Part shown: positions 1-64,000 of the stretch, one piece after another
Layout: every line of letters starts with the position of its first letter
How positions within the stretch are numbered: the stretch's first letter is position 1
Source: Diphasiastrum complanatum
Lineage: Eukaryota; Streptophyta; Lycopodiopsida; Lycopodiales; Lycopodiaceae
Reading direction: 5' to 3'
NCBI GenBank assembly: GCA_029204225.1
Contig: CM055107.1
Span: 45,849,165-45,913,164 of the forward strand
Length of the DNA stretch: 64,000 nt
The notes under the pieces: generated by a model
Told to the model about the DNA's origin: nothing
The model's database searches: none
The model's input: the letters and a program-made list of their open reading frames with translations, nothing else
Program-made: the position numbers and the translations under genes

Positions 1-590
1 GAACAAACAGACTGAGAAATGGTAAAAGTAGCTTTGATCACCAGTTTTAAGCCGCGGAAGTTCCTTGAAGACCCATTCCTCCTGCTTAGCAAAATCAAGA
101 TGGAAGAAGAGAAAGGGTCAGAGACTACATCGAACGGATCAAACACCATAGCCCCGAGTGTAACGTTGAGCTTATTCCTGATCATGCAATCATTATGTGG
201 TTTCTAGTGGGACTACCTAGAAGCATCCAACAAGAGCTTAAAAGTCAGGAGCAGTATGCCACATTGCACGAAGCTATGGAAGATGCAGTGAGAGAAGAAG
301 ATGAAGGATTAGATGATGATTCTACACCAGGAACTACAACTCTTCATGCTTCAACTCCTTCGATTGCATGAACCTCGGCCTCTATGAGCTTGTCCAATGA
401 ATCACTGATGAAATAGATCATGAAGTTACACAGCAACATATGGAGCAGCTCACAGCCCAGTTTGACCAAAACTTGAAGGCTCTTCAGAATACCACAACAC
501 CATAACCAGATCCTTATTTGCAGTAGTATCCTTGACGGGACAATTTTTGGTGTCCCATTTGTATCCAGAATCACACTTCCAACGAGTGTT
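1..590 (+). pseudogene. gypsy gag, N-terminal part, frameshifted
   Basis: The capsid-like gag segment is read in pieces. An open stretch at 19-207 contains VALITSFKPRKFLE, which matches VALITRFKPRKFLE in element F. Beyond it, another frame reads WFLVGLPRSIQQEL, a typical gypsy gag block, followed by an acidic low-complexity region. At least two frame changes and several stops separate the pieces. The real start lies left of the window or is lost. Confidence 0.75.
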
Positions 591-1288
591 TGGTACTGAA
601 GCAGAATTTGAAGCTGATGCACAAATATTGCCATTTGTGCAATGCATCCTCGCACAACACTATGTATTGCCCCTGCAACCCATGGATCATACAACAAAAG
701 AGAGCCCAATTCCAGACCTCTTATGCTTACCATCAAAGAGCACCTAATGCAGCACCAAGGCTTGGACCAGGCCCTCAACAACAAAGAATGGCACTACCAG
801 CACCACTAGGGCCAAATAATCCTCAAGCAGCCCAGGTGAATATCACGGTAGCAAAATCTGAAACATTTTCCCAACAGGAAATGCAACAACGCTATGGATC
901 TGATGAACCTTTCGTCAATCCTACTCTTAATGAGTATTATGCCACATATGCTGCACAACCACAATGCCAAGGGGGTAGATTGTATGGATGTTATGGATGC
1001 GGAGAAGGATATAGTATTGCTGAATGTCCAAACAAAAAAATTTATATGCCCTTCTGTCGCGAGTATGGATATGGACACTGCTACAAGAATTGTCCATTGA
1101 GAGCCAGCACTAGTGCACCATTGAATTGGATCGCAGTTCAATTAGTAGACCCAAGCACAACTCCACACTCAACTATACCAAGGAGACCTCCCTATCCTAA
1201 TGTTCCAGTGTTACCTATTACGCGAGCACAAAAGCACAAGGAGGTAGCTCCATCATCAGCACACTTTGTATCAGTGCCAGTTGATTAA
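590..1288 (+). pseudogene. gypsy gag C-terminal region with degenerate zinc knuckles
   Basis: An open frame of 232 codons, rich in Pro, Gln and Ala. It contains two CCHC-like sites around residues 130-165: CYGCGEGYSIAEC, where the His is replaced by Ser, and CREYGYGHCYKNC, where the second Cys is replaced by Tyr. In the family this region binds genomic RNA in the nucleocapsid. The loss of ligands in both knuckles indicates decay. Just downstream, 1,380-1,480 has short Ala-Gln repeats (gctgctcaagctgc units). Confidence 0.7.
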
Positions 1289-1537
1289 CCTTCAACATTA
1301 GGAGGAGCAAGATCACCTTATCCTAATGTGAAGGATGAACAAAGATGGTATCATAAGGTCAAGCATTGGAAACAAGAAGCACAATCAGAGGAAGCTGCTC
1401 AAGCTGCACATCAACCGACAGCTCTTCAAGCTGCTCAAGCTGCTTAAGCTGCAAATCAACCGACAACTCTTCAAGACACTGCACCAGAAAGAGATCAACA
1501 AGCAAATGCACTACAAGGTTCACCACATAGATTAGAT

Positions 1538-2489
1538 GTGAATGTGCGAATACACCATCAGGAAGAACCCGAAGCTCCAAGGATGGAATTGTTGATGAGC
1601 ATCTTATCCAGCAGAATGAACATCTCTATTGGAGAGTTCCTGCAACTTGCACCTCAAGAAAAGGGTGTCTTGTCAGATTGGCTGAACATTGAATTGGACA
1701 TACCTTCCAAAGAACCATTATTTGGTGCTGTATTCGAAGAAGCCAACAATGTTCTGAACGTAGGAGCAGCTTGGAGGAGTGAGCAGCACAATATAACTCT
1801 TCCTATCAAGCACAAACTCTTTGGAGAGGAAGCTGCTATTGTAGATGGAGGATCGGGTGTCAACCTTATCTCCACTACTTTATATGAGAAATGGAATCTA
1901 CAGGGCCTGAAGCTACCAAGTTTGCCATCAAACTAGCTGATTAATCATGTGTGCAGCCGAAGGGGATTGTGGAAGACATTCCAATCAAGATATTAGGGCT
2001 ACAATTTCTCATTTCATTTGTGGTGATGGACATTCTTGAAACACCCACTGCCTGAGTTTTGTTGGACAACCCTAGTTACAAATTGTGCAAGTAGTTCATG
2101 ATTGGGGGACCGGAAAAATCACATTTGAAAACAAAGAGCGGGCAGTAAAGGTGGATCCCTCCACATGGGTGGTGAAGCCTATACCACTCAAAGCTGATGA
2201 CACTTCTTCCACAATGGACCATAGCATTGATCACCCGAAAGCCTCAATGGGTGTTCATTATGATTCACAAACAAATATCGTGTTGTGGATAGATGCATTG
2301 GCAACAATTGACTGTATGGCTGGACATACATGTCATCCAGATCCAGATTCTGATTCAGAACCCAGCAAATCACCACCACGAGGATTCCCCCTAGACACAC
2401 CTATCTCATATGGGGTGAACATGATAAATGTAGCATGGTTGTCACCGGAACCTATTCTAGAACCTATTGAAGATGATTTAGTGCCTTGA
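1538..2489 (+). pseudogene. gypsy retropepsin and protease-RT linker
   Basis: The frame at 1,538-1,936 ends in AAIVDGGSGVNLIS, the DGGS-type aspartic protease motif usual in plant gypsy elements. The following linker continues at 2,085-2,489 after stops and is rich in acidic and Pro residues. The protease would cleave Gag-Pol. The domain is cut by stops near 1,934, so the fold could not be completed. Confidence 0.75.
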
Positions 2490-2627
2490 AAACATGCATT
2501 GTCCTATAATGAGGAAGCTGAGGGGACAGATGAGCAGATCCTACACCACATGGATCCTATGCGCTATGTAGTTCAATGAATACCAGCTCAACCACCTCAG
2601 AAATCTCAACATGCTAAAGTCTCAAAG

Positions 2628-3387
2628 ATGCCACCACCGAAAGCACCTATACCAAAGGAAAATCAACAAAAGCAAAGATACAATCAGGTGATCAAGTGGA
2701 GCGATTTACCCAAAGAGGCTATAGCAACAGTGGATGAAGACATTCAGAACCATGTGGCGAATGTCAAAAAACCTCAACAGAAGACAATGAGCAAAGAAGC
2801 AACAGCAACCAACAACAATATCCAAGGAAAGAAGAAAGTTGTTGAATCTCATGCTCAAGGGTCATCCGACCAAGCTTTGACATCTGCCTCAGGAATGTCA
2901 GCCCAAACTACACCGAGCTGATCAAGCAAGAGTTGCAGAAGTTACTCCATGTTGATTTCATCTATGAAATTGAGCACACAAAATGGGTGTCACCCATAGT
3001 CATTGTTCCCAAGAAGAATGGAAAAATGCGGATTTGTGTCAATCTAAAGGCACTTAACGCTGTGACGCTGAAGGATCACTTTCCCTTGCCATCCATAGAA
3101 TGCATAATAAATCGAGTAGCGGGAGCGGAAGCCTACAGTTTTTTGGATGGCTTTAGTGGCTACAATCAATTAAAGATTGCACCGGAGGATCAACACAAGA
3201 CTGTATTTGCTACTGAATGGGGTACATATGCCTACAAGGTCATGCCATTCGGTCTTTGTAATGCCCCTAGCTCTTTCCAGGGCGTCATGCAAAAGGCAAG
3301 GACTATTTACAGAAGTTCTTAGAGATCTTCCTCGATGATCTTTGTGTGCACGGATTTAATGATGAAGAATTATCTCAATTATAGAAA
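2628..3387 (+). pseudogene. gypsy reverse transcriptase, N-terminal half
   Basis: The frame at 2,933-3,322 is a clear Ty3/gypsy reverse transcriptase: SPIVIVPKKNGKMRICV, LNAVTLKDHFPLP, SFLDGFSGYNQ, FATEWGTYAYKVMPFGL and NAPSSFQ all sit in the family order. A frameshift near 3,310 is followed by FLEIFLDDLCV, the catalytic YVDD-box region with Tyr replaced by Leu. Homology ends at about 3,387; thumb, RNase H and integrase are absent. The spacer at 2,628-2,921 is Lys- and Gln-rich and probably the protease-RT linker. Confidence 0.9.
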
Positions 3388-5330
3388 GTGCTTATACCTT
3401 GGCTGTCGATCCCTCATGTGTCGATCCCTTGGCAGGTACTAACTTCTTGGAGTTCTGTATCCTCCATTTTGCTTCTGGGTGTTTCCATGGTTCTTCTCTC
3501 AGTTGAAGTTCCAATTTCAAGGAAAACCTTTGATCTGCAGGTTGCACAAACTTTGATTATCAGTCTCAAGGGGATGGACTCATCAACAAAATTTTGGTGG
3601 TAGGAACAGATTTGGGTGGACGATTTGCTAACAATGGGAAGACATGATGAAGGCCTGGTGGAAGGGTGAAGGAACTGATAGTTCTATAGTTGCAGCTTTG
3701 GACCCTTGCAATGTCGAGCTTTGACCACCACTTGCTAAGTGAGGGGTTCACTTTATTTGCAGGTTCACAGTGTCTTCATGTTTCTTTTTCTGTAGCTCTT
3801 TCTTTTGATCTGTTACTTTGTTTTATCTCTCTGGGATTCATAAGAGGGGATTCAACTATCATTGCTCCAGAGAGTTTTTTTTGATCAAGATCGATCTGAC
3901 TCATCTGTTGCTTAAGTTTTGTCCTTTCCTCCTCATCTTCTGGGATCTTTCTCTTTATTTCTTCTAGCTGCTTCGCCTGCTTCTTAGGTCTTGTTTGGCT
4001 GATCAACCATTGTAAGTGGCAGTTAGTCTCCGCAAGGCATTTGCAATGATCTTTCAACTGCTTCGATAGGACTATAAAAAACTAGGGATTTCTTAGAAGA
4101 ACAGTGAAATGATGATAAACAAACAGATGGAAGGAAGGGTGGTGGTGGTGACATTGGTACATGGTGTGGGCAATAGTCATGAGAATGTATACAGATGTAT
4201 GACAAGAGGCTAGTTGAAGAAGGAGACTGATTTCCCAATGTTTGTGTTTCTCTTTTCTGAAGGATCTTCGTTGTGCCACTGGAATATTTCCTCTGATTGA
4301 GTCGCTTTGGATTGCCCATCTGCCTTCTTTAGTCTTGTCTTTTTTATATTTGACTTGTGACCTTGGCTGTCAATCTTGCTGATGTTGATGTTGGCAACAT
4401 AACTGCTCCAGTGGATCCAAGCAGATCCACACTCTCTCTCTCTCTCCCCCTCCCAAATCTGTTGGTAGAGATGTTGGTACTGGTAACTGTTCATGCTCAG
4501 AATTGGATCGGTGTGTGGAACACGTAGTGGAAAACACGTTGAACATGTGACTGGACTAAAGATTGAACAAATTTTAACTAAATTTATTTTGATCTTGCTA
4601 CATAGAATGCAAGCCAAGAATGCTCATTCACAGATCAGCATGCAAACCAATGAACGTTCAGTAGTTTCTACTGCTACTCACTCTAAAGACAGATTGAAAT
4701 CAGATCCTACACTACACTGAACTGAGCTATGTTTGCATAAACTGATAAACAAGAAACAAGAACCAAACTACAGCATGTTAGAAGTCCAAGAATCAAGAAA
4801 CCAACCAGTCTATTGATTCTTGGACATCCCAAGACCATCAAGAACTGGATTGTACATAGATATGCAAGAATCACACCACAGATTCAGCCTATTTAGTTTA
4901 CCTGAATGTTGGTTCCTACATTAATCCACAAGAAATCAAGAAAGCTAATCCACTCTACAAAAGCAGCAAATCTAATCCACTCTACAGTCCACAACCACAC
5001 ACAAAAGGAGGGAAGGGCAAGATCATAAATGCATCACTCAAGAAACAAGAATGATCAAGGAACTCAATGGTTGCACCAAACTCGTGAAGGCTCTTCTCAT
5101 TTCAGCATGGAGTTGATACAATTCACAAAAAGCTCCTCTTCACAAAGAGGGAGTCTCTTAAATAAGCAAGAGAGCTCCTTAGTTGGCATCCTAGTGGAAT
5201 TATCACATTTCACAAATTACAAGTGGAATAATGCTCTCCACTAGAGGTCACCATCAAAAGGTGGCTCACTCTACTTTCTTTAAGAGGGGTCTACTTGCAT
5301 TTATTACATTTGTCTAGAAATACTAGTTCC
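3388..5330. other. No gene recognised
   Basis: About 1.9 kb with no convincing coding sequence. Short open frames exist, including a Lys/Glu-rich 93-codon one on the minus strand at 3,776-4,057, but none matches a family I know. There is a CT-rich tract near 4,430-4,450 and a 13-bp hairpin at 4,784-4,825. It may be old transposon or host intergenic DNA. Confidence 0.5.
4784..4825. repeat. Perfect 13-bp inverted repeat (hairpin)
   Basis: Arms GTCCAAGAATCAA and TTGATTCTTGGAC are perfect reverse complements separated by 16 bases. No gene is adjacent. It could be a tiny foldback remnant; no function is implied. Confidence 0.6.
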
Positions 5331-5520
5331 TACATGGTCATTCCATCTTTCGGGATTCACCATGAGGCTTACACAATTCTGGCTTGTCATTACTAACTAG
5401 TATTCCTCGGCTCTCATACTCGACTCTCAGTCTTCGTTAGTCACGTCTTCTCAAAGACCTCCTCGGTCTAAGGTGAGAGGTGCTCTTGAGTTGCTATGTC
5501 CGAGTATCTTGGGGATTCAT
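5331..5520. repeat. LTR-like fragment shared with 63,431-63,530
   Basis: The segment containing ccatctttcggga, followed by ccatg and cttacacaa and ending in a ctctcat block, matches in order the sequence at 63,435-63,530. Two dispersed copies with the same block order suggest an LTR or other repeat fragment. Ends cannot be set. Confidence 0.4.
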
Positions 5521-5539
5521 CAGAATCAGCCAACAGAAT

Positions 5540-6640
5540 GTGATTGTATGCTGCACATCTAAATACACGTACGCATGACAAATCAGGATTTCTACCTGTC
5601 CACATTTCGTACGATGTCTTGCTTATCTGTTCTACAGGTGTACTGCTGCAGCTATTGCCTCAACCCAAAATTGACTTGGCAATTGAGCCTGTGCCATCAT
5701 GCATCTGGATCCTTCGAATAGCATCTGTTTCTTCTTTCTGTGACACCATTATATTTGGGTGTGTACGCAAGAGTGAATTGATGCTCTATCCCCTGTTCTT
5801 GGCAAAATTTAGAAAATTTTGCGCTCTTGTACTCACCTCCATTGTCAGATCTGATAATCTGAATCTTCTTTGAGATGTGTCGCTCTGCAAATGCCACGAA
5901 CTTCTTGAAAGAGTCAAACACTTTATATTTTTTCTTTAGGTAGTAGATCGTTGCCATCTGCTGTAGTCATCAATGAACGTTAGGAAATACCTCGATCTTG
6001 AGAGCGAATCTACCTTCATCGGTCCACAGACATATGAGTGGACGAGCTCAAGAACTTCTTTGGCTCTTCTCCCTCATGTGTGAATGGATTCTAATGTTGT
6101 TTGCCTTTTTGACAGGCTTCGCAGAACTCAATATCGGGTCTGGATATCTTCAGACCTATGACCATGTCTTTCTTGCAAATGTCATACAAGCTCCTCATAT
6201 TTAGATGATACATTCTTCTGTGCCAGAGCTGATCTTCATTTTTTTAATGCACTTAATATGCTATTAGAATTGTTGATTATCTTGGCTTGGTAAAGATTTC
6301 CTTCTCTGCATCCAACTGTCAACAATTTGTTTGTTGTTTTCTCGATCATTCCGCATGTATTGCCATCGAATAAAACTCGAATTCCAAGATCTGTCATCTT
6401 GGAGACTAATAGCAGGTCTTTTCTTAGTGAAGGTATGTAGAGTGCCTCTGGCAGCTCTGCTTGACCTGACAATGTTCGCAGCTATAGGGTCTTGATGCCC
6501 TTGTGTCGGCTCCCATCACCTAGAATTACTGCTCACTTGTTTTCGAGCTCTCTGAAGTCGATCAAGGTTATCTTGTTGTAGGTGATGTGTGAGGTTGCTC
6601 CTGAATCAATGACTACATTGTAGTCTTGTTCAGTGTAACT
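5540..6640 (-). pseudogene. copia H protease and integrase fragment
   Basis: On the minus strand, VVIDSGATSHITY near 6,610 is an intact copia protease active-site motif. It is followed by ALYIPSLRKDLLLVSKM and the pre-integrase region, then, after a gap, by an integrase core with IIRSDNGGEYKSAKF and YNGVTERRNR near 5,860-5,780. The integrase C-terminal region continues in broken frames to about 5,540. The first catalytic Asp region is damaged by a deletion between 6,236 and 5,957. Confidence 0.85.
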
Positions 6641-7528
6641 TGTTGAAGCTTCATCAAGTATTGTGAAAGCTTCATCACCTCTATCTGCATCCTTGGATGA
6701 CTCGGCAACCTTTGCTTTCTCAGCTTTGTTCTTTCTTTTTGGGTTGAATATGCAATCGTATGCAGAGTGCCCCTTCTTCTTGTAGTGCATGCAAGGTATC
6801 GTTAGATTGAACCAGCATTTATTGGCTATGTGTCTGGTTTGATAGTGATCATAGGAAGAAGATTGTTGATTATCATCGCCTCTGCTTGAAGACTTTGTCT
6901 TGTCGAATCTGGACTTGTTCTTGTTCTTCTTACTTCCTTTTGTGATCATTGTTTCCTTCTCCTTCATCCCTCATCAGTCTCTCATCAGCGACAAGACTGA
7001 TTGCTTTGTCGAATGTCATATCTAGAAGACTCAGTATGAGCATTCTCAAAGACTGATAGGATGCAGATAGAGACGTCATGAAGTACATCAGCTGCTGTGA
7101 TGCTGGGACCTGGTGCTCTTTTCCAGATGCAGTGAGTTGAGAGAATATTGTTCTGATCTTCTCAACGTGCTGATCCAACTGGTTGCCATTCCATCGTATG
7201 GATTGTAGCTGTTGTGAAGATGCATCATTGAAGCGGCAGTCCTCACTTCGTACTTCTGCTTTAGTCTTTCCCATGCTGCATGGTTGCTTTCACAGTCTTC
7301 AATCTGCATGAGTAGTTCTTCATTGATGGATGAAATGATGATCGCCATTGCACGTTCATCCTTTCTGATCGACTTAGCTCTCCTCGGATCTCCCTCTGGA
7401 GGTTGCACCTCTATGAGTTCGGTCACCGACCAGATGCCTTTGCCCTTCAGAAGTGTTTTGGGTTTGAATTTCCATACCCTGTAGTATCCGCCATCAAGAC
7501 TGATTCCTATTCTTGTCTGGAGAATCAC
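6640..7528 (-). pseudogene. copia H gag (UBN2-type) with degenerate zinc knuckle
   Basis: The minus-strand frame starting near 7,528 reads YRVWKFKPKTLLKGKGIW, then an AIIISSINEELL region typical of copia gag. A frameshift near 7,200 joins it to RTIFSQLTASGKEHQVP and on to a Lys-rich region with CMHYKKKGHSAYDC, a CCHC knuckle whose second Cys is Tyr. The domain order matches copia gag, but at least two frame changes make it non-functional. Confidence 0.8.
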
Positions 7529-7555
7529 TATTCAGATAGTAGTGATAACCTCGGT

Positions 7556-7567
7556 GCTCTGATACCA
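7556..7567 (-). other. Primer binding site of copia H
   Basis: Minus-strand TGGTATCAGAGC, complementary to the 3' end of initiator tRNA-Met, abuts the LTR exactly. It fixes the LTR boundary and the element orientation. Confidence 0.9.
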
Positions 7568-8086
7568 TGTTGCGAACGGATTGGTTTCACGAACAGATTC
7601 TCTTCGTTCAGGTTCTTTTTGCGGAAGCTTACAAGATCCTAGGCATGCAACTACAGATCACAGAATATAAATCATTCTAGCAATCAAGACGACGAAAAAT
7701 TAAAGAGATGGAGAGGAGAGAGCAACTGTATTATCAGTTTTTGAGTTTAGAGCGAGATGATCAGTGTCTTGCTCAGTGGCGGCTTGACACTCAGCTCTAT
7801 CGTTGTGTTCTGCTCACTTGTAGACTTCCATGCACAACTATTTTCGTTTCTCTATCTTTTTCTATTCTTCCCTTTTTTTGCTCTTTTGCTCTCTGTGTAA
7901 ATGTTGATCCAAAATTGTGTTTATATCTCCACTGCGTGGAGTTTATAAGATAGCTAAACAGAGAATTACAAGAGTAGTTAACGCTAATCAACTAGTTAGT
8001 TATTCTCTGTTATTGCTAACTGTTTTAGCTGAGGGTGAAATACAAGACACCACGCCCGTTGAGCTACCAGTTGGCAGTGCGAAACA
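7568..8086 (-). repeat. 5' LTR of copia H
   Basis: The LTR is set on its inner side by the primer site and on its outer side by a TG...CA terminus: in plus-strand view it begins TGTTGCGAAC and ends GTGCGAAACA. That gives 519 bp. No second copy is in the window, so the outer end is inferred from the terminal inverted bases alone. Confidence 0.7.
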
Positions 8087-8420
8087 TTTTTCTTTGTTTT
8101 CTTTTCGTTTCAGTTCATGTCGTGTCTTTTGGTCCTTGAAGTATGTTTAACCTTCGCTTCGTTTCGTGCTTTATAGTTTTCGTGGTATGTTCGTCTTTTG
8201 CGAATTGTTTTCCATTCTACCTTCGCTTCGCTTCGTTTTGCTTCGCGACAAAGTTGCAGGAGTTCACAATTTCTGACGTTCAAAATTTGTTCTGGACCCA
8301 CTTTCAGATTCTGAATCGAATGTCTGTTATTCTCCTTGTTTGTCTTATCGACTGAGATGCGGAATCATGGCCATCCTTGATGCCTTCGAATTTTCTATCT
8401 ATGGTTGTTTGAGACATCTA
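8087..8420. other. No gene recognised
   Basis: T- and cttcg-rich sequence between the copia H LTR and the inverted repeat arm, with runs such as ccttcgcttcgcttcg. No domain or repeat partner was recognised. Confidence 0.5.
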
Positions 8421-10628
8421 CTGACTCATCGATCCATCAATTGGTTCTGTTATTACAAATGATCTAAACATGGTGCTCTTAATTCACTAAGTGTTCCACA
8501 TCACTAACTGACAATTTGACAGTGTTTCTCGACACTCTGAACTGTCGGCGACTTTGCACCTCACAAAATGGCAACATTACTACGATCTCATGATTAGTCA
8601 ATTAAAATCAATGCAGTAAGAATATCATAACACCATTGATGTGCAACATTCCATTCAAACAATCCATCTAAATGGAGAAAATTATTCAATGGCACATTTA
8701 AAGTTATGAAATTTCAAATGAACCACCTAATAACAAGTCTATTATGTGGTCTCTTGTGAATAGATTTTGATATGATATTAAGTTTCACATTTTACATATA
8801 TGTAAAATGTGAACAGTGGCAAACTCTTGGTTGTATTTCACGCTACAGCTCTAAAATTTTCTACTCTTGTCATAAGATTATATTGGTTCGCAACAATACA
8901 TCAATCAAGTTCCAATGAGCTACCACACACAACACAATATGTACTATCAATTATTTTCTCATCCTCGCTAATGGCACCAAATTAAATGTAGTACATGTCA
9001 TGGCTCATCGAATCCTAAATGAAGAGTTTTAACTAAAATATATAGGATATCATTCCTCAAAAAGAGGAATTGGTAAGAATAGTATGGTATCAAAACAATT
9101 GTGTAGCAAAATAAATAATAATCTAGGCAGAAATGGATGTTCAGTTAAGGTAGCCAAGACTATCATTAAAACGAATATTAGCATCATCAATAGATATACA
9201 AATATTCATCTGATCGTGTTGCCGTTATGAAAAAATACCAGTACCTCAATTTCAGATCTACTACTTGCAGCTAACTTTTAATAAAATCATAAGTAATTTT
9301 GATTTGTTACAATAAACATGCCAAATCGTAACAGCACATGCTTTCCAAAAATATGCCACAACTTGGATGAATTTATGTTTGTAACCAATGCATTTTTATA
9401 CAAATCACAAACTTTCCATAAAGTAATGAAATGACGATATTCAGAGAGCATGCAACATACAACCAACTCAGAGAGGTCTTACTTGCACATACTAACCATC
9501 TAGAATTATTTATTATGTCCTTTCTTTTATTTGTGTTGAAACTCTAGCATCTTAAATCACCTCAATGTCTAGCATCCTAACTAAACAGATTTGTATAAAT
9601 AATGTTCAACTGAAATATGAAAAACAATAATAAAAACTTAACATATTTCAACTTTCACGTCTTTCATATAAAGAAATTATGTACTTGTTAGGGGCCAAAA
9701 TTATCTCTTTATTGTTACAAGTTTGTTGAAAAAATACATAATATTAAGCAAGAAATATAGACAAGGTAGGTTAAATAAAGGGCAACAAAAGGAGAGAAAT
9801 TGTATTGAAATATCACTGCTTAATAACACATGTACAAGAAAATGATCCACAAAGATGGCTAAAACAAGACCTGAAGCAATTCAATAAAAATGACCTGAAA
9901 GTTTACACATATTACTCATACTGTACGCCACTTAAAAGTTTACATATCGTTAGAACTCAAAATAGCATTCAATTACTCAACTCAAATGACACAACTTTGA
10001 CGAGGAAGAGATTGTGAAATATCCATAAGCAAAACAAATTTTAATCGTCCTTCAAAGCTAAACAATATAATCTATTCTAACCTCTGAAAATTAGGCTGAT
10101 TCTATGTCTATAAGCTACGATCATCTTTGTGACATTCTCTAAGCTTGACATAAACAATACTTATGTCATCAGCAGGATGGTTTAGCGCACCCACATGGGG
10201 CTTTTACGAAAGAGAGTTTAGACCTGCCTAGATCATACTCAAAATGATAATTGTTTTGCATGAGACTGCCAATTATGGAAACGCCTTCACCATATTTCAT
10301 GGCCAGGCAAAGCAAATTCTCATTACGTATGAAATAGTTGTCTGGAGGGGGGTTAAACTCTGCATTTATCAAATGAAAGGTGAGACTCGGAATGGTATAT
10401 CTACCCAACCGCCCTTCTACGTTATAACAAAGCTCAAACTCGGTACCGGATGGCGCATCTGCAAGTGGGAGTGTGATTGCAGCCTTCAATTCGTCTCGAA
10501 TGATAAAATAAGCAGAACCTGCGAAAGAGGTAAAAGTGCTGCCTGAATCTATGACCGCCATTCCACCTGGCAGATTGACTCCCAGTCGTTTTCCACCAAC
10601 GCTGAATGCATTAACACCAACGTAATAC
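8421..10628 (+). repeat. Inverted duplication, arm A
   Basis: This stretch is repeated in reverse orientation at 12,853-14,988 with small substitutions and indels. It covers about 1.75 kb of 3' flank and the 3' part of the protease gene. Outside the protease sequence the arm has no long open frame; the short frame at 9,805-10,017 is identical in both arms, which indicates low divergence there. Confidence 0.9.
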
Positions 10629-11584
10629 TGGGGCGATCCGTCCTGCCTGAGAATTGGGGTAGATTGAACTCCAGGAATATTGATTGTCGCAACAGATCCA
10701 AACAGCAATTCGCTTTTAGTGTGAAATGATTCATCAAAGGCCACCAAACAATATGCAAACTTCTGTTCAATCTCCGATCCCAACTGATTAATCAGAGAAA
10801 CTGGACTCTGACCAAGCCCTACAATGCCCGCTGCATCTAGAGTGACAAGTTGATCATCTACCATGTAATTATCATGGCCACATCCAAAGGCGAAGTTGTT
10901 AATCTGGTGCTGGGCTCCGCTTGTTGTTGTCATGGTGATGGTCTCAGTAGAGAAATCGCCTTTCGAAACAGTGCCGGGATGGTATGCATAAAGATATTTG
11001 CAGTTGCCTCCATTACATTTTCTTGATGGCGAGACCACGCATTGAGGGCTGCTGCACGAGAGTTCTTTGTAGGACGAGGAATGTTTAGAATCGAAGATAG
11101 TCCCGGATTGCTTGTAGCACCTAGTGCAAGGATAACATTGCACCCACGTTAAATCACTTCCTGTATCTACAACGGCGAGAAAGACTTTAGGTGGAGTGCC
11201 AAGGCGCAGCTCCATCAAGTACGAACCATAATTAAACTCCACGGGTGTCGTGAAATTTGATGATGCGATAGTAAAATTAGGGTGACGCTTCATTATATTT
11301 GCAGAAATATGCTGAGCTCGCTGTTCGGTTTGCTTCAATGCACGGCGAATTCTCTCGATCTTCGTTAAATTGTGTGAAGATAACGAGTCTCGATGAATGA
11401 GCTCGACCCTATAACCATCACTTTTATAGTTAAAATGCGTGCTACGTTGGGGATGCACGTCGTAGCGGGAATCCACTTTGATTCTCCTGGAGGAAATTTC
11501 GATTGTTTGGGTTTTCAGTGAGGAACTTTCCGCATGTAGTTCAGGAGCGAAACAGCTCAGAAACAATAAAGCCACAACCTGCAT
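10169..11584 (-). CDS. Nepenthesin-like A1 aspartic protease (intact)
   Basis: A single uninterrupted exon of 471 codons encodes a pepsin-family endopeptidase of the plant nepenthesin/CDR1-like (A1B) type. After the chosen start, residues 1-18 (QVVALLFLSCFAPELHA) form a signal peptide, so the product is secretory. Both catalytic motifs are present: VVDTGSDLTWVQC near residue 145 and AVIDSGSTFTS near residue 330. A Cys-rich insert (PCTRCYKQSG, SCSSPQC, CNGGNC) follows the first motif, as is typical of the group. The frame extends 21 codons further upstream but opens with TTG, and a TATA box lies just upstream, so the ATG at 11,584 is preferred. Family members often act in defence or protein turnover; the substrate is unknown. 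Length and motifs look functional. Confidence 0.9.
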   Translation of the reverse strand: MQVVALLFLSCFAPELHAESSSLKTQTIEISSRRIKVDSRYDVHPQRSTHFNYKSDGYRVELIHRDSLSSHNLTKIERIRRALKQTEQRAQHISANIMKRHPNFTIASSNFTTPVEFNYGSYLMELRLGTPPKVFLAVVDTGSDLTWVQCYPCTRCYKQSGTIFDSKHSSSYKELSCSSPQCVVSPSRKCNGGNCKYLYAYHPGTVSKGDFSTETITMTTTSGAQHQINNFAFGCGHDNYMVDDQLVTLDAAGIVGLGQSPVSLINQLGSEIEQKFAYCLVAFDESFHTKSELLFGSVATINIPGVQSTPILRQDGSPQYYVGVNAFSVGGKRLGVNLPGGMAVIDSGSTFTSFAGSAYFIIRDELKAAITLPLADAPSGTEFELCYNVEGRLGRYTIPSLTFHLINAEFNPPPDNYFIRNENLLCLAMKYGEGVSIIGSLMQNNYHFEYDLGRSKLSFVKAPCGCAKPSC

Positions 11585-11654
11585 CCAGTCACTGCATGTT
11601 ATTCTCAGAGGATTGTAATTAGAGCAATTATACAAAAAATTTGCCAATATTCAT

Positions 11655-11663
11655 CTTATATAG
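11655..11663 (-). promoter_or_regulatory. TATA box of the protease gene
   Basis: Minus-strand CTATATAAG lies 71-79 bases upstream of the chosen ATG, leaving a leader of roughly 40-50 bases. This spacing supports the ATG at 11,584 over any upstream start. Confidence 0.6.
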
Positions 11664-12852
11664 CAAGACAACCGGGGGTTCTAATCGTAAGTTAGCAGTT
11701 TGAATATGGTAGCTGTACCTAGACTAAGTAATAATTTTGACTACAGTTGCTAGAGCAGCCAATGTGTATTGATTGACATTACACTCAGTTTTGTGGCTGG
11801 GCTTAAAAGGATTATACAGGAATATCTGTCTACAAGAGCCTTTACGCAACCCTACGGGTATAAACCCAAATCTCACCACATGCCAAGTCTATGTACTGAG
11901 CATTGCTCAACGTCAAAGCTAAACGACTGTCTTGGGCAAAGTGGATAAGCGGAAGGGTAAGTTCCTTAGAAGAGGATCTCAACTGCACTTACGACTAACA
12001 TTATCAAACATTCAGGAATCGGCACAGAGCTTATTATATGCTCTTCTCTCTCTCGATGTGAAGCTCCAGCAAATTAGACACCGAATCGATAACTCAACAA
12101 AAAAAGACAAATATATCAGTAAACAATGTCACATATTATAATCAACAATATGTAAATTGGAACACAACTTAACGCGCGATTGAATATAGCAAAAACATAG
12201 ACTCACTAAATGCATACGAAGAAGACTAGTAGTGTGCTGCTGCTGGCGCTGTGCAGACATCTTATCGCCGCCAACTGGAGTCGCTAATGCTGCCATTCAA
12301 TCCCCAGCTAAAGTAGATCGATCGTTGCATGCAAAATCAAAATGATATGTGACCTCTGTGTTGTGAGGTCCTCAGCTTAATATATGCGTTTCCTTTAGGT
12401 TAATTTTGGCGCTAAACGTTTATTTAAAATTGAACGCGACGGATGAAATTGTTGGCGCCAATAATAAATGCGATGTATCCACGCTTTGCCCGAGGGCAGG
12501 CCCGGACCAGCAAGGAAAGCCCCAGGGCTTCGGGCAAGCCCTACGTAGACCATTGTGCGAAGGTTTTTTTTTTTTTTTTTTTTTTTTAATTTTTGGCTGT
12601 ACCGTACGGCCGTAAGCGAGGACCAGTTTATTTTTTTTTTCGGTTTTTTGCCGTTTTTTTTTTTTTTTGCAAATTTTTTTACGTTTGTGGTGGAATCTGG
12701 ATGTGGACAGCCAATGACGGGCTGCCACATAGCACATGCACATTTCACCGGAGAGAGGAGAGAGAATGACAGATTCCTAAGAGAGAGAAAATTGGATGGA
12801 CATTATGCTCCTGGAAGTGGTCCCAAAATACAAAGGACACCTGAGCACAAGG
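11664..12852. other. Protease upstream region and T-rich tracts, no gene
   Basis: This is the unduplicated spacer of the inverted repeat beyond the protease. It has poly-T runs at 12,564-12,587 (24 T) and 12,654-12,668, a palindromic ccgtacgg, and a GC-rich patch at 12,490-12,545. Frames across the T runs are low-complexity artefacts. The poly-T tract could be the tail of an old minus-strand retroposon, but no body was recognised. Confidence 0.5.
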
Positions 12853-13256
12853 CATTACGTTGGTGTTAATGCATTCAACGTTGGTGGAAATCGACGACTG
12901 GGAGTCAATCTGCGTATTTTATCATTCGAGACGAATTGAAGGCTGCAATCACACTCGCACTTGCAGATGCGCCATCCGGTACCGAGTTTGAGCTTTGTTA
13001 TAACGTAGAAGAGCGGTTGGGTAGATAAACCATTCCGAGTCTCACCTTTCATTTCATAGATGTCTACTTTAACCCCCCTCCAGAGAACTATTTCATATGT
13101 AATGAGAATTTGCTTTGCCTGGCCATGAAATATGGTGAAGGAGTTTCCATAATTGGCAGTCTCATGCACAACAATTATCATTTTGAGTATGATCTAGGCA
13201 AGTCTAAACTCTCTTTCATACAAGCCCCATGTGGGTGCGCTAAACCATCATGCTGA
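12853..13256 (+). pseudogene. Broken 3' copy of the aspartic protease
   Basis: Plus-strand copy of the last third of the protease, from YYVGVNAF to CAKPSC and the same stop at 13,254-13,256. About 60 bp are missing near 12,915, removing the second catalytic motif (DSGS), and a stop occurs near 13,026 where the parent reads RYTIP. There is no N-terminal half, signal peptide or first catalytic Asp, so it is a pseudogene fragment made by the inverted duplication. Confidence 0.9.
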
Positions 13257-14988
13257 TGACATAAGTATTGTTTATGTCAAGCTTAGAGAATGTCACAAAG
13301 ATGATCGTAGCTTATAGACATAAAATCAGCCTACTTTTTAAAGGTTAGAATAGATTATATTGTTTGGCTTTGGAGGACGATTAAAATTTGTTTTGCTTAT
13401 GGATATTTCACAATCTCTTCCTCGTCAAAGTTGTGTCATTTGAGTTGAGTAATTGAATGCTATTTTGAGTTCTAACGATATGTAAACTTTTAAGTGGCGT
13501 ACAGTATGAGTAATATGTGTAAACTTTCAGGTCATTTTTATTGAATTGCTTCAGGTCTTGTTTTAGCCATCTTTGTGGATCATTTTCTTGTACATGTGTT
13601 ATTAAGCAGTGATATTTCAATACAATTTCTCTCCTTTTGTTGCCCTTTATTTAACCTACCTTGTCTATATTTCTTGCTTAATATTATGTATTTTTTCAAC
13701 AAACTTGTAACAATAAAGAGATAATTTTGGCCCCTAACAAGTACATAATTTCTTTATATGAAAGACGTGAAAGTTGAAATATGTTAGTTTTTATTATTGT
13801 TTTTCATATTTCAGTTGAACAGTACTGTTTAGTTAGGATGCTAGACATTGCGATGATTTAAGATGCTAGAGTTTCAACACAAATAAAAGAAAGGACATAA
13901 TAAATGATTCTAGATGGTTAGTATGTGCAGGTAAGACCTCTCTAAGTTGGTTGTATGTTGCATGCTCTCTGAATATCGTCATTTCATTGCTTTATAAAAA
14001 GTTTGTGATTTGTACAAAAAAGCATTGGTTACAAACATAAATTCGTCCAAGTTGTGGCATATTTTTGGAAAGCATGTGCCGTTACGATTTGGCATGTTTA
14101 TTGTAACAAATTAAATTACTTATGATTTTATTAAAAGTTAGCTGCAAGAAGTAGATCTGAAATTGAGGTACTGGTATTTTATCATAACGGCAACATGATC
14201 AGATGAATATTTGTATATCTATTGATGATGCTCATATTCATTTTAATGATAGTCTTGGCTACCTTAACTGAACATCCATTTCTGCCTAGATTATTATTTA
14301 TTTTGCTACACAATTGTTTTGATACCATACTATTCTTACCAATTCCTCTTTTTGAGGAATGACATCCTATATATTTTAGTTAAACCTCTTCATTTAGGAT
14401 TCGATGAGCCATGACATGTACTACATTTAATTTGGTGCCATTAGCGAGGATGAGAAAATAATTGATAGTACATATTGTGTTGTGTGTGGTAGCTCATTGG
14501 AACTTGATTGATGTATTGTTGCGAACCAATATAATCTTATGACAAGAGTAGAAAATTTTAGAGCTGTAGCGTGAAATACAACCAAGAGTTTGTCACTGTT
14601 CACATTTTGAATATATGTAACATGTGAAACTTTATATCATATCAAAATGTATTCACAAGAAACCACATAGTATACTTGTGATTAGGTGGTTTATTTGAAA
14701 TGTCAGAACTTTAAATGTGTCATTGAATAATTTTCTTCATGTGGATGGATTGTTTGAATGGAATGTTGCACATCTATGGTGTTATGATGTTCTTATTGCA
14801 TTGATTTTGATTGACTAATTGTGAGATCATAGTAATGTTGCCATTCTATGAGGTGCGAAGTGGCTGATAGTTCGGATTGTCAAGAAACACTGTCAAATTG
14901 TTAGTTACTGATGTGGAAGACTTGGTGAATTAAGAGCACCATGTTTAGATCATCTATAACAACAGGACCAATTGATTGATCGATGAGT
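12853..14988 (-). repeat. Inverted duplication, arm B
   Basis: Reverse-orientation partner of 8,421-10,628. The inner edge falls inside the protease coding sequence at the codons for YYVGVNAF; the outer edge is near actcatcgatca at 14,970-14,988. Differences are mostly single-base substitutions plus a roughly 60-bp deletion in the protease part. Confidence 0.9.
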
Positions 14989-15148
14989 AAAGTTAATATG
15001 AGTAACTCGAGACAACTTTAATAAGAATACTTTGTTAAATCATGGTTTACTACTTAACTAGAGTTAACCCATAGCAGCAAAAAGCTCAGTGTTCCAAAAT
15101 TTTGTTTACATTGATTCTCAACAAGCTATAGCTTTCTACAAATAACAA

Positions 15149-16190
15149 ATGGCACCATCAAGGAAACCATGCTCCTCAATAGACTACGTGGTTCTCTTCA
15201 ATGAGAAAAATGACAATGAATTATGGGTGCCAAAAAAGTATTCAAAAAACTCTTGGGTTTGCTGCGTCCATCATCAAAAGGAAAATTTTGAAAAAGCAAG
15301 AAGACAAAACTATCATTTCGATCTTATTGGAAGGCCAGAATTATGGATTTCAAAACATCATCAGGAGAAAAATCTATATCTGAAATATTAGTTCAACATG
15401 TGTGACGCATTCAGATTTAAATGTGCAAGGACTGAATTGTCATGATCACAAAAAAAGCAACTGTGAGTATTGATATATTATTTGCACTTATATTTCTCCC
15501 ATTCTAGATCATTTATTTCTAAAGTGTTAATCTGATCACTTTTCTATTACAGATTTATATCCTTCCAATATAATTAAATGGGAACCATCGGGGTGTTTTG
15601 CAAGTGTGAATTGGATGTACTACATGCTGATATTGGACAATTGCAATATAGAGGTAGAACTCCAAAGGAACTTGTTGGTTGTGGAATCTTTTTCTATAAA
15701 TTGATTTAAAAGGGGGTTTTGGAAAAATCTAGACCATTCCACTACCTAGTTTTAGAAGTGATGAATGGGTTACTCCTTATGCCTCAACTTAAGAATCATT
15801 TCGATGTAAAGTGTATAATGACATAAAAAATCCATTAAAGATAACCACATGCTCAAAAACAGTCCGATTAAATTGGTTTTTTTCTTTTAATATGAGCTAC
15901 ATTAGGCCAAAACTATTTCTCTGACAATATGATATACCCACATATTTCAGATTCATTTCCATTGGTAAACTAGTAAGTAATTATAAACATTTTTATTCTT
16001 CTTTAATAACTTATATCAACAATCATCCATATGCTATATGCTTTTCTTGATGCAACACAATTTGTTTCAATTTTTTGCAAGTACGTAACAGACACAAGCT
16101 TGAGATCAAATGTGGAAATATTGGCAAAACTATTCAAATATTGAATAAACACTAAAATTTAGTATCAAAAAAATAAAATTCCATCATCAT
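15149..16190 (+). pseudogene. Element X ORF1 (copy X3), unknown function
   Basis: The first exon is open from the ATG at 15,149 to about 15,391. Its residues NDNELWVPKKYSKNSWV align with SNEHWVPHTFSTFDWV of X1 ORF1, and the later DLIGRPELW with HWKGRIHEF. Downstream exons are broken by stops, but the last two are recognisable: the RFISIGKL coding block with a gtaagt donor near 15,970, and the following block coding HKLEIKCGNI near 16,090, ending at about 16,160. I do not recognise the family. Confidence 0.6.
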
Positions 16191-16378
16191 TATGGAATAG
16201 AAAACAAGTATAAATTGCAATACAATGCTATCACATAGACACAGATCGATTGCAACAATCCATATTCATATCAATGAAAATTCCAAAGATGGGTTGTGTA
16301 CAAGTAATAATGTATCTATCTTTTGATGATAATATGTACATGTTTATGTACACTTGAAATGTAATAAAAGTAAATTTT

Positions 16379-16545
16379 CTATTCTATATTTTCTTCTATA
16401 GCAAGAGAAACATATGGTAAAATTGCTTGCTCTTGTGTTGTTTCAGTATCAGGAGGTTGATAGAACACAATCTCCTGTCCTGTTATTTGAGCTTCCTCTT
16501 CATTGGGAAATACTTGTTGTTGGAGTTAATCTTCAATTCTACTCA
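16379..16545 (-). pseudogene. Terminal-exon remnant of the X H3-fusion gene (X3)
   Basis: On the minus strand the sequence reads VFPNEEEAQITGQEIVF, then PPDTETTQEQAI and a stop at 16,379-16,381. This matches VIPNTEEGDII...PETEEGEIIEGA at the end of the X2 H3-fusion gene (59,036-59,392), including the acidic repeats and position of the stop. The upstream exons, including the histone fold, are gone. Confidence 0.6.
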
Positions 16546-16560
16546 CCTAAATTTAGTTCC

Positions 16561-17559
16561 TGAGCACTATATTCTCTCTCTATATGGATAGCAGTCTTAC
16601 TCGCATAAGTCAAACAATTTGTACAAACAACGACTTGAAGCAGGGCAGGACCGACTCAATTTGATCGACATCGACTTCATTGACTCGACCAAAATTTGTG
16701 GGGAAAATCCACAAATAAGTGCAATCAGATCCAAATCCCTATTAATCCATTGCATGTAGACACTAAAAGTTCTGATTCTAGTCAAAAATGGTTTCTATAG
16801 CCCATTTATGGTCCAAAAACCCCAATTTTTGGTCCAAAATCACTATCTAATCAACCTTTTGACTATTCAAACATCATGCAATCATTAGATCCAATTATTA
16901 ATCACTGTAAAACAGCAAGTACAATCTGGAAAACGTACTACATCAGTACCTATGATCAATTTCAAGCAAAAAACTTCAATTCTAGGTGAAAAATTCACTA
17001 ATCATAAAAAATCCTTTGATTTCCACCAAAAACTATGGAGAAAACCATAATTATGATCTTTAGGTTGAAAGTACACCAAATTCAGAGAAGCCACTTACTT
17101 GGAGATCAATTCCACCACCTGGAAGTAGCATGCAAGGAGACATCCACAAAAATTGAGAAAATACAAGAAGTAGCTCCACCTTCTGATTGATTCAAATCCA
17201 TAGCTTTGCGACTGTAATGATCGCCTTATGAATATCTGACTAGATCCTGTTGCAAAACAACAAAAAGGACACATGTGGAGCAAAACCACCCATCCAAACC
17301 TAGATTCCTCCTAGAGTTTCCTCTTGGACCTAGCCCCCAAGCCATAGTGAAGAACACAAGAGAGAGGAGGAGAAACTGGCTCAAGAATCTAAATTCACAA
17401 TAGAAGGATGGGCGAGTTTCCAATGGACATATTCTCCTCAAGAGAGAGAATATTCCTCCTAGGATCCCCATGCAACCTATATTGAGCTATTGACCTCCTA
17501 TTCTTGCATTGAAGCAGTCTTCACCATGCATGTGCTCCTATGTCCAATTATAGGTCTGG
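16561..17559. other. No gene recognised
   Basis: About 1 kb of AT-rich sequence with short open frames only (for example 17,226-17,471 on the minus strand). No retrotransposon domain or repeat partner inside the window was recognised. Confidence 0.5.
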
Positions 17560-17806
17560 GCCCTCATATGATTATTAATTACTTGATACGACCACGTCCG
17601 AAATGATGTAGCATAACTAATAATCACATACATCTAGAGTGACCGGCTATCCACGTCAGGAACTAATCCGATTCTCTTATACAGGACATGGACATAACAA
17701 GGGGCAAGGGCCTTCCCCATCCATAAAAAGACACCATTTGTACCATATTTGCATGTTCAATAAGAGGAGGAGATTATGTCCAAAATTTTGAATAGAACAT
17801 CATTGC

Positions 17807-17808
<2 letters not shown>

Positions 17809-17852
<44 letters not shown>
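17809..17852. repeat. (CT)n microsatellite
   Basis: Uninterrupted TC/CT dinucleotides of about 44 bp within the first LTR promoter unit, downstream of its TATA-like box. Confidence 0.95.
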
Positions 17853-17854
<2 letters not shown>

Positions 17855-18189
17855 GTTTTGTATTATATATTTGCTTTCCATTTGTTTTTTCTTTCTATTT
17901 GCATGTTGTTAGTGATTTCTAAGAGAGTAGAGAGGATAGGAAGTAAGCACCTCCCCGCTAAAAGGGCCCAAATTAGAACTTACATGAATCATGTGAGTGC
18001 CCTTGTGCTTTCCTAGAACCTAGATTCATTTTGTGTTAGTTTTAGATGGCTTGGATTAGGATCCTTGCCATTGTGATTAACCAATAGGAGAAAGGGACAA
18101 GGGCCTTTTCCATCCATAAAAAGGCACCATTTGTACCATATTTCCATGTTCAATAGGAGGAGGGGATTATGTCCAAATGTGAATAGAAC

Positions 18190-18193
<4 letters not shown>

Positions 18194-18263
<70 letters not shown>
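18194..18263. repeat. (CT)n microsatellite
   Basis: About 70 bp of pure CT in the second promoter unit, at the equivalent position to 17,809-17,852. The two tracts have diverged in length only. Confidence 0.95.
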
Positions 18264-18266
<3 letters not shown>

Positions 18267-18540
18267 TTGTATTTTGTATTTGCTTCCCATTTGTTTTTTC
18301 TTTCTATTTGCATGTTGTTAATGATTTCTAAGAAAGTAGAGAGGATAGGAAGTAAGCACTTCCCCCATTGTATTGTATTCTTGCTCTTATTGCTTGTGGT
18401 TAAAGTAGGGTAGTTAGTTAGATGTGGTTAATGTAGGTGTGGTTAGAGTAGGTTTTGCAAGCTAACTTCGCAAGGGAAGCACTATTCCCTTGAGAAGGTT
18501 AGATTTGTTGCTTGTATGATCTGTGGAGATAGATTGAGAG

Positions 18541-18900
18541 GTGAAAAACATCAAATCCCAGCACCGTATAAATAAAAAAAACACCATGTAGTTTTGACAA
18601 ACTGTCCAAAAAAGAGCCAAAAAACACCTATCAAACCTCATAGCTTTCTGCTCTGATCAAACCAACCTTTGCCCACCTGACAGTACATTCTGCCACATCA
18701 TCAGTACCTACAATTAGTCAGGCGAAGGTAATTTCCTAGCTAGTTTGCCAAAATTGCCAAAAAATAGTCAGAAAAATGAAAAAACCTTTGTAAAAAAGTC
18801 CAGAATCTCATAGTAGCCCAAAACACCCCAGACAACCTTTGTCTAGCTTTATTTTAGCATTAGAGTCATCTTGGAGGTCAACGAAGAGTAATACTGAGTG
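18541..18900 (+). repeat. Probable gypsy untranslated leader with GCGAAGGT motifs
   Basis: A-rich sequence (repeated ccaaaaaa and gccaaaaa runs) containing aggcgaaggt and its relatives aacctttgcc and aacctttgt. The texture is the same as the leader of F at 43,900-45,100. The same motif reappears at 21,361-21,984, suggesting one leader split by later insertions. Confidence 0.4.
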
Positions 18901-18929
18901 TATGGTCTCTGGCGAAGGTTCTTAGACTC

Positions 18930-19053
18930 CAAGCCCTTTTAGGGTCAAAGGGGAATGATGACGGGTGGCTAGGCGGTGGGGATGGGATCCCGCACGTGGC
19001 CTGCAGGCACGCACGATGCGCCACATCGTCTACTGGACCGCTCTCCGCTCTCC
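18930..19053 (+). repeat. Inverted partial copy of the TRIM-like LTR
   Basis: This is the reverse complement of part of 19,190-19,320, including ggatcccatccc, the gccacccg block and gaccgctctccgct. It lies immediately left of a copia integrase fragment, so that fragment is flanked by inverted LTR sequences. Confidence 0.8.
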
Positions 19054-19170
19054 ATTGTAGCTTACATCCAGAACAGATTTTCGACCAAGGCTCTCTCAGA
19101 CAAGACACTCCACGAGGTGTGGACATGCTCTGAGCCTTCATTGAAGAACCTTCGAGTGTTTGGGTGCATT
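19054..19170 (+). pseudogene. copia integrase C-terminal fragment (C-family)
   Basis: A 39-codon fragment reading TKALSDKTLHEVW and SLKNLRVFGC, homologous to TKALSGQTPHVVW and SVKNLRVFGC in C2 (27,350-27,450). It is cut on both sides by TRIM-like LTR sequence in opposite orientations. Confidence 0.85.
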
Positions 19171-19183
19171 CCAGCTCAGAGTT

Positions 19184-19805
19184 TGTCGGCAGCGGAGAGC
19201 GGTCCAGTAGACGATGTGGCACGTCATGCACGCTTGCGGGCCGGGTGTGGGATCCCATCCCTATCGCCTAGCCACCCGCCATCATTCCCCTTTGACCCCA
19301 AAGGGCTGGTACCAGGGGACAAGGGTACATTGTCTACAATGAGCTTATATGTGGGTTCTGTTATAGTCTCCATTTGCTTATGGGACAACTGCACTCTTTT
19401 TGGTGCCTTTTTCAGATGCAGTCACTTTGTGCGTAGCTTGCATCCAACACCCCCACTCAAGTGAGCACAGGGTGAAGGAAACCCCCACTTGCTCGTTCAG
19501 GACCAAAACACTTGCTTTGATACCAACTCAGAGTTTGTCGGCAGCGGAGAGCGGTCTAGTAGACGATGTGGCACATCATGCGCGCTTGCGGGCCGCATGC
19601 GGGATCCCATCCCCACCGCCTACCCACCCGCCATCATTCCCCTTTGACCCCAAAAGAGCTGGTACCAGGGGACAAGGGTACATTGTCTACAATGAGCTTA
19701 TATGTGGGTTCTGTTATAGTCTCCATTTGCTTATGGGACAAATGCACTCTTTTTGGTGCCTTTTTCAGATGCAGCCACTTTGTGCATAGCTTGCATCCTC
19801 CAACA
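19184..19805 (-). mobile_element. TRIM-like miniature LTR retrotransposon
   Basis: Two direct repeats, 19,184-19,449 and 19,536-19,805 (266 and 270 bp), flank only 86 bp. In minus orientation the repeats begin TGTTGGA and end CCGACA, the internal segment starts with a primer site (TGGTATCAAAGC, 19,525-19,514) set about 10 bases inside the LTR, and ends with a purine tract AGTGGGGG (19,457-19,450) abutting the next LTR. There is no coding sequence. This is the architecture of terminal-repeat retrotransposons in miniature, which rely on proteins from other elements. No clean target duplication was found, so the site has been rearranged. Confidence 0.75.
19514..19525 (-). other. Primer binding site of the TRIM-like element
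   Basis: Minus-strand TGGTATCAAAGC matches the initiator tRNA-Met primer site with one change (G to A), the same variant as in copia B at 30,670-30,681. Confidence 0.7.
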
Positions 19806-20197
19806 TCTTGAAGATCAATCAAACTTGGCAAAGTCTTTTGAATGGCAAGACTTTGTACAATGTTAGCATGAGCATCCAACAATCCATTAAGAATAACCTG
19901 AAAAAGCTCTCCTTCCTTAATGGTCTTATCAATGCAAGCTAACTCATCATTCAAAGCCTTCACTCTCAAAACAAAAATATTTGGACATTCTTCATTCTTT
20001 TGCAAACATTGAAAGATTTGTCTTCTTAGAGTCAGCACTCTAGAAGTAGACTTGCATTCATAAAGCTTCTTTAATGAATCCCAAGCATCCTTTGATGAAG
20101 TACTCTTACCAACTTCCTTAAGAAGTTCATTGGTAAAATTCATCTTGATCATGTGTAGAGCTCTTTTGGACCTCTCTTGATCATGTGTAGAGCTCAT
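19806..20197 (-). pseudogene. copia gag fragment (J/D family relative)
   Basis: The minus-strand frame reads KRALHMIKMNFTNELLKEVGK, LYECKSTSRVLTLRRQIF and LDAHANIVQSLAIQKTLP, close to the gag of J (48,240-48,620) but with more substitutions, so it is an older relative. It is cut at 19,805 by the TRIM-like LTR at the codons for DLQD. Confidence 0.85.
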
Positions 20198-20739
20198 TTA
20201 CAACCTCAATCTTGTATGTAATGTGATTAAATAAAAGTTAGACACCGCATAACGGTGCACTTGTATTTCCAAAGTGCCAATAGCTACAAATAGGCCTTGA
20301 AGCCTTAGGAAGAACAAGCAACTAATTTTGGTTAATTGCCTCGAAGCACAGTAGGAAATTTATGTGGTGTGGCTCAAGTAGAAATTGTAAAAAGCATTGT
20401 AAAGTCAAGCTACTTGCAAAAAAATAAAACCATGCCACCTTCAGCAAGTTGGGACCCTCAGGCGCTGTGTTGTTGGATTTCCTTAACGGGCTTCTAGCAA
20501 CAACTTGTGTTGGCTTAACTTATGCAGACTAAAGCTTAGATCAGGCTTTGTTATAGTTAACTATATAAGTGAGCCAATAAGACTCCTATAAAGAGTGATG
20601 TCCTCGAATGATCTTTCATCATCTTTCATAGGATTGGTGTATCTATGCCTTTATAGTTTTCCATTTGGAATTTCTTAAGCATGGAAAGTGGATATCTACT
20701 TTGACTTATGAAAGCATGATCGTTCCAAAAGTTAATTTC
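20198..20739. other. No gene recognised
   Basis: No open frame of note and no repeat partner recognised. Probably decayed retrotransposon sequence, given gypsy integrase remains directly to the right. Confidence 0.4.
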
Positions 20740-20990
20740 TAGGCCTAAAATGTAGTGCAGAATTTGGCAGTGGTTCGTGCAACATCAGCAGTTCACACAA
20801 CTTTGGCTTCCACCCATTTGGTGAGATAAATATGTTGCCAGGATGATGTATCAGGTTTGTGAACTCCTTGCAGTGGGGTGGATAGGGCCAATATAGTCCA
20901 ATCCCCACTTCTTGAATGGAGCTTGAGCTAGCACTGGAGGGTGATTTGGTCGGATCTCTTCCGCTGTTGCTTGATGTAGCTCTGGATTCT
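20740..20990 (-). pseudogene. gypsy integrase fragment
   Basis: Minus-strand translation gives APFKKWGLDYIGPIHP, the start of the Ty3/gypsy integrase core (WGLDYIGP holds the first catalytic Asp), followed after stops by YLTKWVEAKVV. Two in-frame stops in about 80 codons show decay. It is a different lineage from F, which reads PFEKWGID. Confidence 0.75.
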
Positions 20991-21360
20991 CTGTAGGTAG
21001 TATTCTACCATATCTCAATACAACGTAAAGGCTTTTGCAACAATGGATCTGAGTGGATCTTGTTTAGGTGATGATCAGTGAATGATGATAGAAAGGAATG
21101 GAAGGAACATGAATAACTAACAGATTTTACTGGACAACAATTGAAATGGTTATTGAGAGAGGAGTGTATGGTGGCACAGATGTGAATGTAACTGATCACA
21201 CAAAAAAAATGGATGTTGTAACAGAGGAGCTGGCAACACTGCTGGCCTTGATGGTACCGGGGTGGGTGGGGTCTGTGGCCTCCCCCCTGAGGCCCCAGCG
21301 CAAGGGTTTAGGGAATTGCGTTGGCCCCCAACACTAAATGGTATGACTTGTATAAGATCG
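20991..21360. other. No gene recognised; GC-rich patch at 21,240-21,330
   Basis: The patch contains gtggcctcccccctgaggcc and is much more GC-rich than its surroundings. Short frames on both strands cover it but have no recognisable domain. Confidence 0.4.
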
Positions 21361-21984
21361 AACATGTATTTCGTGAGTCAAGTCCACTAGTAGTTTCAAC
21401 AATTTTTTGGATTTTTTAAGATTTTCTTAACATGAACCTTCGCTGATTGATACATGATTTGTCACAATGTATTACCACTTTAGGGAGCTCGATGAGAGTT
21501 CTTGTTGGTGAAGGATGGTTCAACGAAGGTTCTGAAAGCAATTTGGGCATGATTTGGACTGGGAACCTTTGCCACTATACTTTTGATAGAGACTAACCTT
21601 CGTAGACTTGCAAGGAAGTACAGATTGATGATTAGAGAGCTGGCAATTGCTAGTAGGCGAAGGTTTTCATGGTGAGAAATAGTCTGGCGAAGGTTTAGAG
21701 GGTAATTTGGCACTTTTGAGAGCTGGGAATGTTCGCCGGACTAGTTATAGATAATATTAACCTTTGTTGACTTCACAGATACTTCAAAACAATGTTTTAT
21801 GACTATTCTGAACTTGGTGATGATAATGACATACTGGTGAAAGTTTATGAAGGTTGGTGAGGATTCATAGGACATAGACTTTTCTCTGAACACTGGGAAT
21901 GTTCACCAACTTTATCCAAGCTAAAAAACATGGAGAAGTAGTGACTGGCAAACTGGCGAAGGTTTACACTGTGAAGTTGAATCA
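21361..21984 (+). repeat. Leader-like sequence with dispersed GGCGAAGGTT motifs
   Basis: The motif ggcgaaggtt or its reverse aaccttcgc, with variants, recurs roughly every 50-100 bp (near 21,436, 21,596, 21,656, 21,683, 21,850, 21,955). No coding sequence. It resembles the motif-bearing leader at 18,541-18,900 and ends where copia C1 begins. Confidence 0.4.
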
Positions 21985-23596
21985 AGTGGCCAATGCAGCT
22001 ACAAAAGTTCCACAGCCCATTCAAGAAGCGGATCAGGATGCCTTCATGACTAGCCATCCTAGATTCCGGTGCCACTCAACATATGACCAGTCTGATTGGC
22101 TGTTTCGAGTCCTATACACCCTACAGTACCAACAAATACGTTCACCTTGGCATGGATACTTGTATAGATTAAGTCATTGTTTTTCTACCTCTAGTCAGGC
22201 GCTCAATACTTCTATTCATGCAAATAAAAGTTTACTTTGGCATTATAGACTTGGTCACTTGAATCATGTTGTTGTACAACAAATGTCTAAACACTCTATT
22301 GTTCTTGATCTAGACTATCTTAGTAATAAAGTTGAGTTACATGTCTGTCAAGATTTTTTAGTTGGTAAACAGACTAGAAAACCAATTAGATCAAGCCATA
22401 AGCATACTGCTAGAGGATTGTTAGATGTTGTGTATTCAGACATTTGTGACCCGATGAAGAATCCTTCTCTGAAGGATGCAAAGTATTTTATAACTTTTAT
22501 TGATGAATTCTCCAGAAGGACTATGGTTAATTTTATCCAAAAGAAATCAGAAGCTTTCAGTTGCTTCAAAATCTTCAAGGAGCGTGACTGGAAGGAAGAT
22601 CAAGGCCTTGAGGTCTAACAATAGTGGAGCGTACATCTCAACTGAATTTAAAGAGTACTGCCAGAGACAAGACATTGAGCAGCAATTCATCACTCCTTAT
22701 AGTCCTCATCAGTCTAATGTCTTAGCCGAGAGAAAGAACCGTACAGTGGTTGAATCAGCTAAATGTATGTTGGCGCATGCATCGCTGCCCAAGAGCTTAT
22801 GGGCCGAAGTTGTCTCCACTGCAACGTACGTCTAGAACAAATGTTCGACCAAGGCACTCTCAGGAAAAACACCCCATGAGGTGTGGATAGGCTCTAAGCT
22901 TTCTGTGAAGAACCTAAGAGTATTCGGATGTGTCGCCTATGTGCAGATCCCGAAAGACACAAGGAAGAAATTCGACCTCCAAAGTCTCAAGACCATTCTA
23001 ATTGGGTATACTTCATCTGATAACACATATAAGTTGTATGATCTCGATACCCAACAAATCTTGTATAGCTGGGATACAGTATTTATCGAGTTTGTCAACA
23101 TCAAAGGCAAAGATATTGTTCCAGGAGAACCTTTATCACCTGCCATTGACACGACTATCCAAGCTTCAAGCTCAAGCATGTCTATTGTCAATCCATTATT
23201 TGACAGCGAATCAGACAAAGACATTGCTACTACCCAACAAAAAGTCCCAGGAGTGGTTTATTAGACAATTCCTCCAAGAAGATCAAGTTGAGTGTGCACA
23301 CAACAAGGTATACTCCTGAATTTGCATGTCTCTTGATACAAGAACTGACAATAGTCGAAGATACACTTAGCCAACCAGACTCTGATCTCTGGAGAGAAGC
23401 CATGGACAGAGAGTGTTTCTCTCTAATCAAGAACCAAATGTGATAACTATTCAAAGCTCCTATTGCCTGCAATATCATTGATTGCAAATGGATCTTTAAG
23501 ATCAACTATAATGCCAATGGAGTGATTGATCGAAGGAAGGCAAGACTGGTAGCACGAGGATTCACTCGGATCCCCAACGTTGACTACAGTGAGACT
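21985..23596 (+). pseudogene. copia C1: gag-protease-integrase-RT start, deleted
   Basis: Sequence begins within the gag-protease linker, then reads the protease region with its DSGAT codons largely deleted, a pre-integrase block with LWHYRLGHLNHVV, integrase core blocks RSNNSGAYISTEFKEYC and VLAERKNRTVVESAK, and KNLRVFGCVAYVQIP. After frame breaks it gives the beginning of reverse transcriptase, CKWIFKI and ARLVARGF, and stops at NVDYSET. The integrase motif RSDNGGEY has become RSNNSGAY, losing the catalytic Asp and Glu region. It is joined at 23,597 directly to an LTR of its own family. Confidence 0.85.
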
Positions 23597-24300
23597 TGTT
23601 GGATTTGTCTCCTCTACTCTCCTAAATCCTATGTTAATCTGTCTCCATTCATGCTGCTGTATTTTACTTGTGTTGTCGCACAATCTGCATATTTACATGT
23701 AAGATAAGACAGGCAAAAAATGCGACTGTCTGTATAAATACAAGTAAATTTCCACAGGTGAAAAGATGAAAAAGATGACACTGCCCTACAAATGTCAAAG
23801 ATGTCTTTATAGAAAAGTCAAGGTACCTATGTCAGAGTGTCGCGTTTTTTGCATTTTCATCAACGTTAATTTTAGCAAAGCCTGACATCGCGGCCTTCTC
23901 ACGCTCATCCCATTTACTGTGCAATCAAATTTGACAACGACCACAGCCACCCACGATCTCTCACAGACAGCACAACCACTTTTGTACTTTCTTCATCTGC
24001 ACACCTGTAAAAATTATGTATATATATTGAATACCATCTAGGTGTTCAAATAATAGCATTATAACTGCATTAGAAGAGCATCAAAAGTGTATCAGAACGA
24101 CATCAGAATAGAAGAGAGAGGACAAAACATCACTGATAATCAGAGATAGACATTGTAGATGCTTTTGTGCATTGATTCTTTCTTCCAGATGTATTGTCAA
24201 TAATAGGTTTATCACCTTTACATATTGTGTGATTAGCTTTGTGAAGCACGCGGTTACATCCACTATTATTTTGTGCTCACCTGCATTATTGGCCTGTATA
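23597..24300 (+). repeat. LTR of copia C family (LTR_a)
   Basis: It begins TGTTGGATTTGTCTCC and matches the split LTR_b (29,442-29,690 plus 33,879-34,348) throughout. It lacks a 25-bp stretch carrying a TATAAAT box that LTR_b keeps near 29,663-29,688. No purine tract precedes it, so it is more likely the 5' LTR of C2 inserted into C1 than the 3' LTR of C1. Its right end is lost at the junction with element D. Confidence 0.75.
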
Positions 24301-24309
24301 TTTCAAATT

Positions 24310-24934
24310 CTTGGTAATAGGTTTTGCCCTTGATAATGCCCTTTGTGAACATAGCATCCTCTTGAAGTGTCGATGTAGATCCACTTCTTGCTTGAAGCCT
24401 ATATTCCTCATTGATCAAAATCCTTAAAGGTCCATCAAACTTGGCAAAGTCTTTTGAATAGCAATACTTTGAACAATGTTAGCATGAGCATCCAACAAGC
24501 CATTAAGAATCACTTGAATAAGCTCTCCTTCCTTAATGCTTTCATCTATGCAAGCTAACTCATCATTCAATGCTTTCATTCTCAAAACAAAAGTACTTGG
24601 ACTTTCTTCATTCTTTTGCAAACAAGAAAAGATTTGCCTTCTTAGAGTCAACACTCTAGAAGTAGACTTGGATTCATAAAGCTTCTTCAATGGATTCCAA
24701 GCTTCCAAAGATGATGTGCACTTACCAACTTCCTTGAGAAGTTCATTGGTAACATTCATCTTTATCATGTGTAGAGCCTTTTTGGGCCTCCTGTCATACC
24801 TCAATTGATCTTGTTGTGTTGTTGGTCTCTTCTCCAACCTACAACAATATCCAAAACATCATTCATCTCAAGAAGTGACTCCATCCTCAAAGCCTATCAT
24901 TGGCTTCCAACATGACTCCAATTGAAGTTGCCAT
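24310..24934 (-). pseudogene. copia D gag, truncated
   Basis: Starts MATSIGVMLEANDRL as in J, with a small deletion before MESLLEMND, and then reads QDQLRYDRRPKKALHMIKMN and NIVQSIAIQKTLPSLMDL. The frame ends at 24,424 and the sequence loses similarity near 24,310. There is no zinc knuckle or protease. Confidence 0.85.
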
Positions 24935-25523
24935 GTAGCAATGACCTGATCTTCTCTTTCAACCTGCTTCAATGCAAAAAGCACTCTTTTGAACAACAAC
25001 AAATGCTTTCAAAAGAAATCACCAAGATTTGAAACTATCTCACAAATTCTCTTCTAGCACTTATACCAAGCAAATCAACACATAGAATCATGGAATCTTG
25101 ATCAACCTATGATCTATCCTCAATCTAATGACTTTTGCCACTTTCTAAGATTGAAACACACTCAAATGAAGTCCAGCAACCTCACTATCTAGAAATCCAA
25201 TCAAAATTAGGGTTTTGACAAAATCACAAAAAATTGACTATTCCAAATCTACATGCAAATGCTAAAAATTTGATATGCAATTTAAAAGCCACCACTTAGG
25301 CTGATTCAATGATCCAAAAATCGGCCAAATTCAGTATGTGAATTCAAAAAACGGAATTGAACAAATATATTGACCTCTTTAGTGTTTTGATCTACAAAAG
25401 ATCCAATCTACAAAAGCAAAAAACTCGATTTTGATGTAGAATCCTCTCTAGCATGCTCTAGACTTGATATCTTCACCAAATCATTGATAGATATGATTTT
25501 CTCCTTCATAACCTGAAACACAA

Positions 25524-25535
25524 GCTCTGATACCA
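25524..25535 (-). other. Primer binding site of copia D
   Basis: Minus-strand TGGTATCAGAGC directly follows the LTR; identical to that of J. Confidence 0.9.
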
Positions 25536-26198
25536 TGTGAAAAGATTTCAGATCCTTAAGATCCAATCTACTTGAATGATCTTTAGTTAGAAAGAGAAAT
25601 ACACCACCAATGTCACCAATGTAAAAAAATCAGCATCTACACACTATTTGAGATGCAAACACCAATAGAACTTGATCAAACTTGAATGAAATGAATAAGT
25701 ATTGTTGCTGTCTATACAAAACCAACAAGCTACTGTATTTCACACGTGTGGATCCAAAAATAGCAAATATAGATCATTCTACACATAGAATTGCAAGCAA
25801 TCACCAAGATAGTGCACCAATGGATAGTAGAACCCAAGAGAACCATGTAAGAGAACCATGTATAAGCATGAAACGAGATAGATAAGAGAGAAGATTGCTC
25901 TCTCCATGAGTTACATCCTTTTATAGTAGGTCCAAACCCTATTTGACCACTTGGCTTTCCCTCCTAAATGCTAAACCTACTAATTCTGGGTCTAGATTCA
26001 ATGTACCCAACTATTCAAATTGAATCTAGTCAAACTCGCATTCTAACTTTCCCACACTTTCAAAAAGTGTTTATTCAAATGAAATTTAGACTAATGAACT
26101 TTGAAAAGTCAACCTCTAAGTCTAAAACAAGTTTTGGCCTCAATATGCCAAATATGGAAATACTGCAAAATGTGAGGAAACTAGTTGAATCTTTCACA
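25536..26198 (-). repeat. 5' LTR of copia D
   Basis: 663 bp, ends TGTGAAAGATT and its imperfect inverse, homologous to both J LTRs (650-651 bp) and the LTR at 57,257-57,911. Confidence 0.9.
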
Positions 26199-26233
26199 CT
26201 ACCGAATACTACAAGCAAAGAACAACAACAAGG

Positions 26234-27812
26234 GATAGAGTGGCTAATGTAGCTACGAAAGCTCCACAGCCCATTCAAGAAGCGGATCATGATGCCTTTT
26301 TGACCAGCCATCAAGAAGCATCCAACGACAGTTCTTGGTTCCTGGATTCCGGTGCCACTCAGCATATGACCAACCTCATCGGCTGTTTTGAGTCCTATAC
26401 ACCCTACAGTACCAACAAATACGTTTACCTTGACAATAATAACACACAAGCTATTAAAGGTGAAGGTACTATGAGATTGAGCTTTGCAAATGATCAATCT
26501 AAGCTACTTTCTAAAGTCTTGTATGTACCCAATTTATCTGCAAATTTGCTCTCTGTAAGCAGAATCATAGATCTAGGACATAAAGTAGAATTCAAATGTG
26601 ATCAGTGCAAAGTAGTTGATAGGACAGGCAAGATCCTAGCACTCGGAAAGAGGAATGAATACTTGTATAGATTAAGTCATTGTTTTTTGCCTCTAGTTAG
26701 GCGCTCAGTACTTCTATCCATATAAGTAAAAGTTTACTTTGGCATTATAGACTTGGTCACTTGAATCATGTTGTTGTACAACAAATGTCTAAGCATTCTA
26801 TTGTTCTTAATCTAGACTATCCTAGTGATAATTTGAGTTACTTGCTTGTCAAGGATATTTAGTTGGTATATAGACTAGAAAACCATTTAGATCAAGCCAT
26901 TAGCATACTGCTATAGAGGATTATTAGACATTGTGCATTCAAACATTTGTGGCCCGATGAAGAATCCTTCTCTAAAGGATGCAAAGTATTTTATAACTTT
27001 TATTGATGAATTTTTCAGAAGGACTATAGTGTTCTTTATCATAGAAGAAGTCAAAAGCTTTTAATTGCTTCAAAATCTTCAAGGAGCATGCAGAAAAAGA
27101 TACTAGAAGGATGATCAAGGCCCTGAGGTCTGACAATGGTGGAGAATACATCTCTACTGAGTTTAAGGAGTACTGTCAGAGCCAAGGCATTAAGCAGCAA
27201 TTCATCACTCCTTATAGTCCTCATCAGTCTAATGTCTTAGCTGAGAGAAAGAACCATACAGTAGTTGAATCAGCTAAATGTATGTTGGCGCATGCATCGC
27301 TGCCCAAGAGCTTCTGGGCCAAAGCTTTCTCCACTGCAGCTTACCTCCAAAACAAATGTTCGACCAAGGCCCTCTCAGGCCAGACACCCCATGTGGTGTG
27401 GACAGGCTCTAAGCCTTCTGTGAAAAACCTAAGAGTGTTTGGATGCGTTGCCTATGTACATATCCCGAAAGAAACGAGGAAGAAATTTGACTTCCAAGGT
27501 CTCAAGACCATCTTGATTGGATACACTTTATTTGATAGCACATACAAGCAATATGATCCTGATACCCAGCAAATCTTGTACAACTGGGATACAGTCTTTA
27601 TTGAGGATCAGTTCATCGACATCAAAGGAAAAGATATTATTCCAAAAGAACCTTCATCACCTACCATTGATACGACTATCCGAGCTTCAGACTCAAGCGT
27701 GTCCATTGTCGACCCACTATTCAACAGCGAATTAGACGAAGACGTTGCTGCTACCCAGCAACAAGTCCCAAGAGTGGTTCATCAGTTGATTCCTCCCAGA
27801 AGATCAAGTTGA
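26234..27812 (+). pseudogene. copia C2 protease and integrase
   Basis: Protease motif WFLDSGATQHMTN near 26,335-26,370 is intact. Next come VLYVPNLSANLLSVSRI, the pre-integrase HYRLGHLNHVV region with frameshifts, and an integrase frame at 27,111-27,812 with RSDNGGEYISTEF and VLAERKNHTVVESAK, then KNLRVFGCVAYVHIP. The first catalytic Asp region near 27,000 is in broken frame. It is better preserved than C1 but still disrupted by stops between 26,725 and 27,111. Confidence 0.9.
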
Positions 27813-29432
27813 GTGCGCACACAGCCCACAAGGTATACTCTTGAGTCTGCATGTCTCTTGATATAGGAACCAACAACAGTTGATGAGACACTCAGCCAAC
27901 CAGACTCTGATCTCTGGAGAGAAGCCATGGACAGAGAGTATTCCTCTCTGATCAAGAACCAGATGTGGTCACTAGTCGAAGCTTCTATTGGCTGCAATAT
28001 CATTGATTGCAAATGGATCTTTAAGATCAAAAATGCCAATGGAATGATTGATTGAAGGAAGGCAAGACTGGTAGCACGAGGATTCACTCAGATCTCAACT
28101 ATAGTGAGACTTTCAGTCTAGTAGTCAAGCATTCATCGATCCGAGCCCACCTATCATATGTTGCAGCTGCCGACCCCGAAGTGCATCAACTTGATGTGCA
28201 AACAACTTATCTGAATGGAGTTATACAAGAAGACATCTACATGATCCAGCTCGAAGGATATATTCTGGAAGGTATGAAGAGTCATGCCTGTAAACTCCAT
28301 AAGGCACTCTATGGCTTGAAACAGTGTGCCAGAGCTTGGTTTCAGAGGATCAACACATTCCTTATCCAACAAGGTTTCCAACCAAGCACTACTGATTGCA
28401 ACGTCTATTCCAAGTCGGTGCAGCAATCTTTCATTATCATCACCTTATGCGTGGATGATACGTTGCTTTTCAAAAACAATACCAATTTGGTCAAGGATTC
28501 TAAGCAGATGCTATTTTTTGAGTTCGACATGACTGATCTAGGCAAAGCTCAATTCTGTCTAGGCATTTAGATCAACAAAGACAGAGTGAGACGACTGATC
28601 TATATCACTCAACAAAGGTATCTTCATAATGTTCTTGACAAATACAATCTAATGAATTGTAAGTTAGCTCACTCACTGATGAATCCAAGCCTGTTTTTTT
28701 CAAAGGACCAATGTCTCCAGACCGAGCAGGAAGAGGAGCAGATGAGAGAGTATCCTTATCAATCGATACTTGGATCTCTCATGTACGCAATGGTCTGACA
28801 TCTTTTTTGCAGTAAGATCACTCAGCCAATATATGGTTAATCTTGGCATTATCCATTGAAAGGCTCTCATAAGAGTCATGAGGTATATTCGAGCTACCAT
28901 GGACCAGTGCATCTTCTATGGAGAAGTCATCAATGACAATCTTCATCAGCTCAGTGGATATACTGATGTAGGCTGAGGAGGAAATGTAGACAATCGTAAG
29001 TCCACATCTGAATTTACATTCTTCTTCAACGACGGTGCTATCTCATGGAACAAGCGTAAGCAAACCTCTATCACTCTTTTTTCTACAAAAGCAGAATACA
29101 TAGCTGCTTCTCAATCTATTAAAGAAATGTTTTGGTTGAGAAATTTATTGTCAGACATTAGTTTGTATCAGTACAGCCTAACATTATATTCTGTGATAAT
29201 CAAAGTGTTATTGCCTTATCAGCCAACCCTAGATTTCACTCTAAGAGTAAGCACATTGAAATCCAATATCACTACATTAGGGGCAAGGTTATTAACAAGG
29301 AGGTAAGCTTAACGTATTGTAGAACGTAGGACATGGTTGCAAATATATTCACGAAGGCATTAAGTGTTAATGCACATAACAAGTTTTGTCAATTGCTTAG
29401 TCTGAAGATCAAGGCATTCACAAATCCAGATT
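27813..29432 (+). pseudogene. copia C2 reverse transcriptase and RNase H
   Basis: Blocks in order: DCKWIFKIKNANG, YSETFSLVVKHSSIR, QLDVQTTYLNG, KALYGLKQCARAWF, IITLCVDDTLLF (the YVDD box, here CVDD), DMTDLGKAQFCLGI, QRYLHNVLDKYNL, then a broken RNase H with STKAEYIAAS and IFCDNQSVIAL-type sequence near 29,090-29,220. Stops near 28,568 and 28,796 and several frameshifts inactivate it. Confidence 0.9.
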
Positions 29433-29441
29433 AAGGGGGGG
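29433..29441 (+). other. Polypurine tract of copia C2
   Basis: AAGGGGGGG immediately precedes TGTTGGATTT, fixing the 5' boundary of the 3' LTR. Confidence 0.85.
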
Positions 29442-29690
29442 TGTTGGATTTATTTCCTCTACTCTCGTAAATCCTATGTTAATCTGCCTCCATTCATGCT
29501 GTTGTATTTTACTTGTGTTGTTGCACAGTTTGCATATTTACATGTAAACTAAGACAGGTGAAAACCGCGATTGTTTGCATAAATACAAGTAAATTTCCAC
29601 CAGCGAAAAAGGCGACACTGCCCTACAAATGCCAAAGGTGCCCTCATAGAAAAACGAAGGTACCCTATAAATCAGTTTTTAAGGCAGATG
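29442..29690 (+). repeat. 3' LTR of C2, left piece
   Basis: Homologous to LTR_a 23,597-23,845, with an extra segment containing TATAAATCAG that may be the LTR promoter. It is interrupted by element B at 29,691. Confidence 0.85.
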
Positions 29691-30668
29691 TGTAGAACAA
29701 CTGATTAGACAGATCTTGATTCTACTAACAAAATGTGCAGTTTACTTGACAAAGGATGAGAAAGAAATGAATACGAACTCGAAGTATTTCTATTTGTGAC
29801 CAACTCGAAAGATTCGCGAAGGATTCGCAAAATTTGTCTTGCAGTCAACTCGAAAGATTTGCGAAATGGTTTTTTTACAAAAGCTTGTGGCTTTCTTGTT
29901 GAAGCTCGAAAGATTCGCGAACAAAATCTTGTCGCGAAATATTATGTTTCTTGTTCAAGCCTCAGATGTCGCAAAATTGTCGCGAACAATTGCGAAATCT
30001 TCTGGACTATTCATCAAGCTCACCTATCGCGAAACTATCTCGAACAGTTCGCAAAATATTCTAGATTTCTTCTTCAAGCTCAAGAATTGTCATCTGTCAC
30101 GAACAATTCGTGAAAGACAAAAATGTCGCGAAGAGACAAGTGTCGCAAACAATCCGTGAAACACGAAGCTGAGATGAAGAGATGGACTGTCACAAATAAT
30201 TCGCGAACAAAATTTATTCGAGCTTGGAAATAGAACGTGTATTTGAATATCAACCATTGTAAACAGTTAGATATCTACTATTACAGCATTGAAAGGCCAA
30301 AAGACTTGTAAATAAAAGGCCAAAAGACCTATTCTGTAGCAATATAAATACATGTGCACTACTCATTATAACTCACTCACTCAATCAGAAACACAACAGC
30401 GAGATAAGACAACAAGACATGTATATTGATGAATCAGATCCAAAGTTATAAAAATTTATTTTTTGATCAATAGTTTCTTATTGTCTAGATTGTCTTAAGT
30501 TGTCTCTTACTTCCGCATATAATTTTCACACCTATGTTCAATAAGAACTAATATTGTTCTATTAATACATAGATCACAAACAGTCTCGATTGAAGACACT
30601 AATATTAGTTTAATTTATTCAAACTTTCATTGTGTTCTCTATGGAAGAATAATTAATGTTTTCTTACA
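29691..30668 (+). repeat. 5' LTR of copia B, rich in TCGCGAA palindromes
   Basis: 978 bp, TGTAGAAC to TTCTTACA. It contains about seven exact TCGCGAA motifs and many one-base variants between 29,810 and 30,215. Confidence 0.9.
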
Positions 30669-30669
30669 G

Positions 30670-30681
30670 TGGTATCAAAGC
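30670..30681 (+). other. Primer binding site of copia B
   Basis: TGGTATCAAAGC, one base after the LTR; one difference from the usual initiator tRNA-Met site. Confidence 0.8.
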
Positions 30682-30772
30682 ATACGGAATTAAAATTGAT
30701 ACAATAATATCAGAACGAATGAGATCATCCCTCTCAGCAAGCTATAATCTGGAGGTTATTCAGAATTAAAAG

Positions 30773-31622
30773 ATGTCATCGATCATCAATATTCAAATTA
30801 AGATCACTACAATCTTGGACCCAGAAGGTTCAAACTACTCGATTTGGAGATTAAAGACTTCACTCTTGTTGAAGGGCAAAGGTCTATGGCAATGGGTAGA
30901 ACCAATTGAGGAGAAGCCAGAAGTTACTCCTAGCAAAGAACTTCGAGAATGGAGTTTAAAAAATGACAAAATAATAGCAATTATTGCATCTTCAGTGCAT
31001 GACAACATAATGCTAGATCTTACATCAATTTTGAACACAAAGGATTTATGGGAAGAATTGCAAACCAAGAATGAGACTCGATCTCGTAATCAGATCATGT
31101 TCTTGGAAGACCAATTAACTTACCTACATTGGGATGGCAAACACCTGAACACATTCATGCAAAAGATTAAAGATCCGTTTCTTTCCTTGCAAAATTTTGG
31201 TGCCGAAAATACAATTTCTAAGGAAAAACAGCTTAGTTATTTTTTTCCAACCCTACCTAGGTCATTCCACACAACAAAAACCTTATTGGCGAAAGATGTG
31301 ACAATGACACTTCAAAAGGCAATAGACGAAGTTAAGGAGGAAGTAAAAGCTTGTGAATGCTATGACAACAATGGTAATTCAGAAAATGCTCTATTTACTT
31401 AGAAAAATAAATCTTTTAAGAAGTCTAAGTTTAAGAGGGAGTCGTCTAAGAAGAATGAGTCTAAGACTAATGAACAACAATTGGGAAAACAACAGAAGAA
31501 TTCTGATGATAAGATGATCTGCAATAGATGCAGAAGATCAAGTCACACAGAAGAAAAGTGTTGGCCACAGATTGAATGCATTCATTGTCATAAATGGGGT
31601 CATGCAGCAGTAGACTGTTTTT
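30773..31622 (+). pseudogene. copia B gag with two CCHC zinc knuckles
   Basis: The 209-codon frame from 30,773 reads GSNYSIWRLKTSLLLKGKGLW, ELREWSLKNDKIIAIIASSV and KQLSYFFPTLPRSF, a standard copia gag. One stop at 31,400 precedes a Lys-rich stretch with two intact knuckles, CNRCRRSSHTEEKC and CIHCHKWGHAAVDC. The single stop and a terminal TAG at the second knuckle separate it from the protease frame. Confidence 0.9.
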
Positions 31623-31645
31623 AGAATCCCAGAAACAAAAAGGAG

Positions 31646-32005
31646 TTGAATCAAAATGAACCTTCAAATTCAAACTATGTCGAAGACAAAGCAAAATGCT
31701 CCAAAGCTACAAAAGACAGGGCAACAAGGAACTCAACAACTTATGCTAGTACTGATCTATGTTGTTCATCTAATTCAATTCGAGAAGCAGTACTTGATTC
31801 GAGAGCCACCTCACATTTTTTTTCTTCGAAACAAATATTGTCTGAGTACAAGAAGATGAACTATTCGAAATTCATTATACTTGGAGATGGTTCTAAGTGG
31901 TTGATGGAACTGGTGTATTATGGCTGGACACGAATCAAGGAGACAAGAAACTGGAGGAAGTTCTCTATGTCCTTACTCTTGATAAAGATTTTCGAGAAGA
32001 AATAA
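31646..32005 (+). pseudogene. copia B protease with damaged active site
   Basis: Frame reads EAVLDSRATSHFFSSKQIL, where the invariant DSG of the protease has become DSR. A premature end follows at 32,005. With the catalytic Gly lost the protease would be inactive. Confidence 0.8.
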
Positions 32006-32033
32006 GTTAATTTCAGATGTCAGAGAAGACATT

Positions 32034-32946
32034 TCTAAAATATTTGAGATCGTTGACCTAGGAAAAGCTAAAATCTATCCAGGCTTGTATCTTCACCAAC
32101 AAAATTACACTCAAAAGATCATTAAGACTTCACCATGCTCGAATGCAAATGTGTGCATACTCCCATGATACTTGGAACAATACCAAACAAGGCAGATTGT
32201 CCGTAGACTCTCGAGGAAGAGGAACGAATGGCCAAAACACCCTATCGTAGGTTGATTGGATCATTGTTATATCTAGCAGACAACACCAGACCTAATATAG
32301 TGTTTGCAGTGTATAGGTTGAGCCAATATAATCAAAACCCAGGATTATTGCATTGGAAGTTGGCAAAGAGAGTACTATAATATCTCCAAAAAATGAAAGG
32401 CTATGGACTGTATTATTTGAAGGAAGCTGGATTTATCACATCGAATCTTATAGTGATTCAAGCTGGGCATCCATGAAGGATGATAACAAAAGTATTTCAG
32501 GAGGTTGTACTCTAGCATCTGGTGCAACCATACTCTGGATAAGTAAGAAACAAACAGTAGTAGCTCAATCTTCTTGTGAAGCGGAATATGTAGCAGCAGC
32601 CAAGATGGCAAATGAGTTGATCTGGATTAAACAGATTTTGGAAGGATCTGATGAATCTATTTCTAAACCTTAAGTCTTGTTAATGGATAATACTTCAACA
32701 ATCTATCTTACGAAAGATCATGTATTTCACTAAAAAACAAAGCACATAGCTATCAAATATCATGTGATTCGGGACTTAGTTGAGAAGAAGATACTGAAGA
32801 CAATCTTCATACCTATAGAGGAAATGACAGCTGATATCTTTACGAAGCCACTCAGTAAGGCTTTGTTTGAGAAGCAGCGAAGAAGATTGGGGTTAATCCA
32901 ACTGCCCACTTTGAGAGAGAGAGCTGTAGAACAACTAATCAGATAG
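32034..32946 (+). pseudogene. copia B reverse transcriptase C-terminus and RNase H
   Basis: After an internal deletion the sequence resumes at the end of reverse transcriptase: YRRLIGSLLYLADNTRPNI near 32,245 with stops, then RNase H with YSDSSWASMKDD, SISGGCTLASGATILW, SSCEAEYVAAAKMANELIW and finally MTADIFTKPLSKALF. The frame at 32,353-32,673 is open, but the flanking stops make it non-functional. Confidence 0.9.
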
Positions 32947-33878
32947 ATCTTGATTCTACTAACAAAGCATGCAGTTTACTTGAAAAGGATGAGAAATAAA
33001 CAAACATGAACTCAAAATATTTCTATTCGTGACCAACTCAAAAGATTCGCGAAGGATTTGCGAAATTTGTCTTGCAGTCAACTCGAAAGATTCGCAAAAC
33101 AGTTTCTTGTAGAAGCTCGTGGCTTTCTTGTTGAAGCTCGAAAGATTCACTAACATAATCTTGCCACAAAATATTCTATTTCTTTTTCAAGCCTCAAATG
33201 TTGCGAAATTGTCACGAAAAATTCGCAAAATCTTCTGGACTATTCTTCAAGCTCACCTGTCGCAAAATTGTCTTGAACAGTTTGCAAAATATTCTAGATT
33301 TCTTCTTCAAGCTCAAGAATTGTCATCTGTCGCGAACAATTTGCGAAAGATGAAAATGTCGCAAAGAGACAAGTGTCACGAACAATTCACGAAACACGAA
33401 GCTGAGATGAAGAGATGGACTGTCACGAATAATTCGTGAATAGAATTTATTCGAGCCTGGAAACAAAGCGTCTATTTGAATATCAACCATCGTAAATGGT
33501 TAGATATCTACTATTACAGCATTGAAAGGCCAAAAGACTTGTTTTACAGCAATAAAAATACATGTGCACTACTCGTTATAACTCACTCACTCAATCAGAG
33601 ACACAACAGCGAGATAAGACAACAAGAGATGTATATTGATGAATCAGATTCAGAGTTATAAAAATTCATTTTTTGATCAATAGTTTTTTATTGTCTAAAT
33701 TGTCCTAAGTTGTCTCTTACTTCTGCATATAATTTCTGCACGCATATTCAATCAGAACTAATATTGTTCTATTATTACATAGATCAGAAACAGTCTCCAT
33801 TGAAGACACTAATATTAGTTTGATTTATTCAAACTTTCATTGTGTTCTCTGTAGAAGAATAATTAATATTTTTCTACA
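32925..33878 (+). repeat. 3' LTR of copia B
   Basis: 954 bp, same ends as the 5' LTR. Only about two exact TCGCGAA motifs remain; others have become TCACGAA, TCGCAAA or TTGCGAA. Confidence 0.9.
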
Positions 33879-34348
33879 TTATGTCAGAGTGTCACGTTTT
33901 TCGCATTTTCATCAACGTTAATTTTAGTGAAGGCTGACGTCGCGGCCTTCTCATGCTCATCCCATGCACTGTGCAATCAGATTGACAACGACAGCAGCCA
34001 CCCACAATCTCCCACAGACAGCACATCCACTTTTGTACTTTCTTCATCTACACACCTGTAAAAATTATGTATATATATTGAATACCATCCGCGTATTCAA
34101 ATAATAGCATTATAACAACATTAGAAGAGCATCAAAAGTGTATCAAAATGACATCAAAATAGAAGAGAGAGAATGAAACATCAGTGATAATCAGAGATAG
34201 ACATCGTAGATGCTTTCGCGCATTGATTCTTTCTTCCAGATGTATTGTCAGTAATAGGTCTATCACCTTTACAAATTGTGTGATTAGCTTTGTGAAGCAC
34301 GCGGCTACATCCGCTATTATTTTGTGCTCACCTACATTATTGACCTGT
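33879..34348 (+). repeat. 3' LTR of C2, right piece
   Basis: Continues the homology with LTR_a (23,846-24,300) from atgtcagagtgtc to cctgt, where the TGTTGGGGG terminus of gypsy F begins. Confidence 0.85.
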
Positions 34349-34790
34349 TGTTGGGGGTATTCCCAACAAAGTGCAAATAAATAATATCCTCCAATAAAAT
34401 GTGTTGTGAGGGCATGGCATCCTGCGTGTATAAGCCCATGGCCCAATGAGCACGCAATTAAAGTTGTAAATAAAATAAACTTGACTTGGGCCTTGGAATT
34501 AATATAAAACTAGAGGCCCAATGTCATTTTTAAACTTAGAGATTATTTTTTAGAGTTGGGTCCAAATTGGGACTCACATGAATCTTGTGATTTCTAATGT
34601 ACTTTTTGTGGACCCTTGGATCAAGTTGGGTCCAAGATGAATGGATAGGATCATTGTGAATATTAGCCAATAAGGTTGAGGGTCAAGGGCCTTCCCCATT
34701 TTATAAAAAGACACCATTTGTACACTATTTTCATGCTTAATGAGAAGGAGGAAACTCTACCATTTTTGGAAGAGAAGCATCCTCATTTGC
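34349..34790 (+). repeat. 5' LTR of gypsy F, left piece
   Basis: Begins TGTTGGGGG immediately after C2 LTR sequence. 34,557-34,750 is homologous to 17,966-18,150, including a TATA-like TTATAAAAAG near 34,702. It ends where the inverted repeat of X1 begins; the right piece lies at 43,337-43,719. Confidence 0.6.
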
Positions 34791-34827
34791 CATTAGGGCC
34801 CTTTTTGGACTCAAAAACGGCCTCTTC
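34791..34827 (+). repeat. Left terminal inverted repeat of X1
   Basis: Starts CATTAGGGCCC and ends GGCCTCTTC. It matches the reverse complement of 43,300-43,336 at 36 of 37 positions; weaker homology continues inward for about 40 more bases (ataattag and acgtgt blocks). The repeat is itself partly self-complementary. Confidence 0.75.
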
Positions 34828-35093
34828 ACTAATTATAATTAGTGTTAATGACGACACGTGTCCCAATAGAATATTGACAACTGAGAGGGAATGGTCCATA
34901 TGACATGGCAAATTCAATGGTGCAGATTAAATCAAGTGTGGGCCCACAAAGTACACCTCCTACATTAACCCTAGATAAAGCAATAACTATGCCTACAAGT
35001 TAACATCAACTAGCCTGTCTATCTACTAGCAGCCTTATCCTAAGTGAGCCTAGTCCTTATTTCAAATTTTGAATGTTCACAAGCTTGTATCTC

Positions 35094-35096
<3 letters not shown>

Positions 35097-35144
<48 letters not shown>
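35097..35144. repeat. (CT)n microsatellite in the ORF1 leader
   Basis: About 48 bp of CT/TC upstream of the ORF1 ATG at 35,250, within its probable 5' untranslated region. Confidence 0.95.
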
Positions 35145-35147
<3 letters not shown>

Positions 35148-35249
35148 CTGTATACTCCACAGATATTCTATTTTTTTTATTTTGGTTCACCTTATCTGAA
35201 GATCTACACACTATTTCGCATATCCTACATTATCATTACATCATCCATT

Positions 35250-36610
35250 ATGGCCTCTACTCAATCAAGAAAGCCCAAGAATCAACTAGCTTCCATTGTT
35301 GCACACATCAAAGATTCCAATGAGCATTGGGTGCCCCATACATTTTCAACTTTTGACTGGGTTTACATGCAACCATCGGGCAAAGGAACTCACAAGGTTG
35401 CAAAGAGGAAACGAAACAACCAAGACTACCATTGGAAAGGAAGGATCCACGAATTCAAGATCGACCAAAACGGCGAATACCTTGCAAATGTGCAACACAT
35501 ATACATGCGTCGAGATATTTTATTGGATGTGGCTGTTGCTGATAGAACCATACAGTCACATTGTAGGTCTCACCTCTTTTATTCTTGTGTTAAATATTAT
35601 GTTTGAATTATTATTATGTCATTGTAATGGATAATAATGTTGCATTAATGCCAGGTGCAGATGTCTTTCCTTCAAATAGCTTCGACTGGCAAAACGTGAA
35701 GTCCTTCACTGGAAAATTCTCCGCCATACATGCCAAATATGGAGAACTAATATATGGTGGGCTGGCATCCTCTGCCCTGATCAAAATGGGCATTTTCTTT
35801 TATGATCACATGTACAAAGTTCCAAAAAAAAAACTTTGGCCAAGGCAAATTAGCACCAACTTCTGAGCCTGCGATCAATTCTCACGAGTGGCCATATGTT
35901 GACCAACTGACTATTGAATTAACGAAGAGGCAACTTCTCAAAGAGATTATTGGTAATATGAAGCCAACATTCGGATCCAAACGAGTCTACACTAGCATCT
36001 CTGTGCCGATCACTGTATTTGTTGCCATATTTAAGGCGGTCCCCTTTAGGAAAACAAACACAATGTGGGCATGGAAAGCAACAGAATCATCACTGTTGGA
36101 CAACATATTTGTCGCATGGGATTCAAAGGAAATGGAGCATAAAGGAGATTTAATAAGGTGTAAGCTCTCTTGTGAAACAATGACCATAAGGTATCATATT
36201 TCACGTCAAACATGCTCCTTAAGTTTCATTTATAGGCGATATAAGTTTGGTCATGGCCGATGGGACCCTCTGGACGCGGAGACGAATCAGCAAGAAGTGG
36301 AGATATCCATACATTTGCCCCATGATGAAATACGAGAAATTCATATAAATAAGGAGTGCAGCCTAGAAGATCTTCGGCATATGCTTGGATTGACTTTTGT
36401 TGATGTGCCAGTAGATTTTGTCTTCACTCGTAATGGACAAAATGTGAGTCCCTAATTTCCATCAGATTCCTGAATTTTGAATAGTAATGTTGAATAAATA
36501 TATGATTATTAACTTTGTGTCTAGTTTTGCAGATACGGAGACGAGCCGAAAAAGATCATGAATGTGTTTCGTTTTTACAAATAGGGACATTAGGAGTCCA
36601 ATGGGAATAA
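35250..36610 (+). pseudogene. Element X ORF1 (copy X1), three exons, unknown function
   Basis: Predicted exons are 35,250-35,562, 35,655-36,443 and 36,533-36,610, with GT-AG introns whose phases agree. An A-run near 35,824-35,832 has shifted by one base, breaking exon 2. The frame upstream of 35,250 is only CT repeat, so that ATG is chosen. The N-terminal exon has HWVPHTFSTFDWVYMQP and HWKGRIHEFKIDQNGEY, which faintly recalls a BAH-type chromatin domain. The C-terminus (VEISIHLPHDEIREIHI, CSLEDLRHML, DFVFTRNGQN) has the spacing of a ubiquitin-like fold. Neither assignment is firm. X2 and X3 keep the same last intron. I do not recognise the family. Confidence 0.6.
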
Positions 36611-36844
36611 AGGATTTAATCTAATGAAAAATAGAAAACACAATTAGTTGGTTGTGTTTTGACTCTATTCTAATATATTTGGTTACGTTTTGACATTACT
36701 TTTGCGTTGTTATATTTTATATGCCTGTTACTACATTTGTGGATGTCCAAGGATTTTTACTCATGAGCCTAGACAAGAACATACTATATTTGGAAAAGAG
36801 GCCAAAACTTTTATAGGGGCACTTACTAAAAATAGAACCCTTCA

Positions 36845-36853
36845 CTATATAAG
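36845..36853 (+). promoter_or_regulatory. TATA box of the X1 histone H3-like gene
   Basis: CTATATAAG lies about 130 bases upstream of the ATG at 36,980, giving a leader of about 100 bases. Confidence 0.6.
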
Positions 36854-36979
36854 GATGCTTGGGTCCTCATTTCTCCACTTCATCCCTTGAGTGTCAGAGT
36901 GTCAATTTTTTTAAATTCTCTATTTTTCATCTCTCGTGTTCTCTGATACGTTTTCAAAGGCTAACCAATGTCGGAGGAA

Positions 36980-38191
36980 ATGGCACGGACAAAACAAACG
37001 GCTAGAGATCCCAGAGTGACTGCATTGCTCCATAGGGATGCACTAGCCACCCTCGATGAGAGAGAGAGACGGGAGAGCAGAAGCAGGAGTAGGAGTCGCA
37101 GCCCTATAGCATCTCAGGAAGATCCGGCCACTCAGCGTGAAGCTGAGGAGGACATGGCCCATACAGCAGCTGCACATGAGGACCAGACTGAGCAGCAGCA
37201 TCAAGAAGACCAGCAGCAGCAGGACCACCACCAATAGTAGCAGCAGCAGCCAACATGAGAAAAAAGCCCTTCCCCGACGGCAACTGACCGGGAGGAAACA
37301 ATAAAGCTCCTAGATGAGGAGCTTGCGGCATCGGGTGAGTTGCCGGTTCTAAATGATTCTTTCTTCGACCCATTCCCACCAGCAATGGGCATGGACACAT
37401 CAAATTTAGACATATCGGGGGACACCACACCCACCGTGTCACCTCCAAGTCACGGCCCGGTGATGGGTCCGATAATGTCGTTGCTGGTGGGTGGTTCTGA
37501 TGAGGGCACCCCGATGTCGACCACAACAAGGATGAAGCAGAAGGCGACCCATAGATGGTCAGAGAGAGGAGCACACGAGCGAAAAAGAAATAATCCTCGC
37601 AAGGCTGGGTCTACATCAAAGCGACGGAACCCTGCAGCTCGGGAGCCATCACCACTGCCCACACCGCCAACATTGCCTCCACCGCCTCCACCTCCTCCAC
37701 CTCCACCGCCTCCGCCCCCACCGCCTCCACCGCCTCCACCGCCACCTCCACCACCTCCACCACCACCACCGCCTCCAAGTTCTACCGCAGCTGGCCCAAG
37801 TAGGACCGTAGAGCATCGCAGGGATAGGCCGGCCCCTCGTGCAGCACCATGGGCTGGAAAGGAGCTCCGTAGGATGCAGCCACCACCTCCTCGACCGCGT
37901 AGGAAGTGCAAGATCGCTAAGTGGCTCCAGGATATACAGAGCTATCAGAAGTCTGTAAAATTTTTGATCCCTAGGGCCCCTTTTGTGAGGCTTGTAAAAA
38001 AAATAGTCGATGAATTTTCCTTGGGAAACAGAGTTACGGCAGATGCGGTGTCCGCAATACAAGAGTCTGTGGAAATGTACCTAACGCAGCTCTTTGAGGA
38101 CTCATTTTTGTGTACAGTGCACGGGAAGAGAGTCACAATACTCCTGAAAGATCTCCACCTAGCTAGAAGGCTAAGGAGAGAGCGGAATTAA
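36980..38191 (+). pseudogene. Histone H3-like protein with long N-terminal tail (X1)
   Basis: One continuous frame of 403 codons with three in-frame stops (codons 86, 87 and 93). Residues after Met are ARTKQTAR, identical to the first eight of canonical H3, then DP in place of KS, so K9 is absent. The tail continues with an SRSRSRSRSP stretch, Gln/His runs, a polyproline tract (about residues 233-267) and basic patches. Residues about 314-403 form an H3 histone fold: YQKSVKFLIPRAPFVRLV, AVSAIQESVEMYLTQLFED, CTVHGKRVTILLKDLHLAR, ending RRLRRERN. Loop 1 has canonical H3 length, not the longer CENH3 form, although LIP in place of LIR is CENH3-like. The ATG at 36,980 is preferred over one four codons upstream because of its better context (gaaATGG). 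The stops read as CAG-to-TAG twice and CGA-to-TGA once. No intron is needed. Confidence 0.88.
37676..37780 (+). repeat. CCN trinucleotide repeat (polyproline)
   Basis: About 35 consecutive CCA/CCT/CCG/CCC codons encoding polyproline in the tail of the H3-like protein. On the other strand it produces long Gly/Trp/Arg artefact frames. Confidence 0.9.
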
Positions 38192-38422
38192 AAATATCAT
38201 GTACATGATTTTATTTATAATATATAGAAGATTTGGTGTCAAGTATCTTGCAGAATTTCAGGTTGTGTGAATGCAGATTGTTGTGATTGAGTTTGATATC
38301 TGATTTCAACTGTTTATGTTAATGTAGTCATTTGAAAATTTTAGTATCATTTATGTGAATGCAGTGATTTAAAATTTTTCAGTACTATGGGAATGGTAGT
38401 TTCCATGTCGTGGCATGGAAAT

Positions 38423-38487
38423 CACGCCAGGGCACGACCAGGGAACGTTTGACCTGGTCAAACGGGCGCTGGTCGCGCCCTGGCGTG
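38423..38487. terminator. Nested palindrome between convergent genes
   Basis: Outer arms 38,423-38,441 and 38,469-38,487 are reverse complements with one mismatch (CACGCCAGGGC...). Inside, 38,446-38,454 and 38,456-38,464 form a perfect 9-bp palindrome around one base (CGTTTGACC-T-GGTCAAACG), containing inverted TTGACC W-box cores. It lies 230 bp beyond the H3-like stop and 140 bp before the opposing ORF-S stop. A role in 3' end formation is a guess; it could equally be a small foldback insertion. Confidence 0.45.
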
Positions 38488-38628
38488 AAAATCACGTCAC
38501 GTAAAAAAAGGAGGAGAAATCTTTATCAGAAAAAAAAATTAAATTCTAAATTCAATAAATTAGCACATCATATAAAGACAACTAAGAATTAGGAGAGTCC
38601 ACAAGAAAAAAACGGACAAAATTTTTAT

Positions 38629-40077
38629 TCACATTTGATCCATTTCCTTCAGAGAGGACTTCAGCTTCTCTGATCGCTTCTCTGATGATAGTACTGGTTT
38701 TAACATTTCTAATGCTAATTTAGGAGCATCTCCCTCATCCTCATAAGGGCCAATTAAACCCGAGAGAATGAGCCGAGTCTCGAATCTAGGGCAAAAATCA
38801 TTCAAAACGGCTTTTCGGAGGACACAATAAGCCTTTGGCGCTGACGGTGACATGTCCAGCTCACCAATGTGCTTGGAGAGTGCTTTGCATTTAAGAAGCT
38901 CTGTCTTGTTGCTGAAGTAGAAAATAAAGTTGTTGGGCAAGTTCCCAATGTAGTGGGCCATAGACCTGTCCAGAGTTCCTGCTTCAACTTTCTCCCGAGA
39001 CCCTTCGCATTGCAAATGCATCAAGCTCCACTGCATCCTACATTTGGTTCAAATTATTGCAAAATGAGTATAATGAAGACAAACAAACATAACAAACACA
39101 TGCAAGTTGAATTGTTGGGTCAGACTTGCCTCGGTGCCTTCATCAATATCTTCGGTTTGCGCAAGGTTAATTCCTTTGCCTTTGTACTTCACGTCAGCAG
39201 TTTTCCCTTCGAGTACCTCGAATGGCCTCGTTTGAACTGGTGGTGGTTGAAGCGTTTTCAATTGGCAAAGCACCCTTGCCAGTGCTTGCTCGGTGGTGTC
39301 CGTGTCATGCCCGATCAGCTTCTCATACGTGTCATCGGGTTGGGTGTGGTTGAAAGTGGAACTGCCATTCTGCAAATTTACCAATGCTGCCAGCATCTCA
39401 TCTTCTCGCAAGCCGAGAATATGTTGCAAGTCATGCATGAACACATACTCCTGCCCATCAATGATGATTGGAGCAAGGCCATGGATTCAAAGCACGACAT
39501 CATCGGACTCATCTGTATCTTCTGGCTCCGCTGATGTGGATGCACCTGTTGCCTCTTGCGCAGCCAAGATTGCTTCGTGCTCCGCAGATAAATCTTCCTC
39601 TTCACCCGGGTCGTTCATCTCGTTCACCTGCTCACTAGGATTGTGTTTGTTGCTGGCCACAGTCGCTGGAAACTCATTAAGCAAAAAAATAACAGTAATC
39701 TCACCAGATAGAAACTTCTTTCCTACACTTTCAAGATCAAAAGTTTTCAGCTGGTCCTTCGTCAGCTCCAAGTAATGATCGTTACCCAAGTGACTAATAA
39801 ATCTGTTGAGACGAGCGATAAAGGGTCTATCTCCTTTCCATATATAACTAAGCAAGTTATATGAAATCCACATGATAGTTGAGCCAGGAATTTGTATGGC
39901 ATAAGGCTTCAAAGCTTTATCTATATACTCACTCACGTACGTGAACGCATCCGCATTAGCCCGTAGAGCGGCAAGTGTGTCTATTCTACCGGTAAACATA
40001 CAATAAATACGATCTAATTGATCTAAAAACTCTGTGGGGGCTAGCAGATTGCCCAACTCTATTTTAGGGGACGACAT
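38629..40077 (-). pseudogene. Element X ORF-S (copy X1), unknown function
   Basis: Starts MSSPKIELGNLLAPTEF at the ATG at 40,077 and runs in one frame to about 39,110 except for a TGA at 39,487 (CGA to TGA), and then a second block reads IGNLPNNFIFYF and KAYCVLRKAVLNDFCPRFET down to the stop at 38,629. An intron probably separates the blocks near 39,040-39,125. The first block is a helical globular segment followed by an acidic region (NDPGEEEDLSAEHE, EPEDTDESDD). The piece ARLNRFISHL...VIFLLNEFP resembles AKLDRMFTKL...FIFFLLLNIS in X2 (62,020-62,524). No known family is recognised. Confidence 0.55.
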
Positions 40078-40333
40078 TGTTATGCAACTAAGAACACTAA
40101 TTGACCAGCAAACTAGTAGTCTAATTGAACAAGACAAGCTAAATTACGAGGAAACAAATTTCAACAAAGCAAGAAGTGACAACAAAATGAAAACCCCCAC
40201 TCTTATATAGAGGGACGTGTATCTAGAAATAGATATTATTATAAAACTAAATAAAATAATTTCTATTTATAACAACAATCCAATTTATTTATCACAAAGG
40301 AATATTCGAATTACAATTCAGCATAAATTGTTT

Positions 40334-42998
40334 CTATTCCATCTCATCAGTTTTCGTAGTTTCTCTAGCACTGTTTTCCAAAACATTGGATGTTGGTGTC
40401 CTCGGCATCCATCTCTTTCCAACTCGGACTCTAGACATCCTCCATTCTTGATGCCTTGTTCTAGCATTAGAGGACTGCCATGCTGTCTTTCTGACTGAAT
40501 TTGAATTGGAGATCATTGAACACAACTCTTCAGTTCTTGTATTTTGAAAGTGTCCTCGGCCCAAAACACCTCTGTAAAACCATTGGAATATCTCAACCAA
40601 TGCATTGCTAAGACCCTTTCTTCCGCCATGCCGTGAATTTTTGAAATACGCAGCCTTTGCCCTATAATGGCTCTTTTCCATGCCTTGCGTATTCCAAATA
40701 GCTAATGATCCATAGGTTTTCATAAACCAAGGTCCATGAGCATAGAAGATGTGTTGTTCATAGAAAATTTGTATTAGTTTAAATCTTTACAAATACATAA
40801 ATATGAAAGTAAAAAATATGAGACACACATATCATATAGTGAGTTATGTGTGTTTCTCCCCATGCATCGATCATCATTCAGTAAATGTTTTGACTTCTCT
40901 TGCGTATCTATCCAAATCTTCATCTCTCACAATCTTTTTGTTGATAGTTTGTGACAAGGCATCAAATGCTTGCCAAACCTTAGCACGTGTACTTGTCATG
41001 CGAGGATCTGAGCCAATATTTGTTGTGCACATTCAACATTGCTTTCACGTGCAGTATGATTTGACAATAGGTGTCTCGCTTTCGCACCACCCATTGAAAC
41101 TTTTGCTGGAACATCTTGCGTTTTTCCACTCATCTCAACGTCTTTGGTAAGACTCACGTGGCCCCCGTGCAATCCCATATCGGATAAAATTATCTCTAGA
41201 TTTCTAATGCTAACATCTGCTCTTGATTTGGGCTGCATGTTCCATGCGTAACAACAATGCAAAAATAATAATTTGTCCAGTATTCGTAATTCACCATGCA
41301 TTGTGCAAAAATGGACTCTTTCGAGAGGAATGTTCAACACAGGACTCCAAGCTTTGTCTAGATTGTGCCTATTTGGTGGAAGACGTTGGTTGCAATTCAA
41401 AATATTTTTGTTTCGCCTAGATTCAAACATACAATATATACAAAAATTCTTTGCATTTGCACCGAGACCACAACCGTACATGCATTTCAAAGTCTTCAAA
41501 TTAGTAGCTAGGTGTCATTGTACAGCAAAGCTTTCTCCTTCAACATTGAGCAATTTGTCTTCATTTTGTGCATGTATTATCTTAGATATACTGCATTTTT
41601 TAAATAGCCACTCCAGTACGTCGTGAGACTCCTTAGGAACTTCAAATGCAGCTATCCACCATATGTGATTTTCGGATTGCACGCTAAATTCTTTACAATA
41701 ACTTCCGCCAAACTGTTGCAATTCACGATTCATCAAGGTGATTGTGACACGTTCAAGTTTATGCCCTTTTATGATTTCTGCTTCGTCCAACTTAATAACA
41801 AATATAACTTTACCTTCGCAATCTGTAAAACAAAAATTTCATTACTAAAACATATTAGTTGAAGAAAAGCATACAATTGAAAACTGAAATTCACAATAAA
41901 TGTTTTTACCATTTGTTCTACTTTGTGATGTCGGATCATCATCGCTTGGACCTTTTCCAGATCTAAGAATATATTATTGCCTTGATGATAACGAAAACAT
42001 GTCGGAGGTCCTTTCTTCTTATTGGTTACTGTAAAAAAATCCTCAATATGTTGAAACTCTCCTAATTCAAAGAGCAATATCGAATTGCATTCTCGTTTGG
42101 CAGTTTCGACAAGTTTATAAGTAGGTATTATTTGATGGCGTTTTAACCCATTTTTGTCAGAGCGTTTCATATACTTCTTCAAAGCTCTATACCCCTTGCG
42201 ACTCACACCTCCTTGGTCACATGCGTACACCATCTCTTTAACATTTGGATTTGGCTTGAACTTGTCGACTAGCTTTTTTGCAATTCTCAAGCAAATTGAA
42301 TCACTTGTTTCATCTTCCACAATCTTAATCAAATCTTTACCCTTCAAAAAATGTTTCATATATTTTTCGGCAATAAAATCTTTTCCAACCGTCTTTTTCA
42401 AGAACTCTTTTGTGTCCCTCATACGTCTTTTACTGGCACCACCACCTGGTGCCAAAGCTTCTAGCTTGTGTCTCTTAGTGTTTTCATTTTCTGCTTGTTG
42501 ATCCATCAAGACTCTACGCTTTCGTTGTAAGCAATATATTGTCCTCTGAAATATACTGATTGAAGATTGCAATTCTTCAATTTTTGTGACAGAACTGGCA
42601 AGCTCTATTTTCAAACCATTTATCTCCTGTTCCAATTTCATATTTATTCCATGCAATGACTTTAAATTGTCATTCATACTCAATATATGAATGTTTGCCG
42701 TATTTGCCAATGTCTCAGCTTGAATTCTTCGAGAATCCATTGCTTGACAATAGCCAAGCAGTCCATTCCGACCATCCCCAACGAACCTTAACAAACTATG
42801 TACATCAGAAAATTTAGGAGGAGCATCTACCAGTGGATTATGAGGGTATAAATCACCTCTTACCCATAGGTCAATATGTTTTTTTCCTTCTAATCTCCAA
42901 CAATGCATGTCATACGGATTTAAGTTAACACCCCATGCAGCTTTGGTGGTCGCATAATCCTTCTCTAACTTTACATGTAAGTGATACTTGGTTGTCAT
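40334..42998 (-). pseudogene. Putative transposase-like gene of element X (X1)
   Basis: A multi-exon minus-strand gene begins at the ATG at 42,998. The first exon (about 360 codons) has a coiled coil near residues 95-165, a Lys/Arg-rich patch ASKRRMRDTKEFLKK, and VSRKGYRALKKYM with a TYKLVETAKREC block. An intron with GT-AG ends spans about 41,830-41,910. Later exons contain ENHIWWIAAFEVP, a Cys cluster CMYGCGLGANAKNFCIYC, the block FCTMHGELRILDKLL, and, after a one-base frame break near 41,010 and another intron, GMEKSHYRAKAAYFKNSRHGG and IFQWFYRGV. From memory this block order recalls unnamed transposase-like proteins of animal and fungal mobile elements; I cannot name the superfamily. Its terminal position and inward orientation fit a transposase. 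Confidence 0.5.
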
Positions 42999-43299
42999 CT
43001 TGAAGATGTCGAATTTCCCTAAGCTTTATTAGGCATATACTAGTTTTCATCCCTAGGGTCCTATTGTAGTTAGGACAATGAAAGGTCGTCCTATACTAAC
43101 CCTACTCTAGTTGTAATTTGTAACTTACCTATTAGTTGCCTATTATAGTCTATGCAAATAACCTACAATAGTCTATGAAAATGAGACCTACATTTAGGCC
43201 TTAACTCTTGCTCACCTTGTATGGTAACCCAAGGTAAAGGTGCCACGTAGGATTGATTAGCACTAAATTAATTATGATTAGAAAACCTGTTTAGGCAAG

Positions 43300-43336
43300 G
43301 AAGAGGCCCTTTTTGAGTCCAAAAAGGGCCCTAATG
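43300..43336 (-). repeat. Right terminal inverted repeat of X1
   Basis: Reverse complement of 34,791-34,827 with one mismatch. The transposase-like gene starts about 300 bp inside it. Confidence 0.75.
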
Positions 43337-43719
43337 TATTCACCACTTGCTAATGCTCTTGATTGTGTTGTCTATTTGCTTTCTATTTTGATGTTATTTG
43401 TTTGCCATAGTGAATGCTTTTCCATTAGCAAGCATAAGGAGCATTTAAGCTAACCTCCACCCTCACTCTCTATCTCTCTCTCTTTCTCTCTTCTCTTCTC
43501 AACCTCTTCCTTTCTAACCCTTCCCTTCACCCAAATCAAGATGAATGCTAGTGTAGAGGAGTAGAATTAAAGAGGAGTAGTATAGTGGTGAGTAGAGCTA
43601 AGGGAGAAAGTAGGAAACTAACTAAAAGTAGCATCTATGCTTAGTTAGGTACCTATCTAGTGATCTAAGCTTTGTTGACAGGCGGAAGGGCTATAGTACG
43701 AGAGATCTTTGACCCTACA
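43337..43719 (+). repeat. 5' LTR of gypsy F, right piece
   Basis: Runs from the X1 inverted repeat to gaccctaca, immediately before the primer site. It contains tctatttgctttctattt, comparable to tatttgctttccattt in the LTR-like repeat at 17,870, and a CT-rich stretch at 43,467-43,505. With the left piece the LTR would be about 825 bp, TG...CA. Confidence 0.6.
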
Positions 43720-43720
43720 G

Positions 43721-43738
43721 TGGTGCCGTTGCCGGGGA
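43721..43738 (+). other. Primer binding site region of gypsy F
   Basis: TGGTGCCGTTGCCGGGGA, close to the TGGCGCCGTTGCCGGGGA phrase that follows the 5' LTR in many plant Tat/Athila-type gypsy elements. Confidence 0.8.
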
Positions 43739-45122
43739 TAGGTTTCCGCTAACTAGTTTAGCTGCATTTTAGCTATTTTCTTGTTTTTTAGAATAGTTTA
43801 AGTAGATTTGTGGGAGTTAGAGTTAGTTTTCTGTATTTTTTTGTGTTTGGACTGTTCACACTAGCGGAGGAGGTGTGAGAGGGTAGAGGAGGCCCTGAAC
43901 AACCTCTAAGGGCTTGAAACCCAAACCAACCATCCAAAAAATGCAAAAAACACACCAATCTACATTTTGGAGGAAAAAAAAGCCAAAAAAACTCATCAAA
44001 TTTTTATATCTCCAAAATCAGTGGGAATTAACCCTTGCATGACCGGCAGCAGCTCCAGGGTACTGTCCCAGACCTGCATAGAAACCTGCAAGAGTTAGTT
44101 CCAAGCAGATTGTAAAAATCAGAGAAAAATTATAAAAAATTCAAAAAACCCTTCGAAAAATCCAAAAAAAATCAAATCTTCATAAGAACTCTCGTAGAGC
44201 CCTATAAAGTTCCATCTCAGTGAGACCAGGACACAGAGAAGCTTGCGAGAGTTAGTTTGATGTATAAGCGCTTGTGCGAGAGTTCCCAGTAAAAAAAAAG
44301 ATGGGAAAGTACTAGTGAACCCTCGCAGATAGCAAAATTTTCAGTTTCAGTGGTCAAGAACTCTTGCAGAGGATTTTGAAGTTCCATCTCAGTGAGACCA
44401 GGACACAGAAGAGCTTGCGAGAGTTAGTTTGATTTCAGTGAGCAAAAAATTGGATTTAAGTGTTAAAAAATAACTAAAAAGAAGATCTAGCAAATCCTTC
44501 AAGTAAGAACTCTCGCAGACCCTCTCAATCGATTCAGAATGTTAATTTACATCAGTGATGAAGCTTGCGAGAGTTAGTATAAAGGTTTGGTGAAGGTCAA
44601 GTACAAAAAGTGATTTTGAACCCTCGCACTTCTTGCGAGAGTTAACTCTCGCAGAGAATTCTATAGTGAGATCTGACCCAAATCCAGCTACCGTGAAGCT
44701 TGCAAGAGTTACTTCCCAAAGATCTGAAAGATATCAAGTTTTTTACCTGCAAAAATAGTTAAAAAAACCCTCGCATAGCCAACCCTCGCACAAGATATCC
44801 CTTGTAGACCATATCAATGGAAAGATCCGCATCAAATCTAGCTACTGTCAAAATCTCAGGTCAATCAGTGCAAGGAGTAAAAAGTTATCAAGGAAAAACC
44901 ACCGTAAAAGGCCTAAAATTCACTTCCGGCCGATCAGATCGATCAGATCCTTGAAGATCCAGACTACATCCTATTGTATAAGCAAGATCCAATCACTTTG
45001 AAACCCACCATCGGATAAATTTGAGATCAGGACGATCAATAGCACGAAGGATAGCAAATTAGGCACCACACCTTCCCAGATTAGCAGTTGTGTAACAAGA
45101 GGCAGAACCGGAACCAGCACCA
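43739..45122 (+). repeat. gypsy F untranslated leader with GCGAGAGTT repeat units
   Basis: A 1.4-kb noncoding leader. The unit aagcttgcgagagttagt recurs near 44,233, 44,409 and 44,562, with diverged forms near 44,083, 44,268, 44,630 and 44,696, interleaved with its near-complement gaactctcgcagag near 44,188, 44,360, 44,507 and 44,645. These could pair in the RNA. The A-rich spacers contain many short ccaaaaaa runs. Confidence 0.75.
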
Positions 45123-45916
45123 ATGGATCCAATGGGCCAACCCGTACCTATCGCTCTCTTGCAAGCAGTCCGGAGAGCACCACGGATGGAAATACCAAAA
45201 TACGACGGATCATCAGATCCCATCTGATTCCTCCATATCTATGAGCAAGCTTGTGAAATCTATGGCGAATGAACACCTGCGGAGAAGCTGATGTTATTTC
45301 CTATGTCCCTACTAGCAGGGGCTCAAGATTGGTTTTTCAACCTGTCAGAGGAAGAGAAATCCACCTGGGAAGCGGTTAAAGTGGCTCTCATTACGCGCTT
45401 TAAACCAAGAAAATTCCTGGAAGCCCCGTTTCTCTTGTTGAGCAAAGTCAAGATGGGAAACGAAAAAGGGTCCGGGACTGTATTGAATGGGTCAAACATC
45501 TACGAATCGAGTGCAGTGCAGTCCTGATTCTCGATAATGCTTCGATCATGTGGTTTCTAGCCGGATTACCACGAAGCATCAGAAGAGAACTGAAACGATG
45601 GGAGTAGTACGCTACTCTACAAGAAGCTATGGAAGATGCCATCAGAGAAGAGGATGAGGGATCTGATGACGAATATCCTTCCACCCACACTCCTACTCCC
45701 TCGATCGCATCATCATCATCAAATGCATCCGCTCTATCCACAGAACTACTGTTGGAGCAAATGACAAAATTACACAAACAGCAGATGGAGCAACTTACGG
45801 CGCAGTTTGACCAGAAACTGAAGGCCTTACAAGGAACTATAGCAGTAACTCCACATCAACCGGAACCAAACCAGCTGCAGTATCCTCGACGAGAAAATAT
45901 ATGGTGTTCAGTATAA
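45123..45916 (+). pseudogene. gypsy F gag
   Basis: From the ATG at 45,123 the frame reads MDPMGQPVPIALLQAVRRAP, and after two stops LMLFPMSLLAGAQDWFFNL and VALITRFKPRKFLEAPF, a clear gypsy gag. A frameshift near 45,500 leads to WFLAGLPRSIRREL and the acidic tail, then EQLTAQFDQKLKALQGT. It stops near 45,916 without a zinc knuckle because the following protease and reverse transcriptase regions are deleted. Confidence 0.85.
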
Positions 45917-46818
45917 ATTAAGCAGATGTTGATCAATGCTCCTATTCTAAATCCACCAAACTGGGCTATTCAATTTCATAGTTATGTCGATGTTTCTGTA
46001 TTCTCTATTGGCATCTGTCTGAGCCAGAAGGATGATCAGAAGAAAGACCATCCCATATACTATGCAAGTCGACAGCTAAGTGCCTTGGAGAAGAATTATT
46101 TGGCCAAAAAATGGGAAGCACTCGGAATCATTTTTGCTGTTACGAAATTTTGACATTATTTGCTGGGATATGCTTTTATTTTCCATGTTGATCACTATGC
46201 TCTAAAGTATTTGGTGAATAAACTAGATTTATCAGGATGAATTGCTCGCTAGGTTCTACTTCTGCAAGAATTTACTTATCAAGTAGAACTTCACCAAGGA
46301 AAATACCATATGAATGCTAATTATTTATCGCAACTCAGCACGGGAAGAGTTGAAGGTCCAATTATAGATGATTTTTCAGATGAAAACTTATTCAAAATTT
46401 CATCTACAAATTCTTTATATTTTGGTATCATTGCTTATCTTAAGGATCAGATATATCCTGATGGATATGATTAAAGAAGACAATTTTTTAATATAAGGTA
46501 GCACCTTATACTATTATTAACAATGTCCTATACAAGCTTGGTGTTGATCATCAGCTAAGAAGATGTCTCAAAATTGAAGATATAAAAAAGGTTGTACAAG
46601 CCTTACATTTGAAGGATACTAGTAGACACTTTGCTTTAAAGAACATTGTTAGTAAAATATTGACAGCCAAGTATCAGTGGCCAACTATGTTCAAGGATGT
46701 ATCGAATTACATACGATCGTGTGATCCATGCCAGAGATCTGAAAAGCCAACAAAAACAATGAATTGGCCGTTGACGCCAATCCTACCTCTTGCACCATTT
46801 GAAAAGTGGGGGATTGAC
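45917..46818 (+). pseudogene. gypsy F RNase H and integrase zinc-binding domain
   Basis: 45,926-46,153 reads PPNWAIQFHSYVDVSVFSIG and YYASRQLSALEKNYLAKKWE, the RNase H-like region after gypsy reverse transcriptase. After stops come YHMNANYLSQLS (46,310) and the integrase H2C2 zinc-binding domain at 46,609-46,800, AKYQWPTMFKDV, SCDPCQRSEKPTK, PLAPFEKWGID. Copia J cuts the sequence exactly at the first catalytic Asp. Confidence 0.9.
46814..46818 (+). repeat. Target site duplication of J, left copy
   Basis: TTGAC next to the 5' LTR; the right copy at 52,723-52,727 is TCGAC, one substitution apart. Confidence 0.8.
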
Positions 46819-47468
46819 TGTGAAAGATTCAACTAGTTTCATCACATTTTGCAATATTTCCATATTTGGCATATTGAGGCCAAAACTTGTTTTAGACTTA
46901 GAGGTTGACTTTTCAAAGTTCATTAGTCTAAATTTCATTCGAATAAACACTTTTTTGAAAGTGTGGGAAAGATAGAATGTGAGTTTGAGTAGATTCAATT
47001 TGAATAAGTTGGGTACATTGATTCTAAACCCAAAATTGGTAGGGTTAGCATTTTGGTGGAAAAGCCAAGTGGCCAAATAGGGTTTGGACCTGCTATAAAA
47101 GGATACAACTCGTGGAGAGAGTCATCTTCTCTCTTCTCTATCTCATTTCATGCTTATACATGGTTCTCTTGGGTTCTACTATCCATTGGTGCACTATCTT
47201 GGTGATTGCTTGCAATTCTATGTGTAGAATGATCTATATTTGCTATTTTCGGATCACACGTGTGAAATACAGTAGCTTGCTGGTTTTGTACGGACAACAA
47301 CAGTACATAATCATGTCATTCAAGTTTGATCAAGTTCTATTAGTGTTTGCATCTCAAATTGTGTGTAGATGCTAATTTTTCTACATTGGTGAAATTGGTA
47401 GTGTATTTCTCTTTCTAACCAAAGATCATTCAAGTAGATTGGATCTTAAGGATCTGAAATTTTTCACA
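46819..47468 (+). repeat. 5' LTR of copia J
   Basis: TGTGAAAGATT to TTTTTCACA. A TATA box, CTATAAAA, lies at 47,093-47,100. Confidence 0.95.
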
Positions 47469-47480
47469 TGGTATCAGAGC
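47469..47480 (+). other. Primer binding site of copia J
   Basis: TGGTATCAGAGC directly after the LTR, complementary to initiator tRNA-Met. Confidence 0.95.
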
Positions 47481-48069
47481 TTGTGTTTCAGGTTATGAAG
47501 GAGGAAATCAGATCTATCAATGATTTGGTGAAGATATCAAGTCTAGAGCATGCTAGAGAGGATTCTACACCAAAATCGGATTTTTTGCTTTTGTAGATTG
47601 GATCTTTTGTAGATCAAAACACTAAATAGGTCAATATACTTGTTCATTTCCATTTTTTGAATTCACATGCTAGATTTGGCTGATTTTTTGGATCATTGGT
47701 TCAGCCTAAGTGGTGGCTTATAGATTGCATATCAAATTTTCAGCATTTGCATGTAGATTTGGAATAGTAAATTTTTTGTGATTTTGTCAAAATCCTAATT
47801 TTGATTGGATCTCTAGATAGTGAGGTTGCTGGACTTCATTTGAGTGTGTTTCAATCTTAGGAAGTGGCAAAAGTCATTAGATTGAGAATAGATCATAGGT
47901 TGATCAAGATTATATGATTCTATGTGTTGATTTGCTTGGATAAGTGCTAAAAGAGAATTTGTGAGATAGTTTCAAATCTTGGTGATTTCTTTTGAAAGCA
48001 TTTGTTGTTGTTCAAAGGAGTGCTTTGTGCATTGAAACAGGTTGAAAGAGAAGATCAGGTCATTGCTAT

Positions 48070-49184
48070 ATGGCAACCTCAATTGGAGTCATGTTGGAAG
48101 CCAATGATAGGCTTACCTCAAGTAACTATTCATTATGGAAAGTGAGGATGGAGTCACTTCTTGAGATGAATGATGTTTTGGATATTGTTGTAGGTTTGGA
48201 GGAGAGACCAGCAACACAACAAGATCAATTGAGGTATGACAAGAGGGCCAAGAAGGCTCTACACATGATAAAGATGAATGTTACCAATGAACTTTCAAGG
48301 AAGTTGGTAAGTGCACATCATCTTTGGAAGCTTGGAATTCATTGAAGAAGCTTTATGAATCCAAGTCTACTTCTAGAGTGTTGACTCTAAGAAGGCAAAT
48401 CTTTTCTTGTTTGCAAAAGAATGAAGAAAGTCCAAGTACTTTTGTTTTGAGAATGAAAGCATTGAATGATGAGTTAGCTTGCATAGATGAAAGCATTAAG
48501 GAAGGAGAGCTTATTCAAGTGATTCTTAATGGCTTGTTGGACGCTCATGCTAACATTGTTCAAAGTATTGCTATTCAAAAGACTTTGCCAAGTTTGATGG
48601 ATCTTCAAGAGATCTTGATCAATGAGGAATATAGGCTTCAAGCAAGAGATGGATCTACATCGACACTTCAAGAGGATGCTATGTTCACAAAAGACAAATT
48701 CAAGGGCAAAACCAAAAGCAAGTGGTCTAAAGGGCAAGATCAAGTGGATGCTTCTTCAAGTGGCAAAAAGAAGGATAGATCAAAGCTCAAGTGCTTCTAT
48801 TGTGGCATCAAAGGACACTTTGCAAGTGAGTGCTACAAGAACAAGAGAGATCAAGGAGACAAGCAAGATAATTTTACTCTTGATGAGGATGGTTTGGATG
48901 TGCAAGATGCAAATGATGATGCTTTTGTGATGTCTTCATGTATGCTTGTTAATGATGGAGATCTAGATCCTTGGTGGATTGATAGTGGAGCAAGTTCACA
49001 CATGACCTTTCACAAAGAGTACTTCACTTCTTTGTTGGCATATGGAGATGACAAGAGGGTGATCTACACGGCCAATGATGGTGAGTGTGCAATCAAAGGG
49101 ATTGGCACAATTCCTATTTCTCTCTCTACAAATAGGAATGTTCATTTGGAGGATGTCTTGTTTATTCCATCTATTACCTAGAAT
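48070..49184 (+). pseudogene. copia J gag and protease
   Basis: Starts MATSIGVMLEANDRL at 48,070 after a 0.6-kb leader. A one-base change near 48,300 shifts the frame (compare NELLKEVGK in D), after which 285 codons are open: gag core, an intact CCHC knuckle CFYCGIKGHFASEC near 48,800 and the protease motif WWIDSGASSHMTF near 48,980. The frame ends at a TAG where related copies would read ITQNLLSVS, a CAG-to-TAG change. Confidence 0.95.
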
Positions 49185-50267
49185 TTGCTTAGTGTGAGTC
49201 AAATGCTAAGTAAGGGCCTCAAGGTGGAGTTTGATGGAGATGCTTGTTTGATCAAAAGGAAGGATGTCTTGATTGGAAAAGGTAAAAGACAAAGGAAGTT
49301 GTTCAAACTTGATGCTTGTGTTATTGCTAACCAAGTTGGATGTGTTGCAAGGGAGCAAATTTCTATTCAAGAGGTTTGGCACAAAAGGATGGGACACCTC
49401 AACTTCAAGTCATTGGAGGTAATGGCAAGGAAGAAGGTTGTGATTGGTCTTCCAAGTTTCTTAAGTAATCATGTTTGTGAGTCTTCTGCTTTGTCTAAGT
49501 CACATAGACTACCTTATACTAGATCTATTTCTAGATCTACAAAGCCTTTTCAACTTGTACATTCGGATATTCATGGATTTACTACAATTAGCAATAGTGG
49601 AGCTAAGATGTATGTAACATTCATTGATGATTTTAGTAGATTTTGTTGGATCTATCTACTAATCAGCAAGGATGAAGTGTATGATGTCTTTGTCAAGTTC
49701 AAGAATGCAAGGGAGAACCAATTTTCCACAAAGATCAAGTGCTTGAGAGGTGACAATGGTGGTGAGTACATATCTAACAAGTTCAAGGGCTTTTGTGATG
49801 AGCATGGGATCAAGAGGGAGTGTACAACATCAAGGACTCCACAACAAAATGGAGTGGCTGAAAGGAAGAATAGGACTTTATGTGAAAGTGCTAAAGCTAT
49901 GAAGTTAAGTGATAATCTTGACAAACCATTTTGGGATCAAGCTTTGTTGTGTGCCAATTTCTTGTGCAATAGGTGGCCGAGTGCTATTTTGGATGGAAGG
50001 ACACCTTTTGAGATGCTATTCAAGAGGAGGCCGAGTGTCAACTTTCTAAGAACCTTTGGATGCACATGCTATGTCAACATTACTCTTGATGATAGGACCA
50101 AGGAGGATCCATCTTCAAGAAGAGGTATTTTTGTTGGATATAGTGAGGTGAGTAAAGCCTACAAGGTTTACATTCCTTCTACTAACAAAGTGATTGTTGG
50201 TAGAGATGTCATTTTTGATGAGGGAAACATTCCAAAGGTGTCTTCAAGCATGATTAATGTAAAGTAG
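49185..50267 (+). pseudogene. copia J integrase (open frame)
   Basis: A 360-codon open frame continues NLLSVSQML and contains WHKRMGHLNFKSLE (HHCC zinc region, but the usual CxxC is reduced to one Cys in HVCESSALSK), then the DDE core: VHSDIHG, RGDNGGEYISNKF and QNGVAERKNRT. The C-terminal part reads FGCTCYVNI and GIFVGYSEVSKAYKVY. The catalytic triad is intact, but the zinc site is damaged and the frame is cut off from gag by a stop. Confidence 0.95.
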
Positions 50268-50540
50268 ATAGTTCTAACATTCTTGATGTTGATGATAAGG
50301 ATCCTACTTTGGATGGTGGTGATGGGACCTTCATCAAGTCAAAAGCCAAGGAGAACATCAAGAGAGAGACAAGTACGTTCAAGGCTCACATATGATCAAA
50401 AGGGTAAGCAAGTAGTTTCTGGAAATTATGTTGCTTTCCTAACCTCTTTGGATGAGCCTACAAGTGTAGATCAAGCAAGGAAATAAGAGGAGTGGATCCA
50501 ACCAATGGATCTTGAATATCGATCTCTTATGAAGAGTGGA
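50268..50540 (+). pseudogene. copia J reverse transcriptase, extreme N-terminus
   Basis: Broken frames read LDEPTSVDQAR and, after a TAA, WIQPMDLEYRSLMKSGT, the usual block preceding copia reverse transcriptase. Homology ends here. Confidence 0.8.
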
Positions 50541-51610
50541 ACATCTTTTGGAGGATCTTCTTGTGTACATAGAGCTATGCAAGTGGATGGATGTTATCTT
50601 GCTGTAAAATCAGGTAATAGATCTGGAAAAAAAAAGATTTCAATGACTTTGATGGTCAAGTTGAAGATCAAGAGGTTGATCTCAAAGCACTTCAACTAGT
50701 CAAAAGGGAAGTTGGCAATTTGGAGCTAGTCAAGAGCATCAAAGGAGAGGTAATTGGCAAAGGTGTTATGGATCTATTTTTGCAGCATATTGAAGACTCA
50801 AGTAAGGTCAAAGGAGCATCAAGGAAGTGTTGTTCAAGTTTACTTTACTTGTTCTATCTCATGTTTGAGCAATTTCATGTGGATGTGTGCAAATTGTCAA
50901 GATATGGTAAAACTAGCTACATTGGTGAGCATTGTTTTGATGTTGGATTTGTACTAGCATTCTTGGCTGATTTTGCTGATGGAAATGAAGCTATTGGAGG
51001 TTCATTATGTCACTCATCCATGGCTAAGTTCTCACGTGTTGAGCTACTTGGTGCCAATACTTGGAGATTGTCATTTTTTGGTGAATTCATGGTCATTTTC
51101 TTGTGTCAAGTAGATCTTGAAGATGGACTAGTGCAAACTACTTGGTTGATGGAGTCATGTGGTGTTGGATTTGCATCATTAATGTACTCACATACTCATG
51201 GATTTACAAGGTTTGATGGTTTCTTGTGGCAAGATGAAGATGGAGGCTCATTCATGGAGTATCATGGTGGATACAAGGCAACAAAGGACAAAGGAGGAGG
51301 AGACATGCAAGCAAAAGTTGATCACTCACATTTATTGTTTGTTTGCTCTATTTTTCCAGAGAGTTCAGAGTTGGAAGCATGGTGGAATCATTTCATTTAC
51401 ATTCTATTTGATTCTTCATGTTCTAGTCACATTTTTACATGTAAAATTGATGTGAAATAGTGAAGCATCCCAAGTGGACACTATTCTCTATATCATGGTT
51501 GTTTCTACTTTGAGCATTACATGATCATTGAAAGGAGATCTATTCTTAGGAAGAAGATCATTCTTATGATGGATCAAAGTTCTATTGGCAAAAACTATGC
51601 TAGGAGCATT
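50541..51610 (+). other. Foreign segment in J with a 246-codon ORF (50,720-51,460)
   Basis: This 1.07-kb stretch occupies the position of the reverse transcriptase core but shows none of its motifs. It contains one 246-codon open frame (50,720-51,460) with hydrophobic stretches such as SLLYLFYLMFEQF and VGFVLAFLADFADG, a Gly/Tyr-rich middle and a Cys-containing tail. I do not recognise it. It may be host sequence picked up by the element or a relic of another repeat; the absence of stops over 246 codons is longer than most chance frames nearby. Confidence 0.5.
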
Positions 51611-52014
51611 GGAAGCTAGGAAAGCGAGTTTTGAGGTACATCATTGGAACCCGAGATTTTGGCATATTGTATGAGGGATCATCACCTAATCTTTTTGGAT
51701 TTTCAGATTCGGACTATGCTGGAGATATAATGGAGTACAAAGCTCTTACACATTGCACAAAGGAGATGGTATGGATCAAGAGGATGATCAAGGATCTTCA
51801 CTTGCTGGATTTTTCAGAGAGACCAATCATCTTTTGTGACAATAAATCAGCCCAAATAATGGCATCCAATCCTATCTTTCATGCTAGGAGCAAGCATATT
51901 GAGATACAATATCATTTTGTGAGGGAACGAGTCATTGCAAAGGAGGTGGAGCTTCAACATGTGTCTTCAAGGGAATGTGTAGCTGATATCTTCACCAACA
52001 CTTGTTCATGAAGC
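51611..52014 (+). pseudogene. copia J RNase H, internally deleted
   Basis: Reads WKLGKRVLRYIIGTRDFGILY, FGFSDSDYAGD, and then jumps to MEYKALTHCTKEMVWIKRM; about 40 residues between AGD and EYKAL, present in the copy at 57,907-58,556, are missing. It continues SKHIEIQYHFVRERVI and ECVADIFT, ending at 52,011. Confidence 0.9.
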
Positions 52015-52061
52015 ATAGGACTTCACTTGGAGTATTATCAAAGTCTATGCTAAAACTAGTT

Positions 52062-52071
52062 GAAGAGGGAG
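52062..52071 (+). other. Polypurine tract of copia J
   Basis: GAAGAGGGAG directly before TGTGAAAGA of the 3' LTR. Confidence 0.9.
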
Positions 52072-52722
52072 TGTGAAAGATTCAACTAGTTTCATCACAT
52101 TTTGCGATATTTTCATATTTGGCATATTGAGGCCAAAACTTGTTTTAGACTTAGAGGTTGACTTTTCAAAGTTCATTAGTCTAAATTTCATTTGAATAAA
52201 CACTTTTTTGAAAGTGTGGGAAAGATAGAATGCAAGTTTGAGTAGATTCAATTTGAATAAGTTGGGTACATTGAATCTAGACCCAAAATTGGTAGGGTTA
52301 GCATTTTGGTGGGAAAGCCAAGTGGCCAAATAGAGTTTGGACCTGTTATAAAAGGATGCAACTCGTGGAGAGAGTCATCTTCTCTCTTCTCTATCTCATT
52401 TCATGCTTATACATGGTTCTCTTGGGTTCTACTATCCATTGGTGCACTATCTTGGTGATTGCTTGCAATTCTATGTGTAGAATGATCTATATTTGTTATT
52501 TTCGGATCCACACGTGTGAAATACAGTAGCTTGATGGTTTTGTACGGACAACAACAGTACATAATCATTTCATTCAAGTTTGATCAAGTTCTATTAGTGT
52601 TTGCATCTCAAATTGTGTGTAGATGCTGATTTTTCTACATTGGTGAAATTGGTAGTGTATTTCTCTTTCTAACCAAAGATCATTCAAGTAGATTGGATCT
52701 TAAGAATCTGAAATCTTTCACA
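52072..52722 (+). repeat. 3' LTR of copia J
   Basis: 651 bp, TGTGAAAGATT to AATCTTTCACA. The terminal 11 bases are perfect inverted repeats. Confidence 0.95.
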
Positions 52723-52727
52723 TCGAC
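52723..52727 (+). repeat. Target site duplication of J, right copy
   Basis: TCGAC, matching TTGAC at 46,814-46,818 except for one transition. Confidence 0.8.
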
Positions 52728-53563
52728 TTCGTCCGTCCAATCAAGTCTGTGACTCGACAAACTAAGTGTCGTTATATTTCGGTTGCGACAGCTTATGCCA
52801 TGAAGAACGTAGAAGCAGAAGCGACAAAACGAAACGATGCAAAAATTGTCGCAGCGTTCTTATTCAAATCTATAATCACACGATATGGTTGTCCTCTCGA
52901 ATTGGTTAGTGGCTATGGTACACATTTTTTAAATGACACGATACGGCTGCTGACAACGTATTTTCTGATTAAACACAGAAAGACAACCCCTTATAAATTA
53001 AAAGCAAATGACCGAGAGAGCGAATGAGATACTTTGCAAGATCCTAAATGAGATTACTATTGCACATGCGACTGATTAGGATCAAAAATTACCTTCAGTT
53101 CTTTGGGCTTACCAAAACACAGAGAAGATCACGACGAAGCCAATACCATATTTTCTTACTTATGGTATGCATCCTATCTTACTTATTGAATTCAAGATGC
53201 CAACTTTTCGAATACAAGCCCAACAAACAAATGCTAAAAAAAAATATTAACAAAAGGTTGATGACTATTGAAGAACTATCTAAAGTTCATTCAAACTCAC
53301 AAAGACTTACGGAGCAAATCTAGGAACAACGAAAGAAAAGGTATGATAGTCGTATCAGGAAAGTGATTTTAAAGCTGATGACTTTGTGTTGATCTTTGAT
53401 AGTCGACATCAAACTTTCCTTGGAAATCTTCATATGAGATGGCTCGGACCTTATATACTTATCGAGGTGTTTGAGAATGGTTCTGTTCAACTTCAATCAC
53501 TTGAAGGCGAGCTATTACCGACTTGAATTAATGGGTCCAGGCTCAAGAAATATTATCTTTGAC
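52728..53563 (+). pseudogene. gypsy F integrase core and C-terminus
   Basis: Continues the integrase cut by J: FVRPIKSVTRQTKCRYISVAT, AFLFKSIITRYGCPLELVS, GTHFLNDTIRLL (the second catalytic Asp of usual SDxGTHF is replaced by GYGTHF), TTPYKLKANDRE. Broken frames then give the C-terminal tail MRWLGPYILIEVFENGSVQL and NGSRLKKYY near 53,560. Stops and frameshifts inactivate it. Confidence 0.9.
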
Positions 53564-54143
53564 TAAACATTCTAGTTATAAAAAATCATTTGATGTCTCA
53601 TTTGTGAAACACAAATGGTTTGATGTTTCTAGGAGCATTCGCGAATCTTTCTGGACATATCATTTGAGAATCTGTCAATAATTTTTTGGAATCTTTTTTG
53701 AAATATTTCTAGCATCTTTTCTAGAATCTTTTGAGAATCTCTCGACGGACTTTTTGTATCCATCTATTAGAGATGATGGCTACATGGTCATCATTATTCA
53801 CACATGTTTACGTCAACACATAAAAACGGCGTCATCATAAAAAAAAAAAATTAATTTCCATTTCACAAACGGTCTTACCACATTTAAGACTTTCCTATGA
53901 ATTATATCATGAAACTATGAGCCATGCATGCCATTGATAAAGTAAGTGACAGATTTCACGTCAAAATGACACATCATCATCCTCTCCACACTGCCACTGC
54001 ATATCATAGCCATTTTTCTAATTTCCTTCTCACACTCTCTTGTTGCGTTTTTTTTCATGCTTTCTTAGCTTATTTACGATCATTATCAAGCCTTTGATCA
54101 CAATCTATTGCAATTTTTGAAGCTTTCATTTATTATTTAACAA
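53564..54143. other. Noncoding spacer after gypsy F pol
   Basis: AT-rich, with repeated tttctagaatctttt-type blocks at 53,650-53,740. No gene recognised. It may hold the promoter of the downstream ORF. Confidence 0.5.
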
Positions 54144-55999
54144 ATGGCAAGCTCTACCATTACATGGAAAGCACGCACAGACATTCAACTGGCATCAATC
54201 CAGTCTCATCTGGATCAATACAGGCTGGGACGTCTGAAGGTGGATCCCTTAGTTATACTCTCAGAAGTCAGCACTAAGTTTGTTCATTCCATCCACTCGG
54301 TATCTGAATCTGATTTTAAAGTTCATGTGACTGTGCAAACATTTTGAAATCCTAAGCGATGACGAGAAGAGTTTTCTGATGGGAAGAATATTGTCTACAA
54401 CATCAGTCGACCTATCTAGCCTTCTAACCACACCTGTCACAACACCACAGTTGCGCCAACAATCCAAGTAGTAGACACGACAGCTATGGAAGTCGACGTT
54501 GCTATTTCACAAAAGGTTGTTGATACCACCACAGCCATGGACACAGATGGTGCTGCTGCAACTGACTTAACAAAGCCAGTTTCTGCTTCAACTGCACAGA
54601 AGCAGAAGAGCTCAAGCGACTCGGACCAAGAAGAAACTCAGTCTGATAATTTTGGCAAAGCTCGAGGAACTACAGAGGGCGACACTGGGGCAGGTGACGA
54701 AGATGAAGACGAACCTGACCAACATCCCTGGTGGTTCAACACTATGACTGCCAAAGCCAAAAATTTAGTTGATGAAATTTATGAATTTGATAAATATAAC
54801 CAGAAGAGCACTATGGAGCTGATCGATGCAGAGAAAAATCTCCGCGAATCTATCAAAGAATCCTACGAGAAGATCGACTGGCTCGAAGCAGACAACAATA
54901 AACTCTAAACAAAGTCGTTCACTCGAAAGTCAACTTCATACCTCAATAAAGGAAGCTGATTCTTTAAAAGAAATCAATAAGACGATTGAAGCCAAGTTTG
55001 CGAATTCTCATACAACAATTGATTATTTAAAATAACAAGTGCTGAAAGCGAATCAGGACAATGTCGCTATTCGGAAATTTTTGCAGGAGGAACAAGCCAC
55101 ATGAATAAAAGCCGAAACAGCACTAGGATTGTGCATGCTAGGAAGTTAGATCCTCATGATTCAAGGATTGTATAGATCTCTGATTGTATACTGCTTATTG
55201 AAGTCATTGTCTTCTCCCTTTCGCCATGCTTTTAATCACAGATGCAACAACCAGATTTTGTTTAATATCGGTGCCCTTAGCGTTCCCTCCAGACAGAGCT
55301 TTTGTCATACAGATCTGTCCCTTGTAATCCAAGAGAACCAAGTTTGAGCTCCTACCCAAAGCTACAATACAATGTTCTCGTGGGGAGGAAGTCAGATTTC
55401 ATGATCGACTTCCGGAGCTTCACATAACTATATTTCAAGGAGCGTAGTGGAACAGTTCAGCTTGCCGACCAGAAATGTAACATCAATGCTCAAGGTAGAA
55501 ACAACAAAGGAAGCACTGGACGCAAACAAAGCAACATTGAACATCCCGGTGCAAATTGGGAGATGGAAGGCTAAACTTAGCTTTTTGATTTTAGAGATGG
55601 ATGCCTTCGATGTAAATGCAAGTTCTATCAGTTCCAAGGCCAAATGCTAGACAATTTACGAGCAAAATTTTTGCAACCGCTCGAAGATGAGAACGCATTA
55701 GTTGAAGAAGAGTTGGCGGAGCTGAAAGAGCTATCTATCGAGGCCAATCACCAAACACGCACCGGGTTGGATGCACATGAGAAATATTCGCAGGCCCTAC
55801 TCAGAATCGACAATCTACACAGCAACTCAACACCGTTCCTGTTTGTTCAGGAGTTGCTGACCACCCCAAATATTTGGAGGCAGTAGCGAAGATCTCAAAC
55901 AACAGCTCGAAGATCAAAAGCTAGCTGTAGAATTCCAATCACAAGACATCGTACCAGCAGATACCCAAGCTAAACGACCACGTCGAAACCAGTCAAAGG
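54144..55999 (+). pseudogene. Decayed coiled-coil ORF downstream of gypsy pol
   Basis: Begins MASSTITWKARTDIQLASI. Several stops interrupt it: three before 54,486 (two TGA, one TAG, all explicable as C-to-T changes), then a 140-codon open part with an acidic stretch GAGDEDEDEPDQHPWW and a helical region KAKNLVDEIYEFDKYN. Frame changes follow with SRSLESQLHTSIKEAD and later EDENALVEEELAELKELSIE, all strongly coiled-coil. A possible splice donor closes the sequence at 55,999. Additional ORFs after pol occur in some plant gypsy lineages, but ownership by F is inferred from position only. Confidence 0.5.
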
Positions 56000-57256
56000 T
56001 ATGTGCTAAAAGATTCAATGCATTTGCTGACCGGTTCCCTGCCTCCTTCGCATAATGTATCGATTTAGGATCAGAAAGCTACACTGCCATTGCCTCTTTA
56101 TTCCTTTTAATGTGCTGGCTACAAATAGCATGGAGGTTTTTGAAATGTAGAAGCTCTTCAGATCGGGATTGTAGACCTTCTTGGGATTGAAACTAAGTTG
56201 GAAATCCTTCAAAATGCAGATTATGATAGAAGAAATCCGTATAAGAGAGCTTCCTTCTCCTTCTCAAACACCACTGGGTGGTTTTGGTTTCTTTTCTCTC
56301 CCGCTCAAGAAGGAAACACCGATACACACTCACTCCCATCCCTCCTTAAAAGATCAAGCAACTATCAAGGGGTCACCAGCAAGCTTTCAACGTGCAGCAA
56401 ACTCTCCAAGCTCACATTAAAATCACTTTCTAAAACCATTCTAAAAACATCCATTCACCAAACCACATTCCTTAAACTCTTAAGAACATAAAAAGATACA
56501 CACAAGCCTCAACCTTCATACTCCTCAAATCACTCTCTTGAGACAAGACCACACCACCACTTCTAACAATCACAATGCCAACATTCAATCAACCAAAAAA
56601 TGCAAGCATAACCTCCACCACAATCTAACCACAAAACATCGAACAACTTCAAGAAATCAACAATGACAACTAACTAACTCAACTCCCATACAACTCTTAG
56701 CTCACTCCCATTACACATAGTAAGCAAAGCTCATCAAGATACAAACACTCACCCTCACTCTCACCTTCTAACAATCATCAACATGCAACAATCTAACAAT
56801 TCAATCAATGAACTCACTCAAGTCATATGAGGCAAGACAACAAGCATCCAAGACTACTAACTGTCAACATGACATCCAACTCACTCTCAACATGGAACTC
56901 TCTTAACATCTAACTGTCAACATCATCTCACTCTATTGCAACACTCAACATCAAACTACATTGGCCTCTCAACTCTCATCATACACAACAACCATAATTG
57001 CATGCTAACATTCATAACATCATAAGGAAACTAACCACAAAGGCACCAAGACAAGAAAGCAAGCACTTGAACATCCAACTCTCAAAACTTTCCATCTATC
57101 AACATCATCTCATTATGACTTCCAACTTCCAACTATCTTGATCCTTAACTATCACATCAAACTCAATCACTCCAACTATCAACTCACTATCACATTATTA
57201 TCCAACTATCATCCAACTATATTCTAACACAAAGAATGGCCTCCTTTCATAGTAAA
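56000..57256. other. No gene; G-depleted low-complexity tract at about 56,430-57,240
   Basis: The plus strand here is mostly C, A and T with few G, rich in caactc, ccaactatc and cacatc words. No protein domain was recognised. The first 400 bp is ordinary noncoding sequence. No LTR end of F was found. Confidence 0.5.
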
Positions 57257-57911
57257 TGTGAAAAATACAGATCCTAAGTGGATCTAAACTCCAAGATCAT
57301 TGGCTTGAATGCCTGCACTCCAAACTACATAAGCTAGGAATTGGCAACACATTCTATGCTACCTAGAATGCAAAGAACTTGATCAAAAAGCATTTATCAC
57401 AAATGGAAACTTCCATAAACATCAAGTGTGGCCCAAAATAGCATTATACAGTCCATAATACATCAGCCTACCACTTTTGGAAAGCACCTAAGATCATACA
57501 CAATAGCTTGAAGACAATACACACAACAATGCTCTCAATGGAGGAAGAAACAATGACAATGATCTATTGATCTCAATGAAGCATACAAAAGGTTTCTCCA
57601 GCCTGTTCTCCATGACTTCCCTACTATTTATGGATGAGGAAGATGACTCTCTCTCCTCTCTCTAGAAGGTACTTGACCCTAGATATTCCCTATATAGGAA
57701 AAATAGCTAAAAATGGCTTATATGACCAAAATACATCAAAATGGTCTCATTTTGAAGGGTATGAAGTTTGACACTTCATCATACTGAAAAAATACAGTAA
57801 ATAAAAACATTGTGGCCTGGTTCACACGTGCAAAACTCCAGAACCAAAACTATTTACAATTTTAGCCAATTTAGGCCTCAAACTAGCTAGGAAATGTTGA
57901 CAATTTTCACA
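57257..57911 (-). repeat. 3' LTR of copia I
   Basis: 655 bp. In plus-strand view it begins TGTGAAAAATACAGATCC and ends ATTTTCACA, the same plan as D and J. A TATA-like CATAAATAG lies near 57,625 (minus strand). Confidence 0.8.
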
Positions 57912-58556
57912 CTCCCTCTTCAACATTGGATGCTAGTTTCAACATAGTCTTTGAGCACATTCCAAGATTAGATCTATGCATTAAATATAGGTCCTTTCCC
58001 AATGGTTTGGTGAAGATATCAGCCACACACTCCTTTGAAGAGACATGTTGAAGCTCCACCTCTTTGGCAATGACTTGATCTCTCACAAAATGGTGAGCAA
58101 TCTCAATGTGCTTGCTCCTTGCATGAAAAACAGGATTGCTTGCCAAGCTTTGGGCTGAAAGGTTATCACAAAGTATGATTGGAGTCTTCTCTGGTTCCAG
58201 CAAGTGAAGATCCAATAACATCCTCTTGATCCAAAGAATCTCCTTGGTGCATGTTGTTAATGCCTTGTACTCGGCTTCGGTGGAAGATAGAGAGATAGTT
58301 GGTTGCTTCTTTGATAGCCATGAGACCACTCCATCTCCAAGATAGATTGCAAAGGCACTTGTTGACTTCCTATCCATTTGATCACCTGCAAAATCTGAAT
58401 CTGAAAATCCACAAAGGTTAGGTGTAGTACCTCCATACAAGATGCCAAAATCTCTAGATCCCGAGATGTATCTAAGTACTCTCTTTCCTAGCTTCCATTG
58501 AGCCTCACTAGGATCTTGCATAAATTGACTTAGTTTACCAACCGTTTTGATGTGTG
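57907..58556 (-). pseudogene. copia I RNase H (well preserved)
   Basis: A 204-codon open frame (58,521-57,907) with KRVLRYISGSRDFGILYGG, FSDSDFAGDQMDRKSTSAFA, STEAEYKALTTCTKEILWIK, ILCDNLSAQSLASNP, HARSKHIEIAHHFVRD and VADIFTKPLGKDLY. RNase H residues D, E and D of the copia type are all present. Upstream reverse transcriptase is missing apart from TVGKLSQFMQDPSEAQ. Confidence 0.95.
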
Positions 58557-58606
58557 TTGAGGTGGAAGAAGATTGGAGTCTAAATTACATCAGGTGAGAA
58601 CTATTG

Positions 58607-58839
58607 CTCCTACAAGATGATGTACTTTCAGACTTCAGATTCATTTTCAATGGTAAACTCGTAAGTAACTATAAACACTCGATTCTTTATGAATATATTC
58701 AATCAAAGCTTTCTAATACAATCTTTGTACTAATTGTAACTAACTTTGTATTAGTTTTATGTAGGTACGTAAAAGACATGAGCTCGAGATCAAATGCAGA
58801 GATATTGACGAAACAATCCAACTTATGGAAGAACACTGA
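58607..58839 (+). pseudogene. Element X ORF1 C-terminal exons (copy X2)
   Basis: Two exons, ending at 58,660 (GTAAGT donor) and running 58,765-58,839 (gtag acceptor), give LSDFRFIFNGKL then VRKRHELEIKCRDIDETIQ and a stop. X1 has VDFVFTRNGQN then IRRRAEKDHECV with the intron at the same place. The upstream exons are absent. Confidence 0.65.
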
Positions 58840-59035
58840 GATTCACTATCAGCAAATACATGCCAATCATCATGTCTTTTTATCAATATAGAAAATTGCA
58901 TTCCAGTATTACACTATGGACACAACCTGATTGTAAGAATCTATATTGATATCAATAAAAAAATCCATAAATGGGTTGTTTACATGTAAAATGATTGTAT
59001 TTTTTTTATATATATCTCTATTTACAAATAGATCT

Positions 59036-61120
59036 CTATTCAGTCAATTTTTCTACATTTTCTTTATCAATATTAGAAACTGATAAGGGAACAGCTCCTT
59101 CTATAATCTCGCCTTCCTCTGTTTCGGGAAGGGCCTCTATGCCTTTTAAGACAAGAGGACTCTCTGCTATAATATCGCCTTCCTCTGTATTAGGAATGAC
59201 TTCTATTCCTTTTTTATCATATATAATAAGATCTGCATCTTGAGCAATCTGAAAGGCTGTTAAGGCAGGAGCAGCCTGCTTTTGAGGGCCCTCGATCTCA
59301 GGTGCAACGCTTACACCATTTTGTACATAAGTTCTGATCAACTGTTGTCGAAATCTATATACATCGTCAAATATATACGGCTCAAGAGTGAACTGTCATC
59401 ACAAAACACGAGAATCAGCAAATTACAAACAATGATAGTAAAGAAATAAAAATCAAAATGAAAGGAACTACAAATGAACAGAATATTATCTTTTCAATAT
59501 CTACATCCACTTGTAAATTATACCACTCAAAAAATAGCTTCGTATTGTACAAGACGAACCATGCACAACTAAAAGTGAACCTTTGTTGTACACACTACAT
59601 ATATTGAACGAAAATTAATAATGTTATGACAGAAAATTTATTTATGCTATATGATAGATTTAAACTAAAACGAATACATGCATATCAGAGATAAATTGAA
59701 TATACATTGAGAGATCTAATAGTTATCTCTCCAATTAAGGTTGTTGTTGTCGGTATTTCCCGAACGACATCATGAAGTAGATAATCAAATTTTCTATGTT
59801 TATTTACAGTTGAGTTTAATTTTACACATAGAAAATTTGATACTCCCTCTTTACAGAAATAATATTCAGGCTCCAATGCCGACTGCAACAACCAAGATAC
59901 AAATATCGATAAATCTATACTTATTAAAGCAATCCTTACTAATTAAAGCAATTCTGCATGCAACAATCCAGATTAAAGAAACAAAAACAAAAGAGCAATC
60001 TTTATTTATTTTCATATGGAATCAAATAAAATTTCGCCATTGGACTGTATTCAATAAAATATACAGCCTTCTCAAAAGCGGCTTCCTTTGTTTTTATCGC
60101 TCCCATAAAAAATGGACTAACAACAAAAACTATACCATGGGAATTGGAACTATGTTGCAAAAAGGATCTTCCAGCTTTTACTATTACATCTGTAATTTTT
60201 GATTTTTTATCTTTCAACTCGGCACAAAATTTGGGACCTAGTCTAAAGCTTTTACGTGAATCTGGAAGAAAAAAATCAAAATAATTGCCAAAAAGATCAA
60301 TTTTATTAGCTAGGTAGGCCTCGTACTGGTTATAATGGTCACAATCAAAATAAACTTGGACAGAATTGTATGGAATTTTGACAAAAAAATTATGTACAAG
60401 AGCAGAAAGAGAAGTAGATATAATATTTACATATTTCTCTGTTATTTTGTCGAGCTCCTCTTGGGTAATCAACACTTTTGGTGAAGAAACCTGTTGAGGA
60501 GCTGGACAAATAACAGGAGGAGGGGGTGATGATTCTTGGTCTGAATCAGATTCTCCAACATCTGACTCAGAGCTTAGGACGATCCAGGATCTCTTGGCAG
60601 GGATAACTCTTGGAGGAAGGGAAGCAGCTGGCCTTCGAGATCCAACTTTCTTGGGGACAAGCTATTTCCTTTTTCTTCTAGAGGTAGTCGGCAAGTTGGT
60701 TCTATCCAGAGGCAGATCTTTGGAGGTGCTGGCGTTATCAACATGCAAACTAGAAAAACGGTCCCGAAGTCTTCTAAGAATGACGAAATCTTTTGGCATG
60801 GTGATGACATGCTTATCATGCACTGCCAAAAGACATGTATCCTCAAAAAAATGGGACAAAAAATCCTCTACAGCACCCTATAAGGCCTGCATGGCTGTCA
60901 CGACAAATCGAACATTTAGCCCAAGTGACAGAGTGACATTCCTGACAGATTGGCTAAAAGGAGGTCTAGGGATCAACAGTTCAGTTGATCTCTAGAGTTT
61001 TCTAATCTCCCTCAGCCAGACCTGCTTCCTACTACGTCTACGGTTTGTACCAAGGGGAACACGAGCATGGGATGGCTATACAGTGGTTATGGCACGGGTA
61101 ATGGATTTGGTCCTGGCCAT
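59036..61120 (-). pseudogene. Histone H3 fold fused to a long C-terminal extension (X2)
   Basis: From the ATG at 61,120 the protein begins MARTKSITRA (K4 kept, alanine at the K9 position), has a short basic tail (GTNRRRSRKQ), then an H3 fold at residues 36-121: WLREIRKL-stop-RSTELLIPRPPF, RFVVTAMQAL, FEDTCLLAVHDKHVITMPKD, RRLRDR. Loop 1 is canonical in length. The frame continues with RRKRK, an acidic patch ESDVGESDSDQES, polyproline, then an unknown globular region (ITQEELDKITEKYVNII, VQVYFDCDHYNQYEAYLANK) to 60,002. Further exons probably lie at 59,882-59,706 and 59,392-59,036, the latter with acidic repeats (PNTEEGDII, PETEEGEII). The four premature stops (codons 15, 43, 81, 153) are all TAG, each a CAG-to-TAG change where comparison is possible. 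The better ATG of two adjacent ones was chosen. Confidence 0.85.
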
Positions 61121-62019
61121 CATTCTCAAGAAAACTAAATTAAAAAATATAAAGTTTGAACAAAAGTGTAGGGAATGAAAACAAAAAAAATTGCGATCAG
61201 AGGGCCCTTGAGATCGATACCAGAACTGAATATCGGTTTTGAGCGCAAGATATACATAGAATATTTTCATAAACGAGATGCGCGTTCGAAAGCGATATTG
61301 GAATAACAACAATATCGGTCTCGAGCGCACTGTGAGAAGGCGAACGATGAAGCGGTGAGAGGGCGCGCTTGAGAGCGATATTGGGAGTGAAAACTGAAAT
61401 TTTTGCGAAAAAAAATAAAAATTTCGAGGACTTACATATACGAAATTTTTGCACACGTGAAAAACCGATCAATGACATGTGTCGTCATCTAACTGGTCCA
61501 CATGGAGTGTCCGTACTGACAATGATACTCAATTATGAGGCCACGTGGGTCGGGACACGTGCATGAATCATTTTTTGACACGTGTCATTTTGCACGTGAC
61601 AGATGTCAGATCAATCATTGTCTGTACGGCAGATTATTGCTGACCAATCATACGTCAATATGTGTCCTTTTGTAACTTCTCCACACATGCGATTTTTTTT
61701 TATAAATAGGTTATTTTCGACTCGAATTTTCACGCAAATTTTCGATTTCTTAGTCGAATATCGATCTCAAGCGCGCCCTTTGCACTGATTACCCTTCGTT
61801 GACTTACTTGTGCCTAGAACCGATACTGCCTTGTCCAATATCACATTCAAGTGCACCTTACATCTCATTTCTTTTCTGCTCTTTGTTCACGCGTTCGGAT
61901 CCGATACCCTAATTTCTAGTATCTCTTTCAAGCGCACATTGCCTTGAGGTTCTTGTCTGATCTGTAGTTTGCGTCTGAGAGCGATATTTGGAATTTTACA
62001 TCCGTAGTTTTTGTTTAAA
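61121..62019. promoter_or_regulatory. Divergent promoter region with repeated AATATCG-CTCAAGCGC motifs
   Basis: The 900 bp between two divergent genes carries a motif of the form AATATCGxTCTCAAGCGC in both orientations: near 61,205, 61,225, 61,280, 61,309, 61,363, then 61,754, 61,830, 61,915 and 61,973. The copies at 61,363 and 61,754 are close inverted repeats around the centre. A TATA box (TATAAATAG) for ORF-S lies at 61,701-61,709. The multiple sites suggest binding by an element-encoded or host factor. Confidence 0.55.
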
Positions 62020-62524
62020 ATGTCTAATTTTGATTCTAGTTTGTTTTTTTTTTTTATGATTTTGGTATTAGTGATAATTTGGAGTATTTCAAATCTCTTT
62101 TTTCTTCTTTTCTTTTTATTCTTCCTTCTGTTACTGAGGGTCCTGGTGTGGAGGCATTTTCTGAGATTTATCTTAGATTTAAGTCCTGGTCAGTACTCCG
62201 TTATTCAGATATCAGTAAGGACATGATTCATTATCAAGATTTGGTGACACTCGACAAGCATAGCTATAAAGCTAAGCTTGACAGAATGTTCACCAAGTTA
62301 GTAGATGAGTGCCCAATTCACAATGAAAAATGTAGATTTGTTGATTTTCAATCTGCATTTATTTTTTTTCTTTTGTTAAATATTTCTAAGGATTCGGAAG
62401 CTGGCCCTTCCACTTCTGAAGCTGCTTCTTCCAGTGGTACAAAGTCTGAAAAGTCAAATATTGTAGATATAGAAACATTTTTTAGAGCTATTGGATCCAT
62501 ACAAAAGAAGAAAATTGTTGCATG
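62020..62524 (+). pseudogene. Element X ORF-S (copy X2)
   Basis: The start MSNFDSSLFFF at 62,020 meets a T-run that has changed length; the other frame then reads FGISDNLEYFKSLF, EGPGVEAFSEIYLRFKSW, AKLDRMFTKLVDECP, FIFFLLLNIS and a Ser-rich acidic tail SEAGPSTSEAASSSG, ending at 62,522. It resembles ORF-S of X1 in the AKLDRMF and FLLLN region and in having an acidic low-complexity tail. Function unknown. Confidence 0.5.
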
Positions 62525-62631
62525 ATTCTAAGTTGCAACTTTCATTAGAGAAAGTTTCGGAAGCAGAGTAGATACTGCTGAATTGTACTTTATAAAAAAT
62601 TTCATTTAATATACAAAATTTTACTGTGTGT

Positions 62632-62901
62632 CTATTGTCTATTGGCTTGCATAAATTTGCATGCTTTTTGAAATTTTTTATAATCTGTCGATTTTGTATT
62701 ATGACGAATTTGGATTCTTCTGTAAAACCATTGGAAGAGTTGCAATATATAGCTAAGTCTCGCCATGTTGTGTACTTTTATGAAATGCTGCTCTTGCTTG
62801 CCGATGAGATTTTTCCATTCCTTGCGATGACCATATGCTAAGACTTCCACTATTTCTTGCAAAAAATGTCGAATGATACTGTAATATGTGTTGCATGTCA
62901 T
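62632..62901 (-). pseudogene. Transposase-like tail of element X (X2)
   Basis: Minus-strand reading EVLAYGHRKEWKNLIGKQ, then HNMARLSYILQLFQWFYRRI. This aligns over about 45 residues with GSLAIWNTQGMEKSHYRAK and the ALVEIFQWFYRGV block of the X1 transposase-like gene. Upstream exons are not found to the right. Confidence 0.5.
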
Positions 62902-63430
62902 AAAAACATAATCTAAATCAGTATCAAAAGCAACATAACATTCAACTGAAGCATTGGAAATCCTACAAAGTGCTTGTCACAACTATCACTCAATAGTTGT
63001 AAGAAGAACTCCTCAGGTAGCCAGAAATCGGAAAACATCAGAATTGAGTGAAATGGTGGATCAGTTTCCAAGTCCTACACATCTACCTGATACTAAACCC
63101 AAACCAATCCTTAAAAGAGAATTAACAACAATCACATTCATACATCAGTACTCGAACTAAATGCATGAAGATGGAGCATGGAACAGAATGCAGTTTGAAG
63201 GATCTTCATTAAAAATTTCAGCAATATTACAATACACAACACATGCTATAGATAGGCCTCTATCTGTATCCATGAGCTGGTGAACCCAATTTTATCATAT
63301 TTTGGATTCCACCCTTACAACTAAGTGAACCCCATTCTTTAAAGATTTGGATTCCACCTCTTACTTGATAATAGAGGCCTCTTTATTAAAAAACATAACT
63401 CAAGTTGAGATAGTCTAAATTGCTAGCTCC
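62902..63430. other. No gene recognised
   Basis: AT-rich sequence with one 68-codon frame (62,954-63,160) of no recognisable family. It contains two near copies of gattccaccctta/gattccacctctta around 63,300-63,365. It may include the lost right end of X2. Confidence 0.4.
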
Positions 63431-64000
63431 CACATCGCTATCCATCTTTCGGGAATTGCCATGGGACTCACAACTATATATTTTAGCCTAGCACTAATAA
63501 TTCTTGTGCTCTCTCATGTGTATACTCGACTTCAACTTCTCTTATGTATATATTCGACTCCGACTTCGACTTCTCTCATGTATAAACTCAACATCGAAGT
63601 GCCCGACATCGAAGTACCCGACTTCAACACTAACTCCATAAATTCCATCGACAACTTGACTTCGTCGACTTGCCCGACTTCATCGACTTTCTCATCAGGG
63701 AAAAGTCGATCCAAGTACTATCAGAAGACTTTATGGCAGTTCACCTACTTGTACATAGTCTTTACTATTTAAAAGGGCCGTTACCAACTACAAGGCGGTT
63801 GTAATTAATTAAGTAGGTAGAAAGCACTGACCTGAAAGACTTGTAAATAATATCTTTCAGTTAGTTATCTATAAGAGAGATAGTTGATAAAAGTCAGGGA
63901 TAGAAGCTCTAAAATATCTACGCCTCACTGAATTGTGCTCAACTTCATGCCCATGTATCATTTTCTGATTTTTATCAAGAGTAAATTGTTGTCCACACTA
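63431..64000 (+). repeat. LTR-like fragment, continues beyond window
   Basis: Shares ccatctttcggga, ccatg and ctctcat blocks with 5,331-5,430. It contains short tandem ctcgacttc/cttctctcatgtata units at 63,520-63,600, a cccgacatcgaagt doublet at 63,600-63,625 and a TATA-like CTATTTAAAAG near 63,763, suggesting an LTR promoter. Confidence 0.4.

Follow-up and report, generated by a model that had tools for sequence, protein, structure and literature searches.

The window analyzed here, which is the whole 64,000-nucleotide stretch of Diphasiastrum complanatum DNA, contained an 8.5-kb DNA transposon with terminal inverted repeats (TIRs), referred to here as element A. The element was a dead copy with four genes, which were arranged in the order ORF-B, H3-like gene, ORF-C, and large spliced transposase gene. 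The first two genes were on the plus strand and the last two were on the minus strand. The features of element A were as follows.

34791-43336, no strand: element A, a TIR DNA transposon of 8.5 kb
34791..34827, no strand: left TIR, pairing with 43300-43336
35250..36452, plus strand: ORF-B, frame-broken, in the pieces 35250-35562, ~35655-35863, and 35781-36452
36980..38191, plus strand: H3-like gene with the tail MARTKQTARD, 403 codons interrupted by three in-frame stops (37235-37258)
37925..38188, plus strand: H3 histone fold of the H3-like gene
38409..38501, no strand: palindrome with 46-nt arms, 78% complementary, and a 1-nt spacer
38632..40077, minus strand: ORF-C, in pieces, with an acidic stretch and an in-frame stop at 39487-39489
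40337..42998, minus strand: spliced transposase gene, disrupted by a frameshift and one in-frame stop
43300..43336, no strand: right TIR, pairing with 34791-34827

The TIRs were 37 nt long and paired at 36 of the 37 positions (97% complementary). When up to 3 mismatches were allowed, a 22-nt TIR core was found at two sites in the window, both of which were element A ends, and at no site in 100 shuffles. Thus, the inverted repeats that an earlier reading, made from the sequence alone, had placed around this unit were borne out. That sequence-only reading had also placed the unit inside a retrotransposon LTR. The left flank of element A was a 70-85% match to repeats at 17.7-18.2 kb, and the right flank was collinear with the same repeats, yet it yielded E 0.56 outside CT-rich tracts. 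There was also a motif near 43718 that we take to resemble a primer-binding site. The two flanks look like a single LTR interrupted by element A, a nesting that is supported, not proved. As read, the ends allow no target duplication larger than a palindromic TA or AT of 2 bp, and nothing longer was demonstrable for element A. The palindrome was located where the H3-like gene and ORF-C converge, and transcripts of both strands could fold as a hairpin there.

We then turned to the H3-like gene. The frame began with MARTKQTAR at 36980, in line with the ARTKQTAR start given in the sequence-only reading. The long, low-complexity linker that separates tail and fold contained the features which that reading had listed, namely an SR stretch, runs of Gln and His, polyproline (a long run), and basic blocks. 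The frame did have the reported length of 403 codons, but it was not open; three in-frame stops (TAG at 37235, TAG at 37238, and TGA at 37256) made this copy a pseudogene. The C-terminal open part (37340-38188) matched the Pfam Histone profile PF00125 at E 3.2e-27 over profile positions 20-122 of 122, and the last 97 residues matched solved H3 chains in the PDB with a best E of 9.2e-24. These matches substantiated the claim of a C-terminal H3 fold and ruled out a chance frame as its source. By its H3-type helices and C terminus, the fold belonged to histone H3. It was identical to H3.1 at 45/87 positions (52%), which ruled out a recent copy of a host H3, in agreement with the earlier reading. 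The statement that the protein had diverged at most positions was too strong, because it differed from H3 at about half of the fold positions.

Two features lay upstream of the gene. An in-frame ATG at 36968, four codons 5' of the MARTKQTAR start, could bury the ARTK end of the element A protein if it were used. A TATA-like CTATATAA was found at 36845; there were 4 such sites in the window versus 2.39 expected, so this site was not evidence for a promoter element.

A search of the window with the element A proteins identified a second H3-like gene beside a second transposase fragment. Specifically, tblastn yielded an H3-like match at 61042-60764 on the minus strand (E 3.5e-16) and a transposase match at 62908-62762 on the minus strand (E 7e-12), and the best of 200 shuffled queries gave 0.008 and 0.044, respectively. 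The features of this locus (locus B, 60.0-62.9 kb), together with those of a third locus (locus C), were as follows.

15149..15402, plus strand: ORF-B-like fragment of locus C (E 2.3e-4, compared with 0.018 for the best of 200 shuffles)
60005..60661, minus strand: extension that continues the locus B frame on the C-terminal side of the fold, Ser/Asp/Pro-rich and then a folded-looking part
60764..61120, minus strand: tail and fold of the locus B H3-like gene, matched in tblastn by element A (E 3.5e-16) and by H3.1 (E 4.8e-20)
61204..61988, both orientations: eight copies of the 18-nt GCGCTTGAGANCGATATT with at most 3 mismatches (0.13 expected)
62683..62908, minus strand: transposase-family fragment of locus B (51% to element A, E 7e-12; 58% to the relative P0001, E 6.5e-13)

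The locus B H3-like gene was about 1.6 kb from the transposase fragment, and its frame continued to 60005, with four in-frame stops across the whole length. The pairing of an H3-like gene with this transposase therefore recurred, and the alternative that homologs would be found solely as single-copy host genes with no transposase nearby did not hold. The layouts of the two loci differed. The H3-like and transposase genes were convergent in element A and co-oriented in locus B, and the fold was C-terminal in element A and followed by a long extension in locus B. This extension (60005-60661) had no match in Pfam, NCBIfam, or the PDB. The GCGCTTGAGANCGATATT repeats were located between the two locus B genes, just upstream of the H3-like gene, and are possible candidates for transposase-binding or promoter repeats.

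The tails of both H3-like proteins retained the ARTK start (MARTKQTARD in element A and MARTKSITRA in locus B) and both were missing lysine 9; position 9 was Asp in element A and Ala in locus B. When the tails were inspected by eye, neither contained an ARKS motif. In the absence of the canonical K9/K27 (ARKS) tail, we refer to these proteins as H3-like and not as canonical H3. By-eye inspection of the alignment indicated that of the residues that we take to make H3-H3 contacts (C110, H113, D123, L126, and R129), 5/5 were kept in element A and 3/5 in locus B. The element A fold was 52% identical to H3.1 and 48% and 51% identical to a pair of CENH3 sequences; the corresponding values for the locus B fold were 48%, 45%, and 44%. 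Both folds shared an LLIP-like Pro with these CENH3s and a shorter loop with H3. Judged by the identities to these two sequences, the H3-like fold is probably not simply a CENH3.

For the element A transposase, 18 relatives were found, with E values from 3e-109 to 5e-85. Candidates for acidic catalytic residues were as follows. The motif KLDE was present in 19/19 aligned transposases (element A and the 18 relatives), and a second Asp was present in 18/18 relatives and replaced by Asn in element A. The motif QGMExSH was found in element A and in both relatives (2/18) that extended that far. Pfam transposase models (hAT, MULE, Harbinger, EnSpm, and others) showed no match to the spliced transposase at E up to 5 or to four of the 18 relatives (P0001, P0003, P0010, and P0017) at E up to 0.5. 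A structure model of P0001, which was used for the fold comparison in place of the window's own transposase protein, had a RAG1/Transib-like fold with modest confidence (pLDDT 64.6, falling to less than 50 around the Glu that may be catalytic). We infer that the transposase is probably a DDE enzyme of RAG1/Transib-like fold. The likeness to RAG1, Transib, and RAG1L lies in this predicted fold of P0001; in contrast, no sequence similarity to RAG1/Transib was detectable in the transposase, and the C-terminal alignment columns were thin. TIRs of the Transib type start with CACWRTG. The element A TIR did not start with this sequence, and no 5-bp target duplication was seen at element A. Transposase scans of viral contigs and prokaryote genome contigs confirmed 0/56 and 0/264 stretches, respectively.

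For the two remaining genes of element A, Pfam gave no match above the curated cut-off, either for ORF-B or for the first part of ORF-C (39490-40137). ORF-B had a diverged relative, which was the locus C fragment at 15149-15402, and its structure model had a mean pLDDT of 40. A BAH-like assignment of ORF-B, made by eye, was unsupported, as Pfam gave nothing above cut-off and the sole PDB match was a P450 at E 0.85. The first part of ORF-C (39490-40077) ended in a strongly acidic stretch and looked histone-chaperone-like by eye.

The close relatives found for the element A H3-like protein were 3/20 candidates at E 0.001. These were three Diphasiastrum complanatum loci on three contigs, and the proteins, annotated as "hypothetical protein," were 79-88% identical to the element A protein. 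As annotated, these relatives begin with an internal Met, which leaves their tails outside the predicted proteins. A protein search with the read-through H3-like frame yielded 0/94 candidates at E 0.001. The element A and locus B folds were identical at 32/85 positions and shared 4/80 columns that differed from H3. For 82 codons, dN between the two was 0.61, and dS was not computable because synonymous sites were saturated. In the case of the four A-type copies (element A and the three clubmoss relatives), variable columns made up 10/44 of those in which the consensus was H3 and 11/36 of the others (p 0.45); the last 7 columns were excluded because P0020 was shifted there. Thus, there was no sign of recent purifying selection among these four copies. 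The sequence-only reading had suggested past selection. What speaks for it is that the fold has been conserved over the long term in two copies that are both broken; the test for recent constraint among the four close copies was negative.

An H3 gene within a transposon is already known, because fungal hAT elements that carry one have been published. A hAT transposon of Pyrenophora tritici-repentis contains an H3-like gene (H3L) with a changed N-terminal tail (PMC3538342), and Pseudocercospora fijiensis and its relatives contain a hAT transposon with a captured H3 (PMC6710886). The Pyrenophora element is described there as a 5.6-kb fungal element with a hAT transposase and nearly identical recent copies (PMC3538342). 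In contrast, element A is an 8.5-kb plant element with four genes and old broken copies, and its transposase has no Pfam family and a RAG1-like predicted fold. The P. fijiensis element resembles element A in that an H3 sequence is located inside TIRs and copies were amplified and inactivated; it differs in that a host H3 was captured in fungi and inactivated by RIP, and the hAT element has 8-bp target duplications (PMC6710886). For histone genes in transposons, only fungal cases and no plant case were recognized among the literature matches listed, and the word "histone" did not occur in the text of a review from 2026 on how plant transposons capture genes (PMC13317346, term search). The earlier statement that no plant transposon family encoding an H3 is well described is in line with the matches listed, with the fungal hAT elements as precedent (PMC3538342 and PMC6710886). 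What is new here is the plant host, a different transposase, and K9-less tails.

The presence of the H3-like gene within the TIRs, alongside a transposase gene with 18 relatives, supported the view that a transposon carries its own H3-like gene. We infer that the transposon lineage keeps this gene as a regular accessory, and we consider the transposon anatomy and the accessory-gene reading, taken jointly, to be highly probable. Plants silence transposons via chemical marks on histone H3. The interpretation that we tentatively favor is that element A, now dead, derives from a plant TIR transposon with four genes whose H3-like protein, which has no K9, would evade this silencing. The protein, in which element A keeps the presumed H3-H3 contact residues, would pair with H4 and would join nucleosomes. 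The kept ARTK would let lysine 4 bear the active mark, and a tail with neither lysine 9 nor ARKS would leave host H3K9-methylation silencing with no substrate on those nucleosomes, such that the element would remain expressed. The anti-silencing step on its own is possible and rather doubtful. All copies read here were broken, so both tails may have lost K9 simply through decay, and as evidence two tails from pseudogenes are thin.

An explanation that comes close to this is that a host H3 or CENH3 was captured by transduplication, had no role in transposition, and was decaying, and that the element A and locus B genes were perhaps separate captures. This is a credible possibility, if a somewhat doubtful one. 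The published fungal cases are interpreted in this way (PMC6710886), and the negative recent-constraint test, the 4/80 shared non-H3 columns, and the different position of the fold in the two proteins also count in its favor. On the other hand, both folds were still about 50% identical to H3 despite saturated synonymous sites between them, the H3-type N terminus was retained in both, and an H3-like gene was located beside the same transposase family twice.

The RAG1-like transposase fold, the ARTK in both tails, and the length of the low-complexity region that joins tail to fold are also compatible with a nucleosomal H3-like protein that recruits the transposase complex via its ARTK end or linker and thereby steers excision or insertion. 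This would resemble the way in which the RAG2 PHD finger reads H3K4me3. However, neither ORF-B nor the first part of ORF-C yielded a match to a PHD finger or to another reader, and the RAG1 connection is through the fold alone. We consider this explanation quite improbable. The remaining explanation, in which a decayed host H3-variant gene in repeat-rich DNA merely had a transposon around it, would fit the nested repeats that were abundant throughout the window and a target duplication not demonstrable beyond 2 bp, but both H3-like loci adjoined one of the two loci of this transposase family found in the window, and three more A-type loci were present on different contigs. We consider it very improbable.

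Returning to the silencing-evasion reading, comparable cargo has been described in other DNA transposons. According to published reports, VANDAL/VANC elements of Arabidopsis are anti-silencing transposons (PMC5735166, PMC10398659), and fungal transposons encode TET/JBP, with anti-silencing cargo discussed (PMC12730594). By analogy, DNA transposon cargo would counter chromatin silencing in all of these cases. VANC and TET/JBP elements carry anti-silencing proteins or dioxygenases that act on the marks, whereas the cargo here is predicted to be the histone substrate itself. If the gene works, silencing would be countered by substrate (histone) replacement and not by mark removal, unlike with VANC or TET/JBP, and the protein would be a natural plant H3 with no K9. 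A RAG1-fold transposase combined with an H3 tail would also bear on the origin of H3K4 reading by RAG-type enzymes. In this regard, a plant lineage with a RAG1-like transposase and its own K9-less H3 might form unsilenceable nucleosomes or nucleosomes whose ARTK is recognized by the transposase complex in a RAG2-like way, which we consider unlikely. Even as dead cargo, the gene would represent H3 uptake by transposons outside fungi.

The window also contained a TAXi-type aspartic protease gene and copia genes, both indicative of a plant. An inverted duplication of about 2.1 kb (8424-10516 and 12909-14988, 95% identity) was present, and its copy at 8424-10516 overlapped the end of the TAXi-type aspartic protease frame.
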